Shown here: positions 1 to 64,000 of the stretch, in pieces
Layout: each line of letters begins with the position of its first letter
Numbering within the stretch: position 1 is the first letter of the stretch
NCBI GenBank assembly: GCA_018262795.1
Contig: JADFDM010000004.1
Coordinates: 185,155 to 249,154, forward strand
DNA length: 64,000 nucleotides
DNA from: Sphingobacteriales bacterium
Lineage (GTDB): Bacteria; Bacteroidota; Bacteroidia; Chitinophagales; LD1
Direction of reading: 5' to 3'
Notes under the pieces: generated by a model
What the model saw: the letters and a program-made list of their open reading frames with translations, nothing else
Database searches by the model: none
Told to the model about the DNA's origin: nothing
Made by a program: the position numbers and the translations under genes

Positions 1-2402
1 CTGTCGAAAACCGGATTGCCCGGATTGATGTAATGCACTTTGCCTAAATCGCCTACGCTTTGGTAGTCTAAAAAAACCTGCTTATCAAAACAAAACTGAA
101 TAGAGCGAATGGCATCGAAGTGAATTTTGTAATTGTCTTTAAGTTCGGCAATTACTGCATCAGGCATTTTATCAATTCGGAAAATGGAAGGTCTTAACTC
201 GGTAAAAACGCCCCCTAAATTGGTAAATGCTTTCTCGAAAAATAAACGGATGTAGATGGGCTGCAAACGTTTTTCATCGGAGTTCTCTTTGAGCGTTCTT
301 GCATCTTTGTAATCAACGGTGCTGTGGGCTAACTTATCTTTCTGCTCTTTTATTTTCTCTTTGAATTTCAATTTCAGCACTTCATCATCCTGTGCCAAGA
401 ACCGGTTTAGGTCGGTTTCTTTTCCATTGAAAACGGAATCAATAATATCATCCAAGCCCACGCCTTCTAACACATCCTGAATTACATCATACACGCGGTC
501 GTCACCCATACCTTCGCGAATGATGTCGAGTTTAGTCAATAAGCGTTCTAATACTTTCCCTTCTTTGGTGTTACCGGCTACCATGTTGAACACTAACACA
601 TCCTTCTTTTGTCCATAGCGATGAATACGCCCCATTCGCTGCTCTAAGCGATTTGGATTCCAAGGGATGTCCCAATTGATGAGCAAACGGCAAAACTGCA
701 AGTTGATACCCTCACCGGCTGCATCGGTAGCAATGAGAATTTGAGTATCGGGTTTCGCAAATGCCCACTGTGCTTCTCTACGTTCGTCCACTAATTTGCC
801 TCCGTGAATGGTGGCTACTTTGTAGCCGCCACTTTTAGTTAGGCGTTCTTCTAGGTAAAGCAGCGTGTCTTTGTGTTCGGTGAAGATGACGAGCTTTTCT
901 CCGTTTTCTAAAACGCCATTTGATTTGAGTAACTCCTGTAATTCCTGAAACTTTTTTTCTTCCTGCTTACGGTTGTAAAGTGTTTGAGCCATCTCAAACA
1001 ACTTCTTTACCTCACCGGCTTCCTGTTGTATCTCCTGCAAACTTTTTGCAGTAGTAAAAAGTTTGAATTTTCTAGGGTCAGAAAGAATATTTTCTAAGGC
1101 ATCTCTTTCATCATCTTCTAACTCTTCATATTCTTCGATGTTATCTACATCAAAGCCGTCTAATTTATGACGCTGGCTCCAAAGATTCGGATTCTTGTTT
1201 ACTTCATCTACAATGCCCTGCAATGCTTTCCATCTTCTCTCCAATGTATTTTTGATAGCAAAGATTGAACTCACCAATCTCCGTTGCATTACCGTCAATG
1301 CCAGTGAAACGTGAATATTTTTAGTTTCTGATGCTTCGTCCTTTTTCTTTGTAAGGTAACGCGTTACTGCATCATACAGTTCTTTTTCTTCAGGTGAAAG
1401 CTGGTAGGCAACTGTTTTGGTAAACCGGTTTTTGAAAAGCGGTTTGCCTTGCCAATCTTTCATGTCTTCCTTTAACCTGCGAATGAAAAATTTATTGATG
1501 CCGTTGTGCTCCAATTCTTTGATTCGAGCGGAGGCAATTTCATCGGTAGCAAAAATGTCTTCATCCAATAACTGTAATAATTTTTTGAAAGTGTCTGTTC
1601 TGCCTCTGTGTGGTGTGGCTGTGAGCAACAAAAGATGCTCACACTGTTGGGCTAAAACCTGAGCCGCTTTGTAACGTTGGGATAGATACTGTTTGCTTCC
1701 GTAATCGTAAGCAGAAAGTTTGTGGCACTCATCAAACACAATTAAGTCCCAATGCGAGTTACTCGCTACATTCAACACATCTTCGCGTGAAATGAAATCA
1801 ATGGATGTAACAATGCGGGGTGCTGTATGAAATACATTCGGGTCGGAGGAAAACAAACTGCGATTTACTAATGTGAAAGGGATATTGAATTTTACTCCCA
1901 TTTCATCTTCCTGCCACTGCTTGGTTAATCCTCCGGGAGTTATAATTAAAATTCTTTCTACCAAACCACGCATGATTAACTCCTTAATGAGCAAACCGGT
2001 CATGATGGTTTTACCTGCACCGGTGTCATCTGCCAAGAGGAAACGGATTTTAGGAAGCGGAAGAAGGAATTTGTAAACGGCTTCTACCTGATGCGGCAGC
2101 GGGTCAACAATGCTACAGTTGACCGCGAACAGCGGATCGAACTGATAAGCGGAGTTTATGCGTTCTGCCTCTGCAAACAAAGCGAAGCGTGTCGGATCGC
2201 CTTTGAAATTGAAAGTGCCTTCTTCAGTAAGGACTTCCAAATTTTCAAACTCAGCCGCAGTAACTACTTTGGTATTAGCACGGTTGGTATTGACACCGGT
2301 ATAAGAAATAGAAAAGCTCCCTCCCAATTTCTGAATCTTGTTAATGGCAACCGGCTCACTTACAATGAGATTCTTTACTATTTGATTGGGTTGAACTGCC
2401 AT
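1..2402 (-). CDS. SNF2/RapA-family helicase, DrmD-like (C-terminus beyond window)
   Basis: This is a superfamily 2 ATP-dependent translocase of the kind common in bacterial defence islands. The frame is open from an ATG at 2402-2400 to the window edge, so about 800 residues are visible and the C-terminus is missing. Walker A reads LADDTGAGKT with Lys131, the DEAH box is DECH at residues 224-227, and it is followed by a LLLTATPHRG motif. The helicase C domain has IATDAAGEGINLQ and the motif VI run QRMGRIHRYGQ. The visible end (HYINPGNPVFD) is typical of the long RapA/HepA-like helicases that accompany methylase or DISARM-type systems. It is divergent from the Mokosh-like operon, with 191 bp between the two starts. 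DrmD is the closest family I recognise, but no DISARM partner genes are visible, so the system assignment stays open. Confidence 0.85.
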   Translation of the reverse strand, partial: MAVQPNQIVKNLIVSEPVAINKIQKLGGSFSISYTGVNTNRANTKVVTAAEFENLEVLTEEGTFNFKGDPTRFALFAEAERINSAYQFDPLFAVNCSIVDPLPHQVEAVYKFLLPLPKIRFLLADDTGAGKTIMTGLLIKELIMRGLVERILIITPGGLTKQWQEDEMGVKFNIPFTLVNRSLFSSDPNVFHTAPRIVTSIDFISREDVLNVASNSHWDLIVFDECHKLSAYDYGSKQYLSQRYKAAQVLAQQCEHLLLLTATPHRGRTDTFKKLLQLLDEDIFATDEIASARIKELEHNGINKFFIRRLKEDMKDWQGKPLFKNRFTKTVAYQLSPEEKELYDAVTRYLTKKKDEASETKNIHVSLALTVMQRRLVSSIFAIKNTLERRWKALQGIVDEVNKNPNLWSQRHKLDGFDVDNIEEYEELEDDERDALENILSDPRKFKLFTTAKSLQEIQQEAGEVKKLFEMAQTLYNRKQEEKKFQELQELLKSNGVLENGEKLVIFTEHKDTLLYLEERLTKSGGYKVATIHGGKLVDERREAQWAFAKPDTQILIATDAAGEGINLQFCRLLINWDIPWNPNRLEQRMGRIHRYGQKKDVLVFNMVAGNTKEGKVLERLLTKLDIIREGMGDDRVYDVIQDVLEGVGLDDIIDSVFNGKETDLNRFLAQDDEVLKLKFKEKIKEQKDKLAHSTVDYKDARTLKENSDEKRLQPIYIRLFFEKAFTNLGGVFTELRPSIFRIDKMPDAVIAELKDNYKIHFDAIRSIQFCFDKQVFLDYQSVGDLGKVHYINPGNPVFD

Positions 2403-2574
2403 TGCTATAAAATAGAGATAGATATGTGTTTAGAAAGGGCGAAAAGTAAAAACAAAATACTAAAAATGCGATAAAGAGACTTCTTAGTGATAATCTATCC
2501 TATATTCAACAAGAGTCAAAAGAAAAATTGTCACTTTATTGCAACGCTTAATAAAGTCCGTTTACCGAAAATTT

Positions 2575-2582
2575 TAACTTTG
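2575..2582 (+). promoter_or_regulatory. Bacteroidetes-type -7 element (TAnnTTTG) before the kinase-helicase gene
   Basis: The sequence TAACTTTG matches the TAnnTTTG -7 consensus of the Bacteroidetes housekeeping sigma factor. It ends only 11 bp before the ATG at 2594, so the transcript would have a very short leader. I do not see a good TTTG -33 box at the expected distance. Confidence 0.4.
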
Positions 2583-2593
2583 AAAAGCACGAC

Positions 2594-5500
2594 ATGCTTT
2601 TTAGTAAATACCAATATCGCAACGCTGACCTAAAAAAAAGAGGTTACTCCCAAAGTTGTATTGCTTTTGACGGAGCAAAACAGTATTGGATAAAATGGGT
2701 TTTAGGAATTGATAAGACCGACACAAAAGCAAAAATTTTAGCAGACAAACTTCGGCACTTGCAGAAAGCAAGACACATTGCTTTGCCGAACATTATTGAA
2801 TATGGATTTGACGATGAGCAACAGGCATACGCAATCGTGTATGAACTTTTAGAAGGAGTTGAAACCTTAGAGGAAAAAGTTTACGAACTCAAAACGCAAA
2901 GTGCAATCAGCAACATCATTGAACTTGCTGATTGTTTGCAGGAATTGCATTTGAAATTTAAAATTAATCACGGAGACATTCACCCTGCCAACATTCTCAT
3001 TGACAAAAACGGACAATTTTATCTTATTGACTTTGGACTTGCTGACATCACGAAAACTTTAAGTCAGGAAAAATCACTTGAAGTATTTGCAAGAGGTTTT
3101 GCCGCACCTGAAAAACTCAACAAACTTGGTTCAAAAGGTTTTCCTTTTCAGTCTGACATTTATTCGTTAGGAAAAGTTCTTGACTGGATGTATCACGAAA
3201 GGCAGGAGGAACTTCCCGAAGAGCAAAACAAGCAACTGCAAAAACTTCTTGCAGAAAATCCAGCCGACAGACCAACTTGGCAACAGGTTTTAGATTTTCT
3301 TAGAAACCTTGCTTCTGCTTCGGAAACCGAAGCAGTGCAAGTTGCATTCAGACAATCCGCTTATGCAAGCGGCTTGCTTGAACTTCTCAATACAACAAAT
3401 CCTATCTACGATATTTCACCGAGAGAAGGACAAAACTATTTATCCGACATCATCATTGGTGAATACATCTGCGAAGGTGTGATTTGGCTGAAAGAAGAAG
3501 ATAAACTTTTGTTCAATGGGGTTAAGCGACTTGCAGATATTGACCCAAAGTATTTAGAAAGGAAAAGAAAGGAAGGGAAGAAACTCCCCTTCAAGTTTTC
3601 TTACACGGTGGACTACACTCACAACAAAGCAGACCTAACACCTTATTTTCAAAAATGGTTTGAGCAAAAGCAAACACAGGTTTCACTTCGTGAAAACCGA
3701 AAAGCAGTAAGAGAAGAATTGGGATTCTATCGTGAGCTACTTGAAAAGGAAAAAGAAGTTATCGCCAAAAATTCTTTGCGACTTCAATACTCGAACTTTG
3801 AAATAAAAGGCGATGAAATAATTTTTCACGTCAAGCATAACGACAAATGCAGCAGTATTGGTTTTGTGCTAAAGCACATTGAAGACGGTAACGATGTAAA
3901 TTCAGAAGGTTGCGAGTATGTTGTTTCAGCAAGTGGCGACAGAAAGCAAAACAAAGAGTCAGTTGAGTTTGTAGGTAAGCCATATGAGTTTCATTCACAA
4001 GACGGACTTTTTAAAATCAAAGATTGTGAACGGTTGAAAAGAGACAGCATTCCGCAATCAGGTTTCTTGTTTGAGAACACAAACAAAAAGGAAGAAGAAA
4101 AGAACCGACAACTTGATGCAATCCGAAAAGTTGATAAGAACGAAGTGCAAAATCCCGACTTGATTTATTTTCTTTTCAAACCTGATGAACTTCCTTCTGC
4201 TTTTAGCGACTATACAGACGACTTGATTGTAAAACAGAAAGACACAAGCGGCAAGCCACTTGTTTATTCTTACAATCAACAGAGAGCAATTCAAAACGCA
4301 CTGCTTCGCGGTCCGCTTTCAGTTATTCAGGGACCGCCAGGTACAGGCAAGACAACTGTAATTACCGAAATAGTTTTTCAGATTCTTGCACATAAACCCG
4401 AAGCAAAAATTCTAATCACTTCGCAAACCAACAATGCAGTTGACCAAGTGTTGGAAAACCTTTTGAAGAATGAAATTCCAATTCTGCGATTAAGCGGAAT
4501 CACTGCACCGAGAATACAAAGCATACGCAAGCACACATTGGACAGAAAGTTGGAAGGGTGGAAACAATTAGTGCGTGAAGCAGCCGAAAAGAATTTCAAA
4601 GAGCAAGAGGCAAAATTCAAAGAGCAACTGCAAAGCAAAAATGCTTTTGCAGTTGCCGTTGTGGACATCATTCTTGAAAACAAGGATTGGAAGAAAACGA
4701 AAGAGAAAATTGAAAATGCAGTTGGCAGAGTTCAGAATTTGAAAACACTTCACAAGTTAGCTGAGGATAGAGAAAAAGCGATTGAGCAAATTGACGAAGT
4801 GTTGAAGATTAAACTTTCGGACTTTCTCAATCTGCATAAACTGCATCGTGATTGGATTGTAACGATAAACGCTTTGGATGAAAAAAGCGCAATCAATCAG
4901 AAGTTGATTGACAGCATTCGTGTAATCGGAGCGACTTGCAACCACATTGCAGCGAAGAAATACGCCAAATACAATTTTGAGTTTGACTATGTGATAATGG
5001 ACGAATCGGGCAAAGCCACAACAGCCGAAGCACTTGTTCCGATAATCACAGGCAAGAATTTAATTTTCGTTGGCGACCACAGGCAGTTGCGACCAATGCT
5101 CACAACCACAAGAGAAGTTGAAAGTTGGTTGAGAGAAAAGTTCAAGAAGGAAGCAGACGAAGGAGAATATTGGGAGGATTACTTCAACCGACCAAGTTTG
5201 TTTGAGCAAGTAATCACACGAATTGAACCCGACTACAAAGCACAGTTGACAGAGTGCAGGCGTTCATCAGCAGAGCAAGTGAAACTAACTTCAAAATGTT
5301 TTTATGAGTTAGTGAATGATGAACCTATTGAGCCAGTGAAAAGAGATGTTTCAGCCGAACACAATTTGCCTTTGGCAATTCAGTCATCAATATTTTTCAT
5401 TGACACAGGCAGCGACATCAAACACAAGATTGACGACAGAACAAAATCTTCTTTGAATGAAGTAAGTGCTCAACTCATTCCCGAAATTTTGGAACTGCTC

Positions 5501-5941
5501 AACAAGTTTGACAAAGTGAAAGAATATTCTTTTGGAGTGATAACAGGTTACACAGCACAATTCCGTTTGCTGAAAAAGAACATTGACAAAAAGAGATTTC
5601 AAAACAAAATCAATTCAGTTTGGAAATGGAACAAGTCTGAAGAAAAATTAACCGTGTCAGTTGTTGACCGCTTTCAAGGATTGGAAAGAGATATTGTAAT
5701 TGTTGACTTGGTGAAAAGCGGAGCAGGTTTGAATTTGGGTTTCTTGGAAGTTCCGAACAGAATCAATGTTGCTCTTTCACGACAAAAGAAATTACTCATA
5801 ATCGTTGGCGACTATCACGGAATTATCAATGCAAAAACAAAACGACTGAACGGAGAGAAAGCCGCTTTGCAACTTTATCTTGAATCGTTGAAACCCGACT
5901 GGATCGTAAAAGCGGAACAGATAAAAGAACTTTTCAAATGA
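2594..5941 (+). CDS. mkoA: Mokosh type I MkoA-like protein: Ser/Thr kinase fused to SF1 (COG1112) helicase
   Basis: This 1115-residue cytoplasmic protein joins two enzymes. The N-terminal eukaryote-like kinase (about 1-240) appears catalytically complete: a candidate ATP-binding Lys34, the catalytic loop HGDIHPAN with Asp128 and Asn133, and DFG at 146-148. A middle region of about 300 residues is unassigned. The C-terminal half is an Upf1/COG1112-type helicase with Walker A GPPGTGKT at 580-587, Walker B IMDESG around Asp803-Glu804, a VVDRFQGLERD motif near 1024-1033, and an arginine motif NVALSR at 1058-1063. A kinase-helicase fusion followed by a PLD nuclease is the published architecture of type I Mokosh anti-phage systems. 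The 3' end overlaps the next start by 4 nt (ATGA), which indicates translational coupling. Confidence 0.88.
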   Translation: MLFSKYQYRNADLKKRGYSQSCIAFDGAKQYWIKWVLGIDKTDTKAKILADKLRHLQKARHIALPNIIEYGFDDEQQAYAIVYELLEGVETLEEKVYELKTQSAISNIIELADCLQELHLKFKINHGDIHPANILIDKNGQFYLIDFGLADITKTLSQEKSLEVFARGFAAPEKLNKLGSKGFPFQSDIYSLGKVLDWMYHERQEELPEEQNKQLQKLLAENPADRPTWQQVLDFLRNLASASETEAVQVAFRQSAYASGLLELLNTTNPIYDISPREGQNYLSDIIIGEYICEGVIWLKEEDKLLFNGVKRLADIDPKYLERKRKEGKKLPFKFSYTVDYTHNKADLTPYFQKWFEQKQTQVSLRENRKAVREELGFYRELLEKEKEVIAKNSLRLQYSNFEIKGDEIIFHVKHNDKCSSIGFVLKHIEDGNDVNSEGCEYVVSASGDRKQNKESVEFVGKPYEFHSQDGLFKIKDCERLKRDSIPQSGFLFENTNKKEEEKNRQLDAIRKVDKNEVQNPDLIYFLFKPDELPSAFSDYTDDLIVKQKDTSGKPLVYSYNQQRAIQNALLRGPLSVIQGPPGTGKTTVITEIVFQILAHKPEAKILITSQTNNAVDQVLENLLKNEIPILRLSGITAPRIQSIRKHTLDRKLEGWKQLVREAAEKNFKEQEAKFKEQLQSKNAFAVAVVDIILENKDWKKTKEKIENAVGRVQNLKTLHKLAEDREKAIEQIDEVLKIKLSDFLNLHKLHRDWIVTINALDEKSAINQKLIDSIRVIGATCNHIAAKKYAKYNFEFDYVIMDESGKATTAEALVPIITGKNLIFVGDHRQLRPMLTTTREVESWLREKFKKEADEGEYWEDYFNRPSLFEQVITRIEPDYKAQLTECRRSSAEQVKLTSKCFYELVNDEPIEPVKRDVSAEHNLPLAIQSSIFFIDTGSDIKHKIDDRTKSSLNEVSAQLIPEILELLNKFDKVKEYSFGVITGYTAQFRLLKKNIDKKRFQNKINSVWKWNKSEEKLTVSVVDRFQGLERDIVIVDLVKSGAGLNLGFLEVPNRINVALSRQKKLLIIVGDYHGIINAKTKRLNGEKAALQLYLESLKPDWIVKAEQIKELFK

Positions 5942-7263
5942 CAGACGAAGAAGCATACAAACAATTAAAAGATAAAGCACCGACAGGTTACAAACTGAAC
6001 GAATTGATTCTGTTCAGTTATCCTGTGCGGAAGTTGCGTATGGATGTACTTGTAAACAAGCAGCCAGACGGCTCACTTGTGAAGGTGTATAATGTGTTGC
6101 TTCGTGCGATTCAATCAGGTTTTCATTCACAACAAAAGCTCTTTGAGTTTCTGGGATTAGGACTAACAGACGAATTTATTTTAAGAGAACTGTTTGCCTT
6201 GCGTGAGAAAGGTTATGTTGATTTGGTTTCGGAGAAGTGGATAGTAACTCCTACTGACGGAGAAAAATTTTTAAAGGATAATACGATACTAAGAATTGAG
6301 GAAGAAGAAGAATTTGAATTTTTAGTTGACGGTATTTCGGGAGAAATTATTTCAGTAAAAGAAAATCCAACCGAGAGAAACAAACTCATAAAGTTTTTAG
6401 AACCTGAATTGAAACTTGCACCGAAAAGTCCTGACCTTTTGGAGAACAAATTTCAAGAGTTGGCTGATGTTTATAAACAAGAACACGAAAGCAAATCTTA
6501 TCTCATCAATTATGCACCTGACGAAATCAAGCGGGACTATGAGGAGTGGTGTAACTATTGGCTGATTGAATACATACCCGATAAGAAAAGTAATCAAGAG
6601 GCAAAGTTGGAAGTGCGAACATTTGAGCAACTAAAGCCAATCAAAACACTTACAGCAAAATTCAATTCAGAGTATAAGCACTTCATTTATGCTTTAAGCA
6701 ATTCCGATAGAACAGCGTTTGAAGAATTGACGGAAGTAATTGAAGAACCGATTCAAATTGAAACTCCCAAAAGCGATTTCAGCACTCTGACAATTTGGGA
6801 AACGAAGTTGAAGTTTATTGAAGCATTGAGAAATGTGAAAGAGAAAATTCTAATTGAAAGCCCTTGGATAAAAAGAGCAACGCTGGACTACATTCATCAT
6901 TTTGAAAAATTACTTAAAGAGAAAAAGCAGCTGGTAATTCTTTACGGCATCAGTGAGAAAGACGAACACGACCATTTTACTTTGAAGAAAGTTGAAGAGT
7001 TGCAAAAGCAATTCAAAGACACTTTCAAACTCATTCATTTGCCAACTCACTTTGCAGAAAGCAAATCAAAGCTGACCGGCACACACCGAAAACTTGTAAT
7101 CAAAGACAGCGACTATTACATTCAGGGAAGTTTCAATTTTCTTTCTTTCGGAAAAACAGAAAAGCAACAAGTCGCTAACGAAGAATCACTTTTAATTTCA
7201 AAGGATGTAAAAAAGAAATGGGAACAGGTTGTAAAAGAATATGCACTGAAACTAAAACCATAG
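5938..7263 (+). CDS. mkoB: Mokosh type I MkoB-like PLD-family nuclease
   Basis: This 441-residue protein is predicted to be the effector nuclease of the operon. The N-terminal ~110 residues look like a winged helix (about 50-105). The middle is unassigned. The C-terminal domain (about 285-441) carries one phospholipase D signature: His383, Lys385, Asp390, then Gly397-Ser398 and Asn400 (HxK-x4-D-x6-GS-x-N). One HKD copy per chain is usual for PLD nucleases that work as dimers. The start codon overlaps the stop of the kinase-helicase gene, so the two are almost certainly co-translated. In Mokosh both proteins are needed for phage resistance; that statement is from the literature and not shown by the sequence. 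Confidence 0.85.
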   Translation: MTDEEAYKQLKDKAPTGYKLNELILFSYPVRKLRMDVLVNKQPDGSLVKVYNVLLRAIQSGFHSQQKLFEFLGLGLTDEFILRELFALREKGYVDLVSEKWIVTPTDGEKFLKDNTILRIEEEEEFEFLVDGISGEIISVKENPTERNKLIKFLEPELKLAPKSPDLLENKFQELADVYKQEHESKSYLINYAPDEIKRDYEEWCNYWLIEYIPDKKSNQEAKLEVRTFEQLKPIKTLTAKFNSEYKHFIYALSNSDRTAFEELTEVIEEPIQIETPKSDFSTLTIWETKLKFIEALRNVKEKILIESPWIKRATLDYIHHFEKLLKEKKQLVILYGISEKDEHDHFTLKKVEELQKQFKDTFKLIHLPTHFAESKSKLTGTHRKLVIKDSDYYIQGSFNFLSFGKTEKQQVANEESLLISKDVKKKWEQVVKEYALKLKP

Positions 7264-7375
7264 TTGCTATCAGCACTTAAAAATCTTTATCCTCCACCGC
7301 TAATTATGACGACTCGTCACATCTTCATATAGGGCGTCATACTGCCGGACGCTTCGTCCGACTCGTTTACTGCCC

Positions 7376-7693
7376 TTGTCCGACAAGAAATTTGGAACTT
7401 TAACTATAGTTATGATAGAATCTGGACTGGCTTTTGAAAAATATGAGTATCAACTATTTCAAGCCATGAAGGTAAAAGATAAGGGAACCGGTTCTTTATA
7501 CAAAAAAGCGAAAGCCATCACCGAATATTTTGATGCTAAAGGGTGTATGATAATTCTATATGATAAGGACTCACCAAACGGAAGGATGGTCAACTATCAA
7601 CTTACTTACGAAGAAATACGACATAGCCTTTGCCTTGCAAACTACCACAACGAAAAAATCAGAATTGAAAATGAATTACTGCCTAAAAAGTAA
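7376..7693 (+). CDS. hypothetical protein, 105 aa, at the island edge
   Basis: I do not recognise this protein. The frame opens with TTG at 7376; the first in-frame ATG is at 7412, which would leave 93 residues. Composition is ordinary for a small soluble protein, with no signal peptide or membrane segment. The coding frame looks real (mixed hydrophobic periodicity, no low complexity), but it may be the tail of a larger gene broken during island formation: the frame is open back to 7310 without an ATG. It lies between the Mokosh-like operon and tRNA-Asp. Confidence 0.4.
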   Translation: MSDKKFGTLTIVMIESGLAFEKYEYQLFQAMKVKDKGTGSLYKKAKAITEYFDAKGCMIILYDKDSPNGRMVNYQLTYEEIRHSLCLANYHNEKIRIENELLPKK

Positions 7694-7770
7694 CAGTAAA
7701 ACCGCTTTGTGGGTGTCGGCAGGTGTCGGAGAGTATAATATCCGACTCCAGAACCGACTCCCCAAAATGC

Positions 7771-7804
7771 AAAGCCCCCGAAAATGCTTGATTTCCGAGG
7801 GCTT
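7771..7804 (-). terminator. hairpin after tRNA-Asp
   Basis: AAGCCCTCGGAAA and TTTTCGGGGGCTTT pair across a short loop on the minus strand, about 15 bp beyond the 3' end of tRNA-Asp. It is a plausible terminator of the tRNA transcript and would also work for a rightward transcript. Confidence 0.6.
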
Positions 7805-7818
7805 GCGCTTGTTGGTTG

Positions 7819-7892
7819 CGGACCGGACGGGACTCGAACCCGCGACCTCTGCCGTGACAGGGCAGCATTCTAACCAACTGAACTACCGATCC
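7819..7892 (-). tRNA. tRNA-Asp (GTC)
   Basis: The minus strand folds as a complete 74-nt cloverleaf without encoded CCA. The acceptor pairs GGATCGG with CCGGTCC and the discriminator is G. The anticodon stem CTGCC/GGCAG encloses loop CTGTCAC with anticodon GTC. The T arm is GCGGG-TTCGAGT-CCCGT. The 3' end faces the defence island, the usual geometry for integration at a tRNA gene. Fragments of its 5' half recur in tandem just upstream. Confidence 0.97.
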
Positions 7893-8213
7893 ATTATTTC
7901 AATTCCTGTCTTTGTTTTTAAAATGATTGAAAGAATCATTTTTTCGGAGCTGTGACAGGTCAGCATTGAATCCCAAACTTTTTTGGGAACTACCGATCCA
8001 TTATTTCAATTCCTGTCTTTGTTTTTAAAATGATTGAAAGAATCATTTTTTCGGAGCTGTGACAGGTCAGCATTGAATCCCAAACCTTTTTGGGAACTAC
8101 CGATCCATTATTTCAATTCCTGTCTTTGTTTTTAAAATGATTGAAAGAATCATTTTTTCGGAGCTGTGACAGGTCAGCGTTGAATCCCAAACACTTTTTG
8201 GGAACTACCGTTT
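7854..8213 (-). repeat. tandem ~107-bp repeat array built from tRNA-Asp 5'-half fragments and hairpins
   Basis: Units start at 7854 (inside the real tRNA, 98 bp), 7952 (107 bp), 8059 (107 bp) and 8166 (partial). Each derived unit, read on the minus strand, has the tRNA-Asp acceptor 5' strand GGATCGGTAGTTC, a 7-bp hairpin TCCCAAA/TTTGGGA in place of the D arm, an anticodon-like loop that keeps CTGTCAC, and then a second 9-bp hairpin AAAATGATT/AATCATTTT. The variable arm, T arm and acceptor 3' strand are absent. The first hairpin's stem is identical in the three copies while its loop differs (CTTT, CCTT, CACTT in plus-strand sense). Confidence 0.9.
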
Positions 8214-8317
8214 TTTTGTTTTCACCTCAAACATTTCGGTGAGATAGCCGACCCTCTTTTAAAAGGAATGCAAATATATCCCCCTGATTGATTTTTACAA
8301 ACTCCGAGGGAAAAAGA

Positions 8318-9286
8318 TTAGGCTGTTTTTTTAATCTGCGATTCCACCCAGCTATAAGTGGTCTCCATTCCTTTCGATAATGCATAATTTGGCTGCCAAA
8401 GAAGGGCCTGCTGTATAAGGCGATTGTCTGAATTCCTTCCTCTCACACCGGTGGGGCCGTCAATATTATTGATGGAAATCTGTTTCCCGGAAATCTCAAT
8501 AATCATTTTAACAAGGTTATTAATGGAAATCATTTCCTCAGAGCCAATATTTACCGGACTGGTAAAATTACTCTGCATCAGTCTGCGGGTTCCTTCGATA
8601 CATTCATCAATATAGAGAAAAGAGCGCGTCTGTAGGCCATCGCCCCATACTTCAATGGAACTACCACCGGTAGCTTCAGCTACTTTGCGACAAAGCGCTG
8701 CCGGAGCTTTTTCTCTTCCTCCCTTCCAAGGATTTCCCGGTCCATAGATATTGTGGTAGCGAGCGATGCGCACCTGAATTTTATGAATGCGAGCAAAAGT
8801 GAGATATAGTCTTTCACTAAATAGTTTCTCCCATCCATACTCGCTATCAGGCAATGCCGGGTAGGCAGATTTCTCTTCACAAAAAGGGCTTTCGGGATTC
8901 TCTTGGTTAAATGTGGGATACACACAGGCAGAAGAAGAAAAAAACAATTTAGGCACCCGGTGTTGAACTGCTAAACCGGCTATATTCAGATTTATCTGCG
9001 CACTGTTGTGCATCACCATCGCATCATTCTCACCGGTAAAAATATATCCTGCACCACCCATATCGGCTGCTAACTGATAGATTTCATCTACCCGATAGCG
9101 AGCAAATAAATCACTACAAAACTCCTGCTTTCGTAAATCACCAATCAGAAATTCATCCGCTGCGGTAGGGGCAAATTCAGGATATTTCAAATCTACACCA
9201 ATTACACGGTACCCTTCTTGCTTTAAACGCGCTGTTAAATGATTGCCAATAAACCCTCCGGCACCGAGAACTATCGCTGTTTCCAT
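8318..9286 (-). CDS. NAD-dependent sugar epimerase, GDP-mannose 3,5-epimerase family
   Basis: This 322-residue extended short-chain dehydrogenase/reductase probably epimerises a nucleotide sugar (GDP-mannose to GDP-L-galactose in characterised relatives) for surface polysaccharide. The N-terminal Rossmann motif is GAGGFIG at 8-14. The segment LAADMGGAGYI (72-82), SSSACVYP with Cys121, YGWEK with Tyr150 and Lys154, and WKGGREKAP (187-195) closely follow plant GDP-mannose 3,5-epimerases, including the catalytic Cys and the Tyr-Lys pair. WGDGLQTRSF and GPTGVRGRNSDN further on are also diagnostic. It lies 21 bp downstream of the NtrC-type regulator on the same strand, so the two may be co-transcribed. 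The exact substrate is inferred. Confidence 0.85.
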   Translation of the reverse strand: METAIVLGAGGFIGNHLTARLKQEGYRVIGVDLKYPEFAPTAADEFLIGDLRKQEFCSDLFARYRVDEIYQLAADMGGAGYIFTGENDAMVMHNSAQINLNIAGLAVQHRVPKLFFSSSACVYPTFNQENPESPFCEEKSAYPALPDSEYGWEKLFSERLYLTFARIHKIQVRIARYHNIYGPGNPWKGGREKAPAALCRKVAEATGGSSIEVWGDGLQTRSFLYIDECIEGTRRLMQSNFTSPVNIGSEEMISINNLVKMIIEISGKQISINNIDGPTGVRGRNSDNRLIQQALLWQPNYALSKGMETTYSWVESQIKKTA

Positions 9287-9307
9287 GATACTGATTCTGC
9301 CGTACTA

Positions 9308-10663
9308 TTACTGCCGCCTGAGGTCGTATTTTTCAATCTTATTGTATAAGTGGCTTCGTTGAATATCGAGTACCTCGGCTGTTTTAGAAACATTCCATCC
9401 GAATTTTTTGAGTTTGTGTTCGATAAATAATTTTTCAATATGCTCCTTAAAATCTTGAAACTTGTCGAACTGTTCAAACAGATCTGTAGGGGTATCTTTC
9501 GCTTGTGTGTTGGTCACAAAGTTTCGCACTTCGCTTTCGGTAATTTTTTGTTCGGATAGAATCACTAATCGTTCCATCACGTTGCGGAGTTCACGGATAT
9601 TTCCCTCCCAATTCATGGTTTTAAGTTCTTCTAATGCCTTCGGGGTAATTACTTTACGGGGGATCGCATAATCCTCACAAATTTCTTTTACAAATTTTTC
9701 TGCCAGAATCGGAATGTCCTCTCCTCGTTCATTTAAAGAAGGAACATGGATAATAATCACACTCAGTCGGTGATAGAGATCGGTGCGAAACCGATGCTCC
9801 TCAATTTCATTTAGCAGGTCTTTATTGGTGGCTGCTACCACTCGCACATCCACTAAGATATCTTTATCGCCCCCCACTCGTGTAATTCTTCCTTCCTGCA
9901 AAGCGCGCAATACTTTTGCTTGTGCCGAAAGGCTCATATCGCCTATTTCATCTAAAAACAAGGTGCCTCCATGAGCTTGCTCAAATTTTCCGATCCGCTG
10001 TTTAAGAGCAGAAGTGAAAGCCCCTTTCTCATGCCCAAACAGTTCGCTTTCAATCAACTCACTGGGAATAGCTGCACAATTCACTTCGATCAATGGTCCC
10101 TGTACCCGATTGCTTTTTTCGTGAATCCAGCGCGCTACTAATTCCTTACCGGTTCCATTGTCACCCGTCACCAGTACCCTGGCTTCGGTGGGAGCTACCC
10201 GTTCAATCGTTTCCTTTATCTTTTTAATAGCAGGAGAATCACCAATGATCTCTCGTGTTTTAGACACCTTGCGTTTTAGTACCTTGGTCTCGGTGACCAA
10301 ATCAGCTTTTTCAAGAGCATTGCGCACGGTGATTAGCAAACGATTTAAATCAGGTGGTTTTTGAATAAAATCGTAGGCTCCTTTTTTCACGGCTTCTACC
10401 GCATTCTCTACGTTGGCATGCCCCGAAATCATAATGATAGGAGTTTCGCAGTCGGTATCTTGCAATTTTGCCAATACCTCCATGCCGTCCATTTTCGGCA
10501 TTTTAATATCCATTAAAGCACAGTCGTAGTCGCCATCTTTCAGCATGGCAAAGGCTTTCGCCCCGTCCTCTGCTTCATCTACTTTGTAGCTTTCGTATTC
10601 GAGTATCTCCCGCAGAGTTTTGCGGATACTTTTTTCGTCATCGGCAATTAGAATGTTAGCCAT
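9308..10663 (-). CDS. sigma-54-dependent response regulator, NtrC/AtoC family
   Basis: This 451-residue transcriptional activator has the three classic modules. The receiver domain (1-120) has the acidic pair Asp8-Asp9 and phospho-acceptor Asp52 in MDIKMP. The AAA+ domain (about 140-375) has Walker A GDNGTGKE and an intact GAFTSA loop that contacts sigma-54. A Fis-type helix-turn-helix occupies the last 40 residues. It should activate sigma-54 promoters after phosphorylation by an unidentified histidine kinase; no kinase gene is adjacent. The epimerase gene follows directly, though regulation of it is only a guess. Confidence 0.95.
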   Translation of the reverse strand: MANILIADDEKSIRKTLREILEYESYKVDEAEDGAKAFAMLKDGDYDCALMDIKMPKMDGMEVLAKLQDTDCETPIIMISGHANVENAVEAVKKGAYDFIQKPPDLNRLLITVRNALEKADLVTETKVLKRKVSKTREIIGDSPAIKKIKETIERVAPTEARVLVTGDNGTGKELVARWIHEKSNRVQGPLIEVNCAAIPSELIESELFGHEKGAFTSALKQRIGKFEQAHGGTLFLDEIGDMSLSAQAKVLRALQEGRITRVGGDKDILVDVRVVAATNKDLLNEIEEHRFRTDLYHRLSVIIIHVPSLNERGEDIPILAEKFVKEICEDYAIPRKVITPKALEELKTMNWEGNIRELRNVMERLVILSEQKITESEVRNFVTNTQAKDTPTDLFEQFDKFQDFKEHIEKLFIEHKLKKFGWNVSKTAEVLDIQRSHLYNKIEKYDLRRQ

Positions 10664-10704
10664 ACTGTGTTTTAAAAATTGAAAAATGAATAACGAAAAA
10701 TTAA

Positions 10705-10731
10705 GACTGAATACAAAAATTATATTCAGTC
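10705..10731 (-). terminator. terminator of RNase P RNA
   Basis: On the minus strand a perfect 9-bp stem GACTGAATA/TATTCAGTC is followed by TTAATTTTT. It lies just beyond the 3' end of rnpB and before the NtrC-type gene. Confidence 0.65.
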
Positions 10732-10747
10732 CTATTTTTTTTAAAAA

Positions 10748-11143
10748 AGCTACCTGCCTGTAAGCCGGATTCTGTTTCCTTCAGGTATTACCCGGAAGGA
10801 CATCTATCATTTATCTGCGATTTCGCTCACACGAAACCTGTTACGCTCAACCCCTCCGCGCAGCCTGACTCGAAAGCCAAGCAATCGTGCGAGCCGCACT
10901 TTAGCACGGATATACGTGAGCTTTCAACCCGCAAGGTTTACCCGGCTGTTGCGTTACCACAACAACCCGTGAGCTCTTACCTCACATTTTCACCCTTATT
11001 CCGATATATCGGAACGGTTATTTTCTGCGGCACTATCTGTTGAACTGTCTCCAATTCCCCCACCCGTTAGGTGGTGCGGTGCTCTGTGTTGTCCGGACTT
11101 TCCTTCCCGATTTTAATCGAGACGATAGATCAGCCTGTAGCCG
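10748..11143 (-). ncRNA. rnpB: RNase P RNA (bacterial class A)
   Basis: This is the catalytic RNA of tRNA 5' maturation. The minus strand contains the conserved 5' core GGAAAGTCCGGAC and, near the 3' end, ACAGAATCCGGCTTA. Terminal segments GCTAC and GTAGC can pair as part of P1, which sets the approximate ends. The length of about 395 nt suits a class A RNA. The 5' end is uncertain by several bases. A T-rich hairpin terminator follows. Confidence 0.93.
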
Positions 11144-11230
11144 TGCACGAAATTAGACGTTTATTTTTATGGACGAAATGAATTGATTTTATAATTGGCG
11201 ATTGTTGAAATTCTTGAGATTATTGTGGAT

Positions 11231-11869
11231 ATGCTAAAATGGCGATTAGCTCAATGGGTGGAACTGCGTTGGTGGAAAAGGTATCTGAAAGGGAAGAATA
11301 AGCAAACTTATCTGAACTGGAAAAGAGAATATTGGAAGAGTGTGTGGAATAAAATAGCAAAGGTAATTCCATTAACCCCAACCTCTACCATTGCCGATAT
11401 GGGTTGTGGCCCTGCCGGAATTTTCATCGCGTTCCCGGGTCATTCCGTCACCGCTATTGATCCGCTTTTGCAACAGTATGAAACGCATCTACCATTTTTT
11501 GAGAGAAGCGATTATCCCAATTGCCTTTTCATTACTTCTGGTATTGAAGACTTTGAGATTGCCTCCGCTTTTGATATAGTCTTCTGTATGAATGCGATTA
11601 ACCATGTGAAAGATATGGAGAAGGCGGTTGATGTAATAGTGAAGGCAACGAAACGAAGTGGCTATTTAGTGATTTCTATTGATGCCCATAACCACTCTTT
11701 CTTTAAAATGCTTTTTCGTTTAGTGCCAGGGGATATTCTGCATCCGCATCAGTATGATTTAAAAGAATATCAATCTTTTTTAGAAAAGCGGGGAATAAAA
11801 ATTAAGAAAACGGAATTGCTCAAGCAGGAGTTTTTTTTCAATCATTATTTGATAGTGGCCGCTGCTTGA
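11231..11869 (+). CDS. class I SAM-dependent methyltransferase
   Basis: The protein is about 212 residues from the ATG at 11231. A TTG at 11195 would add 12 residues but lacks support. The SAM-binding motif I is IADMGCGPAGIF, followed by the acidic end of strand 2 (AIDPL) and a DIVFCMNAINHV motif, as in UbiE/BioC-like methyltransferases. The substrate cannot be read from the sequence. The N-terminus is rich in Trp and Lys and may form an amphipathic membrane-contacting helix. It converges with the DUF2279 gene, with only 3 bp between them. Confidence 0.8.
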   Translation: MLKWRLAQWVELRWWKRYLKGKNKQTYLNWKREYWKSVWNKIAKVIPLTPTSTIADMGCGPAGIFIAFPGHSVTAIDPLLQQYETHLPFFERSDYPNCLFITSGIEDFEIASAFDIVFCMNAINHVKDMEKAVDVIVKATKRSGYLVISIDAHNHSFFKMLFRLVPGDILHPHQYDLKEYQSFLEKRGIKIKKTELLKQEFFFNHYLIVAAA

Positions 11870-11872
11870 TCC

Positions 11873-12901
11873 TTACTTTTTCTTATTCAATACAATCGGA
11901 TAATCAAAGTTGAGGAAATATATGGGATGCACCACCACTTGCCCCAGCGTATTAAATTCAATGGCGGGCATAGGCAGTTTTACAATATTCAAAATGCCGA
12001 GAATGATTTTACCGGCTCGCGATTGGGCTTTGAACTTGGTGTAATCGGCATCTATGGAAATGAAAAATCTTCGATAGCGTTTGAGATCACTTCGGTCGTG
12101 GTACACTCCTTTACTATCCGTCCACTTGTTTTCAAAGCCGCCATACATGTTTCCAGCAGCATAACCAAAAGCTATATTCAACCAAGACGGTCGAATTTTA
12201 TGATTGAAGGAATATAGATTAAACGACAGCCACATCGTCACTCCGTTATAATCTTTCAATACGCGCTCTCCAAAATTATCTCCGTACAACTCATAAGCGC
12301 GGTCGCGCAATTCTCCCACCGGGTAGTTGATGATGTGGAAGGAATATTTAATTGTAATTCGCTGTTCTTTCCAAATTAAAAACTGTGCAGTAGAAAATGC
12401 TGCTCCGGCAAAATCAAAAACAATATCACTCCATGAAGCGCCATATTTCTGCGTAAGCCCGTCCGGTATTTCAATGGCCGCTAAGCTGATAAACCCAAAA
12501 GCCCCAGCGGTGAGTGCTGCTGGGGTATTTTTCATACCACTCCACCGCAGCATGTTATACGTCCAGTTAGTGATAAAATAAGGAGCAAAGAAGTGCCCTG
12601 TTTTGTCAATTTGCAACCATTCTTTCTCATCCGAAAACCAATGAAATTTTGTCAACGGTTCGTTGTGATACCAGCTAAAACCAACCCCTGTCATTATTGC
12701 GGCATACCCGCCTACGGCTCCGATGCTTACTCCGGTTAATCTTTTTTTATGAATGGTGGTGGGGAAATCGAGTGTGCGCTTCTCTTTATTGACCAATGCA
12801 AGCGTAGAGTCTTGTGAAAAAGCAAAAGACACCGTAAACACACTTAGAAGAATAAGTAAAACCGATTGTCGCCATAAGTTGCGGAGAAGCAAGTAATTCA
12901 T
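11873..12901 (-). CDS. DUF2279-family exported protein
   Basis: This 342-residue protein has an N-terminal signal peptide (hydrophobic stretch about 10-28 ending near FAFSQ). The body has several glycine-rich hydrophobic segments and the DUF2279/YfiM-like core, including KTGHFFAPYFIT, GAFGFISLAAIEIPDG and SDIVFDFAGAAF. It probably sits in the outer membrane or periplasm. The family has no experimentally fixed role that I can name. No operon partner is evident. Confidence 0.75.
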   Translation of the reverse strand: MNYLLLRNLWRQSVLLILLSVFTVSFAFSQDSTLALVNKEKRTLDFPTTIHKKRLTGVSIGAVGGYAAIMTGVGFSWYHNEPLTKFHWFSDEKEWLQIDKTGHFFAPYFITNWTYNMLRWSGMKNTPAALTAGAFGFISLAAIEIPDGLTQKYGASWSDIVFDFAGAAFSTAQFLIWKEQRITIKYSFHIINYPVGELRDRAYELYGDNFGERVLKDYNGVTMWLSFNLYSFNHKIRPSWLNIAFGYAAGNMYGGFENKWTDSKGVYHDRSDLKRYRRFFISIDADYTKFKAQSRAGKIILGILNIVKLPMPAIEFNTLGQVVVHPIYFLNFDYPIVLNKKK

Positions 12902-13134
12902 CTGCGATAAAAATAACTGTATTGAATGGATTCAACATGATTCTGCGAATTAGTGATGGACGAGTTTCTGCGCATATCTGAGCGAGCTTTATTTTTAAGT
13001 TTACTAAAGTGGAAAAATGAAAAGACCTATTTGCAGTAGAAGTTACAAAAGCGCAACAGAAATAATTCTTTGGCACCGAATAGATAGTAATCGGCATAAG
13101 GGTATTCTTTTATTTTAGCCACTCAAATCAGCGC

Positions 13135-13584
13135 ATGACCGAATCCCATATCCGGAGTATTATAAAAGGTATTTCATGGCGTATCATTGGAACTTTTGAT
13201 ACCGTTGTTATTTCCTTCTTTGTTACCGGTCATATTGCGATGGCGCTCAAAATAGGGTTTACCGAAGTGATTACTAAGGTGGGCTTGTATTATTTGCACG
13301 AACGGGCTTGGCTGTATTTTTTACACGAAAAAGATCAACATCCCCAAACTTCATTTTTCAAAGCAATTACTTGGCGCGCTTTGGGCACCATAGATACCAT
13401 GTTACTCGGTTGGATTTATTCAGGCGATCCGTTAATGGGGCTTAAACTCGGTTTTGCGGATGTATTCACCAAAGTGGCTCTTTATTATTTACACGAGCGA
13501 ATGTGGCACCGCATACCGGTGGGAACCGTGCGCAGATGGTTTGGAATAAAAGCTGAAGACGCTACACCAACTCCGCCACAATAA
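13135..13584 (+). CDS. DUF2061 membrane protein with duplicated domain
   Basis: This 149-residue inner-membrane protein is made of two copies of the DUF2061 unit, at about 5-60 and 77-132. Each begins with an aromatic/Arg-rich segment (K-WRxxGTxDT) and ends with FTKVxLYYLHER. The two halves are clearly an internal duplication. Function is unknown; in other bacteria the domain sits beside sulfur-assimilation genes, which are not seen here. The last 23 bp overlap the 3' end of folC on the opposite strand. Confidence 0.8.
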   Translation: MTESHIRSIIKGISWRIIGTFDTVVISFFVTGHIAMALKIGFTEVITKVGLYYLHERAWLYFLHEKDQHPQTSFFKAITWRALGTIDTMLLGWIYSGDPLMGLKLGFADVFTKVALYYLHERMWHRIPVGTVRRWFGIKAEDATPTPPQ

Positions 13585-14773
13585 AAATGCTACCGCTCAC
13601 CAACACCATGTCATCCGGGGAAGCATTTTGCAAAGCTGCCTTATAGGCTGCTTTGACAGAGTAATAACATTCTCCCTTCAACCCATTTTCAATCGCTTTT
13701 GAACACAACTCCCCCGCGTTTAAACCGCGCGGAATATTTGCCTTGCAAAAATAATAGATAGCTTTTCGAGGGAGCAGCGAGAGCACTTTTCGGATGTCTT
13801 TATCATTCACGGTGCCATATACAAAATGAAGTTGCCGGTACTTTGTTTGATGAAGTTCTTTCACCACTTCCTTGATGCCGGCTTCATTGTGAGCGCTATC
13901 AAACACGACTAAGGGCTTTTGTTGTTTGATGGTCCAACGACCTATAAAGGAAGTATTCTGTATCACATTCTTTAACCCCTTTTGTACTGACTTTTCAAAA
14001 ATTCTAATCCCTGACTGTTGCAGCAGTTCTATCGCCTTCAGAGCAGTAGCAATATTTTTCTTTTGAAAACTACCCTTTAAATCACTCGAGTATTGAGTGC
14101 CTTTATCAGCAAAATAAATAGGGGCTGACATTTGTTTTGCTTTTTTGATAAACACAGGTTTCGTTTCAGGATTCGTTTCACCTATGACTACCGGAGCACC
14201 TCGTTTAATGATTCCAGCTTTTTCCCCTGCAATTTTTGCCAAGGTGTTGCCGAGGAATTGCGTGTGGTCATAAGCGATGTTTGTGATGATGGACAAAATA
14301 GGCTCAATGATGTTAGTGGAATCAAGCCGGCCGCCCATGCCTACTTCTATCACAGCATAGTCCACTTTCTTTTCTTTAAAATACTGAAAGGCCATTGCCG
14401 TAGTAATTTCAAAAAATGAAGCATCTACTTCTTTGAATTTCTCTTTGTTCTTTTCTACAAATTGCGTCACATACTGTTGGCTGATGTAATGGCCATTTAT
14501 TTTTATCCGCTCCCGATAATCCTTGTAATGTGGAGAAACAAATAGCCCTGTTTTGTACCCTTGCTCTTGTAGTACCGAGGCGATAATGTGAGCCACCGAA
14601 CCTTTGCCATTTGTTCCCGCCACATGGATACATTTCAGACTTTGCTGCGGGTTTCCCAGTATGTCGCAAAGGCGAGTAATATTATCCAAATTGTTGCGAT
14701 AAGCTGCCGCACCCACCCGCTGAAACATGGGCAATTGTTCTAAAAGATATTGTATAACCTCCGAGTATTTCAA
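13562..14773 (-). CDS. folC: bifunctional folylpolyglutamate synthase / dihydrofolate synthase
   Basis: This 403-residue Mur-ligase-family enzyme adds glutamate to dihydropteroate and to folates. The ATP-binding P-loop is GTNGKGSVAH near residue 54, followed by GLFVSPHYKDYRERI, EVGMGGRLDSTN and TNIAYDHTQFLG. The length and order of motifs are those of FolC. It is the last gene of a leftward cluster after exbB, exbD and the TonB-like gene, an arrangement that recurs in Bacteroidota. Confidence 0.95.
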   Translation of the reverse strand: MKYSEVIQYLLEQLPMFQRVGAAAYRNNLDNITRLCDILGNPQQSLKCIHVAGTNGKGSVAHIIASVLQEQGYKTGLFVSPHYKDYRERIKINGHYISQQYVTQFVEKNKEKFKEVDASFFEITTAMAFQYFKEKKVDYAVIEVGMGGRLDSTNIIEPILSIITNIAYDHTQFLGNTLAKIAGEKAGIIKRGAPVVIGETNPETKPVFIKKAKQMSAPIYFADKGTQYSSDLKGSFQKKNIATALKAIELLQQSGIRIFEKSVQKGLKNVIQNTSFIGRWTIKQQKPLVVFDSAHNEAGIKEVVKELHQTKYRQLHFVYGTVNDKDIRKVLSLLPRKAIYYFCKANIPRGLNAGELCSKAIENGLKGECYYSVKAAYKAALQNASPDDMVLVSGSIFIVAELV

Positions 14774-14837
14774 GCCGTGCAGAAATTTAGCAGGTCAAAA
14801 ATACATTTTGAGAGGATAAGAAAATTGGGGAATGAAA

Positions 14838-15743
14838 TCAGTGAACCTTATAGATGTAAGTAATGGTGCCTTCTTGTGTTTCGGGGGCATTGGCTACTGC
14901 ATTAAAGGTAGATTTTTTGGCAGCAGCCAAGGCATTATCAATATTGCATTTATCGAAGGTAGTGGATTTGAAGCGCTCAAAGTCGGCTGCCACCACCTTG
15001 CCGCTGCGATCTACTTTTATTTTTATCACCACTTTACCTTGAATGGTGCAAGTTTGAGGGGCGGGTAAACTCAATTTTTTTCTTCCTGCCAAACTGTAGC
15101 CTCCGTTCAAGTCGCCACTGCCGGGTCCTTGTCCATCACCATTCCCATCCCCCAAGTAATTCTTTGAGTTTGGGTCACCGTTCGGTTTGCCTTGATCGCC
15201 TTGCCCACCTCCGGTTCCATCTCCAACGCTTTTGTTGGGTTCTCCATAAGCGCCTTTGGTGAATAATGCATCCTTGTTGGGTTGCTGTGCAGGTGCCGGA
15301 TTTTCTGTTTTATTGGGTTTAGAGGTGGTAGTCTTATTGGTGGAAGGATTTTTATTCGGCTTAAACATCGCATTCTCATCCGGCTTCACTTTCGGCTTTT
15401 CTTCTGCTTTTGGAACCACTACTGCTTCTTCTCCATTCTCTTGTGAAAGCACCTCATCCGGAGTACTTTTTTCGGGGGTGGCACTGCCGGCTTCTTGGCT
15501 GGTTTCCATTGGGCCGGGATTGTAGGAGAAAGGCTGAGTTTCACCGCTTCCTACTTCATCAAAACCAAAGTTAACCGCCATTCCCCCTGCATTATCTTCA
15601 AAAGGAGGAATAGGAGTATGCAGAATAGTAAAGAACAACAACAGCAAAATCAGTCCATGAACCAACAGGGTAATGATGGCCGCCCATGCAGTTTTCCGTT
15701 GACGGAACTCTTTTTCTTCTGTATCAAATGAAGTGGTAAACAT
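14838..15743 (-). CDS. TonB-like energy transducer
   Basis: This 301-residue protein is anchored by one N-terminal transmembrane helix (about 19-42). A long Pro/Lys/Asn/Gly-rich linker spans the periplasm. The short C-terminal domain (about 225-301), with GKVVIKIKVDRSGKVV and a single disulphide-capable CTIQ, resembles TonB C-terminal folds. Downstream of exbD and exbB it should pass proton-motive energy to an outer-membrane partner, in either the TonB or the Tol sense. The linker is unusually Gly/Asn-rich near 165-220. Confidence 0.8.
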   Translation of the reverse strand: MFTTSFDTEEKEFRQRKTAWAAIITLLVHGLILLLLFFTILHTPIPPFEDNAGGMAVNFGFDEVGSGETQPFSYNPGPMETSQEAGSATPEKSTPDEVLSQENGEEAVVVPKAEEKPKVKPDENAMFKPNKNPSTNKTTTSKPNKTENPAPAQQPNKDALFTKGAYGEPNKSVGDGTGGGQGDQGKPNGDPNSKNYLGDGNGDGQGPGSGDLNGGYSLAGRKKLSLPAPQTCTIQGKVVIKIKVDRSGKVVAADFERFKSTTFDKCNIDNALAAAKKSTFNAVANAPETQEGTITYIYKVH

Positions 15744-15845
15744 GGTGCTGAGAACTGGTTATTCGTAGATAGTTAATAGTTATTCGTTAATGGTTTTTCG
15801 TGACGGCTACTTTTTTTTGGTAATGGGGCAGTCATTTTATAAGAC

Positions 15846-16247
15846 TTATCGGTTCGTTGTTGCCAATACCATTTTCATGTTTAGTTTGGCTCCTATGGTC
15901 ATCACATCCACCACATCCTGTAGCTTTAAACTTTTGCTGGCTTTTAGCACAATATTAGGCTGAGTCAGGGTGTCATCCGTTATAAACATACTCAGCTTAG
16001 GTTCTAAGGAATCAAAAGCAATTTTCTCATTATTGAGGTAGTAGTTCATATTGGAGTCCACCGCCAGTACTAAGTTTTCTTTGCTCACCGACTTTCCCGC
16101 ATTCGTTTTAGGTAAATTAATCTTAATCACCGAAGGAGCTACCATCGTGGACATAATCAAGAAGAACAACATCAGGAAAAACATGATGTCATTCAGCGAG
16201 TCGGTACTCACAGCCGACCCCATTCTACTTTTGCGTCTTAGCTGCAT
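15846..16247 (-). CDS. exbD: ExbD/TolR-family biopolymer transport protein
   Basis: This 133-residue protein has one transmembrane helix (about 20-42) preceded by the charged STDSLNDIMFFLMLFFLI segment, whose Asp in the helix is the proton-path residue of ExbD/TolR. The rest is a periplasmic domain. It lies 6 bp after the ExbB homologue and 102 bp before the TonB-like gene, so the three form one energising complex in the inner membrane. Confidence 0.9.
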   Translation of the reverse strand: MQLRRKSRMGSAVSTDSLNDIMFFLMLFFLIMSTMVAPSVIKINLPKTNAGKSVSKENLVLAVDSNMNYYLNNEKIAFDSLEPKLSMFITDDTLTQPNIVLKASKSLKLQDVVDVMTIGAKLNMKMVLATTNR

Positions 16248-16253
16248 TCGTTC

Positions 16254-16937
16254 CTATTTGGTGGGTTCCTGAATCAAGTCAATAAATTCTACAGAGGTGC
16301 TTTCTAATTGAAAACTCACGCGGTCAATCATGGTATTCAAATAGTGAAAGCCGATGTGGGCAATGATCCCCACCAGCAGGCCGGCCGCAGAGGTAATCAT
16401 CTTTTCATAGAGGCCTCCGGCTATCAAGCCAATGCTGATGTTATCGGCTAAGGAGATATTATAGAAAATACGGATCACCCCGCTAATGGTACCTACGAAA
16501 CCAAACATAGGGGCAATACCGGCAATAATTCCGAGGTACGAAAGGTTCTTCTCTAGCTTGTAAATTTCCAACTTACCAGTGTTCTCTACAGCACTTTCAA
16601 TTTCTTTAATCGGTTTTCCAAGACGTTTAATCCCTTTTTCCAGCAATCGAGCTATGGGACTGTTGTTGTTTTTGCACATGCTGAGGGCGGCATCTGTCTT
16701 TCCGTCCATCAGCATGGTTTTCACATTCGCCATAAATCCCGCATCCACTTTTGAGGCTCGGTGGATGACGATAAATTTTTCTATCATCAGATAAACGGCT
16801 ATCACTGATAAAATGCCAATGGGCACCATGACCCAGCCCCCTTTCATTATTAGGTCTAAAAGGCTGATGGATTGTTCAGTGATAGCCTGAGTTTTGGCTG
16901 CGGCTGAAGTATCTGTGACGATCTGAAGAAGGGTCAT
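16254..16937 (-). CDS. exbB: MotA/TolQ/ExbB-family proton channel protein
   Basis: The likely start is the ATG at 16937, giving 227 residues (MTLLQIV...); an upstream ATG at 17021 would add 28 residues with no family counterpart. There are three membrane helices: one near the N-terminus and two around residues 130-200. The segment GIIAGIAPMFGFVGTISGVIRIF is the conserved proton-channel signature. With the following ExbD it forms the proton-motive-force-driven motor. Confidence 0.9.
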   Translation of the reverse strand: MTLLQIVTDTSAAAKTQAITEQSISLLDLIMKGGWVMVPIGILSVIAVYLMIEKFIVIHRASKVDAGFMANVKTMLMDGKTDAALSMCKNNNSPIARLLEKGIKRLGKPIKEIESAVENTGKLEIYKLEKNLSYLGIIAGIAPMFGFVGTISGVIRIFYNISLADNISIGLIAGGLYEKMITSAAGLLVGIIAHIGFHYLNTMIDRVSFQLESTSVEFIDLIQEPTK

Positions 16938-17141
16938 GTATATAGATTTAGTAGTTAACGCGGAGTATCCAATTTTTAGTATAACAAATGTGCCCTCCTT
17001 ATTTGAATTCCGGAACCACACTATTAAACTCTTATTTGTTGATTGTGGACTGGAAAGGGCAGAAAAAAGATGGAAGCAGTGCTTGCCGGTTTATTGAGCG
17101 CCAAAAGCGAAAGGCTTTTGTTTGCTACTCACCATGTGTTT

Positions 17142-18043
17142 AACCGTAAATAGACAGTAGGAAGCCCAAATACGGTTACTTATAGAGGGGAAAGAGTCGT
17201 TTATTTGAGGGGAGCAAAACGTATATGAAAAACAGCAACTATCCCATTGAATATAGTGATGATAAAGTCACCGCTTGGGGGGGCTTTTCGGTGATGTAAC
17301 AATTCACTGAAAAGATAAAACTTCGGCAGTTCGTCCAAACCCTTCCCATTCCGAAAAGCACGAGTAATAACCGATATGAATTAGAGGGCATTGTAGAGAG
17401 CTTTCTACTATCTGTTTGGTTGGGCTGTTACAAATTTTCACACACGTATGTGTTGCGGTTAGATGATACGCTAAAGAAAATATTCGGGTGGAAACAGATA
17501 CCCAGCGATACCTCTTACAAACGTTTCTTCAAAAAATTTAATCAACGCATCAACACCGAAGTTTTTCCGGCTATACAACAGTGGTTCTTTGTGCAATTGC
17601 AGTTGGATAATTATGCGCTTGACTTAGATTCAACGGCTATTGCCCGCTATGGAACCCAAGAAGGCAATCACATCGGCTACAATCCTGCTAAACGAGGCAG
17701 ACCGAGCCATCATCCGCTGTTTGCTTTCCTTGGCAATGAACGCATGGTAGCCATGCGCCCTAATACTACCGAAGCAGCTCTTAGAATGGTCAATTTAGCT
17801 TACAACATGATTAGTTTGTTCCGACAGGTAAGTTCTGAAAAGCCCAAGTAGCAACGGTTACAGACTTTACGACTCAAAGCTATGCAGTTGGAGCCTGGAT
17901 GACTAAACGAGGCAACAGCCAAGTGCTGAAAATGGCAGTCCCTATTAAAAAACGAAAGTGGATGGACGGAATTTTTGCTAAAGTGGATGAATTAGACTTC
18001 CCTTTATCTCTCCAAACTTAGTAGCTACTGTCTATTTACGGTT
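17142..18043. mobile_element. degenerate IS1380-family element with intact 19-bp inverted ends
   Basis: Perfect 19-bp terminal inverted repeats lie at 17142-17160 (AACCGTAAATAGACAGTAG) and 18025-18043. The element is only 902 bp, much shorter than the usual 1.3-1.7 kb, because the middle of the transposase has been lost. No convincing target-site duplication is visible in the flanks. With intact ends it could in principle still be moved by a full-length relative elsewhere in the genome. Confidence 0.85.
17225..18021 (+). pseudogene. IS1380-family transposase, disrupted
   Basis: The reading starts at ATG 17225 and meets an in-frame TAA at 17297 after GGFSVM, then continues in the same frame through LRQFVQTLPIP and DLDSTAIARYGTQEGNHIGY, the IS1380 motif with the first catalytic Asp. 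Near residue 115 of the open part the sequence jumps directly to a C-terminal segment (MVNLAYNMISLFRQ), so the central catalytic core is deleted. A frameshift follows near 17850-17890; the true C-terminus GAWMTKRGNSQVLKMAV is read in another frame. It carries at least three inactivating lesions. Confidence 0.85.
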
Positions 18044-18348
18044 TATTAGTCCCTCAATGTTCTCCGTTTCGAGGATTGGCAGAGCACGAAGCGGAAAGAA
18101 ACTCACAGCCCCACCTCACCAGGGGCGGAACGGTTCGTTCTTATCGGCTCAAGGCTCGCGGCTTGTAGCTCACAGTTCTATTTCCTTTTTCAGTGCATAT
18201 ATCTGTAGCTACATCAGCTTGTTTGGTTTCAAGATTTTCCATTTTGCGGTTTCAACGCCCTATGGTTAGCTGCCATTGCTCAATCATTTGTTGCGATACG
18301 GGCTGTAGTAAAAACAAAAAGTAGCCCCCCTAATAAATAGAAAAACAA
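18044..18348. other. intergenic region without a recognisable gene
   Basis: I see no credible coding frame. The right end (about 18233-18256, TTTTGCGGTTTCAACGCC) loosely resembles the TTTGGCGTTTGTAACGCC found next to the RAYT relic at 20954-20970, so a badly decayed copy of that repeat is possible but not demonstrated. Confidence 0.3.
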
Positions 18349-18377
18349 AACCTCCGTCCAGTGAAGGAGCGGAGGTT
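18349..18377 (-). terminator. bidirectional hairpin terminator after the collagen-like gene
   Basis: AACCTCCG and CGGAGGTT pair around a short loop, with A-rich sequence on the left and T-rich on the right, 28 bp beyond the stop of the collagen-like gene. Confidence 0.7.
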
Positions 18378-18404
18378 TATTTTGTAAGCCTTAAGTAAAA
18401 GTAG

Positions 18405-20621
18405 TTATGGACAAGAAATAGCAGTAAACACCGCAGCTCCACCATCTGATACCGTTAAGCGAAAGCAACTTCCGTTAGGCGATTTCATGATTACGCCTTT
18501 CGAGACATCGCTGATATACACATCACCACCGGTAACTTCTACCTTACTTCTGGGGGTAGCTGTGCCAACGCCCAAATTGCCGCTGTCATCCACCGCTACC
18601 ACGCTGGTTGTTTCAGTATAAATATAAAGCTCGAATTGGATAGTTAAACTGTTAATACTGTTAGAAACATTGGCCCAGTAAATAGCACCGCTCGTATAGC
18701 AGCCATTGCAGATACCATACACCAATCCACCTGTATTTGCTTGGCTGACCCCATCATCTAAAATAAAGACAAGGGTTTGTCCGGCCGTTACATCGGCTCC
18801 TCCCGGTATTGGGAAGTAGTTCCAACCCGTAGTTAAACTGGCTGCAGATTTGGTATAGCTGCCCAACTCGGTACCGGTTATTGAATTAGCCATCAAGTGC
18901 ATAGTAATATCTACTGTGCCGGGGCTAGTTAAATAAACACGAATGCCTTTTACTTTACCGTTATTCGTTACTTGAAATGATTGCCCAACCCACTGATCAA
19001 CCGCCCAAGTATTGTCGTGAGTAGGGATATTTGTATCCAATACACTATCACCGGCTAACGTTGTAGTTACTTGAAAAGGCATGGTAGGATCGTGAGTGCC
19101 TAAGCTAACTCCATTACTGTTAGCTACGAAAGTGCAAACAGTATCGGTAGATACCATTAACTGAATTTCGCGGATACTCATCCATGGAGCTGTCGGATTG
19201 TACGTCTGCGTTACATTCAATTTATAGTAGCGGTAAGCGATACTGTTATTTACATCAAATACAGAAGGTGCCCAACAAAATGATGAAACAGGCGCACTAA
19301 TACTTCTTGAATCAAGTACTGTAAATGTAACGCCATCATTACTCCCTTCAAAAGTCCAAATCTTTGGGCAGCGGTCATCTGCATGGCCGGTGCCAGATTC
19401 GCTTTCGAGGGTATATCGTCTGATAGTCTTTGAATTTCCTGCACCAAAGTCATAAATCAACCAACCAAAGGGCGATCCATAATTGGTAGCCCAATCGGTA
19501 CTGCAATCACCATCAAAAGCAATAGCCCCATCATTAGGTCCACCAAACAAGGAGGAAGAAACAGTTATATTTCCACTGCTTTGAGAAACTACGGCATAAG
19601 AGCCGCTACCAGTAGGATTGCATACATCCATATCACTCAGCATGTGAAGGTCAACTGTTTTAGTGCCACCGGCATCGGTAATGCTTAATAAGTTACCGTT
19701 TAAAGCAAAGTCTGTGTTCAAATCAGTTCCGGCAGGTCCGGTAACTCCTGTCGCTCCAGTGGCTCCAACTGAGCCTGTTGCACCTTGAGGGCCGGTCGCT
19801 CCATCATTACCATCTGCACCTGTGGGGCCTTGTGAACCCGTGGCACCCGTTGCACCGGTATTGCCATTAAGGCCTTGCGGGCCGGTGGCTCCATCAAATC
19901 CATTTGCCCCATCAGCACCGGTTACACCTTGTGGGCCTGTTGCTCCCGTTGCGCCCTGCGGACCCGTGGCACCGGTGGCTCCATCATTACCAGCTGCACC
20001 AGTGGGGCCTTGTGAACCGGTGGCACCTGTTGCACCGGTATTGCCATTAAGGCCTTGCGGGCCGGTGGCTCCATCAAATCCATTTGCCCCATCAGCTCCG
20101 GTTACACCTTGTGGGCCTGTTGCTCCCGTTGCGCCCTGCGGACCCGTGGCACCGGTGGCTCCATCATTACCATCTGCACCAGTGGGGCCTTGTGAACCCG
20201 TGGCACCTGTTGCACCAGGCATACTGTTACCGGCATATAAGGCATAAGGTACACTGAGCAGTTGAGCTGTGCCCATGTCTGCATACACGATTCCGCCTGT
20301 AGGGTCAATTTCTACTTGTAAGTATTTATCGCCACTACCCCAGTTCACGGTGGCGAAAGTTCCTTGCACTACCGTGCCACTGCCTATAGCTACAGTGAAC
20401 AGACCAAACTGGTTGGTAGTAGCCGCCTGTGTTTCTTGATACACTACCGTACCGGTGCTGTTTCCATCGTGAACCGAGAACCGAAGCCCCACACTTTGAT
20501 TAGTAAGTACCGTTCCCTGCGCATCGCGGGCTACAGCTTGATAGTTTACTAATTGAGGAATTTGGGCGTTGGCCAGCAAGCTAATGTAGGAGACCAAAAG
20601 GAGTAAAATGCTTTTTCTCAT
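18405..20621 (-). CDS. secreted collagen-like repeat protein with discoidin-like domain
   Basis: This 738-residue exported protein begins with a signal peptide (about 1-20, ending ANAQ). An N-terminal domain of about 110 residues is of the kind often found before collagen repeats in Bacteroidota. Residues about 133-295 are Gly-X-Y triplets dominated by [10 protein letters not shown] and [10 protein letters not shown], encoded by a 180-bp DNA tandem repeat. A domain at about 350-490 looks like an F5/8 type C (discoidin) carbohydrate-binding fold ([26 protein letters not shown]). The C-terminal part has a second beta-rich domain and the segment [16 protein letters not shown], common in surface and tail-fibre-like proteins. 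It is likely a cell-surface filament or adhesin. Confidence 0.85.
19801..20217 (-). repeat. 180-bp coding tandem repeat (2.3 copies)
   Basis: Copies start at 19801, 19981 and 20161 (partial), with only a few substitutions between copies. Each encodes a 60-residue collagen-like block, so copy-number change keeps the frame. Confidence 0.95.
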
Positions 20622-20886
20622 TGAGTAGAAGTTTAGGGTATTATAGAGTAATAAAAGGTTTAAAATAAGGACGTTGAGAACCTGTACTTAAATTGCAAGA
20701 CAAATATAATTTGGCTGTTCAATCATTTCATTTTTTAACATTTTGTACCGAAAAATAAATGCCATTACATAGATAACAGCATGCCATTGCTGCCGGCAAT
20801 TCCTTCTATTTCATTGAATGTGATTTCCTGCTCTCTAAGGGCTTGTGGCGAAAATTCTCTGATCGGTTGGCACTTCACTTACAAAC

Positions 20887-20950
20887 AGAAACATTCTCCG
20901 CTCGTCCTCGTCTGTAGCTTAGCCCGAGCCAAGCTGACGAGGATGTTTCT
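20887..20950 (+). repeat. REP-like hairpin 1, flanking the RAYT relic
   Basis: An 8-bp stem TCCTCGTC (20905-20912) / GACGAGGA (20936-20943) encloses a 23-nt loop beginning TGTAGCTTAGCC and ending GCCAAGCT. Outside it AGAAACA (20887-20893) pairs with TGTTTCT (20944-20950) across an 11-nt bulge. A small palindrome GGCGTT-TGT-AACGCC follows at about 20956-20970. It shares a 23-bp inverted copy with 21374-21396. Confidence 0.75.
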
Positions 20951-20975
20951 ATTTTGGCGTTTGTAACGCCTATTT

Positions 20976-21281
20976 TTAAACCAAGCTAACATTTACCATT
21001 CCTTTTAATCCTGAATAATCTCTTGCAGAACTATTTAAATATTCATGGGCGTGTTGAACAATTCCTTCTTTTGCTCGCGCCATTTAATGTAGGTGGCTGG
21101 TCATTAAACACCAGTAAAATACTTCTAAGCCTTTATGCCTTATGCCGTAGTTGAGGTCTTGTGTTATTAGCTGCTTGTAGCTTTCGCGAACAACCACATC
21201 TAACCAATTTACTATCGTAAAGGTTAAAAAGTAGGTGTCGTTTTGGTCTTGTATAAAGTAAGGGTCTCCGCTTATGTAACT
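20976..21281 (-). pseudogene. REP-associated tyrosine transposase (RAYT, Y1/IS200-like) remnant
   Basis: No long frame survives, but translation of the minus strand gives two parts of a RAYT. The first (21281 to about 21087) reads SGDPYFIQDQND, YFLTFTIVNWLDV, LNYGIRHKGLEVFYWCLM and ends at an HLH that corresponds to the HUH metal motif, followed at once by TAA. The second (about 21078 to 20976) is the C-terminus: ARAKEGIVQHAHEYLNSSA, RDYSGLKGMVNVSLV, stop. The central ~100 residues with the catalytic Tyr are missing, and the original ATG is gone. The gene lies between two inverted REP-like hairpins, the standard arrangement of a RAYT with its REPs. Confidence 0.8.
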
Positions 21282-21352
21282 AAACTATAAATTTTTACAC
21301 GCGTTACAAATGCTATGGTAATTGTATCCCTGCGTATCCGGTCGGGCGGGCG

Positions 21353-21396
21353 CGTCCCTTACCCGAAGGCCAGGCTACAGACGAGGACGAGCGGAG
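21353..21396 (-). repeat. REP-like hairpin 2 (inverted copy)
   Basis: On the minus strand this carries the same 23-bp lead sequence as hairpin 1 (CTCCGCTCGTCCTCGTC then TGTAGC) and a 23-nt loop TGTAGCC...AAGG closed by CGTC/GACG. The stem is shorter than in hairpin 1, so this copy looks partly decayed. It lies 5' of the RAYT remnant in inverted orientation, and a shared TTTGTAACGC lies between each hairpin and the RAYT. Confidence 0.7.
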
Positions 21397-21619
21397 GCAT
21401 GTATGCTGCCGGGCTTATTCCCCTTTGCCTTTTTTTAGCCGCAGCAAGTATCAGTTGAATGCTTCGCGTACTATAAGGCTCTCCTGAGTATTGCCCTTTA
21501 AAGAAAAACACCTTGGGCTTATATTCTTTAAAATAGGCTCGCAGATGTTTTAAGGTGGTAGGGCTAAGTGGCACTATCCGATCTTTTTTCCCTTTTGCAG
21601 CTTTTATATTTACCACCAT
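21397..21619 (-). pseudogene. tyrosine recombinase (Xer/phage integrase) fragment
   Basis: The minus strand encodes about 75 residues of the catalytic domain: GKKDRIVPLSPTTLKHLRAYF, then a KVFFFKGQYSGEPYSTRSIQ segment. The start is internal to the original gene, so the N-terminal domain and the first catalytic Arg are missing. The C-terminal HxLRH box is cut: GSIH survives in a shifted frame just before the REP-like hairpin begins at 21396. The fragment is therefore truncated at the boundary with the RAYT-REP element. Confidence 0.75.
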
Positions 21620-21769
21620 ACGGTGGCTGTCTATTTCCTGTTAAATGAACGCACTTCGATTCAAGTCGCCATTCGATAAAATTTTCGTTTGCGATTGAGC
21701 TCACTCACTTAGCTGTTTTTCACATCTTCGCTCGTAATATTTCAATACTTTTAATCGTTAAAGAATCCG

Positions 21770-22765
21770 ATGAAAATACTGCCTCTCACACTTTTAGTGT
21801 TGCTTACTATACAGACGCAAGCGCAGAAAATGAGGAAACCGGAGAATGCTCCGGCAATTGTGGTTCATCACGAATTAAGCAAAGCAGATCTGCATAAAAT
21901 TAAACTGTTGGAAGATACGCTTCATCTTCTGTCCAACACTTTTACCTACGATACATTGCTCGATGTAAGAAAGAAAGCCTGTTATACTTTCATTCCTCAT
22001 TTTGTAGAAGCATTAAAGCTCGACAACTCCTTTTACTTTCCTTTCGATTCCTTTGAAACTATCTCGTTGATTTACCCGCCCGACAGTTCTTTCCGCATTT
22101 TTACTTGGCAGTTGGTACTCCCCAAAGGCAACTTCCGGTACTATGGAGTGATACAAATGCGCAGTAGTAAAATCAAGATATTTCCGCTATACGATGCCAG
22201 CGATACTATGACCTATCATTCGCAGCGACTGCTCACGAGTGATAACTGGTACGGAGCGATGTATTATAATATCATTCAGAAACAGGTAGATGGTCGCTCC
22301 TACTACACCTTGTTCGGTTTTGAGGCAGCAGATATTATTACCCGAAGGAAAGTAGTGGACGTGCTCAGTTTTGATAATTACGGTAGGCCGCAGTTCGGAG
22401 AGCCGTTCTTTTTCTTTAAGCAGCAGGAAGACTCCTCCCATTATGCCCGCACCGATACACTGACCCGATTTTTTATTGAATACAATTACAACGCCTCCAC
22501 AATTCTCAATTACGATCCGCAATTAGAGATGATAGTGTTTGATCATGTGGCTCCGCCTACCGATAAGGCGAAGGGAGCCACCTTCAGCTATGTGCCCGAT
22601 GGTACTTATGAAGGATTCAAATGGGCAAATAACCGATGGAATTGGGTAGAGAAGGTTTTTACTTTTGCTATTAATGAAAACGATAATCCTCCGGTACCCG
22701 CCCCTTTGTTTGGCACACCGCGCAGGCAGCCCGTGCTTCCGAAAGAAAATGATGGGCCGAGATAA
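21770..22765 (+). CDS. exported conserved protein of unknown function
   Basis: This 331-residue protein has a clear signal peptide (1-18, ending TQAQ). The mature part has many aromatic residues, no membrane segment, and acidic/Tyr-rich beta-like stretches (SNTFTYDTLLDV, FETISLIYPPDSSFRIFTWQLVLP, YYTLFGFEAAD). I do not recognise a domain name, though similar proteins of this length and pattern occur in Bacteroidota. The C-terminal ~25 residues are Pro-rich and disordered. It is followed at 118 bp by hutI on the same strand, with no evidence of a joint role. Confidence 0.7.
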   Translation: MKILPLTLLVLLTIQTQAQKMRKPENAPAIVVHHELSKADLHKIKLLEDTLHLLSNTFTYDTLLDVRKKACYTFIPHFVEALKLDNSFYFPFDSFETISLIYPPDSSFRIFTWQLVLPKGNFRYYGVIQMRSSKIKIFPLYDASDTMTYHSQRLLTSDNWYGAMYYNIIQKQVDGRSYYTLFGFEAADIITRRKVVDVLSFDNYGRPQFGEPFFFFKQQEDSSHYARTDTLTRFFIEYNYNASTILNYDPQLEMIVFDHVAPPTDKAKGATFSYVPDGTYEGFKWANNRWNWVEKVFTFAINENDNPPVPAPLFGTPRRQPVLPKENDGPR

Positions 22766-22882
22766 ATTCAGCGGTAAATGAAATAGGAATGCTTCCAGCC
22801 TATAATTATTCAAGTGCGCGAAAGGGATTATTGAATTTTAGCTTACCACTCCCAATAGATATTTTATAGGTTTGAAGGAAAT

Positions 22883-24109
22883 ATGAAGTCACTACTCATT
22901 CAGCATATTCAATCATTAGCAGGGATCAGACGCAGCGATGAACTCCTTGTTAAAGGAGTGGCTATGAAACATCTTCCACAAGAAGAAGATGCTTTTCTGC
23001 TGATTGAAAACGGAAGGATTCATTCATTTGGAAAAATGGAAGCCGCTCCCGAACGTGCCGATGAAATGATAGATGCTACCGACAAAATGGTAATCCCTTG
23101 CTGGTGTGATTCCCATACTCATTTGGTGTATGCCGGTTCGCGCGAAGCCGAATTTGTAGGAAAGATAAACGGCCTTAGCTATGCCGAGATTGCAGCTCGT
23201 GGTGGTGGCATTCTGAATTCTGCCTTGTTGCTAAATCAAACAGACGAAGCGGAATTATATGACAGTGCTTTGCAGCGTTTAGAAGAAGTAAAGAACTTTG
23301 GCACCGGAGCCATCGAAATAAAAAGCGGATACGGATTGACGGTGGAGGGCGAATTGAAAATGCTTCGGGTAATCAGAAAACTAAAAGAGAATTCACCACT
23401 AACCATTAAAGCTACATTTCTGGGCGCTCATGCCTATCCGATAGAGTATAAAGAAAACCGAAAAGGTTATCGCGACTTATTGATTCAACAAATGTTGCCC
23501 GCTATTGCCGAGGAAGGTTTAGCTGATTTTATTGATGTGTTTTGCGAGCAAGGGTATTTCACCGTAGAAGATACCGAAGAAATACTTACGGCCGGAGCTA
23601 AGTACGGCTTGCGACCCAAAGTGCATGTGAATCAGTTTAATATTATTGACGGGATTGAAGCCTGCGTAAAACATAAAGCCCTTAGCGTAGATCACCTGGA
23701 GTTAATAGCAGAAAATGATCTCATTGCTTTGAAAAATTCCAACACCATGCCCGTTGCTTTACCCGGCTGTTCTCTGTTTCTCCGCATTCCATACACCCCG
23801 GCTCGCAGAATTATTGACGAAGGGCTTCCCTTCGCTCTTGCTACAGATTATAATCCCGGCAGTGCCCCCAGCGGTAATATGAATTTAGTCATGAGTCTTG
23901 CTTGTATCAACATGCAGATGAGCCCGGAGGAGGTGATAAACGCTTCTACTTTAAATGGGGCTTATGCCATGGGAATTGAAGGTGAATTGGGAAGTATTAC
24001 CATCGGCAAAAAAGCAAATCTAATTCTCACCCAAAAAATTCCTTCCCTCGCCTATTTGCCTTATTCTTTCGGCAGTAATTTGGTAGAAAGAGTAATTCTT
24101 CATGGCTAA
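22883..24109 (+). CDS. hutI: imidazolonepropionase (histidine degradation)
   Basis: This 408-residue amidohydrolase opens the ring of 4-imidazolone-5-propanoate to give formiminoglutamate, the third step of histidine use. Metal ligands lie in DSHTHLVYAGSR (about 72-83). EIKSGYGLTVEGELKMLR, TFLGAHAYP, DVFCEQGYF, KVHVNQFN and ATDYNPGSAPSGNM are the family's signature blocks. Length is normal. The other hut genes are not in this window, so the pathway is dispersed. Confidence 0.95.
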   Translation: MKSLLIQHIQSLAGIRRSDELLVKGVAMKHLPQEEDAFLLIENGRIHSFGKMEAAPERADEMIDATDKMVIPCWCDSHTHLVYAGSREAEFVGKINGLSYAEIAARGGGILNSALLLNQTDEAELYDSALQRLEEVKNFGTGAIEIKSGYGLTVEGELKMLRVIRKLKENSPLTIKATFLGAHAYPIEYKENRKGYRDLLIQQMLPAIAEEGLADFIDVFCEQGYFTVEDTEEILTAGAKYGLRPKVHVNQFNIIDGIEACVKHKALSVDHLELIAENDLIALKNSNTMPVALPGCSLFLRIPYTPARRIIDEGLPFALATDYNPGSAPSGNMNLVMSLACINMQMSPEEVINASTLNGAYAMGIEGELGSITIGKKANLILTQKIPSLAYLPYSFGSNLVERVILHG

Positions 24110-24121
24110 AAAAGTTACTGT

Positions 24122-24141
24122 CATAGTTCTCCTGAACTATG
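24122..24141. terminator. hairpin between convergent hutI and TonB receptor genes
   Basis: A perfect 8-bp stem CATAGTTC/GAACTATG with loop TCCT. It lacks a T tract, so terminator function is only likely from its position. Confidence 0.4.
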
Positions 24142-24160
24142 GGGCTATTTGCCAAACGCA

Positions 24161-26449
24161 CTAATCTTCCTCCTTCTTTCCAATATGCTCTACTCCGCTA
24201 TTGCCTTTATATTTTTTGCTGAAAGCCGCTAAGCGAAGTTTAAATCCGGCATTAAAGAGAATGCCTTCTAACGGAGCATATATTTCATTGAATTTAGGAT
24301 GGCTGTAAGTAGGCTCGGGCTGCACAATGGGGCCGTAGGTGGTTTGCCGGATATCGAGAATATTTTCAAGATTGGCGAACAGCAAAATGTACTTGAATGA
24401 AAGTTGTGTATTGATTCCCACTTCCCAAATTCGCTTTCCTATGCTGCCGTTGCTCAACTTTACCGGACTGTAGTAGTAGCAGTCTATACCTGCACTAAAC
24501 ATTTTTATTTCGTAGCCGAAGAACATTGAAATAATATGCTTAGAAGTGAGCGGGGCAATACTGCGCACGCCATTAATCTTTAAATTATTATCGGTAAGCG
24601 CATACACGAGTGAAGCGCTAAACCCCCGATAGGCTAAATACAGACTGGTTTCTATGCCCTTGCTTTGCTGGTAGCCTCTTCCGTTGATATAATAAAGCTG
24701 TCGGCAATCGCCCGAAGTGCAGCTTTCAATATTGCTGGTAATGGCTAACAGTGGACGAAAAATATGGGTGAGAAAATACATCTGGTTGATAGTGATATTG
24801 AACCCATTGATGCTGGGCACTTTTACTTGCAAATCTCCTGTGCCTCCTATACTCCACTCCGGCTTCACACTGTCGGCAATAGGCAATACATGGATAAAGT
24901 GCGCCTCCTCTGTTTCATCCTGAAAAATGGTGGGCAGTTTGTATCCCATCCCCACATTTAAGCGAGTGCTGAAAACATCATTCCACTTTTGCCGAACTGC
25001 CAAATGGGGGAGCGGATATACTTTATACTTATTGTTATAGTCCAAACGAAAGCCCGCTTCCAGTGTTGTTTGATGAGTCACGCGAAACAAGTATTGCAGA
25101 AAAAATCCGGCAGTAAGAAAATTATAATTCCGCATGATGGTGGAGGAGTCGGCATGTTCAGCAAACTGATCGCTACGGAAATCAAGCCCGGCTACCAGGT
25201 CATGTTTCTTTCTGGCAAAGTGATAATTGATTTCGGAAGCGGATCCCACCTGAGTGCCGCTAAAGAAATAATAGGGAATGCGTAAATCGCGATGAAAGTA
25301 GTGAACGGCATTCTTGATGGTCAACTTCCCTTTACTGTAAAAATTGTATTCAAACTTGAAATTGGTAGCGAGGTGATCAGTCAAGTTTTTCTCATAGTAA
25401 TTGTACACCGAATCTTCCTTATGCTGAATATATTGAATAGTGCCACCCAGCCTGTTCTCGTGAGTGTAACCGGCTCCAATATTCAGCTTCGCCTGTTTGC
25501 CTAAATCAAAAAACAATTGTGGTGAAACGGAATAGCGCTGAAGCATCGGAGTTTCCGAAAAGTTGTCGTGGTTCCAGTCCTTCTCCCGTTGGTAGCGATA
25601 CATCCCCATCAGGGTAAAGGCAAACCATTTGATTTTTTGACTGGCATACATTCCCGCATCTAAAGCGCGAGCGCTTTCCCCATTCATCATTAAATCGTAC
25701 ACCGGTATTTCGCTCGGCTCTTTCGATATCAGGTTAATCACTCCGGCAATCGCATCCCCTCCGTATAGGGTAGAAGAAGGCCCCTTTATAATTTCCACCT
25801 GTCGCAGATCTAAAGGTGGTATTTGCGTAATTCCTATCACATTGGCAAAGCCACCGAAAAGCGGAAATCCATCTTTCAATATTTGCACATAACGACTTTT
25901 CAGCCCCTGCAAGCGAATGCTCATAGTGCCACCCGTAGCAGAAGTGCGCTGTACTTGCACTCCCGGTTGCTCTTTAATCACGTGCGACACGTCCGAAGGT
26001 TTATCGTGCGAGCGCTCCTCCACTTCCTCGGCACTTACCACCTCCACTCGAGTGGGCAATTCATCCGATTTCATTTCGTTGCGGGTCGAAACAATGACCA
26101 CTTCTTCCAGTTCCTCATTTTGCGATTCGAGTGAAACCATTAATGTAAGCATAGAAGCCTGCGGGAAAGTGAGCTTTATTTTTTTGCGGAAATAACCGAG
26201 GTAGGAAATGACAAGGGTCTGCTCGCCATCGGGAATATTTTCTAACTGCGCTATTCCTTGCGAATCGGTATAAGCGACCAAAGTAGTTTTATCTATCACT
26301 ACGGTAGCTCCTTCAATGGGCAACTCTTCCTCCTTATCCGCCACCTTTATTTGCAGACTATTTTGTGCAGATGCCTTGCCCAGCAATAAACACAAGCATA
26401 TAATAGGGAACCACTTCAAGCGAAAGATTTCACGCCCGAAGATAAAATA
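24161..26449 (-). CDS. TonB-dependent outer-membrane receptor
   Basis: The likely start is the internal ATG at 26449 (MYFIFGREIF), which puts the signal peptide (ending KASAQ) in a normal position; an upstream ATG at 26512 would add 21 residues. About 762 residues remain. The mature protein starts with a carboxypeptidase-regulatory-like beta-sandwich (EGATVVIDKTTLVAYTDSQG, LVISYLGYFRKKI), then a plug domain (DVSHVIKEQPGVQVQR, GPSSTLYGGDAIAGVINLI) and a 22-strand barrel with conserved aromatic ends. It should import a large nutrient or metal chelate using ExbB/ExbD/TonB energy. No SusD partner is adjacent, and the substrate is unknown. Confidence 0.93.
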   Translation of the reverse strand, partial: YFIFGREIFRLKWFPIICLCLLLGKASAQNSLQIKVADKEEELPIEGATVVIDKTTLVAYTDSQGIAQLENIPDGEQTLVISYLGYFRKKIKLTFPQASMLTLMVSLESQNEELEEVVIVSTRNEMKSDELPTRVEVVSAEEVEERSHDKPSDVSHVIKEQPGVQVQRTSATGGTMSIRLQGLKSRYVQILKDGFPLFGGFANVIGITQIPPLDLRQVEIIKGPSSTLYGGDAIAGVINLISKEPSEIPVYDLMMNGESARALDAGMYASQKIKWFAFTLMGMYRYQREKDWNHDNFSETPMLQRYSVSPQLFFDLGKQAKLNIGAGYTHENRLGGTIQYIQHKEDSVYNYYEKNLTDHLATNFKFEYNFYSKGKLTIKNAVHYFHRDLRIPYYFFSGTQVGSASEINYHFARKKHDLVAGLDFRSDQFAEHADSSTIMRNYNFLTAGFFLQYLFRVTHQTTLEAGFRLDYNNKYKVYPLPHLAVRQKWNDVFSTRLNVGMGYKLPTIFQDETEEAHFIHVLPIADSVKPEWSIGGTGDLQVKVPSINGFNITINQMYFLTHIFRPLLAITSNIESCTSGDCRQLYYINGRGYQQSKGIETSLYLAYRGFSASLVYALTDNNLKINGVRSIAPLTSKHIISMFFGYEIKMFSAGIDCYYYSPVKLSNGSIGKRIWEVGINTQLSFKYILLFANLENILDIRQTTYGPIVQPEPTYSHPKFNEIYAPLEGILFNAGFKLRLAAFSKKYKGNSGVEHIGKKEED

Positions 26450-26604
26450 CATTCTAAGGAATATTAATGATGGGATAAAGAAGCATGCGGAAATGCTTAA
26501 ACCCTTTCTCACAAAATCTCATCAGAGGTTGCTTAAATGTCAATTCTCTCCGCTCTTTTCAACCTAAGGTTGATTGGTTTGTTGGCTCCTAAACGATTTG
26601 TGGC

Positions 26605-26919
26605 TCAATGATTATTAAGGCGGCCAATCAAGCTTTCTAAGGCAGATTTTAATTTAATGATAGCACCTTCCACCGCCTGTTCGTGGGTGTCTCCGTGATT
26701 AGTAACGGCAATCGGTTGGAGACCTTCCAAACGGGCTTCCATCACACAGCGTTTATCATTCTTACTATCCTTATCGCCATTCTCATCTGCCAGATATACC
26801 TCTACACGGGTAATTTGATCGCTAAAACGACTTAATCCATCTTCAATAGATGCAATGAAGGGAGCGGTCAATTTTTCGCTGGTGGTAATGTGATTGTCGG
26901 AATTAAATAGAATTGTCAT
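26605..26919 (-). CDS. ribosome hibernation/HPF-RaiA family protein
   Basis: This 104-residue protein resembles the short hibernation factors that bind the 30S decoding region in starvation. The RaiA fold elements are visible: an N-terminal strand-helix with EKLTAPFIASIEDGLSRF, ITRVEVYLADENGDK, then CVMEARLEGLQPIAVTN and a final helix with AVEGAIIKLKSALES. It is monocistronic. Compared with classical HPF it has a D/K-rich loop inserted around 45-57. Confidence 0.8.
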   Translation of the reverse strand: MTILFNSDNHITTSEKLTAPFIASIEDGLSRFSDQITRVEVYLADENGDKDSKNDKRCVMEARLEGLQPIAVTNHGDTHEQAVEGAIIKLKSALESLIGRLNNH

Positions 26920-27046
26920 AATCTTCTTATTTTATTTTCGTTCAAAATCTATTGTCTTGATGAAGATAGTTTTTTATTGGTTAAGTGTCGTGTTATTTCC
27001 TGTTACAACCGGTTTTAATTTTTTCAGAGGCAGAACACTTTTTTAT

Positions 27047-28411
27047 TTACAGACTTCGGTTTTTCAATGAGTGAGCCAACTCAATGAATTTATCCAGATC
27101 TCTGCGAGTGGTGGCAATGCCTACGGACACTCGCGTAGCTCCTCTCATTTTACCAAGAAAAGTAATCATGTCGTGATAGTCGCCTTTATCGCGGCTCATA
27201 AAGTATTTTGAAATCTCTTCGTTGGTAATGCAGTTGTTTATTTCATCAATGCCGGGATTGCAAAAACAACCGGAGCGGATAGAGATGGATTGGGCACTGG
27301 CCAAGTCCTCCATCTGCTCAAATGGATAAACCTTGTCATTTACGTCAAAGAAATTCATAATCAAGTTTCCCCCTCGGTGGTCAAAGTTATCGGGGCCAAA
27401 TATTTTTACAATATGGTGGCCATTGTCGTGGTGGAGTTGCTTCAGCTCGGTGGCGAGATATTGAAGCAATGATTTTACACGAGCAGCTATTCGGTCTATT
27501 CCAATAGATTCAATGTATTCAAGCCCAATTTTTACCGCGGGAATATTATTGTAGTTCAGTGTTCCATCTTCAAACCTTTCGTGACCGGCAGATAGAAATC
27601 GCTGTTGCGAAACCACCGAAACTAATGTGACAGTACCTCCGGCAAACCAGGGTTTGGTCAGTTTAGGGAAGGTGGATTTTTTAATGAGTAAACATCCCAC
27701 TCCGGTGGGGTAGCCAAAAATTTTGTAAAAAGAGACGGCTACAAAATCGGGATGGTGAGCCGATAAGTCTAAGCGAGAAGTAGGCACAAATGCTGCGGCA
27801 TCTAATAATACATCAAAGCCTTTTTGTTGAGCATAGTCAATCCATTTTAAATCATGTTTTACTCCCGATACATTCGACTGTGCCGGAAAAGCAAACAAAT
27901 TGTTGTTTTCTCCCGCCTTATTCTCCATCAAATTCTTCAGCGCTTCCTCATTGATTTGCAAATCCTCATAATTAAGAGGAGCGTACAGCGTATGTCCTTT
28001 TTTACTGTTACAATATTCTCTGATTCCATTGACTGAATTGTGATTATCGCTCAATAACAACAAGGTACTTTTCTCATTGAACGGATAGCTTTCTCCTATG
28101 ATCTTCAATGCGCCTGAAGCATTTTGGGTAAACACACAGATATAATCAGAGGCATTAAAGTAGGTTAAGATTTTCGACCGAGTGGCTTCCACCCAATCCG
28201 TTGATTTTTGAGAAGTGGGGTTGGTAGAATGGGGATTCCCGAAAATGTTATGCAGCAGCAAATCCTGATGTTGCAGAACCTGTGAACGGGCATATAAATT
28301 TCCTCCGGTGTAATCTAAGTAAGTCTGCTGTTGTGCGTCAAGCGTTTCGTATTCCTTCGCTCTTAATTCGTTGAAGAAATTCTCGTCTGCTATGGCTTGT
28401 GAGTTTGTCAT
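27047..28411 (-). CDS. class V aminotransferase, cysteine-desulfurase / MoCo-sulfurase-like
   Basis: This 454-residue PLP enzyme has the PLP-binding VLLDAAAFVPTSRLDL block (about 208-223) and the Schiff-base Lys in SFYKIFGYPTG (about 228). A Cys in RSGCFCNPG near residue 392 sits in the position used by cysteine desulfurases of the NifS/MOCOS type. The order YLDYTGG, NPHS..., FTQNASGALK and CFCNPG is most like the sulfurase half of molybdenum cofactor sulfurases. No molybdenum genes lie nearby, so the true sulfur acceptor is open. Confidence 0.82.
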   Translation of the reverse strand: MTNSQAIADENFFNELRAKEYETLDAQQQTYLDYTGGNLYARSQVLQHQDLLLHNIFGNPHSTNPTSQKSTDWVEATRSKILTYFNASDYICVFTQNASGALKIIGESYPFNEKSTLLLLSDNHNSVNGIREYCNSKKGHTLYAPLNYEDLQINEEALKNLMENKAGENNNLFAFPAQSNVSGVKHDLKWIDYAQQKGFDVLLDAAAFVPTSRLDLSAHHPDFVAVSFYKIFGYPTGVGCLLIKKSTFPKLTKPWFAGGTVTLVSVVSQQRFLSAGHERFEDGTLNYNNIPAVKIGLEYIESIGIDRIAARVKSLLQYLATELKQLHHDNGHHIVKIFGPDNFDHRGGNLIMNFFDVNDKVYPFEQMEDLASAQSISIRSGCFCNPGIDEINNCITNEEISKYFMSRDKGDYHDMITFLGKMRGATRVSVGIATTRRDLDKFIELAHSLKNRSL

Positions 28412-28577
28412 ATAATATATAGGTGAATAGGCAAAACCGGTGTAAAGGTAGAAAAGGGTTCCTGTCTTTTCTATTGTTCACTCCTCCACAATTCCACAAT
28501 TTCTGTCTGTAACTGCCTCTTGTTCCTTAAAGAGATCCCCTCACATTTGAACCAACACTAAAGGGGATATAAAACCC

Positions 28578-29375
28578 ATGCAGAAATTTTGGCGCATCCT
28601 GAAAAAAATTCTAACGATAGCAAGCGTGTTAGCGGGCGCTACACTTTTTGTGATCGTGCTCACCTCTGCCATTCAAAAACAGAACGCTCTTGTTTGTAAA
28701 AGTGTACAGATAAAAATTGATTACGAGTCGGGCTTGGCTTTTCTCACCGAAACAGAAATGACTAACCGGCTCGATTACTTGTGTGGTGGGAGAGCAGTTG
28801 GCAAAACCTTATCCCGCCTTGATTTTCATGCTATCGAAAAAGAAATAGAGAAAAATCCCTTTGTCGAAAACGCAGAGGTTTACACCAATCAGGAACAGGC
28901 GATCATAGTGGATATTATACAGAAGCGTCCTATTCTGCGTGTAATCAACAATGATGGTGTTAGCTATTATATTGGAGAAAAGAATGAGCGCATCCCCCTC
29001 AATAATATTTTTACAGTGCACGTTGCAGTAGCGCTTGGCAATATTGTTACACATGCGGACACAAAACGCGACAGCACCGTGCAAGCCGCTCTTTACAACT
29101 TAATTCAGTTTGTTCGGAAAGATGAGTTTTTGAATGCGATGATTGATCAGGTGTATGTGAATGATAATGGAGATTTTGACCTGATACCCAGAACGGGAGG
29201 GCACGTGATCCACTTCGGAAACCCGGTTGATAGTATGAAGGAGAAATTTGAACGGCTGAAAATCTTCTATAAAGAAGGGTTGACAAAGATAGGTTGGAAT
29301 AAGTATAAAGCCATTGACCTACAATTTGAAGGACAAGTGGTTTGCGAAAAACAAGACACAACTAATCGAATATAA
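28578..29375 (+). CDS. ftsQ: cell division protein FtsQ
   Basis: This 265-residue membrane protein has a short cytoplasmic N-terminus, one transmembrane helix (about 9-32) and a periplasmic POTRA-like domain (SVQIKIDYESGLAFLTETEM through VDIIQKRPILRVI) followed by a beta domain. The sequence is weakly conserved, as is usual for FtsQ in Bacteroidota; identification rests on topology and on its place directly upstream of ftsA and ftsZ (9 bp to ftsA). It links the early Z-ring to the septal synthesis complex. Confidence 0.88.
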   Translation: MQKFWRILKKILTIASVLAGATLFVIVLTSAIQKQNALVCKSVQIKIDYESGLAFLTETEMTNRLDYLCGGRAVGKTLSRLDFHAIEKEIEKNPFVENAEVYTNQEQAIIVDIIQKRPILRVINNDGVSYYIGEKNERIPLNNIFTVHVAVALGNIVTHADTKRDSTVQAALYNLIQFVRKDEFLNAMIDQVYVNDNGDFDLIPRTGGHVIHFGNPVDSMKEKFERLKIFYKEGLTKIGWNKYKAIDLQFEGQVVCEKQDTTNRI

Positions 29376-29384
29376 AATTACCAC

Positions 29385-30812
29385 ATGGCTGTAACACACA
29401 CAAAAGAGAACCCCGTGATAGTGGGACTTGATATCGGCACTACTAAAATTGCAGTGATTGTTGCACAGCGCGATCGGTTTGGGAAAGTCAAAATATTGGG
29501 AATGGGCAAAGTGCCTTCTTCGGGTGTTACACGCGGGGAAGTCACCAACATAAAAAATACGACCGAGGCTATCATGCAGGCGGTTGAAGAAGCAAAGCGC
29601 CAGAGTGGGTTTGATATAAAGAGTGTGTTCGTAGGTATAGCCGGGCAGCACATCAGCAGCAAGCAAAGCCGCGATATTTATACGCTTGAAAATTCGGAAG
29701 AAGAAATTACTCGCGAAGATATACGCATGATGTTGCAGAATATGCACAAGATTGCTTTAGAGCCTGGCGAAAGAATTATCACAGTATTGCCGCAAGAATT
29801 TTCAGTGGATAATACCAATAACATTACAGACCCAATAGGAATGTGCGGAAGCCGTATAGAGGCAAATTTTCACATCATTACCGGGAAAGTAACGGCTGCT
29901 CAAAACATTAAGAAATGTGTGGAACGCGCGGGCTTGAAAATGGCCGGTTTGTTTTTAGAGCCATTAGCTTCCTCCACGGCTGTGCTGCACAATGATGAGT
30001 TAGAGGCCGGAGTAGTGTTGGTAGATATTGGTGGAGGAACCACCGATGTAGCTATTTTCAAAAACAAGATTATCCGCCATACGGCTGTGATTCCATTTGC
30101 GGGAAACATTATCACTGAAGATATCATGGAGGGCTGCAAGTTGTTGCGCCCACAAGCAGAGAAATTGAAAACTAATTTCGGTAGTGCCCTCCCTAACGAA
30201 ACACATGAAAATGAAATCATTTCCATTCCCGGAATAGCGGGTCGCGACCGCAAGGAAATTTCGATGCGTACGCTGGCTCACGTTATCAATGCCCGCATGG
30301 ATGAAATATTTCAGGCGGTATATTTTGAAATTAAAAGCTCCGGCTATGCCAATTCTTTAAATGCAGGCATCGTGATTACCGGAGGCGGCTCACAGTTGAA
30401 ACACCTGAAACAGTTAGTAGAATATACCACCGGATTATCTGCACGGATTGGATTCCCGACTTCTTACATTGCGAAGGATAATAAAGATGAACTCAAGCAC
30501 CCGATGTATTCCACCGGTATTGGTTTAGTGCTGGAAGGTTACAAAGAGTTTGATGATATGAATTTCGAGCAGCGCTTAGAATTCTTCCCCGAATTGTTCG
30601 AAGCCACAGCAACCGCATCTTCTGCTGCTGAAGTGCCGGAGTTGGTAGCCGAAGAGACGTTTGACAACGGCCCGGTGGACAACCGCCATCCCGAAGAAAT
30701 TATGGAAGAAAAAAGGAAGAAAGAAAAGGAGAAAAAGAATATTCTCGAACAAATGCGCGTGATGTTTAAAAACTGGTTTGAGGACGGAGATGTGAATGGA
30801 GATTTCAATTAA
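29385..30812 (+). CDS. ftsA: cell division protein FtsA
   Basis: This 475-residue actin-like ATPase anchors FtsZ to the membrane. The phosphate 1 motif is GLDIGTTKIAV (14-24), the phosphate 2 motif VLVDIGGGTTDVAIF (around 210), and the adenosine motif GIVITGGGSQLKHL (about 327-340); the inserted 1C domain lies between. The C-terminus has a charged Glu/Lys-rich helix and a final amphipathic segment (MRVMFKNWFEDG) suited to membrane binding. It is co-directional with ftsQ and ftsZ. Confidence 0.96.
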   Translation: MAVTHTKENPVIVGLDIGTTKIAVIVAQRDRFGKVKILGMGKVPSSGVTRGEVTNIKNTTEAIMQAVEEAKRQSGFDIKSVFVGIAGQHISSKQSRDIYTLENSEEEITREDIRMMLQNMHKIALEPGERIITVLPQEFSVDNTNNITDPIGMCGSRIEANFHIITGKVTAAQNIKKCVERAGLKMAGLFLEPLASSTAVLHNDELEAGVVLVDIGGGTTDVAIFKNKIIRHTAVIPFAGNIITEDIMEGCKLLRPQAEKLKTNFGSALPNETHENEIISIPGIAGRDRKEISMRTLAHVINARMDEIFQAVYFEIKSSGYANSLNAGIVITGGGSQLKHLKQLVEYTTGLSARIGFPTSYIAKDNKDELKHPMYSTGIGLVLEGYKEFDDMNFEQRLEFFPELFEATATASSAAEVPELVAEETFDNGPVDNRHPEEIMEEKRKKEKEKKNILEQMRVMFKNWFEDGDVNGDFN

Positions 30813-30874
30813 TAGGCACAACTATTTTCAGGATAAGGAGAAACACAAATTAATACACACTAACACAAAAAACT

Positions 30875-32476
30875 ATGTCAACAGAACCATTTTTCCAATT
30901 CGATTTACCCAAAGAGCAATCCTCCATAATCAAAGTATTTGGTGTAGGAGGCGGTGGCAGCAATGCCGTTAACCACATGTTTGATCAAGGCATTGTGGGC
31001 GTAAACTTTGTAGTGCTCAATACCGATGCACAAGCATTGGACATGAGCCGCATTCCCAACAAAATACAATTAGGCCCTACCCTAACACAGGGTTTAGGAG
31101 CCGGTGCTAGACCCGAAGTGGGCGAAAAAAGTGCCGAAGAATCTATAGAAGCAATTCAGGATTTGCTGAACAAGAACACCAAAATGGTTTTTGTAACAGC
31201 AGGCATGGGTGGTGGAACCGGAACCGGAGCCGCTCCGGTAGTTGCCCGCATTGCTCGCGAAATGGGTGTACTTACGGTTGGTATTGTGACCACTCCCTTT
31301 TGGTTTGAAGGCAAAGGCAGATACAACCAAGCCATGGAAGGAATTGAAAAGTTGCGGGAGCATGTAGATACATTGCTCATCATCAACAACGATAAAATAC
31401 GCGACATGTATGGCAACCTCAAGCGCTCTGAAGCATTCGGTCATGCCAATAATATACTCACCACTGCTGCTAAAGCTATTTCTGAAATCATTACCGTTCC
31501 CGGTGAAATAAACGTGGACTTTGCGGATGTGCAGACGGTGATGAAAGAAGGTGGCTCTGCTATTATGGGTTGTGCTACTGCTGAAGGCAAGGATCGCGCA
31601 ATGGTAGCCGCTCGTGGAGCGCTCAACTCACCGCTTTTAAATGATAATGAGATCCGTGGAGCCAGAAGAGTACTGGTAAACATTACCACCGGTGAGCAAC
31701 AAGTAACAATGGATGAAATTGGTGAGGTGATGGAATACGTACAGGATGCTGCCGGAAGCACTGATATTATACTGGGAGCTTGCGATGACCCTTTGTTAGG
31801 AAATAAATTATCGGTAACCATTATTGCTACCGGATTTGAAGTGGGAAAAAAGGCCGGATATGAAGAAAAGAAAGTAGTAACCGTGTATGAGTTGAATGAT
31901 AAGAAGGAAGATACTGGCACTGAAAATAGCACCAGCGAAATGCCGGCTATTGTAGTAGAGCAAGAACCCGAAGTAAAAGAACAGCCGGCTACCACGCTTC
32001 AATTTATTGAGGAAGATGAATTCAGCCTGTTTACCGAGACTAAGCAAGATGCAAACGAGACTAACAACATCGTGGAATTTGAAGTGAGTCGCGATGAACA
32101 AAATATTACCGAAGAGACCGAACTGAATGAAGTAGTAGAAACAACGCCTGAAATAACTACACCGCAGACTACTAAAACTGAAGATGAGTTTACGGTTTAT
32201 ACGAAGCGAAGCACTACGGAAATTCACGAGCAGGAGGAGCAAACATCGAATGACCGTAGAAAAGTATTAGCCGGCCTCAGCTATCGCGTTGGGCATAAGC
32301 AAAAGATTGATGAATTAGAACACGAGCCGGCTTATAAAAGACAGGGTATTGAACTGAACAATAATAAAAACTATTCCGCTGCAGCCGACTTGTCGCGCTA
32401 TACGGTTAGTAATGATGACTTGGATCGCCCGGAGATTAAAAAAAACAACTCATTTCTGCATGACAATGTGGACTAA
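30875..32476 (+). CDS. ftsZ: cell division GTPase FtsZ
   Basis: This tubulin homologue forms the Z-ring. The first GTP loop is GVGGGGSNAVNHM (24-36), the tubulin signature GGGTGTGAAPVVA lies near 113-125, and the T7 catalytic loop is NVDFADVQTVM. The GTPase body ends near residue 330. A 200-residue acidic, Glu/Thr-rich linker follows, longer than in most bacteria but common in Bacteroidota, and the tail ends in RPEIKKNNSFLHDNVD, which includes the basic C-terminal peptide used for FtsA binding. Confidence 0.97.
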   Translation: MSTEPFFQFDLPKEQSSIIKVFGVGGGGSNAVNHMFDQGIVGVNFVVLNTDAQALDMSRIPNKIQLGPTLTQGLGAGARPEVGEKSAEESIEAIQDLLNKNTKMVFVTAGMGGGTGTGAAPVVARIAREMGVLTVGIVTTPFWFEGKGRYNQAMEGIEKLREHVDTLLIINNDKIRDMYGNLKRSEAFGHANNILTTAAKAISEIITVPGEINVDFADVQTVMKEGGSAIMGCATAEGKDRAMVAARGALNSPLLNDNEIRGARRVLVNITTGEQQVTMDEIGEVMEYVQDAAGSTDIILGACDDPLLGNKLSVTIIATGFEVGKKAGYEEKKVVTVYELNDKKEDTGTENSTSEMPAIVVEQEPEVKEQPATTLQFIEEDEFSLFTETKQDANETNNIVEFEVSRDEQNITEETELNEVVETTPEITTPQTTKTEDEFTVYTKRSTTEIHEQEEQTSNDRRKVLAGLSYRVGHKQKIDELEHEPAYKRQGIELNNNKNYSAAADLSRYTVSNDDLDRPEIKKNNSFLHDNVD

Positions 32477-32527
32477 AAAAATAAACGCGGTTTACCGCTA
32501 AAGACTCTCTCCTTTGTTAGTGTGTCC

Positions 32528-32566
32528 AAAAAAACTCCCGGGTTCTCAGCTCGGGGTTTTTTTATT
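32528..32566 (+). terminator. terminator after ftsZ
   Basis: AAAAAACTCCC pairs with GGGGTTTTTTT around a loop, about 50 bp after the ftsZ stop, ending in a run of seven T. Confidence 0.75.
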
Positions 32567-32737
32567 TTAGGGATTGCCTACTTATAAACTCTTTAGAGAA
32601 TAGCTCCAAAGTAGAGGGCTATAGTCCAAATCTCATGACTAATCAGTAAGCCCCAATAGTTGTAATTGTTATTATGAGACAGTCGTTGGCTCTCCCCACC
32701 ATCTTGCTTGAGAAGGGCGATTTCTACCTTGTAAAAA

Positions 32738-32769
32738 CAAAAAAAATCCGAAAGCAACTCTCGGATTTC
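32738..32769. terminator. hairpin in the ftsZ / 32863 intergenic region
   Basis: AAATCCGA and TCGGATTT pair around AAGCAACTC, with an A tract on the left. Read on the minus strand it is a normal intrinsic terminator, though it lies about 95 bp past the stop of the gene at 32863. Confidence 0.5.
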
Positions 32770-32862
32770 TGTTCAGTAGTTTTGGTTGAACTTCTATCAA
32801 CTTTAAAAGCGAAAAGAGAATATCCTTAGCTTTTTAGCTAATAATTTAGAGCAGGCGAAATC

Positions 32863-33351
32863 TTATTTCCCCTTCTTCTTTACTATTGCCTTCTTTTTGG
32901 CTGCTTTTTCGGGAGTTTTTTTAGCAACCGCCTTTTTAGCAGAATCCTTTTTAACAGGTTCCTTTTTAGCCACTTTTTTAGCAACTATCGGCTTTTGCTT
33001 TGCTTGCTCTGCTACCTTTTTATCTGCCGCAGCTTTCTTTTCTTCCTTCGCAGCCTGTTTCTGTTCCTCCTTTGCAGCTTTTTTCTGTTGCTGTTCTTGT
33101 ACCCTCTTGGCTTGCCGTCTCGAACTACCGGACTTGCGATGAGCCGTAGCCGGATTCATCCATTCTCCCTTTTTGTGCTCTCCGAGAACGGTAACAGTTT
33201 TATTCTCTCTGCGGTATTCCTCTACCGCTTCCATCATTTCAGCCTCCGTTTCTTTTCGGATTTTGATGCCGGTGTTGGCTCCTTTATTAAATACCTCAAG
33301 ATAAAAACCATCTCTGAGACCTTTGTTCCTGCTTGGTGGACGACCTTTCAT
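32863..33351 (-). CDS. small basic protein with Lys/Ala-rich histone-H1-like tail
   Basis: The protein has 162 residues. The first ~85 form a conserved-looking folded part (RPPSRNKGLRDGFYLEVFNKG, EAEMMEAVEEYRRENKTV). The C-terminal half is almost only Lys, Ala, Glu and Gln, turning at about 118 to AKK and VAKK repeats like histone H1 or chlamydial Hc1 tails. Such tails bind nucleic acid non-specifically, so a nucleoid or RNA-binding role is plausible. I do not recognise the N-terminal domain. The gene is monocistronic. Confidence 0.7.
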   Translation of the reverse strand: MKGRPPSRNKGLRDGFYLEVFNKGANTGIKIRKETEAEMMEAVEEYRRENKTVTVLGEHKKGEWMNPATAHRKSGSSRRQAKRVQEQQQKKAAKEEQKQAAKEEKKAAADKKVAEQAKQKPIVAKKVAKKEPVKKDSAKKAVAKKTPEKAAKKKAIVKKKGK

Positions 33352-33508
33352 ATATATGTTTTAACGGAGGGAAGATACACTATTTCTTGAAAGTGCAATG
33401 ACCATTTCCACATTTTTTTGTATTTGTTGAACATCTTTAAGCGATTATCTTCGTGGCGCTTTAAAAAGGAGAGGGAAACCTCTGGCTAATTGACTTAAAT
33501 ACAATCTT

Positions 33509-34648
33509 ATGAATTTCGATTTGACTGAAGAACATTTAATGATACGGCAGGCTGCCCGCGATTTTGCTCAAAATGATTGCAAGCCGGGAGTGATAGAAAG
33601 AGACGCTACCATGACCTTTCCTAAAGAACAGGTTCGTAAAATGGGGGAACTCGGCTTTCTGGGTATGATGGTTTCTCCCACCTACGGGGGGGGAGGTATG
33701 GATGCTCTGAGCTATGTAATTGCGATGGAAGAAATTTCGAAGATAGATGCTTCCTGCTCCGTGATTATGAGTGTCAATAATTCATTGGTTTGTTGGGGGC
33801 TGGAAGAATTCGGAACTGAAGAGCAGAAGAAAAAATATTTAGCGCCTTTGGCTAAGGGAGAAAAGATAGGAGCTTTTTGCCTGAGCGAACCTGAAGCCGG
33901 TAGCGATGCCACTTCCCAGCGAACCACTGCCATAGACATGGGTGACCATTACCTATTGAACGGCACCAAGAACTGGATTACTAACGGAGGCAGTGCTTCT
34001 ACTTACTTAGTGATTGCGCAAACAGATGCATCGAAAGGTCATCGCGGTATTAATGTGCTGATTGTTGAAAAAGGAATGCCTGGCTTTGAAGTAGCGAAAA
34101 AGGAAGATAAGTTAGGCATCAGAGCCAGCGATACGCATACGCTTCTATTTAATGATGTAAAAGTACCTAAGGAAAACCGCATCGGAGAGGATGGCTTTGG
34201 ATTTAAGTTTGCCATGAAAACCCTGAGTGGCGGACGCATCGGCATTGCTGCGCAAGCACTGGGCATAGCCGCAGGCGCTTATGAGTTAGCCGCTGCTTAC
34301 AGCAAAGAGCGAAAGGCTTTCGGCACTGAGATTATCAACCATCAGGCAATCGCATTTAAACTGGCCGATATGGCCACCGAAATTGAAGCTGCGCGTTTGC
34401 TGGTATATAAAGCCGCTCGATTAAAAGATCAGGGCAAAAACTACGATATCGCTTCTGCTATGGCAAAGGTATTCGCCTCCGAAACAGCTATGAAAGTAAC
34501 TACAGAAGCCGTGCAAGTGCATGGCGGTTATGGCTATGTGAAAGAATATCACGTAGAGCGACTGATGCGCGATGCCAAAATCACCCAGATATACGAAGGT
34601 ACCAGCGAAGTGCAGCGTATTGTTATTTCGCGCGGAGTGCTGGCATAA
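33509..34648 (+). CDS. acyl-CoA dehydrogenase (short/branched-chain type)
   Basis: This 379-residue FAD enzyme oxidises an acyl-CoA at the alpha-beta bond, passing electrons to ETF. It has the three-domain order with AFCLSEPEAGSDA (FAD/substrate motif, about 127-139), KNWITNGG, and the C-terminal catalytic motif QIYEGTSEVQRIVI with Glu363 as the base. The Glu position is that of butyryl- and other short-chain enzymes rather than isovaleryl-CoA dehydrogenase. It fits fatty or branched-chain amino acid catabolism, together with the HMG-CoA lyase at 45.9 kb. Confidence 0.93.
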   Translation: MNFDLTEEHLMIRQAARDFAQNDCKPGVIERDATMTFPKEQVRKMGELGFLGMMVSPTYGGGGMDALSYVIAMEEISKIDASCSVIMSVNNSLVCWGLEEFGTEEQKKKYLAPLAKGEKIGAFCLSEPEAGSDATSQRTTAIDMGDHYLLNGTKNWITNGGSASTYLVIAQTDASKGHRGINVLIVEKGMPGFEVAKKEDKLGIRASDTHTLLFNDVKVPKENRIGEDGFGFKFAMKTLSGGRIGIAAQALGIAAGAYELAAAYSKERKAFGTEIINHQAIAFKLADMATEIEAARLLVYKAARLKDQGKNYDIASAMAKVFASETAMKVTTEAVQVHGGYGYVKEYHVERLMRDAKITQIYEGTSEVQRIVISRGVLA

Positions 34649-35100
34649 ACTTTATTGCTTACTATCGGTAAATGGAGAAAGTAGTTAATCGGGGAAACAG
34701 GCAATCAAGAAATTTCATGCGCTTGTAAGTGTTGTAGCTTCGATTTTTATATTGAGGAAGCACAAATTCCTGCCTTTGAGGTAGCTGCTGTTAGCTGTTT
34801 ATTCTTTTTTTAATTAAGTATCTGTTCAACAATTTTACTGACGACAATATCTTCCGCCCAATGGCGCAATGCAGCCCGGCAATTGAGCGGAGGGTTCTTG
34901 TGCTTAATTAGAAAGGGATCAGAAGATTTGCTCGACCTATTTTCATTCTCAGTAGAGAAAGGTTACCGCTGTATGTTGCCCGATGAGTAATATATACTCA
35001 TGTAAGCACTATCAGTATCCCAAAAATAGTTTCCCCATTTGACAGCTTACAGTGTTTTAAAAAATATGATTTCGGTGTATCAAAAAGTGAAATCTTATTT
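34649..35100. other. 452-bp gap with no recognisable feature
   Basis: A+T-rich towards the right; no coding frame, tRNA or clear terminator was seen on either strand. Confidence 0.5.
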
Positions 35101-35145
35101 TTGTATGACTATCTGCTCGCAGTATATTCACCGTACCATTTTCCT

Positions 35146-36420
35146 ATGAAGCAAAAGCCAATTACCCTAATTTTCATTTTCTCTGTTATATTTTTTATTC
35201 ATTTTATATCTCCAGTAGTTACTATTACTGATTCTCGTTGGGTATTGCCTTTAAGTATCAGCATGAGTAGAGAGCATAACACCAATCTTGATGAATATGA
35301 GAACGCTATTCACAGAGAAAATTCATGGTCGGCTCAAAAAATAGGTAATCATTATTATTACGTATTGCCCTTAGGCACTTCGCTTTTAGTAATGCCAATT
35401 GTTCGTCTTATAGATATTTTTGAAAAAAAGGTTTTGTACTATGACATAAATCAACCCGTAGAAGGTAATTATGGAGGTGGCATTGAGTTGTTTATTGCAT
35501 CCCTAATTGTGGCACTAACCTCTGTCTTTATTTTTTTAATTGCCTTTCAAATCTCACAACATCGCTACCAATCATTTATTGCTTTGTTCATTTTCGCATT
35601 CTGCACCTCCGCATGGAGTACCGCAAGCCGTGCTTTATGGAGTCATACCCCTACAATACTAATGTTAAGTATTGCTCTCTATTCAATTTTGAGAGCAAAA
35701 CAAAATGAACGGTGGCTTTTTATTGCGGCACTTGCAATCGCATACAGTTATGTTGTACGCCCCACTAATAGTTTAGCCATTATTTTCTTTTCACTTTATG
35801 TGGCTATTACATATCCCAAAAGAATTCCTCTTTTTCTATCAGGACTTGCTCTCATACTTTTCCCTTTTGTAATCTATAATTTATCGGTCTATCATCAGAT
35901 ACTCAGCCCATATTATTTACCCAGTACGTTGAAAGTTGGAAGAAGCCCCTATCTAATGGAAGCATTGGCGGGTACACTTTTTTCTCCAGGACGTGGTTTA
36001 TTTATTTTTTCATCAGTTTTTATCTTCTCAATTGCCGGAATAATTATTCGTCTCTTCCAAAAAAAATTTACACTTCTTGATGCTACAATTCTTATAGTTA
36101 TGCTTTTGCATTATTACGTTATTTCAAGCATTGCTACTCCTTACGGTGGGTGGAGCTTTGGCCCTCGCTATTTCACCGACATCGTTCCGTTTTTCATCTA
36201 TTTCATCATTTATTTCATACAATACTTATTTGAAATGAAAAGAGGAGTTCTCAAAATTTCGTTTCTGTTTCTTTTTTTAATTACAACTAGTTTAAGCTTT
36301 TTCATTCATTACAAAGGGGCAACTCACCCAGAAACTTTCTTTGATTGGAATGCCGTAGGTAATGTTGAAGAACATCATGAAAGAGTATGGAGTTGGAATG
36401 ACTTGCAATTTTTGCGATGA
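35146..36420 (+). CDS. polytopic membrane protein, probable GT-C-fold glycosyltransferase
   Basis: The likely start is ATG 35146 (MKQKPITLIFIF, beginning the first helix); the frame extends upstream to 35101. About 424 residues form around ten transmembrane helices. The first periplasmic loop has an Asp in TITDSRWVLPLSISMSREHN, the position of the catalytic acid in lipid-linked-sugar GT-C enzymes, and LPLGTSLLVMPIVR and RALWSHTPTILMLSIALYS follow. It likely transfers a sugar from a polyprenyl carrier on the outer face of the inner membrane. The precise family is uncertain. Confidence 0.65.
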   Translation: MKQKPITLIFIFSVIFFIHFISPVVTITDSRWVLPLSISMSREHNTNLDEYENAIHRENSWSAQKIGNHYYYVLPLGTSLLVMPIVRLIDIFEKKVLYYDINQPVEGNYGGGIELFIASLIVALTSVFIFLIAFQISQHRYQSFIALFIFAFCTSAWSTASRALWSHTPTILMLSIALYSILRAKQNERWLFIAALAIAYSYVVRPTNSLAIIFFSLYVAITYPKRIPLFLSGLALILFPFVIYNLSVYHQILSPYYLPSTLKVGRSPYLMEALAGTLFSPGRGLFIFSSVFIFSIAGIIIRLFQKKFTLLDATILIVMLLHYYVISSIATPYGGWSFGPRYFTDIVPFFIYFIIYFIQYLFEMKRGVLKISFLFLFLITTSLSFFIHYKGATHPETFFDWNAVGNVEEHHERVWSWNDLQFLR

Positions 36421-36457
36421 AACTACACTCGTATACTACAGTGAAACTAAAAATAAA

Positions 36458-36480
36458 AAGAGCCGCTTACGCGGCTCTTT
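36458..36480. terminator. bidirectional terminator
   Basis: A perfect 10-bp stem AAAGAGCCGC / GCGGCTCTTT with loop TTA(C) lies between two convergent genes; the A-rich and T-rich flanks suit both directions. Confidence 0.85.
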
Positions 36481-36529
36481 CTTTGCGAGAGAAATCTTTC
36501 AATTTCTCGAAGCAATCTTCCAATTGGCT

Positions 36530-36814
36530 TTACTGCAAATCATCAAACGTAATCTTGTAATGCCCGTTCATTGCTCCAATGTTCTGAACATTAAAGAACT
36601 TATTCAAATCATTCAAACCGAGTAGTGAAATCAATTCCTCTGCGGTCTTAGTGATTGTTTGACCCGCTTGCACATCAAGAAAAGTTCCACTCTGAGTTCC
36701 TCCCGGCATTGATGAAGCATAGAAACGAAGCGGACTTCCTGTTACCTCAATTGTAATATCAGTTTCAATAGTTCCATTGATTCCGTCCACGTGGATGTTC
36801 TGAATCACTCCCAT
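36530..36814 (-). CDS. hypothetical small protein, 94 aa
   Basis: I choose ATG 36814 (MGVIQNIHVDG) because the longer frame to 36883 runs through a REP-like hairpin. The 94-residue product has no signal peptide or membrane helix. It looks like a small beta-rich domain (GTIETDITIEVTG, FYASSMPGGTQSG, FLDVQAGQTITKTAEELISLLG) ending in a helix and GHYKITFDDLQ. I do not recognise a family. It lies downstream of the oxidosqualene cyclase on the other side of a 95-bp gap, but on the same strand, so it could be co-transcribed with it. Confidence 0.55.
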   Translation of the reverse strand: MGVIQNIHVDGINGTIETDITIEVTGSPLRFYASSMPGGTQSGTFLDVQAGQTITKTAEELISLLGLNDLNKFFNVQNIGAMNGHYKITFDDLQ

Positions 36815-36823
36815 TATCCCAGC

Positions 36824-36867
36824 TATCCTTAGTCTGTAGCCAAGCCACTGCCAAGCGACTAAGGATA
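36824..36867. repeat. REP-like hairpin 3 (variable stem, conserved loop)
   Basis: A perfect 11-bp stem TATCCTTAGTC (36824-36834) / GACTAAGGATA (36857-36867) encloses a 22-nt loop that starts TGTAGCC and ends GCCAAGC. The loop and the closing GTC/GAC match hairpin 1 at 20905-20943, while the rest of the stem differs in sequence but is perfectly paired. Confidence 0.75.
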
Positions 36868-36908
36868 TTTTCGAACAATACATTTAGAACAGAGTTACTT
36901 CCATCTCT

Positions 36909-39062
36909 TTATTCAGAAGCATACATTTTTTGGTAACGCGCAAGTGCCCAAATCGGGAAAACATTTCTATAAGCAGTATAGGTAATTCCGCAACTATGGT
37001 TAAATACCCCGCTAATTCCTTGTTGAGGGAAATCGCCATTTCTCATTTGCTTCTTCAAGAGGTAGTCAGTCCCGCGTTTAACAACATCTTTGCCGGGATA
37101 GTTAGCTTCCATAAGTGTAAGCAAGGCCCATGAGGTGTTGACAATCTGCGACTCTTCGTGAAAAATATATTCCTTTTGTAAGCAACTTTTAAAACTCTCC
37201 CCCCATCCTCCATCTTTGTTCTGCTTAGACACTAAAAACTCACAAGCTGCTTTTATTTCAGGAGAAGGAATTTCTCCCGGACGATAAGGACGAAAGCCTG
37301 CGGCCAACAAACCCTCTACTCCAAACCATGTTCCGTATGTGAAACAAATAGCCCATGATCCATACCACGATCCATCTGCTCTTTGCTGTTTTCTGATAAA
37401 GTTTACTCCTTTGGTGATAGATCGGCCAATTTCCCGTTGGCGGTAATCTGGAAATTGAGTTCTATACTTAGCCAATGCCTGCACACAGGCCGAACTGCAC
37501 TCGGTGTAGCTATAATCAATCATGATGTTGCCGAATATTTCGGAAGGATTCAGAAGCTCTAACCATTTAGGGCCTCGCGTTTTTTCATAACTCGCCCATC
37601 CTCCATCGTTGTTCTGAAACGACAGCAGCAAGTCAACGGCCTTTTTTAAACGATGGTCTCCGATACGTTTTTGGGGATCCTCTAACATTACTTTCATTGC
37701 TTCGGCAGTACAGTCGGTGATAGGCCATCCGTGCTCTAAGGTGGAAAAAGGCCAACCGCCCACGGAGTCGTGCCGATGATATTTTTTGTGCTCTTTGACT
37801 TCTGTTTGTACTTGTGATTTTTCAATAAAATCTAATGCCCGCTCTGTGAAATCGGTAAATTCTTTCTGCCTGCCGCTTTCCCTTACTGCCTGCACGGCAA
37901 ATACTGTATCCCAAAGTTGGGAGCCATTATAACCGTTCATTTTCATGCCGTCTTCGGCTAACCACAAATAATCGAACCAACGGCCAAAGTGTTTTTTTAA
38001 CCGGTCTGAATTTTTCCCATAGGCATGGTAAATACAAATAGAATTAAGTACTTGGTTCACCGGCCCTAAGTTGATAAAGTTAGTCTGCTCATCTTCTGCA
38101 TTAATGCCATCAAGAATGTAGTTTAAAGCTTTCTCCCTCCACTTTGCTAAAGAAAGTTTTTCGTAAGTATTGGTACATAAATTCAAAATTCGCAGAAGCG
38201 GAGTAGGCGTAGTGTACTGATCCGTTGCCGCACAACTATTTCTAGATTCTTCCCAATTTATTTTTTCATAAGGGATAGTAAATAGCTCATTCCGAAGTTC
38301 TTGAATCAACCCATTTTCCTTCATCGTAACTCTATGGCCATAGCAGTAGGCCATCGGCAAATAAACCATCCGCGTGTGGCACCAGTAGCGAGAGGGGTGA
38401 AACGGGAGCCATTTGGGGAGCAACCACATTTCAGGAAAAAGAGAATTACATCCTTCCCAGCTATATACGCCCAATATTGAAAGATAAAATTTTCCCCACG
38501 ATGGAATTGCTGTGGCTCCTCCATGTTTTAGAATCCACTGCCTTGCTTTTTGAAGTTCAGGAGAGGTGGCACCATGCCCAAGCAGGCGAAGTGCGACATA
38601 TTGTAATACGGTTCCAAACATGGTGGATACCCCTTCAATGTGTAATCCCCATCCGCCATCTTTCCGTTGATGATTTAAAAAATACTCCGCAATGAGGTGT
38701 TGATGCGCATCAGGTAATGGGCTTTCTGTTACATACGAGGCAATCACCAAGCCGGGCAACAAAAACATAGGCCCCCCATAATCTCCCGGCAAATGACCGT
38801 CTTCTGCTTGCAGTTGAGCATAGTAATGAATGGCATTATATACTGCTTCACTCACCGTTTGGGCGGAATCCATTTCACGCTCATCAGCAACTTTAGTGCT
38901 TCGGTATATGCCATCACTTGAGTTTTTATTCCGGCTTTCTTCGTCCCTAAATGTTTTGATCATTTCGTTCAGGTCAGCCTTACTCTCCTTGTTACACTCC
39001 CATACTTGCCTTCCATGTTTTGAAAGCAAGAACCAGCCTGTCGTTAATAGATTATTTGTCAT
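36909..39062 (-). CDS. oxidosqualene cyclase (cycloartenol/lanosterol synthase type)
   Basis: This 717-residue triterpene cyclase should fold (3S)-2,3-oxidosqualene into a tetracyclic sterol. It has the eukaryotic acid motif DCTAE (Asp450) instead of the DxDD of squalene-hopene cyclases, several QW repeats (QxxDGGWG, QNNDGGW, QRADGSWYGSW, QMRNGDFPQ), and long blocks matching plant and animal sterol cyclases (RYWCHTRMVYLPMAYCYG, WLELLNPSEIFGNIMIDYSY, TYGTWFGVEGLLA). Tyr378 in GYNG, His444 and Ile448 in HGWPITDCTAE occupy the positions of Arabidopsis CAS1 Tyr410/His477/Ile481, which favour cycloartenol over lanosterol. The gene is divergent from squalene synthase, separated by about 196 bp to the ATG at 39259. 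The protein is probably membrane-associated. Confidence 0.96.
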   Translation of the reverse strand: MTNNLLTTGWFLLSKHGRQVWECNKESKADLNEMIKTFRDEESRNKNSSDGIYRSTKVADEREMDSAQTVSEAVYNAIHYYAQLQAEDGHLPGDYGGPMFLLPGLVIASYVTESPLPDAHQHLIAEYFLNHQRKDGGWGLHIEGVSTMFGTVLQYVALRLLGHGATSPELQKARQWILKHGGATAIPSWGKFYLSILGVYSWEGCNSLFPEMWLLPKWLPFHPSRYWCHTRMVYLPMAYCYGHRVTMKENGLIQELRNELFTIPYEKINWEESRNSCAATDQYTTPTPLLRILNLCTNTYEKLSLAKWREKALNYILDGINAEDEQTNFINLGPVNQVLNSICIYHAYGKNSDRLKKHFGRWFDYLWLAEDGMKMNGYNGSQLWDTVFAVQAVRESGRQKEFTDFTERALDFIEKSQVQTEVKEHKKYHRHDSVGGWPFSTLEHGWPITDCTAEAMKVMLEDPQKRIGDHRLKKAVDLLLSFQNNDGGWASYEKTRGPKWLELLNPSEIFGNIMIDYSYTECSSACVQALAKYRTQFPDYRQREIGRSITKGVNFIRKQQRADGSWYGSWAICFTYGTWFGVEGLLAAGFRPYRPGEIPSPEIKAACEFLVSKQNKDGGWGESFKSCLQKEYIFHEESQIVNTSWALLTLMEANYPGKDVVKRGTDYLLKKQMRNGDFPQQGISGVFNHSCGITYTAYRNVFPIWALARYQKMYASE

Positions 39063-39125
39063 AATGTAGTAATTGTAAAAGTATAATACTTACCATTTTC
39101 TAAGTGGTATTAAGAATTAACAAGA

Positions 39126-39149
39126 TGATGATTGTGAGTATAATCATCA
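39126..39149. promoter_or_regulatory. palindrome in the divergent sterol-gene promoter region
   Basis: TGATGATT and AATCATCA form perfect 8-bp arms around an 8-bp spacer, near the middle of the intergenic region between the cyclase and squalene synthase genes. It could be an operator serving both directions; no matching regulator gene is nearby. Confidence 0.45.
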
Positions 39150-39200
39150 GACAATCAATGTAATAAACAATATTTTCAAATTATCAACAGCATTTTGTGA

Positions 39201-39235
39201 AAAATTCGCTTTCGTAAAAGCAGAAAATTCGCTTT
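39201..39235 (+). promoter_or_regulatory. two 12-bp direct repeats upstream of squalene synthase
   Basis: AAAATTCGCTTT occurs at 39201-39212 and again at 39224-39235, 23 bp apart (about two helical turns), ending 23 bp before the ATG at 39259. The spacing suits a protein-binding site, but no function is shown. Confidence 0.45.
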
Positions 39236-39258
39236 ACTTGCAACGAAAATTACGCAAG

Positions 39259-40467
39259 ATGATGTTAGATATCATATCCACCGCAATTAAGCCATCAGAA
39301 CTAAGTTCTGTTTTAAAGTTAAAGCTATCGCTTTCACTATGTCGTAAAAGAGCTTACAAATCTTCCTTAAACTCTCTTGCAGAAGATCTTAGTGACCGAG
39401 AATTTTGTTTGGCGGCTTTAACTAAAGTATCTCGATCTTTTGCGGTGGTTATTCAGCAACTGCCCAATGAATTACAGGATGCTGTTTGCGTGTTTTACTT
39501 GATTCTGCGCGGACTTGACAGCGTGGAGGATGACATGAACCTTTCTATAGAGAAAAAACTGAACCTACTTCGCAATTTTCACAGTAAGTCAATGGAACCG
39601 GGTTGGAGCCTGACCGAAATTGGGGATTCGGTAGAATACCGACAATTGCTGGCTAATTTTCAAAAGGTAGTAGCGGCATATTTGCGTTTGAAACCATCGT
39701 ATCGCAACATCATCAAGAACATCACTTATCAAATGGGGCAAGGAATGGCAGACTTTGCCGAAAAGAAAATACAGACTACTGCCGACTATAACCTTTACTG
39801 CCATTATGTAGCAGGATTAGTGGGTATTGGATTATCTCAAATTTTTTCTGCATCGGGATATGAGTCTTCTTTTTTGGAGCAGCAGAAAATAATCGCCAAC
39901 TCCATGGGGTTATTTTTACAAAAGACGAATATTATTCGCGATTACTTCGAGGACATCGAGTTGGAAAGGACTTTTTGGCCACCACAGATTTGGGCAAAAT
40001 ATGCAGAAAAATTAGAAACACATAAACTGTATCCTGAATCCCCTGAGTCTATTGCTTGTCTCAATCACATGATAGCAGATGCGTTGCAACATGTGCCCGA
40101 TTGTGTCGCTTATTTGAAGATGATTCAGCACCCCAAAATATTTCGTTTCTGTGCTATTCCGCAAGTAATGGCGATGGCTACGCTAAATAAAATTTACAAT
40201 AATCCGGATGTGTTTAGAACGAAGGTGAAAATCAGAACTGGTTTAGCCGCTCGTCTGATGGTAGAAACGAACTCAATGGAACGCTTTAATTCTTTTATGG
40301 AAAAGTTTACTTACAAACTGATAAGTAAACTTTCTGCGGAAGATCCAAATTATCTGATAACTAAGAAGCGACTCCACAGAATTATTGAAGCGATTGATGC
40401 CACTCGAGTAAGTCACAGTATAGCGCCAGATGGCAATGATAATATTGAAGAACGAGTCCTCTTTTGA
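39259..40467 (+). CDS. eukaryote-type squalene synthase (farnesyl-diphosphate farnesyltransferase)
   Basis: The ATG at 39259 is preferred to an upstream TTG, giving about 402 residues. The enzyme condenses two farnesyl diphosphates to presqualene diphosphate and reduces this to squalene. The two Mg-binding motifs are DSVED (about 87-91, in FYLILRGLDSVEDDM) and DYFED (about 228-232, in LQKTNIIRDYFED). YCHYVAGLVGIGLSQ, SMGLFLQKTN and CAIPQVMAMATLNKIYNN match animal and plant squalene synthases far better than the HpnCD enzymes of hopanoid producers. The C-terminal membrane anchor of eukaryotic enzymes is absent. The squalene epoxidase gene starts 5 bp after the stop. Confidence 0.95.
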   Translation: MMLDIISTAIKPSELSSVLKLKLSLSLCRKRAYKSSLNSLAEDLSDREFCLAALTKVSRSFAVVIQQLPNELQDAVCVFYLILRGLDSVEDDMNLSIEKKLNLLRNFHSKSMEPGWSLTEIGDSVEYRQLLANFQKVVAAYLRLKPSYRNIIKNITYQMGQGMADFAEKKIQTTADYNLYCHYVAGLVGIGLSQIFSASGYESSFLEQQKIIANSMGLFLQKTNIIRDYFEDIELERTFWPPQIWAKYAEKLETHKLYPESPESIACLNHMIADALQHVPDCVAYLKMIQHPKIFRFCAIPQVMAMATLNKIYNNPDVFRTKVKIRTGLAARLMVETNSMERFNSFMEKFTYKLISKLSAEDPNYLITKKRLHRIIEAIDATRVSHSIAPDGNDNIEERVLF

Positions 40468-40472
40468 TAAGA

Positions 40473-41843
40473 ATGAAACCGATTTACGATATCTGTATAG
40501 TTGGAGGAGGGGTAACGGGAGCGTGCTTAGCGAGCTATTTAGGCAAAAGTGCGCTCAAAGTAGCAGTGATAGAAAGAAACCTAAACGAAAAGGATCGAAT
40601 TGTAGGCGAGCTATTGCAGCCGGGAGGAGTGGAGATGCTGGAAAAAATGGGCTTAGAACATTTGCTCGATGGGTTTGATGCGCAATCAGTGGATGGGTAC
40701 GCACTTTTTATGAAGGGAGAAAGTTTTGAGATTGGCTACCCTGAAAAGGATGGGAAGAGATATGCCGGAAGAGGTTTTCGGAATGGGAAGTTTGTACAGA
40801 AGCTGCGAGCTTATATGCAGGCTCAAAAAAATGTAACTGTCATTGAAGGAACCGTTAACGAACTATTGGAAACAGACAAGCGAATTGTTGGAGTCAGTTA
40901 CACAACACCAAGGGCTGTGGAGGCAAAGGAGATAACCGCTACCCTAACGATTGTTTGCGATGGGATTTTTTCTACTTTCCGAAATACGCTATCGGTTCCA
41001 AACAAAAGTGTGACTGGGTTTTTCTTAGGGCTGATTTTGAAAGATTGCCAGCTTCCCTATCCCAATCATGGGCATGTAATTATTGCTGAATCTTCTCCCA
41101 TTTTAATGTACCCGGTCTCTTCCACCGAAACTCGTATATTAGTTGACTTCCGGGGAATCAAAGTTCCGCCCAAACGAGAAGAGTTGCAAAATTATCTGAC
41201 CTCTTCGATCGCCCCTCAATTGCCATCTTCCGTTCAAAGTTCCTTTCTAAAATCAGTAGAGGAAGGCAAGTTTAAATTAATGCCAAACCACCGAATGGCG
41301 GCTAATCCAAACCTAAAGCAAGGAGCGGTGTTAATAGGAGATTCGCTGAACATGCGACACCCTTTAACAGGTGGTGGGATGACGGTAGCTTTTAGTGATG
41401 TTTATCTTTTGGGAAGTCTTTTGATGAAAATGAAGAATCCAAAGAGGGGCACACAGTGGGAAAGAGTTGTTCGGCAATTTTATGAATCCAGAAATCAACA
41501 AACGGCCACCATCAATATTTTGGCAGATGCTCTGTATGGAGTAATGGGCAACAAAGAGTTGAAAGAAGCATGCTTTAATTACTTGAAGCGAAGCGGCTCG
41601 TATTCTCAAGAACCGATAACAATTCTTTCGGCCATATCGCGCGATTCGAATCTGCTTATCAAGCATTTTTTTGCGGTAGCACTATTCGGAATAAAGGGAA
41701 TTCTTATGCCTATTCCGACTGTTACCAAAGCTAAAAGATCTTTGTCTTTACTCTCAAATTCGGTTCGCATCATTTATCCTTTACTAAGAAATGAGAAGAT
41801 GCTTCGTTTGCAAAATTTGCGGCAATTCATCGTAAAATATTAA
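40473..41843 (+). CDS. squalene monooxygenase (squalene epoxidase)
   Basis: The ATG at 40473 gives a 456-residue FAD enzyme that uses O2 and a reductase to make 2,3-oxidosqualene. The N-terminal Rossmann motif IVGGGVTGACLA starts near residue 9. The epoxidase motif VGELLQPGG (44-52), the DG motif in CDGIFSTFR, SSTETRILVDFRG, and the GD motif GDSLNMRHPLTGGGM (289-303) follow the eukaryotic enzyme closely. The C-terminal part has hydrophobic helices (LLIKHFFAVALFGIKGI) for membrane association, as in human SQLE. It forms an operon with squalene synthase and, with the divergent cyclase, completes an oxygen-dependent sterol route. Confidence 0.95.
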   Translation: MKPIYDICIVGGGVTGACLASYLGKSALKVAVIERNLNEKDRIVGELLQPGGVEMLEKMGLEHLLDGFDAQSVDGYALFMKGESFEIGYPEKDGKRYAGRGFRNGKFVQKLRAYMQAQKNVTVIEGTVNELLETDKRIVGVSYTTPRAVEAKEITATLTIVCDGIFSTFRNTLSVPNKSVTGFFLGLILKDCQLPYPNHGHVIIAESSPILMYPVSSTETRILVDFRGIKVPPKREELQNYLTSSIAPQLPSSVQSSFLKSVEEGKFKLMPNHRMAANPNLKQGAVLIGDSLNMRHPLTGGGMTVAFSDVYLLGSLLMKMKNPKRGTQWERVVRQFYESRNQQTATINILADALYGVMGNKELKEACFNYLKRSGSYSQEPITILSAISRDSNLLIKHFFAVALFGIKGILMPIPTVTKAKRSLSLLSNSVRIIYPLLRNEKMLRLQNLRQFIVKY

Positions 41844-42181
41844 ACCCCGAAATAGAAAGACTTCAGCAGTGGTAAAAACGCGAGAGGACTTGCGAAGGCG
41901 CGTAGCCAATATGGTTGACTGAAGAACATTGTAGCAGATTAGGGAGAGTGTTTACCTATTCTGAACAAATTCTATTTTAGTTTTTGACTAAGTTAGTTGG
42001 TCAACTTGCAATAAATTACTGGACATCAATTGCCGTTCTCTTCGTGAAAAGTCGGCAGTCATCTCAGATGGGCACATTTTTGAAACGAAAGAAGCCGTTG
42101 CAGAGAGAATGCTTTGGCCAATGCTTAAGAAACCTTGCTTTGTTTCTATGTATTGCTAGGTTTCGTTCAGATTAAAATATG
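41844..42181. other. intergenic stretch without a supported gene
   Basis: Apart from the tRNA-Leu that begins at 42182 I see nothing definite. The 63-codon frame at 41984-42175 has no protein-like composition. Confidence 0.5.
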
Positions 42182-42263
42182 TACCGAAGGTGGGAATCGA
42201 ACCCACACGCCCGAGGGCACACGATTTTGAGTCGTGCGCGTCTACCAATTCCGCCACTTCGGC
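42182..42263 (-). tRNA. tRNA-Leu (CAA)
   Basis: On the minus strand an 82-nt cloverleaf with acceptor GCCGAAG/CTTCGGT, discriminator A, anticodon loop CTCAAAA (anticodon CAA), a class II long variable arm (TGCCCTCGGGCGT) and T loop TTCGATT. CCA is not encoded. Confidence 0.96.
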
Positions 42264-42480
42264 AATTTCGCATAAGAACGATGATTTCCGTTTCCCCTAT
42301 TCAAATTTCAGAAAGCTGAATGTATTGGGTTATCGGGCGACAAAAATAAATTAAAAAACAAGCCACACAACTTCCTTGTAAAATGATTCAAAAGTACACT
42401 CGCACATGTTATGTGAATAAGTACACGTTATAGAATAAAGCCTCATCAGCCGCTTATTTAGAATTTAGAAGCAGATTTAC

Positions 42481-44988
42481 ATGGCAATGGAAGAAACTAA
42501 AACCGGTTCGCGCAAAAAGAAAGATTCAGAGGGAGAGTTGCCTTTAGAAAAAACCAAAAAGACCGAGAAAACAAAACGAAACACCAAACAGTCGCAGTTA
42601 ACCGATGCCCCCACTCCTAAATGGTGGAACGATGGTCGGCTTTCTAAAATCAGCGGCTTATTACTTATTCTGTTTTCGTTTGTCATGGCTGTTGCTTTTA
42701 CCTCCTATCTGTTTACGCTGGCCGATGATCAAAGTGAAGTGATCTCTTCCGGCCTTTCCACCCTTACCGATAACGATCTTCAGGTAAAGAATGCGCTGGG
42801 CCGCTTGGGGGCATGGTCGGCTAATTTCTTTATCAATAATTTATTTGGTCTCGCTTCCTACCTTTTAGTTTTAAGCAGTTTTGTAATCGGGTTTAATCTA
42901 TTAGTTCAAAAGAAAGTATTCAGAGCCTTCACCCTTTCGTTTTATTCTTTCATTGGCATTATCTGGCTTTCCTCCCTTTTGGCGTTTCTGAATGCACTCA
43001 TATTGCCTCAATCTGTATTGGCATGGGGTGGTGCATTTGGCGATTATCTGACAGGTGGGGATGGCTACCTCACCGGCTTGCTTAGTCAGTTGGGGGTAGG
43101 TACCTTGCTCATCGTTTCATCACTCGTTATTGCCATTCTGGTTTACAATATCAGTTTTGGTTTTTTACTCCATCCCGGCAATATTTTCAAAAAATCGAAA
43201 GCGTCAAAAGAAACCGATTTTGCAGATGGTGAGGTGGTGCCTGCTTATAAAGATACAGACGAGAATATTTTCGCAAAAGACAATATTGGAGAGGTAGCTT
43301 CGGTAGAGGATGAAATGATGGCGGAAGAGGAGTTAGAGATGAGGGCGATAGATTTGAACACCGGAAAGGAATTGAAGAAAAATAAAGCGCAAGAAGGAAA
43401 GGATAATTTAGAACTTGAAGTGGAAGAAGTGGTAGAGGAAGTGGTGGCCAATGAAAACATCGGCTCATTAACCACCGAGTTTGATCCTACTCTTGATCTT
43501 TCCAATTATGCGTATCCAACGCTCGACTTATTAGAAGAATACGGTAGCGATAAGGTGAAAATTAATGCGGAAGAGTTGGAGCGGAACAAGAACCAGATTA
43601 TCACTACCCTCAATAATTACCAGATCGAAATTTCAAAAATAAAAGCGACCATTGGCCCCACGGTTACTTTATATGAAATTGTACCCGCTCCGGGGGTGCG
43701 CATCTCCAAAATAAAAAATCTGGAAGATGATATTGCCTTGAGCTTGGCCGCTTTGGGTATTCGTATCATAGCTCCGATTCCCGGCAAAGGAACGATTGGT
43801 ATTGAAGTGCCCAATGCACAAAAGGAAGTAGTCGCTATGCGCTCCTTATTAGCTTCTGATAAATTCCAGAACTCCACGGCTGATCTTCCAATTTGTTTGG
43901 GCAAATCTATCAGCAACGAAATATATGTGGCCGATTTAGCGAAAATGCCACACCTATTGATGGCGGGGGCTACCGGGCAAGGAAAGTCGGTAGGTATTAA
44001 TTCGATTTTGGTTTCGCTATTGTATAAGAAGCACCCTTCACAACTGAAGTTTATTCTCGTAGATCCCAAAAAAGTGGAGTTGAGTTTATATGAAACGTTG
44101 GAAAAACATTTCTTGGCAAAGTTGCCGGGAGAGGAAGATGCCATTATCACGGATACAAAAAAAGTGGTAACCACCCTGAATGCGCTATGTATTGAAATGG
44201 ACGAGCGCTACGATTTATTGAAAAGAGCCTCGTGTCGAAATCTCAAGGAATACAATCATAAGTTCGTTAACCGACAGTTGAATCCGCAGAATGGGCACAA
44301 GTTTTTGCCTTATATCGTTTTGGTGATTGATGAATTTGCCGACTTAATCATGACAGCCGGAAAGGAAGTGGAAATGCCTATTGCTCGCTTGGCTCAGTTA
44401 GCCCGTGCCATAGGCATCCATCTTATTTTAGCAACACAGCGACCTTCTGTGAACATTATCACAGGAACAATCAAAGCAAATTTCCCTGCGAGAATTGCAT
44501 TTAAAACTACTTCCAAGATTGATTCGAGAACCATCTTAGATCAGGGGGGCTCAGAACAGTTGATTGGCCGGGGTGATATGCTACTTTCAGTGGGCAGTGA
44601 TATGATACGCTTACAATGCGGTTTTGTTGATACTCCTGAAGTTGAGCGAGTGCGCGATTTTATCAGTAACCAACAAGGATATGCAACAGCCTTTGAGTTG
44701 CCTGAATATATTGACCCCAACTCAAAGGAAAGTGGAGACGAGTTCTTTTCGGATGGCTCCCGGGATGACCTTTTTGAAGATGCCGCTCGTGTAATTGTGC
44801 AAAATCAAATAGGATCTACCTCGCTCATTCAGCGCAGGCTAAAGTTGGGGTATAACCGAGCCGGGCGATTAATGGATCAGTTACAAGAAGCAGGGATCGT
44901 AGGCGAGAATATAGGAACTAAGTCTAGGGAAGTTAAATTTAAGACAGAATCAGAGTTGGAACAATATTTGAACTCCTTGCGCGAATAG
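42481..44988 (+). CDS. ftsK: DNA translocase FtsK/SpoIIIE
   Basis: This 835-residue septal DNA pump clears chromosome ends during division. The N-terminus has a Lys-rich cytoplasmic tail, then four or five transmembrane helices up to about residue 240. A short acidic linker (about 240-335) leads to the motor: an alpha domain (KINAEELERNKNQIITTLNNY) and the RecA-like beta domain with Walker A GATGQGKS at 496-503 and Walker B VLVIDEFADLIM. The gamma winged helix (SLIQRRLKLGYNRAGRLMDQL) that reads KOPS closes the protein. The LolA-like gene follows after 11 bp. Confidence 0.96.
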   Translation: MAMEETKTGSRKKKDSEGELPLEKTKKTEKTKRNTKQSQLTDAPTPKWWNDGRLSKISGLLLILFSFVMAVAFTSYLFTLADDQSEVISSGLSTLTDNDLQVKNALGRLGAWSANFFINNLFGLASYLLVLSSFVIGFNLLVQKKVFRAFTLSFYSFIGIIWLSSLLAFLNALILPQSVLAWGGAFGDYLTGGDGYLTGLLSQLGVGTLLIVSSLVIAILVYNISFGFLLHPGNIFKKSKASKETDFADGEVVPAYKDTDENIFAKDNIGEVASVEDEMMAEEELEMRAIDLNTGKELKKNKAQEGKDNLELEVEEVVEEVVANENIGSLTTEFDPTLDLSNYAYPTLDLLEEYGSDKVKINAEELERNKNQIITTLNNYQIEISKIKATIGPTVTLYEIVPAPGVRISKIKNLEDDIALSLAALGIRIIAPIPGKGTIGIEVPNAQKEVVAMRSLLASDKFQNSTADLPICLGKSISNEIYVADLAKMPHLLMAGATGQGKSVGINSILVSLLYKKHPSQLKFILVDPKKVELSLYETLEKHFLAKLPGEEDAIITDTKKVVTTLNALCIEMDERYDLLKRASCRNLKEYNHKFVNRQLNPQNGHKFLPYIVLVIDEFADLIMTAGKEVEMPIARLAQLARAIGIHLILATQRPSVNIITGTIKANFPARIAFKTTSKIDSRTILDQGGSEQLIGRGDMLLSVGSDMIRLQCGFVDTPEVERVRDFISNQQGYATAFELPEYIDPNSKESGDEFFSDGSRDDLFEDAARVIVQNQIGSTSLIQRRLKLGYNRAGRLMDQLQEAGIVGENIGTKSREVKFKTESELEQYLNSLRE

Positions 44989-44999
44989 AACTTTAAGCA

Positions 45000-45680
45000 A
45001 TGATATACAAACTCGGATTTTTAGCCGTCCTCTACGTTTCCCTATCCTCATTTCAGCAAAACGCTAACAACTCGGTGAACGACCCGGAAGCTACGGCTCT
45101 TTTACAAAAGGTGAGTGAAAAATACAAATCGTATCGCAACATATCAGCCGGATTTAAGCTACTCGTTCAGCGCCCTAAAGTTAACCCGACTGACAATGAA
45201 CGAAAGTTAACAGATACGCTGATTGGGCAAGTTTTATTGGAAGACCCTAAGTTCAACATCGCTATCAATAAGCAGCACATAATTTGCGATGGGAAAAATA
45301 TATGGACCTACATCCCTGCCGATAAAGAGGTGCAGGTAAACTATTTTGAAGAAAGCGATGACATCTTTTCTCCCTCAAAAATATTCTCTCTGTATAAAGA
45401 AGGATATAGTTATCAGATAAAGGAAAAAGTGATAGAGGGCGGTAAGAAAATTACCGTTATTGAAATGAGTCCAATGAATAAGAAGGTATCGTATTTCAAG
45501 ATTGATATTCATATTGATGCGGCCACTCTTCAGATTACCTCCTCAAAAATATACGAAAAAAATGGCGTTCATTACGTCTATTTATTGAATAATCAAACCC
45601 CTAATACAAAGACCGATGCGGATAGTTTTACGTTTGATACCTCTAAACATCCGGGAACTAAGGTGGTAGATCTTCGCTAA
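45000..45680 (+). CDS. LolA-like outer-membrane lipoprotein carrier
   Basis: This 226-residue exported protein has a signal peptide (1-21) and a LolA/LolB-like half-barrel: LLQKVSEKYKSYRNISAGFKLL at the start, a QVLLEDPKFNIAI strand, DGKNIWTYIPADKEVQV, and a C-terminal IDAATLQITSSKIYEKNG. It should shuttle lipoproteins across the periplasm. It is co-directional with ftsK and probably in the same transcript; ftsK-lolA neighbours are frequent in bacteria. Confidence 0.85.
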   Translation: MIYKLGFLAVLYVSLSSFQQNANNSVNDPEATALLQKVSEKYKSYRNISAGFKLLVQRPKVNPTDNERKLTDTLIGQVLLEDPKFNIAINKQHIICDGKNIWTYIPADKEVQVNYFEESDDIFSPSKIFSLYKEGYSYQIKEKVIEGGKKITVIEMSPMNKKVSYFKIDIHIDAATLQITSSKIYEKNGVHYVYLLNNQTPNTKTDADSFTFDTSKHPGTKVVDLR

Positions 45681-45911
45681 TGTTTCATCTTATTGAATCT
45701 ATAACACGAGGCGTTAAAATTCGAAAGTCTTATAAGTATATAAGTGAAATTGTTTTTACTTTCGATTATCGTGTTTGACGATTGCGTCCTGTAAGTTTAT
45801 CCAGTAAGAAGCTTTGAGTCTAACTCGCTTCCATTGTTTATACGGGTACTGTTCGGGGGGGCAGTAAGTAATCAGAAAATACGATTGTTCTGAGTAACAT
45901 CAGAATACCTT

Positions 45912-45942
45912 GCGGAACGGCTTAGCTGTTCCGCTTTTTTTT
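45912..45942 (+). terminator. rho-independent terminator
   Basis: A 7-bp stem GCGGAAC/GTTCCGC with a 9-nt loop and a run of eight T. It ends the ftsK-lolA direction and sits against the stop of the convergent HMG-CoA lyase gene. Confidence 0.85.
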
Positions 45943-46810
45943 AGGAATGGGCAGGAAAGACTTGAGAGGCCATCCTCATGCAATCTTCAAAAGCGGGAAT
46001 ACTGAAATCTTTGCTCAATTGCTCTTCGGTAAAATAATTCAACAGATTTTCTGTAGGCATATTCCCTATCAAATCGTCCTTGGCCATAGGGCATCCGCCA
46101 TAGCCTTTAATAGCCGTATCAAACCTGCGGCAACCATTTCGGTAAGCCGCATCAATCTTTACTTGCCAGTTATGCGGAGCGGTATGGAGGTGAGCGCCTA
46201 TTTCGAGTGGTGGGAAAGCCGGAATGAGAGTGGAGAATAGGTAACTGATAATGCTTGGGTCGGCCACGCCCACCGTATCGCTAAGCATAAAGGTCTTAAT
46301 GCCTAATTGCGCTAATTTACCCACCCATTCTTCTACAATTTTCGGATTGTAAGGATCTCCATAAGGATTGCCGAAGCCCATGCTGATGTATATAATCAAC
46401 TCCTTCTCATATTCATCGCTCATTACTTTAATCCGCTTTACCCTTTCCAGCGCCTCGCTGATAGTAGAATTAGCATTGCGCTTTTGAAAGGTTTCTGAAA
46501 CGGAGAAAGGAAAGCCTAAACAATGGATTTTATTAAACTGACAAGCATCCTCAGCTCCTCGCTCATTGGCTATGATAGCTATCAACCGGGTGGACGAACT
46601 ACTGAGGTCAAGCCCTTCCACTACTTCAGCCGTATCGGCCATTTGAGGAATCAGATCGTGGCTTACAAAACTGCCAAAGTCAATGGAGTGATACCCCACC
46701 TTCAACAGTTTGTTGATGTAATCTATTTTCTTTTGAGTAGGAATGAATTCGTTAATGCCTTGCATGGCATCGCGAGGACATTCAATAATTTGCACTGGGT
46801 GATGAGTCAC
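45941..46810 (-). CDS. mvaB: hydroxymethylglutaryl-CoA lyase
   Basis: This 289-residue TIM-barrel enzyme splits HMG-CoA into acetoacetate and acetyl-CoA in leucine and ketone-body breakdown. IIECPRDAMQGI at the N-terminus, the SFVSH motif, GFGNPYGDPYN, LSDTVGVADP, and the C-terminal RFDTAIKGYGGCPMAKD with its catalytic Cys follow the family order. Length matches the bacterial enzyme. It starts 81 bp from the divergent lipoate ligase gene. Confidence 0.92.
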   Translation of the reverse strand: MTHHPVQIIECPRDAMQGINEFIPTQKKIDYINKLLKVGYHSIDFGSFVSHDLIPQMADTAEVVEGLDLSSSSTRLIAIIANERGAEDACQFNKIHCLGFPFSVSETFQKRNANSTISEALERVKRIKVMSDEYEKELIIYISMGFGNPYGDPYNPKIVEEWVGKLAQLGIKTFMLSDTVGVADPSIISYLFSTLIPAFPPLEIGAHLHTAPHNWQVKIDAAYRNGCRRFDTAIKGYGGCPMAKDDLIGNMPTENLLNYFTEEQLSKDFSIPAFEDCMRMASQVFPAHS

Positions 46811-46891
46811 GCGCCAAACCTAAATCAAAATGGCGCATTGTGCAAACCTGTTTATAAGAACTCTTTTCAAAATGTTCACTATTGTTGGGGT

Positions 46892-47809
46892 GTGATATTG
46901 GTGAACATCAGGGATAGCCACGACCCTTACTTCAATCTGGCTGCGGAGGAGTACCTGGTGCGCCATCAAGTGTTAGGGCCGGAAGACTTTCTATTGCTAT
47001 ATATCAATGAGCCGTGCATTGTATTGGGGAAAAATCAGAGTATTTATAAAGAGGTAAACTTTGATTTTTTGAGAAAGGATACGCTAAAAATAGCTAGGCG
47101 GATTTCAGGAGGAGGAACCGTATATCAGGATCGGGGCAATTTGAACTTTGCTTTTATATCACGGTTTGAAGAATTTAAAATCAATAACTACAGCCACTTT
47201 AACCAGCCGGTCGTACATGCCCTAAACAAGACCGGTATTGCAGCAGTGATGGATGCGCGCAACAACCTATTGCTACACGAGCGAAAGATTTCTGGGAACT
47301 CGCAATTCACGGATCGCAAAAACCTGATCAGTCACGGCACCTTGTTAGTGAATGCAGACTTAACTATTCTTCGCCACAGTTTAAAAGAAAACCCTTTTGC
47401 TATTGAAACCAAAGCGGTGGCCTCTGTAAAAAGCGCTGTGATGAATATCGCTGAACAATCAAAAAGAATGACTACCGCTGAAGTGATGCGCGATTATCTG
47501 TTAGATGAACTGCCCATAACCACCACCGTTGATTTCACTGATAAGGAGTGGAGAGAGATTGCTGAATTAGCGAAAGTGAAATTTCAATCGCACGAATGGA
47601 TTTACGGTAGAAGTCCGAAAACTGTGATAAAAAAAGAGGGGTGCGAAATAGAAATAGTAAATGGTTATATCGAAAATATTCAGACCACTTATATGGATAT
47701 AAACGCGGTAACAGAGAAATTGAAAGGGATTGCTTTTACCTTTGAGAGCATAAAAAAAGCATTGGAGAATATGCCCAACGCTTCTTCCTTGATAAGTCTT
47801 ATCTTTTAG
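46892..47809 (+). CDS. lplA: lipoate-protein ligase
   Basis: The start is taken as GTG 46892 (VILVNIRDSHDPYFNLAAEEY), where family similarity begins; a longer frame to 46523 would run across the start of the divergent lyase gene. The ~305-residue enzyme attaches lipoate to lipoyl domains using ATP. The lipoate site RRISGGGTVYQDRGNLNF and the catalytic-Lys block LLLHERKISGNSQF are intact, and a C-terminal accessory domain is present. It ends in a 4-bp overlap with the convergent SPOR-like gene. Confidence 0.9.
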   Translation: MILVNIRDSHDPYFNLAAEEYLVRHQVLGPEDFLLLYINEPCIVLGKNQSIYKEVNFDFLRKDTLKIARRISGGGTVYQDRGNLNFAFISRFEEFKINNYSHFNQPVVHALNKTGIAAVMDARNNLLLHERKISGNSQFTDRKNLISHGTLLVNADLTILRHSLKENPFAIETKAVASVKSAVMNIAEQSKRMTTAEVMRDYLLDELPITTTVDFTDKEWREIAELAKVKFQSHEWIYGRSPKTVIKKEGCEIEIVNGYIENIQTTYMDINAVTEKLKGIAFTFESIKKALENMPNASSLISLIF

Positions 47810-48462
47810 TTCCCTTCTCCCAATTTGCTTTTCAACTCATCCGATGTTTTTACTGTGCTTTCACTCCAGTCATATTTTCGTTTCCCATCCACATACTTTG
47901 CCACAAAAGCATCCTTAATACCCAGTTTGCGAATGTCCTTCACAAAATCTGTAGCCACCTTTTCATTATCAAAATAGCTAATGATGTAGCGATTCATTCC
48001 GTTCACCAATTCGTAGCCAATGTAACGGGGGGTATCAAAGTACTTGTTGATGTTGAAACTTTTGTAAAGGCCCAACTGAACTTTATAAACCGTTCCACTT
48101 GTTTCGTGCTTTTCATCTATTTTACCGGAAGCAACGAAAGTGGAGTCATTCCAGTTTTTCAATGTTTCATTCTCTCCCTGCAATTTCTCCACCTCTCTTT
48201 TGTAAGCATTTACTTTGTTGACCATCTCTGTTTGATTCATATCCGTATAGGCCAATTCATCTTTTAATCGTTTTATCTGCGCATCATTCGAATCAAGTGT
48301 CATTTCAATATCCTCCATCTTGGTTTTGTATCCTTCCAGATTCTTCATGTAAGTTCTGAGTTCCTGCTTTAGCTTTGCTTTTTCGCTTTTGGTTAAAGCT
48401 TGTGAGAAGCCGGAGTTTGCCAGCAGCAGAGAGAGAGACAACAGCAGTATTAATTTTTTCAT
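47806..48462 (-). CDS. exported coiled-coil protein with SPOR-like C-terminal domain
   Basis: The 218-residue protein has a signal peptide (1-20). Residues about 22-100 form a charged coiled coil. The C-terminal part (about 120-200: GTVYKVQLGLYKS, YIGYELVNGMNRYIISYFDN, VKDIRKLGIKDAFVAKY) resembles the peptidoglycan-binding SPOR fold. A role at the cell wall or division septum is likely but unproven. I do not know a named homologue. Confidence 0.7.
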   Translation of the reverse strand: MKKLILLLSLSLLLANSGFSQALTKSEKAKLKQELRTYMKNLEGYKTKMEDIEMTLDSNDAQIKRLKDELAYTDMNQTEMVNKVNAYKREVEKLQGENETLKNWNDSTFVASGKIDEKHETSGTVYKVQLGLYKSFNINKYFDTPRYIGYELVNGMNRYIISYFDNEKVATDFVKDIRKLGIKDAFVAKYVDGKRKYDWSESTVKTSDELKSKLGEGN

Positions 48463-48570
48463 GCTTTCTTTGTTTTCAATGCTGCCAAATGTATTCGGTT
48501 TAGCATAAAAAATGAAATTTGTTAGCGACCAATTTTAATATTGCAATTAATCACTCTATAATCAAGCACA

Positions 48571-49452
48571 ATGCACTGTATAGAAAATGAATTTTTGAGC
48601 ATAAGCGCCCGTGAGTATGGGGCTGAACTAACTTCGATTTTTCATAAGCAAAGTCGTACCGAACATTTGTGGAAAGCTGACCCGGCCTTTTGGGGATGGT
48701 ACGCACCGGTGCTTTTCCCGATTGTAGGTCGCTGCTTGAATGATGAAATACTCATTGATGGAAAATCGTATCACATGCAGAAACACGGTTTTGGCCGCAA
48801 GTCGCAGTTTAAGTTGTTAGAATTGAGTGATCATAAGATGATCTTCTCCTTGGTGTACTCTGATGACACCTTGGCAATTTATCCGTACCGTTTTGAATTG
48901 CTGATTGGCTATCGGCTGTTAGGCAATCAATTGAAATGTACTTACGAGGTGATTAATAGGGAAGATAAACACATTTACTTTTCGCTGGGGTCGCATCCCG
49001 CCTTTGCCATTCCGTTTGCAGATGGGGAGGAGCAGTACAAAGATTATTACTTGGAATTTGACAAGGAGGAGAGTTTAGTGAGGCATTACATCAATGAAGA
49101 AGGATTTTTTGATGGCAGAACTGAGCAGGTTAGCAGCGACTCTCGCGTATTGAATTTGCATCAAGGGATGTTTGACAAGGATGCCTACATCTTTAAGAAT
49201 TTGCAATCGAATCGTGTGAAATTGAAAAGTCAGAAGAATGACAAATTTGTATCAGTGCAGTTCGAAGGCTATGAATACTTGGGTTTGTGGGCAAAAACAG
49301 GGGCTTCGTATGTGTGCATTGAGCCATGGATAGGCTGTGCTGACACGGCCGGAAAGCAAACAACATTTGCCGAAAAGGAGGGATGCGTTCGACTTGGAGC
49401 GAGGGAAGAATTTAGCCGGTCTATCTTGATAGAGATAGGTAAAGGTTTATAA
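48571..49452 (+). CDS. aldose 1-epimerase (mutarotase) family protein
   Basis: This 293-residue protein has the galactose-mutarotase-like beta-sandwich of the LacX/YeaD branch: ENEFLSISAREYGAELTSI, WGWYAPVLFPIVGRC, KHGFGRKSQF (His in the expected catalytic position), SLGSHPAFAIPF with the second His, and YVCIEPWIGCAD with the Glu region. It interconverts sugar anomers or a hexose-6-phosphate. No sugar operon adjoins it. Start at ATG 48571 is well placed. Confidence 0.87.
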   Translation: MHCIENEFLSISAREYGAELTSIFHKQSRTEHLWKADPAFWGWYAPVLFPIVGRCLNDEILIDGKSYHMQKHGFGRKSQFKLLELSDHKMIFSLVYSDDTLAIYPYRFELLIGYRLLGNQLKCTYEVINREDKHIYFSLGSHPAFAIPFADGEEQYKDYYLEFDKEESLVRHYINEEGFFDGRTEQVSSDSRVLNLHQGMFDKDAYIFKNLQSNRVKLKSQKNDKFVSVQFEGYEYLGLWAKTGASYVCIEPWIGCADTAGKQTTFAEKEGCVRLGAREEFSRSILIEIGKGL

Positions 49453-49723
49453 GCTCATTGGGAAATCAAGAAATAAAATGACTGCTGCTTCGGAACGGGG
49501 GAGAGAAGCAAACACCGCTTGATGAATAGACTCGCTTTCTTCCAATTCTGCCATAGCGAAAGGTGAAAAGCTACTCTGAGTCGAAAGGATCCTTTGTGTA
49601 ATTTTGTTAATTCATGGGTAAATAAGATTCTACAATTTGCTTTAAACTGAGAAATAAGGTTTAATCTTGTGTAAGAATTAAAGCAAACAGTTAAACAGAA
49701 TTCCTAACCTTAAACTTTACACC

Positions 49724-50245
49724 ATGGCTGCCATATTCAATTTTCGTTCAGATATAATGCAATATGAAAACTCCCTTCGTCCTTTTGCTCTTAAACTTAC
49801 CAAGAGCAGAGAAGCTAGTGAAGATTTAATACAAGATACCTTTTACAGAGCATTGGCCAACTGTGAGAAATTTGCTGATGGTACCAACATCAAGGCTTGG
49901 CTTTTTACCATCATGCGCAATATTTTTATTAACAATTACCGGAGAAAACAAAAGAGTAAAACCGTCAGCGATACTTCTGAGAATCAATATTTGCTGAACA
50001 GTGCAGGAACTGAAAAAAACAGAGCAGAGCGCTCATTTTTAGCAGCGGATATTGAACAGGCAATGCAAGAAGTAAGCGTAGATTTTACAGAGCCGTTTAT
50101 GATGTACTATAAGGGATTCAAATATCAGGAGATAGCTGAGAAATTAGATTTGCCTTTAGGGACCGTAAAGAGTCGCATATTTTTTGCCCGCAAAGAACTA
50201 CAGAATCGCCTGAAAAATTTAGGGATTGATAATTCTGCGGTATAG
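49724..50245 (+). CDS. ECF-type RNA polymerase sigma factor
   Basis: The 173-residue protein has region 2 (EASEDLIQDTFYRALANCEKF, IKAWLFTIMRNIFINNYRR, about 32-80) and region 4 (FMMYYKGFKYQEIAEKLDLP, GTVKSRIFFARKELQ, about 125-165) with the short linker of ECF sigma factors. No anti-sigma gene is adjacent; the next gene is convergent. It may belong to the stand-alone, small sigma factors common in Bacteroidota. Targets cannot be inferred. Confidence 0.92.
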   Translation: MAAIFNFRSDIMQYENSLRPFALKLTKSREASEDLIQDTFYRALANCEKFADGTNIKAWLFTIMRNIFINNYRRKQKSKTVSDTSENQYLLNSAGTEKNRAERSFLAADIEQAMQEVSVDFTEPFMMYYKGFKYQEIAEKLDLPLGTVKSRIFFARKELQNRLKNLGIDNSAV

Positions 50246-50290
50246 ATGAACTCCGGCAGGCAGAAAAATTCCTAAATACTTTAGTTCGAC

Positions 50291-50716
50291 CTACTGTTCA
50301 CAGTGCTTCCAGCGTTCGCGCACCCAAGCGGAACTGATTTCCTTATCAGAATGGAAGAATTCCTTGTTCATGTAATTAATCACGTTAGCTACTTGTATAT
50401 CATCCAACTTGATGGGATACATGGGTTGGTTAAAGGATTGACCGTTCACAACTATTTCATGGCTGATGCCGTGGCGCAGCCAGCAGGGAATCGAATCGAA
50501 ATTTTGAATCGCAAAATCAGAAGATTTTAAGGGTGGAATAAGTACTCTAATTCCCTCGCCCTTATCCCCATGACATTGGGCGCACTGCACTTGATACGTT
50601 GATTTGCCGGGATGCGGTATCCATCCGTGAGAAGCTAAGTTGTATATGAATATAGCAACGATTACAAAAATAAAGGCGGGAGCCACATAGCGGATAATTT
50701 TTTTTTCCAGTTCCAT
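50291..50716 (-). CDS. membrane-anchored cytochrome c
   Basis: This 141-residue protein has one N-terminal transmembrane helix (about 11-30) and a class I haem domain with haem-binding CAQCH (about 46-50). The distal Met ligand is probably in NQPMYPIKL. Its start codon directly abuts the stop of the SCO1-like gene upstream on the same strand. Together they suggest a respiratory electron-transfer or oxidase-maturation module. Confidence 0.88.
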   Translation of the reverse strand: MELEKKIIRYVAPAFIFVIVAIFIYNLASHGWIPHPGKSTYQVQCAQCHGDKGEGIRVLIPPLKSSDFAIQNFDSIPCWLRHGISHEIVVNGQSFNQPMYPIKLDDIQVANVINYMNKEFFHSDKEISSAWVRERWKHCEQ

Positions 50717-51349
50717 TTATTTCTCGTTCAAAAGCAAGTCCATGTCTTTCATCAATTTGGTAACGCTTTCCTCCTTCGTGCCATCATAATACCCACGAAT
50801 TCTTTTTTGGGTATCTATCAGAATAAAGTTTCCGGAATGAATGTGGCCACCCGGAGCATCAGGGTCTTCCGCAGCGCTCACTAAATATTGCTTCGCCAAG
50901 GAGTAAATAGAATCTTTATTTCCTGTTAATAAATGCCATTGCTTGCTGTCCACTATTCCTAATTTGCCGCAATACTCTTTTAACCGCGCCACTGTATCAC
51001 GTGCGGGGTCTATAGAGAAGGAGAGGAGCACAATCCGATTATCATTTTTGTATTTATCACTAACGCGCAACATCTCCTTCATCATCTTAGGGCAAATGCT
51101 GGGGCAGGAGGTGAAAAAGAAGTCAGCTACATAAATTTTATTCTGTAGAGTAGCTGCATTTACCGTGTTGCTATCCTGATCTATAAAGGTAAAACCAGGA
51201 ACCGTGTAGTCCACACTATCTATCACTTGTTGCCCATTCACTTCTCGTACCTCAGTTGTTTTAAAACCGAGCACCGGTAGTTTATCGCCCCCGGAATTGC
51301 ATCCGGTTAAATATATAATTGCCAATAACAGAAAGAGGGAGAAACGCAT
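50717..51349 (-). CDS. SCO1/SenC-family copper/thiol protein (lipoprotein)
   Basis: The 210-residue protein begins with a lipoprotein signal (lipobox LTGC near Cys17). The thioredoxin-like body has the copper-binding FTSCPSICPKMM (CxxxC) and a His in GGHIHSGNF, the third Cu ligand position. SCO proteins load copper into the CuA site of cytochrome oxidase. The cytochrome c gene downstream fits. A cytochrome oxidase operon is not in view. Confidence 0.9.
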   Translation of the reverse strand: MRFSLFLLLAIIYLTGCNSGGDKLPVLGFKTTEVREVNGQQVIDSVDYTVPGFTFIDQDSNTVNAATLQNKIYVADFFFTSCPSICPKMMKEMLRVSDKYKNDNRIVLLSFSIDPARDTVARLKEYCGKLGIVDSKQWHLLTGNKDSIYSLAKQYLVSAAEDPDAPGGHIHSGNFILIDTQKRIRGYYDGTKEESVTKLMKDMDLLLNEK

Positions 51350-51395
51350 AGTCCTTGATTTTTAAAGTGCAAACTTTAAACTTTATCGGACAAAA

Positions 51396-51803
51396 TCAAA
51401 CTCTAATATATTCATCCCGTAAGCGGGTCGCCAAATCCTCCGTCATTGGTTTGGGTAAAAACTCAATTACTTCAGGATATGTTTTAGCTTTATCTACATC
51501 GCGGGGATGGTCACTGCTGGAGGTAATAAACACTTTTACTTGGCGGCTAAAGGGGCAAGGAATGTTTCGCACTTCATCTAAAAAGTCCCAACCGCTTTTT
51601 ACCGGCAAATTGATGTCCAGCAATATAATAGCCGGGTATTTCGCTTCATCTCCTTCCGCACAAACTCTTTTTAATTCATCTAAGGCAGGCTGTACCATGC
51701 TAAAGGTTTGCAGGTGATGTAAACCTACTTCGGCTAACATAATTTGATTCAGAAAAGTGTTCGCCTTATCATCATCAATGACGTAAATTAAATCTCCTCC
51801 CAT
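51396..51803 (-). CDS. single-domain response regulator (CheY-like)
   Basis: The 135-residue protein is a bare receiver domain: DDD at residues about 10-12, phospho-acceptor Asp in ILLDINLPVKSGWDF (about 62), Thr/Ser in FITSSSDHP and Lys in FLPKPM. There is no output domain, so it acts by protein contact, for example in a phosphorelay. It is a lone gene with no kinase nearby. Confidence 0.92.
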   Translation of the reverse strand: MGGDLIYVIDDDKANTFLNQIMLAEVGLHHLQTFSMVQPALDELKRVCAEGDEAKYPAIILLDINLPVKSGWDFLDEVRNIPCPFSRQVKVFITSSSDHPRDVDKAKTYPEVIEFLPKPMTEDLATRLRDEYIRV

Positions 51804-52015
51804 TACTTAAAAGTTGTTTTCTGACTTTGCGAATTTAATGACTCTTAACACAACTTTTAATTTATTTACAGAGGGCGAAGGATGTATTTTTCAAAAACAA
51901 GAAATAACCGAAAGAGCATAAAGCGTACACCGACTAATACCTTGTCTCCAAAACAGTACGGAAATATTCGGTGTGTATGTAGTGGTATCTCATTGATTGG
52001 AACAGAAATATTTTT

Positions 52016-53440
52016 TTAGAGCTTTTCCGAAGGCACTTCGCAGGGATATTCAAAGAGACATTTTTCCTTAATAATATCCGCCACCGATTCGGGCACCATT
52101 TCCTCCCAACCCGGTTCACCACTCTGGATCATGCTGATTACTTTAGGCGAGAATATTTGAAGAACGGACTTGTCGTATCCTTTCAAATCCACTAAAAATC
52201 CATTATTTCTCAAATGCTTAAAAAGTTGAAACAAGTTGTCGGGAACTCGCAAATTATTAGTAGCAATCACTGACTGATCTTTATCGGGTTGATAAGGATA
52301 CACCAGCATTTTAGTATTCCGCATAAAAATCTCTCCAAAATAATGGAGCAGTTCACCGGCTGCATTTTTGTAATATTTTTCATTGAACAGTTCCACGATG
52401 TTCAGAATACCCAAAATGATTCCTATGCTGTTAGGGCGGCAACGGTCTAAGTAGTTCACCAACACATCGTGTTTATGGCAATTCGAAACCATTACCGTGT
52501 GTCCCAGTTTGCAAAGTATGTCCGTGCGATCTAGAAAATCCTTATTGTCAAATTGCCCTCCGTCTGTCAGATTATTTAGTGTGATTTCTGACAGCACGAT
52601 AATATTTGACTCGTCTTTTACCTGTGTTTTAAAATATTCCAAACCGCATTTCATCATATCCTGATTCACCTTTGTGACGGGGCGGAATCTTCCGCGAAGG
52701 CAGAGAATATCTTTTTTGTAGAGGATATCTTTTGGTTGGTACACTTCTTTATTTGCCCCGAAGATGGTGCCATCTGTAAATTTCTTGCGAACTAATTTTA
52801 AGGCCAACAAGCGATTATCTACCTCGATAAAGTCCGGTCCTTTTACGCGGATCATGTCAATCTCCACCTGATCTGTAGTAAGATTATCGAGGAGAGAATC
52901 AATAAAATCGTCCGGCTGATCAAAATACCAGTAACAAGCAAAAAGCAGGTTAGTGCCTACTCCACCAATGGTGCGTTGCTGATAGAGGCTATCCACCCCT
53001 TTTAGGCGAACGTGAATCATTACTTCATTGGGTTCTCCATGCGGCTCAAGCTGAAACCGAACTCCCATCCATCCGTGTGGATCATTTGTTTTTTGATAGT
53101 TGAGAGTGGTGCAGGTATTGGCAAAAACAAAGAATCGCTTGCGGCTATATTTTTCGTCCTGAAGGCGTTGAATAAGCAAGTCAAATTCATGATCGAGCAT
53201 TTTCCATAAGCGCTGTTCACTCACATAGCGCCCCGACCCTTCGATGCCGTAAATGGCATCAGAAAATGTCATATCGTAGGCACTCATGGCTTTTGCTACC
53301 GTGCCCGATGCCCCACCTACCTGAAAGAAATTCCGCACAACTTCTTGCCCCGCTCCAATCTCGGCAAAGGTTCCATATATGCTTTCGTCCAAATTAATTC
53401 GTAAGGCCTTTCTCTTAATGGATAGTATCTCGCGTTCCAT
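52016..53440 (-). CDS. large conserved cytosolic protein of unknown function
   Basis: The protein has 474 residues, with no signal peptide or transmembrane helix. The first 200 residues are rich in conserved-looking motifs (INLDESIYGTFAEIGAGQEVVRN region, GASGTVAKAMSAYDM, FFVFANTCTTLNY, GWMGVRFQLEP, QQRTIGGVGTNLLFACYW). The C-terminal half (DRTDILCKLGHTVMVSNCHKH, GIILGILNIVELF) is mixed alpha/beta. Homologues are sometimes labelled TonB-dependent receptor in databases, which is clearly wrong because it has no export signal or barrel. I cannot assign a function. Confidence 0.7.
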   Translation of the reverse strand: MEREILSIKRKALRINLDESIYGTFAEIGAGQEVVRNFFQVGGASGTVAKAMSAYDMTFSDAIYGIEGSGRYVSEQRLWKMLDHEFDLLIQRLQDEKYSRKRFFVFANTCTTLNYQKTNDPHGWMGVRFQLEPHGEPNEVMIHVRLKGVDSLYQQRTIGGVGTNLLFACYWYFDQPDDFIDSLLDNLTTDQVEIDMIRVKGPDFIEVDNRLLALKLVRKKFTDGTIFGANKEVYQPKDILYKKDILCLRGRFRPVTKVNQDMMKCGLEYFKTQVKDESNIIVLSEITLNNLTDGGQFDNKDFLDRTDILCKLGHTVMVSNCHKHDVLVNYLDRCRPNSIGIILGILNIVELFNEKYYKNAAGELLHYFGEIFMRNTKMLVYPYQPDKDQSVIATNNLRVPDNLFQLFKHLRNNGFLVDLKGYDKSVLQIFSPKVISMIQSGEPGWEEMVPESVADIIKEKCLFEYPCEVPSEKL

Positions 53441-53582
53441 GATTCGAAGTTAGAAAAACATTGTGCTTATTACGTTTTGTACGGGTTAATAGTTATAAAA
53501 ATGGCTGAAAAAATTATTTTTGCGCCCTCGTAGAACCGCAGCATTTTTTTATTGTTCAGAACTATGTTGCAAATCGTTTTAC

Positions 53583-53656
53583 GGCCTCGTAGCTCAGTTG
53601 GATAGAGCAACAGCCTTCTAAGCTGTGGGTCAGGGGTTCGAATCCCTTCGGGGTCA
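53583..53656 (+). tRNA. tRNA-Arg (TCT)
   Basis: A 74-nt cloverleaf with acceptor GGCCTCG/CGGGGTC, discriminator A, anticodon stem ACAGC/GCTGT around CTTCTAA (anticodon TCT) and T arm with TTCGAAT. CCA is not encoded. A terminator follows 14 bp on. Confidence 0.96.
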
Positions 53657-53670
53657 CTAAATTTAGAACA

Positions 53671-53697
53671 GAAGCCTCGGTAAATTGCCGGGGCTTC
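53671..53697 (+). terminator. hairpin after tRNA-Arg
   Basis: GAAGCCTCGG pairs with CCGGGGCTTC around a short loop, followed by ACTGTTTTA. Confidence 0.65.
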
Positions 53698-53839
53698 ACT
53701 GTTTTAACTCATCTTTCTACGAGTTCAGTTTATAAATAACTTGCAAATTATTACACCGGTATCGAAGAGAGAAGAAGTTTTTTCTTGCCGGTTGATTTAT
53801 GATTTGGAGGTACAGATATTTATAGGAAATAAATTGACC

Positions 53840-56800
53840 TTATCGCAGTAAGGTAATGCTCCCCTTAAATAATTTTTCGGAGTAATTATCTAAGTAAACC
53901 ACTTTTACGATATACACGAACACAGCCGGATTCTGCAACACTCCCTTGTAGCGCCCGTCCCACTTAAAGTTCATGTCGTTGCTTTCGTACACCATTTCAC
54001 CAATGCGGTTAAAAATGGCTACATGAAACTGTTTCCACGCTTCTTTATTTCCATACACTTCAAAGTAATCGTTGCTGCCGTCACCGTTTGGCGTAAAGGC
54101 ATTCGGCACATACACCACATACTTAGGCACTACGGTAATGTGGAGGGTATCGGTAGCAATGCAGCCATTCACATCGGTTCCGGTAACTTGGTAGCTAATG
54201 CTTTGAATCGGAGAAGCAGTAGGGCTTACACAATCGTAGCAATCTAAGGCGACAGGTGGAGACCACAATATAGAGCCAAAGGCACTTCCTATGGCGTTCA
54301 CATTCAAAACCACACTTTGTCCGAGGTCAATTGTGCTTGCATCGGGAGTCGCATCAATACTGAAGATAGAATCGTTTCCAATATAGAATGAACTATCCTT
54401 TGTGCAGCCATGTGCATCGGTCACGGTGATGGAATAGAGGCCGGTGTCTAAAGCAAAAATATCTTCCGAAGTTTCTCCATTCGACCAGTTAAACTGAAGC
54501 GGCATAAAGGAGGAAGAGGTAGTAATATTTACGGCTCCGTTTTGAAGCGGGAAGCATAGCACGTTGGTGGGCACTCCGCTGAGTGAAACTCCCGGCAATT
54601 CCGTCACTGTAAAGTTATCGCTCACCGTGCATCCATGATTATCCGTTACGGTGAGGGAGTAATTGCCTCCGTTCAGATTCATAAGGTCTTCGGTAACGGC
54701 ACTATTAGCCCAAGCAAAAGAATAAGGCAAACTACCTCCCGCAGGATGGCTGAGGATGCTTCCATCTCCATGTAATGGACAGGAAACATTGGTGACCACC
54801 GGATGAATAGTGAGTGCCGGAGGTTCAGTCACCGTTAGCGGACTGAGAGAAAAGCTACAGTTGTTGGCATCGGTCACCGTCATGGAATAGTTGCCGGGCG
54901 AAAGATTTGTTGCGGTAGAAGTATTTACCGAAGGGGTAAGGCTCCATTGATAGCTATAAGCGGTCGTGCCTCCCGTAGAGTTAATTGCAATAATACCATT
55001 ATTCATTCCATTGCAAGGAATATTGGTGATAGTAGAAGTAGCCGCCAAAGGGGCAGACGGTTGGCTAATAAATACAATAGCGGTATCTGTGCATTGATGA
55101 GCATCCGTTACGGTAACTATATAATTTCCCGAAATGAGTGCAGTGGCCGTAGGGTTAGTTTGCGATGGATTAGTGCTCCACAAGTAACTGTAACTTGGTG
55201 TGCCGCCCGTAGCTATAACGGTGGCGCTCCCAGTAGCATCGCCAAAACAAAGCACAGCTATATTCGAAGCCGATAAACTCAATGGCATAGCCGGTTGCAG
55301 AATAGTATCTGCTCCTGTAGCCGAGCAGCCTGCTGTATCGCTTACCGTTACCGAGTAGGCTCCGGCTATCAACTGCGCAGCGGTAGCACTTGTTTGAGCA
55401 GGAGTCGTATTCCAGTTATAACTGTAATTGCCATAGCTGCCGCTTGCATTCACGGAAGCGCTCCCGGTGGCATCGCCAAAGCACAATACATCCACATGGC
55501 TAAACGAAAGCGATAGCGGAGTAGGAGGGGCAGCAACTACAATGGAATTACTCACAGTACAGTTATTCGAATCGGTTACTGAAACTGAATAAGAACCTCC
55601 GGGAATATTAGTGATGCCGGAAGTATTTTGAGGCGGGCTGGTATTCCAAACATAATTGTAAGGAGAAGTTCCGCCTGCGGCTGTAGCATCAGCCGCTGCA
55701 TTTGGTTGTCCGTAACATAAAGGCTGACTAAGGCTGATCGTTACTGACAGTGGTGTGGCCGGTTGCGAAATGATGGAGGAGATAGTAGCCGTACAGTTGT
55801 TTGCATCTGTTACGGTGACGGTATAAGTGTTTGCCGTTAAATTTGTAGCCGCAGCATTTGTTTGCACCGGATTGCTGTTCCATTGATAGCTGTATGGGGT
55901 AGTCCCTCCTGCAGCTATAGCGGTAGCGCTGCCGGTGTTATCTCCATAGCAAAGCACATCCACATGCATTTCACTTACAGTCAAAGCCGCAGCAGGTTGA
56001 TGGATGGTAGTGCTAATAGTAAAGGAACAGTTTAAAGAATCGCTGACGGTGACGGTATAATTTCCGGCAAGCAGATGAATAGCAGTAGCTGTATTTTGCA
56101 CAGGCGAGCTATTCCAACTATAGGTATAGCCGGGAACTCCTCCTGTGGCAGTAGCAATGATACTGCCGGAAGCATCTCCATAGCAAAGCACATCGGTAGA
56201 GTCAAGGGTGGCGCTAACGGGGGTGGGCGGTTGATGCACGGTGGCGCTGGCACTCACTGTGCAAGTATGCGAATCAGTGACCGTCACATCATAGGTTCCT
56301 TCCGGTAGGTTGCTCAAGTTAGGAGTACTTTGAGGAGGTACCGTATTCCATGAGTAAGTGTAGGTAGGCGAACCACCCGTCACAGTAGAAGTGACGGCTC
56401 CGGTACTTTCTCCAAAACAAAATACCGGTGTAGGAGCCAATTGAACACTTACCCCATTGGGAGGCTGCGTAACGGTGAATGAAGCGGTAGCGGTGCAGGC
56501 ATTCGTATCGGTTACTGTAACAGTATAGTTATCCGCAGTCAAGTTGATAGCATTAGGTGTATTTTGTACGGGGCTGCTATTCCATTGATAAAAGGAGTAA
56601 GGAGTAGTGCCACCGGTAGTGGTAGTGTTAATGCTGCCATCATTTCCATTCATGCAGGTCACATTCGTAGCCGTTCCATTAATAGTTAACTGAGCAGGCT
56701 CGCTGATGTTGACAGTGGTGGTAGCAGTACAGTTATGTGCATCCGTCACCGTAAGCGTGTAAACTCCTGCAAAAAGAGCAGTGTCGTTTTGAGTTGTAGT

Positions 56801-57760
56801 TCCGTCATTCCATACAAAATTCATAGGAGCCGTTCCTCCGGAATAACTCATGTAAGCGGAGCCGGTACCGGTGCCAAAGCAGGCAGCCCCATTTACCGTG
56901 GGGGTTAAAATTAATGGCTGTGGCTCGGTGATAACTATACTGGTAGTAGCAGTGCAAGTATTGGCATCGGTAACGGTAATGGTGTAAGTACCCGCAGGAA
57001 CATTATCTAACACTGTATCGTTTTGCAACGGAGTTGAATTCCATTGATAACTAAACGGAGGGTTCTGACCGATGATGTTTGCAGTGGCTAATCCATCTGC
57101 GCCACCAGCACACGATACATTGTTATTGATGGTAGCTATCACCGCTACAGCAGCCGGAAGTATAGGGCTCATGTTGTCCACCAAAATATAAGGCTCATCC
57201 GAGCAGCCTAAACTGTGAACGTAAATGGTGATAAACGGCCAGTTTTGGGTAGGTGTAAAAGTGACGGTGTAATTAACCCAAGTATCATAAGGGGTAATAT
57301 CGCCAGAGGCCCACAACAACTCTCCAAATCCGCAAGTTCCGTTCCCGCCCCATATTTGACATTCGGCACAACCCGGTATAATACCTCCACTAGTGGAAGA
57401 TGAATTGGCGAGGTCAATAGTGAAAGTATATTGTAAGCCCGATTGCATGGGAGTGCTCAACTGTTGCGAAGCGCCTTCCTGCCAGTTGGCAGAAACCTGA
57501 TTCACTAAGCCGAGGTAAGTGCTCCCATTGGTTGGTGGGAGGGAGATACCCCAACTTCCCGGCTGCGTGTCGGGTGTTTGGCCGGGTTGGCAATTGGTCC
57601 ATGGGGCGGGAGTAATATGCGGTTGAGGTGTTCCTTCAAAGGAAGGATTTTGAACAATAAGCGGTTGTGGGTTACCACATTGAGCGAAGAGTTGAGCACA
57701 AGCAAAGCAAAAGAATACTGCTCCCAGTACTGTCACTTTCAGTTTGTTTTGCTTGCTCAT
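53840..57760 (-). CDS. giant secreted SprB-repeat protein with T9SS type B C-terminal domain
   Basis: This 1306-residue surface protein starts with a signal peptide (1-26, ending LFAQ). Residues about 28-200 form a carbohydrate-binding-like beta domain. Twelve SprB repeats of about 75 residues follow, each with a C-x-G-x3-G opening, a Y-x-W centre and TVTDxxxCTAT ending. A PKD-like domain leads to the C-terminal ~85 residues (NAFTPNGDGSNDYFEV, WDGRYKGVLQNPAVFVYIV), the gliding-motility-associated type B sorting signal. It is exported by type IX secretion and probably serves as an adhesin like flavobacterial SprB. Repeat Cys pairs are conserved. Confidence 0.92.
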   Translation of the reverse strand: MSKQNKLKVTVLGAVFFCFACAQLFAQCGNPQPLIVQNPSFEGTPQPHITPAPWTNCQPGQTPDTQPGSWGISLPPTNGSTYLGLVNQVSANWQEGASQQLSTPMQSGLQYTFTIDLANSSSTSGGIIPGCAECQIWGGNGTCGFGELLWASGDITPYDTWVNYTVTFTPTQNWPFITIYVHSLGCSDEPYILVDNMSPILPAAVAVIATINNNVSCAGGADGLATANIIGQNPPFSYQWNSTPLQNDTVLDNVPAGTYTITVTDANTCTATTSIVITEPQPLILTPTVNGAACFGTGTGSAYMSYSGGTAPMNFVWNDGTTTQNDTALFAGVYTLTVTDAHNCTATTTVNISEPAQLTINGTATNVTCMNGNDGSINTTTTGGTTPYSFYQWNSSPVQNTPNAINLTADNYTVTVTDTNACTATASFTVTQPPNGVSVQLAPTPVFCFGESTGAVTSTVTGGSPTYTYSWNTVPPQSTPNLSNLPEGTYDVTVTDSHTCTVSASATVHQPPTPVSATLDSTDVLCYGDASGSIIATATGGVPGYTYSWNSSPVQNTATAIHLLAGNYTVTVSDSLNCSFTISTTIHQPAAALTVSEMHVDVLCYGDNTGSATAIAAGGTTPYSYQWNSNPVQTNAAATNLTANTYTVTVTDANNCTATISSIISQPATPLSVTISLSQPLCYGQPNAAADATAAGGTSPYNYVWNTSPPQNTSGITNIPGGSYSVSVTDSNNCTVSNSIVVAAPPTPLSLSFSHVDVLCFGDATGSASVNASGSYGNYSYNWNTTPAQTSATAAQLIAGAYSVTVSDTAGCSATGADTILQPAMPLSLSASNIAVLCFGDATGSATVIATGGTPSYSYLWSTNPSQTNPTATALISGNYIVTVTDAHQCTDTAIVFISQPSAPLAATSTITNIPCNGMNNGIIAINSTGGTTAYSYQWSLTPSVNTSTATNLSPGNYSMTVTDANNCSFSLSPLTVTEPPALTIHPVVTNVSCPLHGDGSILSHPAGGSLPYSFAWANSAVTEDLMNLNGGNYSLTVTDNHGCTVSDNFTVTELPGVSLSGVPTNVLCFPLQNGAVNITTSSSFMPLQFNWSNGETSEDIFALDTGLYSITVTDAHGCTKDSSFYIGNDSIFSIDATPDASTIDLGQSVVLNVNAIGSAFGSILWSPPVALDCYDCVSPTASPIQSISYQVTGTDVNGCIATDTLHITVVPKYVVYVPNAFTPNGDGSNDYFEVYGNKEAWKQFHVAIFNRIGEMVYESNDMNFKWDGRYKGVLQNPAVFVYIVKVVYLDNYSEKLFKGSITLLR

Positions 57761-58002
57761 TTTTAATCTTCTACTTTATTATTAATAGAACTAAAAATAG
57801 AGTTTCGCGTTGTATTCGCACAAATTTATTTCACTGTTTGTGGATAATCCTAAAAAGTGAAGGGGCACTCACTCAGAATAGAGGTAATCTAAAGCCGATT
57901 CAAGCAAATTAAATAGTTGTATTTTTTTAGTCCCAGAAGGACGGAACTTTTGGTAGCAAAGAAATAGTGCGTATGCCACTCTTTGAAACCACCGCTACAA
58001 AT

Positions 58003-59181
58003 CTATCCCTCTGTCGAAGAATTTGGTGGGTCAGCAGGGTCGGTTTCTTGGGCAGAGGTAGTTTCCTCGTCAGTTTTTATTTCTTGCTTAGGGCCACTAT
58101 TGTTTTGCCCTCTCGAAGCCTGCTTTTGTAATTTTTCCATGGTGGAGTAAATGTCTTTGAGCTTTTCCTCTTTGGAGGCCATCGTCTCCTTCAGCATGTT
58201 GCTTTTTAATTTGATCAACTGCAACTCCATAGATTGAAGGTGATTGCTGTTGCTTTTCTGCTCTAAGTATGCTAACTCTTTTTTGTCGCGGTTTAGCGAG
58301 GCTTCCATCTTGTGAATGACTTCGGATAAGCCTTTTATACGCGAAGCGGTTTTGTCGCTGAAGAAATGATTGCGCTGCTCATTTATATACTGAATTGTAG
58401 CATCAAAGATCTTGCGCACCTGCACATCATCGGCCTTGGTGTAGCGGTTTCTCCGACCTTCGTGCTGAACAGTTTTCAGTTCCTCCAACAAGTCTTTAAA
58501 GTTGGCTTTGTCATCCGCACGGTTTTTAATGCTCTCCAATTTTGCCAGCACTTCATCGCGCAAGGTGGCAGAGGCGGCTTCAAATTCAGCGCTTTCTGTT
58601 TTTCTAAATGTTTTTAGTTTTTCAAAAATGGAATTGACATCCTCTTTTATTTTATCCAAACGCTCTTGACTGATGTCTTTTTCTTTCCGGTGTTCCAGTA
58701 CTCTTTCCCAAAATGATTTGGCATCATCAAAAAGTTGACGATCGTACCGCACTAATTCAGCCGCCTTCTGCTTCAGCGCTTCTAATTCTAAAAGAAAACT
58801 TTCCCATAGTTTAGCGGTGAGTAGTTGAATAGCCCACTCGTTTTGTTGCCCTCTTATTTTCCCTGTTTCATCGGAGCGGATGTGGTCGGGCAATATAGAT
58901 TCAGCATGAAGATTTGGGTTGATGAATTCCACCTCTTTGGGAAATTCAATATCACCTCCCTCAATCCATTCTTTCATCAATTTTTCTTCCCACCCTTTGT
59001 CTAATCCTTTTTGTGGAATTATGTACAAGTCCACTTTAAATTCATCTTCTTTTAACTCATAGGCCAAAAGAACTTTTTTGTCATCGCTGGTTACACCTTT
59101 AGCAGTGAATCTCGATTGCATCATCCGTGTTTGTCTTTGTGTGTCTTTTTTTAAAAAGTTGTCAAAGATAATTCTTCTCAT
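58003..59181 (-). CDS. cytosolic coiled-coil protein, possibly DUF349-like
   Basis: The frame extends to 59205; ATG 59181 (MRRIIFDN) is a reasonable start. About 390 residues, no export signal. An N-terminal ~100 residues of alpha/beta character (LLAYELKEDEFKVDLYIIP) is followed by long amphipathic helices with Lys/Glu repeats (WERVLEHRKEKDISQERLDKI, FEKLKTFRKTE) that recall DUF349 modules and may act in RNA or ribosome handling. The C-terminal 30 residues are Glu/Thr/Pro-rich and disordered. Function not known. Confidence 0.6.
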   Translation of the reverse strand: MRRIIFDNFLKKDTQRQTRMMQSRFTAKGVTSDDKKVLLAYELKEDEFKVDLYIIPQKGLDKGWEEKLMKEWIEGGDIEFPKEVEFINPNLHAESILPDHIRSDETGKIRGQQNEWAIQLLTAKLWESFLLELEALKQKAAELVRYDRQLFDDAKSFWERVLEHRKEKDISQERLDKIKEDVNSIFEKLKTFRKTESAEFEAASATLRDEVLAKLESIKNRADDKANFKDLLEELKTVQHEGRRNRYTKADDVQVRKIFDATIQYINEQRNHFFSDKTASRIKGLSEVIHKMEASLNRDKKELAYLEQKSNSNHLQSMELQLIKLKSNMLKETMASKEEKLKDIYSTMEKLQKQASRGQNNSGPKQEIKTDEETTSAQETDPADPPNSSTEG

Positions 59182-59268
59182 TAAAAATGATGAATAAAGA
59201 AACATATTGCAAAGAGGCTTGAAAGAGAGTTGGGTTTCCTTTTATTTGTAAACAAGGATTTAGGAAGG

Positions 59269-59916
59269 ATGAAGTTTGACAATAAAATTATTGAAGCCAT
59301 TAAATGGGAGTTGCAGAAACCTTTGCCGGGAGTAGAGGCGCAGTACCGCATGGCCCCTTCGTATCGTCCCCGCATGACGAAGGAACAAATTACTCCACTT
59401 CATCCCAAACAGAGCGGTGTATTGTTGTTGCTTTATGAACATGCCGGGTCGCTGGATATTGCATTTACTCAACGCAAGAAATATGCAGGAGTTCACAGTG
59501 GACAAATGAGTTTTCCGGGCGGGAAGAAAGACTCACATGACAAGAATTTACAAGAGACCGCGCTGCGCGAAACGAAAGAAGAAATAGGAGTGGAGCCGGA
59601 CAAAATAGAAGTGATCGGTAAGTTGAGTGAGTTGTATATTCCACCCAGTAACTTTATGGTGTATCCGTCTGTAGGATTTGCGCCTAAGTTAGAAAGGTTT
59701 CAACCACAAGAAGAAGAAGTAGAAGAGATTGTAGAAATCCCGGTTCAATTTTTTCTCGATACAAAAAATATTAACCTTCAAACTGAAATCAAGTTAGTGA
59801 GTGGAGAAATAGTGAGAGTGCCCGCTTATGTTTTTGGCAAACACATCATTTGGGGTGCTACGGCTATTATGATGAGTGAGTTTACTTTTGTGTTGGAGAG
59901 AGCGATGAGTCGCTGA
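59269..59916 (+). CDS. NUDIX hydrolase, CoA pyrophosphatase (NudL) type
   Basis: I choose ATG 59269 (MKFDNKIIEAI), preceded by AGGAAGG, over a TTG at 59230. The ~215-residue protein has the full Nudix box GGKKDSHDKNLQETALRETKEEIG with the REx2EE glutamates, and the preceding SGQMSFPGG that marks CoA/NADH-pyrophosphatase-like enzymes. It probably cleaves CoA to phosphopantetheine and 3',5'-ADP or cleans up related nucleotides. It starts near the divergent coiled-coil gene and ends 6 bp from the convergent T9SS protein gene. Confidence 0.88.
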   Translation: MKFDNKIIEAIKWELQKPLPGVEAQYRMAPSYRPRMTKEQITPLHPKQSGVLLLLYEHAGSLDIAFTQRKKYAGVHSGQMSFPGGKKDSHDKNLQETALRETKEEIGVEPDKIEVIGKLSELYIPPSNFMVYPSVGFAPKLERFQPQEEEVEEIVEIPVQFFLDTKNINLQTEIKLVSGEIVRVPAYVFGKHIIWGATAIMMSEFTFVLERAMSR

Positions 59917-59922
59917 TTGCTC

Positions 59923-62007
59923 TTAGCGAATCAAAATAATATCTTTTACCACTGTATTGGTTTTCCCGGGATTTAGAGGGCTGCTGTAAATTACTTTGCA
60001 CACATACGAACCGGCATTCTGCAATTTGCCTTTGTAAGTTCCGTTCCAAGGTGAATTTGTTTCGGCATGAAACACTACTTCGCCCCAACGATTATAAATG
60101 TGGATGTCTTGAATTTCGGCATAGTTGCCTTTGAAGATCACAAACAAATCATTTACCCCATCTCCATTTGGGCTAAAAGCATCGGGAACTTTTATATCGG
60201 GCAATAACAGTTCTATGGTTTTGCAGGAGGTGGCTGTACAATCATAACTATTGGTCACTGTTACACAGTAGGTGGTGGTGGTATTCGGTTGGGCAAGTGG
60301 ATTGTAAATAGTGGCATTGCTCAACGCATCCGAAGGATTCCATTGGTAAGCATAAGTTGAATCTGAAATAGCCGCGAGCTGCACCGTTTGCCCCAGTAAC
60401 ACAGCCGAATCGGGAATAGCGGTAATAGTGACCTGAACATCCGGAACGGTAGCGTGTTCGGCAATTACAATTTCACAACCTCGTTGATCGGTCACGGTAA
60501 CTGTATAAGATTTTGTAAAAGTGACCTGTTCCGAAAAGGTGGAATCTATTGCTCCGTTGCTCCATGCAAAACTTGGAGGATAGGTAGCTGCGCCACTGGC
60601 GCTCATGGTTACTGTAGCCCCCGGGCATACGATAGTATCGCAGCAGGCCGATGCTGTTAATGGAACAAAGGGAACATCCGCTTCAGGAATTATTAAATCG
60701 GTGGCCGTACCGCCTTTATTCCCGGGTTGTGCGCCATTTGTGGTTCCATAAGGGCAAGCCGGTGGACTGATGCCAAAAACACTTTTCCCGTTGATGCCAC
60801 CACTATCAATAAATTGAAGATTAGGTGGAGCGCTACTGCCCTTTACCCAAAGAGTGCCACCACCACCGCCCGCACCGGGCCCGAAACAAAAACTCATGCT
60901 GCCACCGTTGTCTAATACGCCACCGTTTCCGCCATTTGCATTTACCTCTAAATTTCCCAAATAAGCATCTACATAGAACAACACCGTTCCGCCTGCCCCA
61001 CCTCCACCGGCCCCATCACTTTGTGCTTTTCCACGAACGCTATTACCATTGGCATTTATTTTTTCATCGTTGCCTATCAGCAGTTTTGAAATAATAATAC
61101 AAATGCCTCCGCCATTGGCTCCGGCAGTTCCTTCATCATTGTTCTCATCACCTGCACCACCGCCTCCTCCAAGAAATATTTTATTTAGAGTGCTGTTGTA
61201 AGGCAAAGCTTTGCCTCCTTTACCCGGTCCCGGCCCGGGGCAACTGAACTGCGAAACATTAGAGCGAATACCGCCTGTTCCTCCCGCTCCATAATTGCTG
61301 CCACCACCACCACCGGTATTGTGATCGTTGCCACCACCACCGCCATTTGCATTGCATCCTCTTCCGTAAGGATTAGGGGAATTGCCGATACCTTCCCCTT
61401 TGCGTGCCCCACAAACACTCGTTGCGCAGATATAATCCGTAGCTCCTCCGTTGCCGTTATTCCAACAAGTGGTTTCATTCTCTAAATCAGCTCCTCTAAA
61501 GCCCATCCCTGCCACGCTGATCGTGTCGGTTAGAATCAATGTGTCAGCTTTTATTAAAAAAATCCCACCTGAAGTTCCATCCCAGGGTTTGGCACGCAAG
61601 GCTGAATCGGTGGTCGCCTTTATATATTCCGGCAGAGAAACAATTTGAATAATTCCAGACTGTTCGTAATCGCGCTGAATGGCGTATTTGAATTTAATGT
61701 CATTGCCCGCTATCCAGTCAATGGTATTTATTTCATAATTGCCGCAACCTTTGTAATCGGTTACTTCCCCAAAATTGGAATTGTTGATAGTGCTGATTTC
61801 AGCTCCTTTCATCTGTATCATCAATACTTTTTGCCCGTCAAAGAATCCCGAAACGGTGTTCACGCTTATTTTATTCTCGCAATAATTGAGATGAGTAACT
61901 CCTGCGTAGGAATTAATGATGCCACCAATGTGCGATAGCTGTGCCGGTACTGAAGGTACCATTGCCAGTAAGAAAACAATAAAAAACAGCCATCGCTTTA
62001 CTTGCAT
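59923..62007 (-). CDS. glycine-rich secreted protein with T9SS type B C-terminal domain
   Basis: ATG 62007 (MQVKRWLFF) is preferred because it gives a normal signal peptide ending VPAQ; the frame extends 20 residues upstream. The ~694-residue protein has an N-terminal beta domain with GQKVLMIQMKGAEIS, a central region very rich in Gly with GGGGG and GGGGAG clusters (about 210-400), then Ig/PKD-like beta modules, and a C-terminal sorting domain (DAFSPNGDGVNDLFVI, WNGTYKGKLQNAGSYVC). It is exported by type IX secretion. It shares the tail domain type with the protein at 53840 but not the SprB repeats. Confidence 0.9.
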   Translation of the reverse strand: MQVKRWLFFIVFLLAMVPSVPAQLSHIGGIINSYAGVTHLNYCENKISVNTVSGFFDGQKVLMIQMKGAEISTINNSNFGEVTDYKGCGNYEINTIDWIAGNDIKFKYAIQRDYEQSGIIQIVSLPEYIKATTDSALRAKPWDGTSGGIFLIKADTLILTDTISVAGMGFRGADLENETTCWNNGNGGATDYICATSVCGARKGEGIGNSPNPYGRGCNANGGGGGNDHNTGGGGGSNYGAGGTGGIRSNVSQFSCPGPGPGKGGKALPYNSTLNKIFLGGGGGAGDENNDEGTAGANGGGICIIISKLLIGNDEKINANGNSVRGKAQSDGAGGGGAGGTVLFYVDAYLGNLEVNANGGNGGVLDNGGSMSFCFGPGAGGGGGTLWVKGSSAPPNLQFIDSGGINGKSVFGISPPACPYGTTNGAQPGNKGGTATDLIIPEADVPFVPLTASACCDTIVCPGATVTMSASGAATYPPSFAWSNGAIDSTFSEQVTFTKSYTVTVTDQRGCEIVIAEHATVPDVQVTITAIPDSAVLLGQTVQLAAISDSTYAYQWNPSDALSNATIYNPLAQPNTTTTYCVTVTNSYDCTATSCKTIELLLPDIKVPDAFSPNGDGVNDLFVIFKGNYAEIQDIHIYNRWGEVVFHAETNSPWNGTYKGKLQNAGSYVCKVIYSSPLNPGKTNTVVKDIILIR

Positions 62008-62138
62008 ATCCTGATGTTGAGGCGAATCAATTAATACAAACGTCAACGGCAAATTTATCAGCTTCATGTTAATACTTTGGAATGCTTAAATGCGTTTGAT
62101 GAAAATCTGCTTATTTGTGACACCTTTACAGGCGACAA

Positions 62139-63407
62139 ATGGAAAAGAAATTTAAAAAAATCATCCTGTTTTTCTTGGCTTGGGCCACCTTCGGCTCTGC
62201 TTATTCGGCAGAGTTATTAATACCGATGGATTTGAGCCAAACGAATCATTTGAAAGCGTACGGAATTGCTTACTGGGTGCTCAAACAACAAGTTGCGGTA
62301 GATTGGTTACTGAATTATCGCGGTGGAAGTTTTGCCATTCCTTATGCTACGGCTATTGAGAGTGAATGTAAAATACGGGGAGTGAGTTATGAAGTAATTG
62401 CGGATGGACAATACGGAGCTATACTGGCAGATATTGCTAATCCTGAGCAGAATATGGATGTGATGAAATTGGAGAAGGCTCCGAAGGTTTGTGTGTATTC
62501 TCCTAAAAGCAAGTTGCCCTGGGATGATGCGGTGACTTTAGTGCTCACCTATGCGGAGATTCCTTATGATGTAGTGTACGATGATGAAGTGCTGGACGGA
62601 AAGTTGTTGCAATACGATTGGCTGCATTTGCACCATGAAGATTTTACCGGTCAGTACGGGAAGTTTTATGCCAGCTATGGCAATGCTCCTTGGTATTTGG
62701 AAGATGTGGCGGAACAGGAAGCTCGTGCAAAGCGAAGAGGATTTGCAAAAGTGTCGCAGATGAAACTGGCGGTGGCTAAAAGTATTCGCGACTTTGTATT
62801 CGGAGGAGGTTTTATGTTTGCAATGTGCAGCGCTACTGATTCTTATGATATTGCATTAGCCGCTCAGAATACCGACATCTGCGATGTGATGTATGACCAT
62901 GACCCGCAAGACCCGCAGGCGCAGGAGAAGTTAGATTTCAGTCAATGTTTTGCTTTTCAAAATTTTCACTTGCGCACTAATCCCTACGAATACGAGTACT
63001 CCGATATTGATGCCAACTTTGGAAGAACGGTGCCAAAGGACCTTGACTACTTTACGCTCTTCGATTTTTCAGCAAAATGGGATCCGGTGCCTACCATGCT
63101 TTGTCAAGACCACACCAAAATTATCAAAGGATTTATGGGGCAGACGACCGCTTTTAAAAAGCAGTTCATCAAAAGCAATGTGCTGATAATGGGGCAGAAC
63201 AAAAGTGCGAATGAAGCACGCTATATACATGGCGAATACGGCAAAGGTTTATGGACATGGTATGCCGGGCACGATCCTGAAGATTATCAACATTTAGTAG
63301 GAGATCCTCCTACTAATCTTGACTTGCACCCCAATTCACCGGGGTATCGTTTGATTTTGAACAATGTGCTTTTCCCTGCCGCCCGCAAGAAGAAACAAAA
63401 GACATAA
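62139..63407 (+). CDS. exported conserved protein of unknown function
   Basis: The 422-residue protein has a signal peptide (1-24, ending AYSA). The body includes APKVCVYSPKSKLPWDDAVTLVL and VLDGKLLQYDWLHLHHEDFTGQYG, then GGFMFAMCSATDSYDIALAA, which recalls class I glutamine amidotransferase-like folds. Bacteroidota homologues are sometimes labelled asparagine synthetase B, but the synthetase motifs are absent and the protein is exported, so I do not accept that name. It ends in a basic tail. No operon partner. Confidence 0.65.
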   Translation: MEKKFKKIILFFLAWATFGSAYSAELLIPMDLSQTNHLKAYGIAYWVLKQQVAVDWLLNYRGGSFAIPYATAIESECKIRGVSYEVIADGQYGAILADIANPEQNMDVMKLEKAPKVCVYSPKSKLPWDDAVTLVLTYAEIPYDVVYDDEVLDGKLLQYDWLHLHHEDFTGQYGKFYASYGNAPWYLEDVAEQEARAKRRGFAKVSQMKLAVAKSIRDFVFGGGFMFAMCSATDSYDIALAAQNTDICDVMYDHDPQDPQAQEKLDFSQCFAFQNFHLRTNPYEYEYSDIDANFGRTVPKDLDYFTLFDFSAKWDPVPTMLCQDHTKIIKGFMGQTTAFKKQFIKSNVLIMGQNKSANEARYIHGEYGKGLWTWYAGHDPEDYQHLVGDPPTNLDLHPNSPGYRLILNNVLFPAARKKKQKT

Positions 63408-63444
63408 GATTACCGTTGCCGATTCTTTTTAGGGAAGTTGTTTA

Positions 63445-63936
63445 CTACTTTGTAGTTGGCTTTATGCCATCGGGATTTTCTATGTATTCAAAAATGAGGT
63501 TTATATCTTGGTCGGTGAGGTTAGGGAATACGTTCATTTGAGCAGGACGGCTGTTCGCTATTTCTACGGCATGTTTATATCCGGCATCCACCGGTTCGTT
63601 CCAGTTTTTCACCCAAATCTTTAGCCAGTAATCTCCACTCTTTCCTTTATAACTACCGGCTGCTTCCCATCTTTCTCGCACCCCTGCTAAGGCCGGTCCG
63701 GTGCCATCTGACTTTAAGTTGTGACAGGCAGCGCAGTTACTTTTAAATAAACTTCTCCCTTGTTTCCATTCAGCCATTTCAGGAGTTTCGTCAGTGGTCT
63801 CTTTCTTTTCAGTAGTAGCTTTTGCGGGTTTGTGATTCCATGTGCTGAGGTTAATGTTAAGCACAAAAACTATGGCTGCGGCCAGGAGCAACAATACAAT
63901 GGACAATTCCAACAGAGCGTTAGGTTGTTTTTTCAT
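63445..63936 (-). CDS. membrane-anchored c-type cytochrome
   Basis: The 163-residue protein has an N-terminal transmembrane helix (about 8-27), a Lys/Glu/Thr-rich linker, and a class I cytochrome c domain with CAACH (about 68-72) and a probable Met ligand in PAQMNVFPNLTD. It resembles small cytochromes that feed terminal oxidases. It is a second such protein beside the one at 50291, with different flanks. Confidence 0.88.
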   Translation of the reverse strand: MKKQPNALLELSIVLLLLAAAIVFVLNINLSTWNHKPAKATTEKKETTDETPEMAEWKQGRSLFKSNCAACHNLKSDGTGPALAGVRERWEAAGSYKGKSGDYWLKIWVKNWNEPVDAGYKHAVEIANSRPAQMNVFPNLTDQDINLIFEYIENPDGIKPTTK

Positions 63937-64000
63937 AAAGCAACTAATTTTTTACGGAACAATAATGCACATTTTGAAATGGGTGATTCAATGTTACAAT

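Follow-up and report, generated by a model that had tools for sequence, protein, structure and literature searches.

The locus and its genes

We analysed a 64,000-nucleotide stretch of DNA (the window) from a Bacteroidota genome. Three adjacent genes and one intergenic region form the locus described here.

36909..39062, minus strand: oxidosqualene cyclase (OSC), predicted cycloartenol synthase, 717 aa, from Pfam, NCBIfam and structure matches and a triad alignment
39063..39258, no strand: divergent OSC-SQS intergenic region, 196 bp, ending before the first ATG of SQS at 39259
39238..40467, plus strand: eukaryote-type squalene synthase (SQS), at most 409 aa, first ATG at 39259
40464..41843, plus strand: squalene epoxidase/monooxygenase (SQE), at most 459 aa, ATG at 40473 as alternative start

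SQS and SQE are read in the same direction, and we infer that they are co-transcribed; the OSC is divergent, and the promoters of OSC and SQS are presumed to lie within the intergenic region. If the OSC-SQS gap is measured to the TTG start of the SQS ORF at 39238, it is 175 bp long, with a GC content of 0.257. A 5 bp spacing between SQS and SQE had been proposed from the sequence alone; this holds with the SQE ATG at 40473, but the longest SQE ORF begins at a TTG and shares 4 bases with SQS.

Pfam, NCBIfam and structure matches bore out the sequence-only reading of three neighboring entry enzymes that are eukaryotic rather than hopanoid-type, and every motif it had picked out was located. The SQS scored 447 bits against the equivalog TIGR01559 (cut-off 287) versus 60 bits against HpnD, with the Asp-rich motifs DSVED and DYFED at residues 94-98 and 235-239. 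The SQE matched PF08491 (304 bits), the FAD-binding domain PF01494 (77 bits) and the solved squalene monooxygenase 6c6n (309 bits); its motifs GELLQPGG and GDSLNMRHPLTGGG start at residues 48 and 292. Both SQHop_cyclase domains, N and C, were matched in the OSC. The protein scored 718 bits against TIGR01787 (squalene/oxidosqualene cyclases), above the curated cut-off of 323, whereas the 269 bits against TIGR01507 (squalene-hopene cyclase) fall below the cut-off of 431. It is not assignable to the 2,3-oxidosqualene cyclase subfamily TIGR03463, as its 717 bits lie below the curated cut-off of 851. Among structure matches, human lanosterol synthase reached 734 bits versus 145 bits for bacterial squalene-hopene cyclase.

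The cassette has a GC content of 0.415, against 0.422 for the window. ORFs upstream are ftsA- and ftsZ-like by their translations, and an FtsK gene (Pfam match) lies downstream. Eukaryotic contamination is very unlikely, as the sequence-only reading had held, because the window lies on a large contig (C14, 322,698 bases) of a near-complete genome (3,480,339 bases, 98.42% complete) and the cassette has these bacterial neighbors. The window also contains a SCO1/SenC gene, which fits an O2-respiring host.

Predicted product and sterol-related genes elsewhere

The acid motif DCTAE is present in the OSC, with the catalytic Asp at residue 450 (37713-37715), and His229 and Tyr492 are the equivalents of His232 and Tyr503. 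The cycloartenol-synthase triad is complete: Tyr378, His444 and Ile448 correspond to human positions 381, 449 and 453 (Y/H/I). Cycloartenol is therefore the likely product. That a product could be named from this triad was a point absent from the sequence-only reading, which had rightly stated that three such enzymes suffice in principle to turn farnesyl diphosphate into a C30 sterol.

We consider it very probable that the locus serves as a sterol cassette for cycloartenol. Observed were the enzyme families, motifs, triad, gene order and trees; activity, product and any membrane role are predicted. The SQS would join two farnesyl diphosphates into squalene, which the SQE would convert, with O2 and FAD, to 2,3-oxidosqualene. 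Asp450 of the OSC would then protonate the epoxide, ring closure would follow, and the Tyr/His/Ile triad would end the cascade by deprotonation at C-19, giving cycloartenol, not lanosterol. The end product is probably cycloartenol or a lightly modified derivative.

The cassette OSC is the only cyclase in the whole genome and the cassette SQS the only SQS_PSY match. Genome searches, which the sequence-only reading had proposed for CYP51, C-4 demethylation and shc, found no hopene cyclase, no Rieske domain (SdmA-type) and no Sterol_MT_C match. The single P450 gene is unlike CYP51, and no sterol demethylase was named among the best 60 of its 546 solved matches. Full C-4/C-14 demethylation in this genome thus gains no support from the P450, Rieske and Sterol_MT_C searches, and on the same findings, together with the single cyclase and SQS_PSY gene, an early sterol is the best guess for the product. 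This had been suggested before from the window; the product is indeed probably little modified, but a reductase, four FA_hydroxylase genes and the P450 lie outside the window and make later sterol steps possible. The reductase is of the ERG4/ERG24 family (G000:C4:57592-58800, 238 bits). As for the FA_hydroxylase-family (PF04116) genes, which may carry out ERG25-type oxidation, two of the four matched only OlsE in NCBIfam, far below its cut-off.

Unlikely but conceivable is a longer sterol pathway that starts from the cassette and continues with the reductase and enzymes encoded elsewhere. The reductase had no match in 14 control genomes, and both of its significant solved matches carry the name Delta(14)-sterol reductase; Sterol_MT_C genes were found in three (G010, G020 and G023) of the 16 genomes searched, comprising OSC-positive relatives and the genome itself. 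(By coordinates, the SMT gene and the fusion protein beside it are convergent.) Against this, the genome itself has the gaps listed above, and a reductase of at least 209 bits occurs in 7 of 10 OSC-positive versus 6 of 8 OSC-negative genus members, a count that leaves out fragments (135 bits in G007, 102 bits in G001) and indicates no association. We rejected a tie between reductase and cassette, since the gene is as frequent in congeners that lack the OSC.

Other possible products of the cyclase

Among the 57 bacterial OSCs read, the Y/H/I triad occurs in 28, the window included; two have Y/Q/I and 27 have V453 (22 Y/N/V and five Y/Q/V). That the OSC yields lanosterol or parkeol instead is improbable. 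The V453 OSCs of Methylococcales could speak for it: their identity to the window OSC is 51-55%, and PMC4919349 treats them as lanosterol-type. Group 2d (Wei et al. 2016) is described as two bacterial cycloartenol synthases and eight Methylococcales lanosterol synthases. The Methylococcales rows read here share Tyr at 381 with the window OSC. Unlike it, they carry V453, and no V453 row has the Y/H/I of the window. According to PMC4919349, V453 and I453 correlate completely with lanosterol and cycloartenol in the organisms tested. The nearest rows from outside Bacteroidota, two Methylothermaceae MAGs at 55% identity, likewise have Y/H/I.

Conversion of oxidosqualene to a non-sterol triterpenol of the arborane type seems more improbable still; Eudoraea also belongs to Bacteroidota, and an arborane-type product of Eudoraea adriatica was reportedly described by Banta in 2017. 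The cycloartenol triad of the window OSC speaks against it, as does PMC4919349, where the Eudoraea OSCs fall in subgroup 2a, are lanosterol-type by sequence and cluster apart from that of Fluviicola taffensis. The lipid analysis of that paper took in one Bacteroidetes only.

Against the preferred cycloartenol reading weighs the shortfall of the OSC against TIGR03463. A further caution comes from PMC4919349. In that report sterols were made by only four of five myxobacteria tested, and Corallococcus coralloides, which has SE and CAS homologues, has a single mark in its row of Table 3; sterol genes alone are thus no guarantee of sterols.

Relatives, inheritance and meaning

Identity of the window OSC is 49% to the human chain, 41% to a plant-type chain and 50-67% to the other aligned bacterial OSCs. 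These two chains are the only eukaryotic rows in the set, which contains neither the F. taffensis OSC nor any from myxobacteria. With the human and plant-type rows as the root of the tree, all bacterial rows fall on one side. A clade of 27 rows restricted to Bacteroidota was rejected (p 0.00018), a result to be read with caution because the group was picked once the tree had been seen. In the AU test a single clade of all 30 bacterial I453 rows was not rejected (p 0.14), which leaves nesting of the Methylococcales unproven. It is conceivable, though less likely than not, that cycloartenol synthase came first in this bacterial OSC clade, with the Bacteroidota Y/H/I enzymes as its deep, diverse base, and that the V453 lanosterol synthases of Methylococcales and the Verrucomicrobiota and other gammaproteobacterial copies derived from that base by transfer, with a product switch inside bacteria. 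A recent eukaryotic import was rejected as far as testable, given the higher identity to bacterial OSCs and the GC match to the window. An ancient eukaryotic origin, as discussed for Group 2d in PMC4919349, may apply, since only two eukaryotic rows were compared.

The OSC is present in 10 of 18 genus members, and the divergent SQE-SQS/OSC layout in 17 Bacteroidota genomes, the window included. The subclades of the FtsK tree recur in the OSC, SQS and SQE trees, which indicates vertical descent in the genus. Two whole subclades lack the cassette, and we infer that its patchy presence reflects losses, not repeated gains. At greater depth, copies have moved between phyla. The sequence-only description of a cassette "mobile or vertically kept" thus stands for vertical descent within the genus, not at phylum depth. 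Among 14 regions around FtsK in relatives (5.7-19 kb), 12 have a LolA match next to FtsK, and none has the cassette. Only L189 and L201 had matches to other window genes: in L189 an aldose-epimerase gene paired with a coiled-coil one, about 10 kb distant, and in L201 a SprB-repeat protein and an acyl-CoA dehydrogenase, both at 35-36%. An empty insertion site could not be called, the gene order among relatives being too fluid.

Bacterial sterol synthesis had been described from the sequence alone as known only from scattered lineages, which misses the Bacteroidota precedent: F. taffensis makes cycloartenol, as GC-MS showed, and lacks homologues of the genes downstream of osc (PMC4919349). Compared here by published description, it resembles our case in its Bacteroidota host and its OSC with Y, H, I (PMC5101207). 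It differs in gene arrangement, its OSC (Fluta_3214) and SQE (Fluta_3221) having locus tags seven apart whereas the window genes are immediate divergent neighbors, and the window host is of a Chitinophagales-type lineage. In Methylococcales the SQE, where found, comes after the OSC on the same strand, and the stretch yielded no SQS match. The Myxococcaceae pathway (Stigmatella, Cystobacter) is described in PMC12004948 as similar, with a CAS product, few downstream genes and an OSC inherited vertically in the family, but it belongs to another phylum and to OSC subgroup 2c in PMC4919349.

The cassette is a well-kept new example, not a new kind of system, since the related F. taffensis was already shown to make cycloartenol. 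In Bacteroidota, the predicted capacity to make sterols de novo is extended from a cultured species to a trait kept across much of a genus and family. Sister lineages with and without the cassette make the unsettled role of sterols in bacteria testable by comparison, and the locus enlarges the set of candidate sources of plant-type sterols outside eukaryotes, which bears on how sterane and cycloartenol biomarkers are read.

The three genes and their predicted product

The source genome (3,480,339 bases in 19 contigs, 98.42% complete; the window is C14:185155-249154) carries neighbouring genes for an oxidosqualene cyclase (OSC), a squalene synthase (SQS) and a squalene epoxidase (SQE), all three intact and genuine.

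36909-39062, minus strand: OSC (TIGR01787, 718 bits; human lanosterol synthase, 734 bits)
39238-40467, plus strand: SQS (squalene-synthase equivalog TIGR01559 passed, 447 bits)
40464-41843, plus strand: SQE (PF08491, 304 bits; solved squalene monooxygenase, 309 bits)

The sequence-only reading of these as adjacent genes of eukaryote type was borne out by family models, solved matches and motifs. The OSC passed TIGR01787, missed the stricter TIGR03463 (717 bits, cut-off 851) and scored 269 bits with a hopene-cyclase model as against 718 with TIGR01787; the catalytic residues Asp450, His229 and Tyr492 are all there. The top solved matches of the SQS were squalene synthases or farnesyltransferases (265-314 bits), whereas solved bacterial dehydrosqualene synthases gave 29-34 bits. 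Its DSVED and DYFED motifs are present, as are GELLQPGG and GDSLNMRHPLTGGG in the SQE.

Excerpts of PMC5101207 give cycloartenol synthases (CAS) as invariably Y,H,I at human positions 381, 449 and 453; a single sentence there gives predicted CAS as Y,H,V, in our view a slip. In the bacteria tested, I453 versus V453 tracked the product completely (PMC4919349, in excerpt). The OSC of Fluviicola taffensis reads Y,H,I (PMC5101207) and this organism makes cycloartenol (PMC4919349, likewise). Our alignment set 57 bacterial OSCs, the window's included, against a human and a plant-type chain (one each); copies from the own genome (L001, L002) and four duplicates from other genomes (L017, L019, L024, L061) had been excluded in advance. 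Of the 57, 28 read Y/H/I, the window's among them, 2 Y/Q/I, 22 Y/N/V and 5 Y/Q/V. All 27 rows with V453 came from records labelled as Methylococcales groups, save L039, labelled simply as Gammaproteobacteria. Because the window's triad is Y/H/I, position 453 correlates with product and F. taffensis combines this triad with cycloartenol, cycloartenol is the predicted product. The cassette is a genuine one of a Bacteroidota genus and probably makes that product. Its kind is already known from F. taffensis, and we make no first-report claim for the lineage; excerpts of PMC10202945 count 103 isolates and 21 MAGs of bacteria with SMO and OSC.

Distribution and gene layout

OSC was found in 19 of the 60 nearest relatives (own genome counted), namely 10/18 in the genus, 7/12 in the rest of the family and 2/30 elsewhere in the order. 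In a draw of 395 Bacteroidota genomes, 10 matched. One was the own genome, four reached 35-36% identity (443-451 bits), and the other five were partial matches of at most 32 bits, not counted as OSC. A contig scan with patterns built on the window's own protein, which reaches no further than close relatives, hit 45 loci; their sources were Bacteroidota, Methylococcales groups and MAGs of Methylothermaceae (two) and Akkermansiaceae (one). Judged by equal length, some contigs appear under both a locus and a genome handle (L017=G012, L019=G005, L024=G006, L061=G013, L023=G037). The gammaproteobacterial Methylothermaceae MAGs (L021, L022) and the verrucomicrobial Akkermansiaceae MAG (L029) have Y/H/I OSCs, which grouped with the Bacteroidota copies.

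Adjacent SQE and SQS genes divergent from OSC occur in 17 distinct genomes (the window, G002, G005, G008, G010, G012, G020, G023, G025, L018, L027, L043, L044, L045, L049, L052, L056), whereas in Methylococcales rows SQE, where found, follows OSC on the same strand. As exceptions, G037 has SQE first and SQS 1.9 kb beyond; G019 has the pair downstream of OSC on the opposite strand; L025 has SQS at 1.9 kb, and its 7.9-kb contig shows no match to SQE; G018, G024 and G047 carry the pair on a separate contig from OSC; and L020 has no SQS or SQE within 10 kb. Contig ends fall between cassette parts in G006 and G013, and layout is unreadable in G007, G011 and G028, where OSC lies at a contig edge or on a short contig.

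Elsewhere in the window, two overlapping genes (2594-7263) are likely a Mokosh anti-phage defence system: one encodes a kinase-helicase that matches PADLOC MkoA at 452 bits, and the product of the other, its partner, matches MkoB at 87 bits. In a 738-aa protein (18405-20621), an F5/8 type C domain accompanies three stretches of collagen triple helix.

Inheritance of the cassette

A quick method served for all trees. The OSC tree kept 42 of 59 rows, leaving out 13 from Methylococcales and 4 partial ones; the SQE tree had 33 rows and the SQS tree 26, two of them identical. For comparison, the nearby FtsK gene gave a tree of 29 rows, with no FtsK match in G007. The same subclades recur in all four: the window with G008 (support OSC 100, FtsK 96, SQE 95, SQS 100); G002 with G005 (99 each); G012, G006, G010 and G013 with G011 or L049, L049 being taken to be G011 (OSC 99, FtsK 99, SQE 88, SQS 97); and G020, G023 and G025, with G028 where present, as in FtsK (99-100 in each). 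OSC presence on the FtsK tree takes at least five changes, gains and losses undistinguished. Two subclades, {G001, G016, G017} and {G004, G009, G014, G015}, are wholly without OSC; five of these seven genomes are 93-99% complete, the remaining two 73 and 89%. Because subclades recur in all four trees and two lack OSC, these comparisons fit vertical inheritance with loss inside the genus.

The earlier suggestion of a mobile or vertically kept cassette thus holds on its vertical side within the genus, where OSC, SQS and SQE subclades match those of FtsK, but deeper down, where forks are weak, some joins conflict or cross phyla and speak against pure vertical descent. The G019 OSC pairs with the Akkermansiaceae copy (support 100). 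G019 and G024 pair in the SQE (99) and SQS (100) trees, whereas FtsK places G024 with G018 and G021 (98). In the SQE tree G047, a member of another family, sits next to the G012 set (93), and in the OSC tree G018 joins {G002, G005} (90, long branch). A Bacteroidota-only OSC clade was rejected (AU p 0.00018); nesting of the Methylococcales lanosterol synthases inside the CAS set was not significant (p 0.14). The GC of the Akkermansiaceae and Methylothermaceae OSC genes is near that of their flanks, which argues against chimeric contigs, though the contigs may be mis-binned.

Other sterol-related genes

Family searches of the own genome covered 16 genomes each (19 for Sterol_MT_C). Searched for shc and HpnC/HpnD, the genome gave neither: it holds one cyclase C-terminal domain, therefore no squalene-hopene cyclase was found, and one SQS_PSY gene, therefore no HpnC/HpnD or separate phytoene synthase. 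The sequence-only reading had no C-4 or C-14 demethylation genes in view; the genome indeed has no Rieske match, but one P450 and four FA_hydroxylase matches lie outside that view. Among the best 60 of 546 solved matches of the P450 were a putative P450, LUTEIN DEFICIENT 5, carotene epsilon-monooxygenase and many bifunctional P450/reductases. No Sterol_MT_C match was found in the own genome.

Its one ERG4/ERG24-family sterol reductase (L098 9488-10807 = G000:C4:57592-58800; 238 bits) has two significant solved matches, both named Delta(14)-sterol reductase. Since reductases of at least 209 bits occur similarly in OSC-positive (7/10) and OSC-negative (6/8) members of the genus, it was rejected as a cassette partner; it may act on externally derived sterols. 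A P450 lies 0.1-1.3 kb from the reductase in G006, G010 and G013.

Another Bacteroidota group encodes SQE-OSC fusions of about 1140-1160 aa: L176 1417-4836 (G448; both Pfam domains confirmed), L177 16-3486 (G357) and L179 (G326; 1179-aa frame); the G302 copy is truncated close to the end of a contig. Near the fusion gene is a convergent Sterol_MT_C gene, likely a sterol methyltransferase. The methods section of PMC10070321 also refers to SMO/OSC fusion proteins. Together with a cycloartenol-type OSC, G010, G020 and G023 have sterol-methyltransferase-like Sterol_MT_C genes (L208 8292-9278, L209 8990-10009 and L210 8190-9206, respectively; 80-84 bits), which could catalyze a plant-like 24-methylenecycloartanol step.
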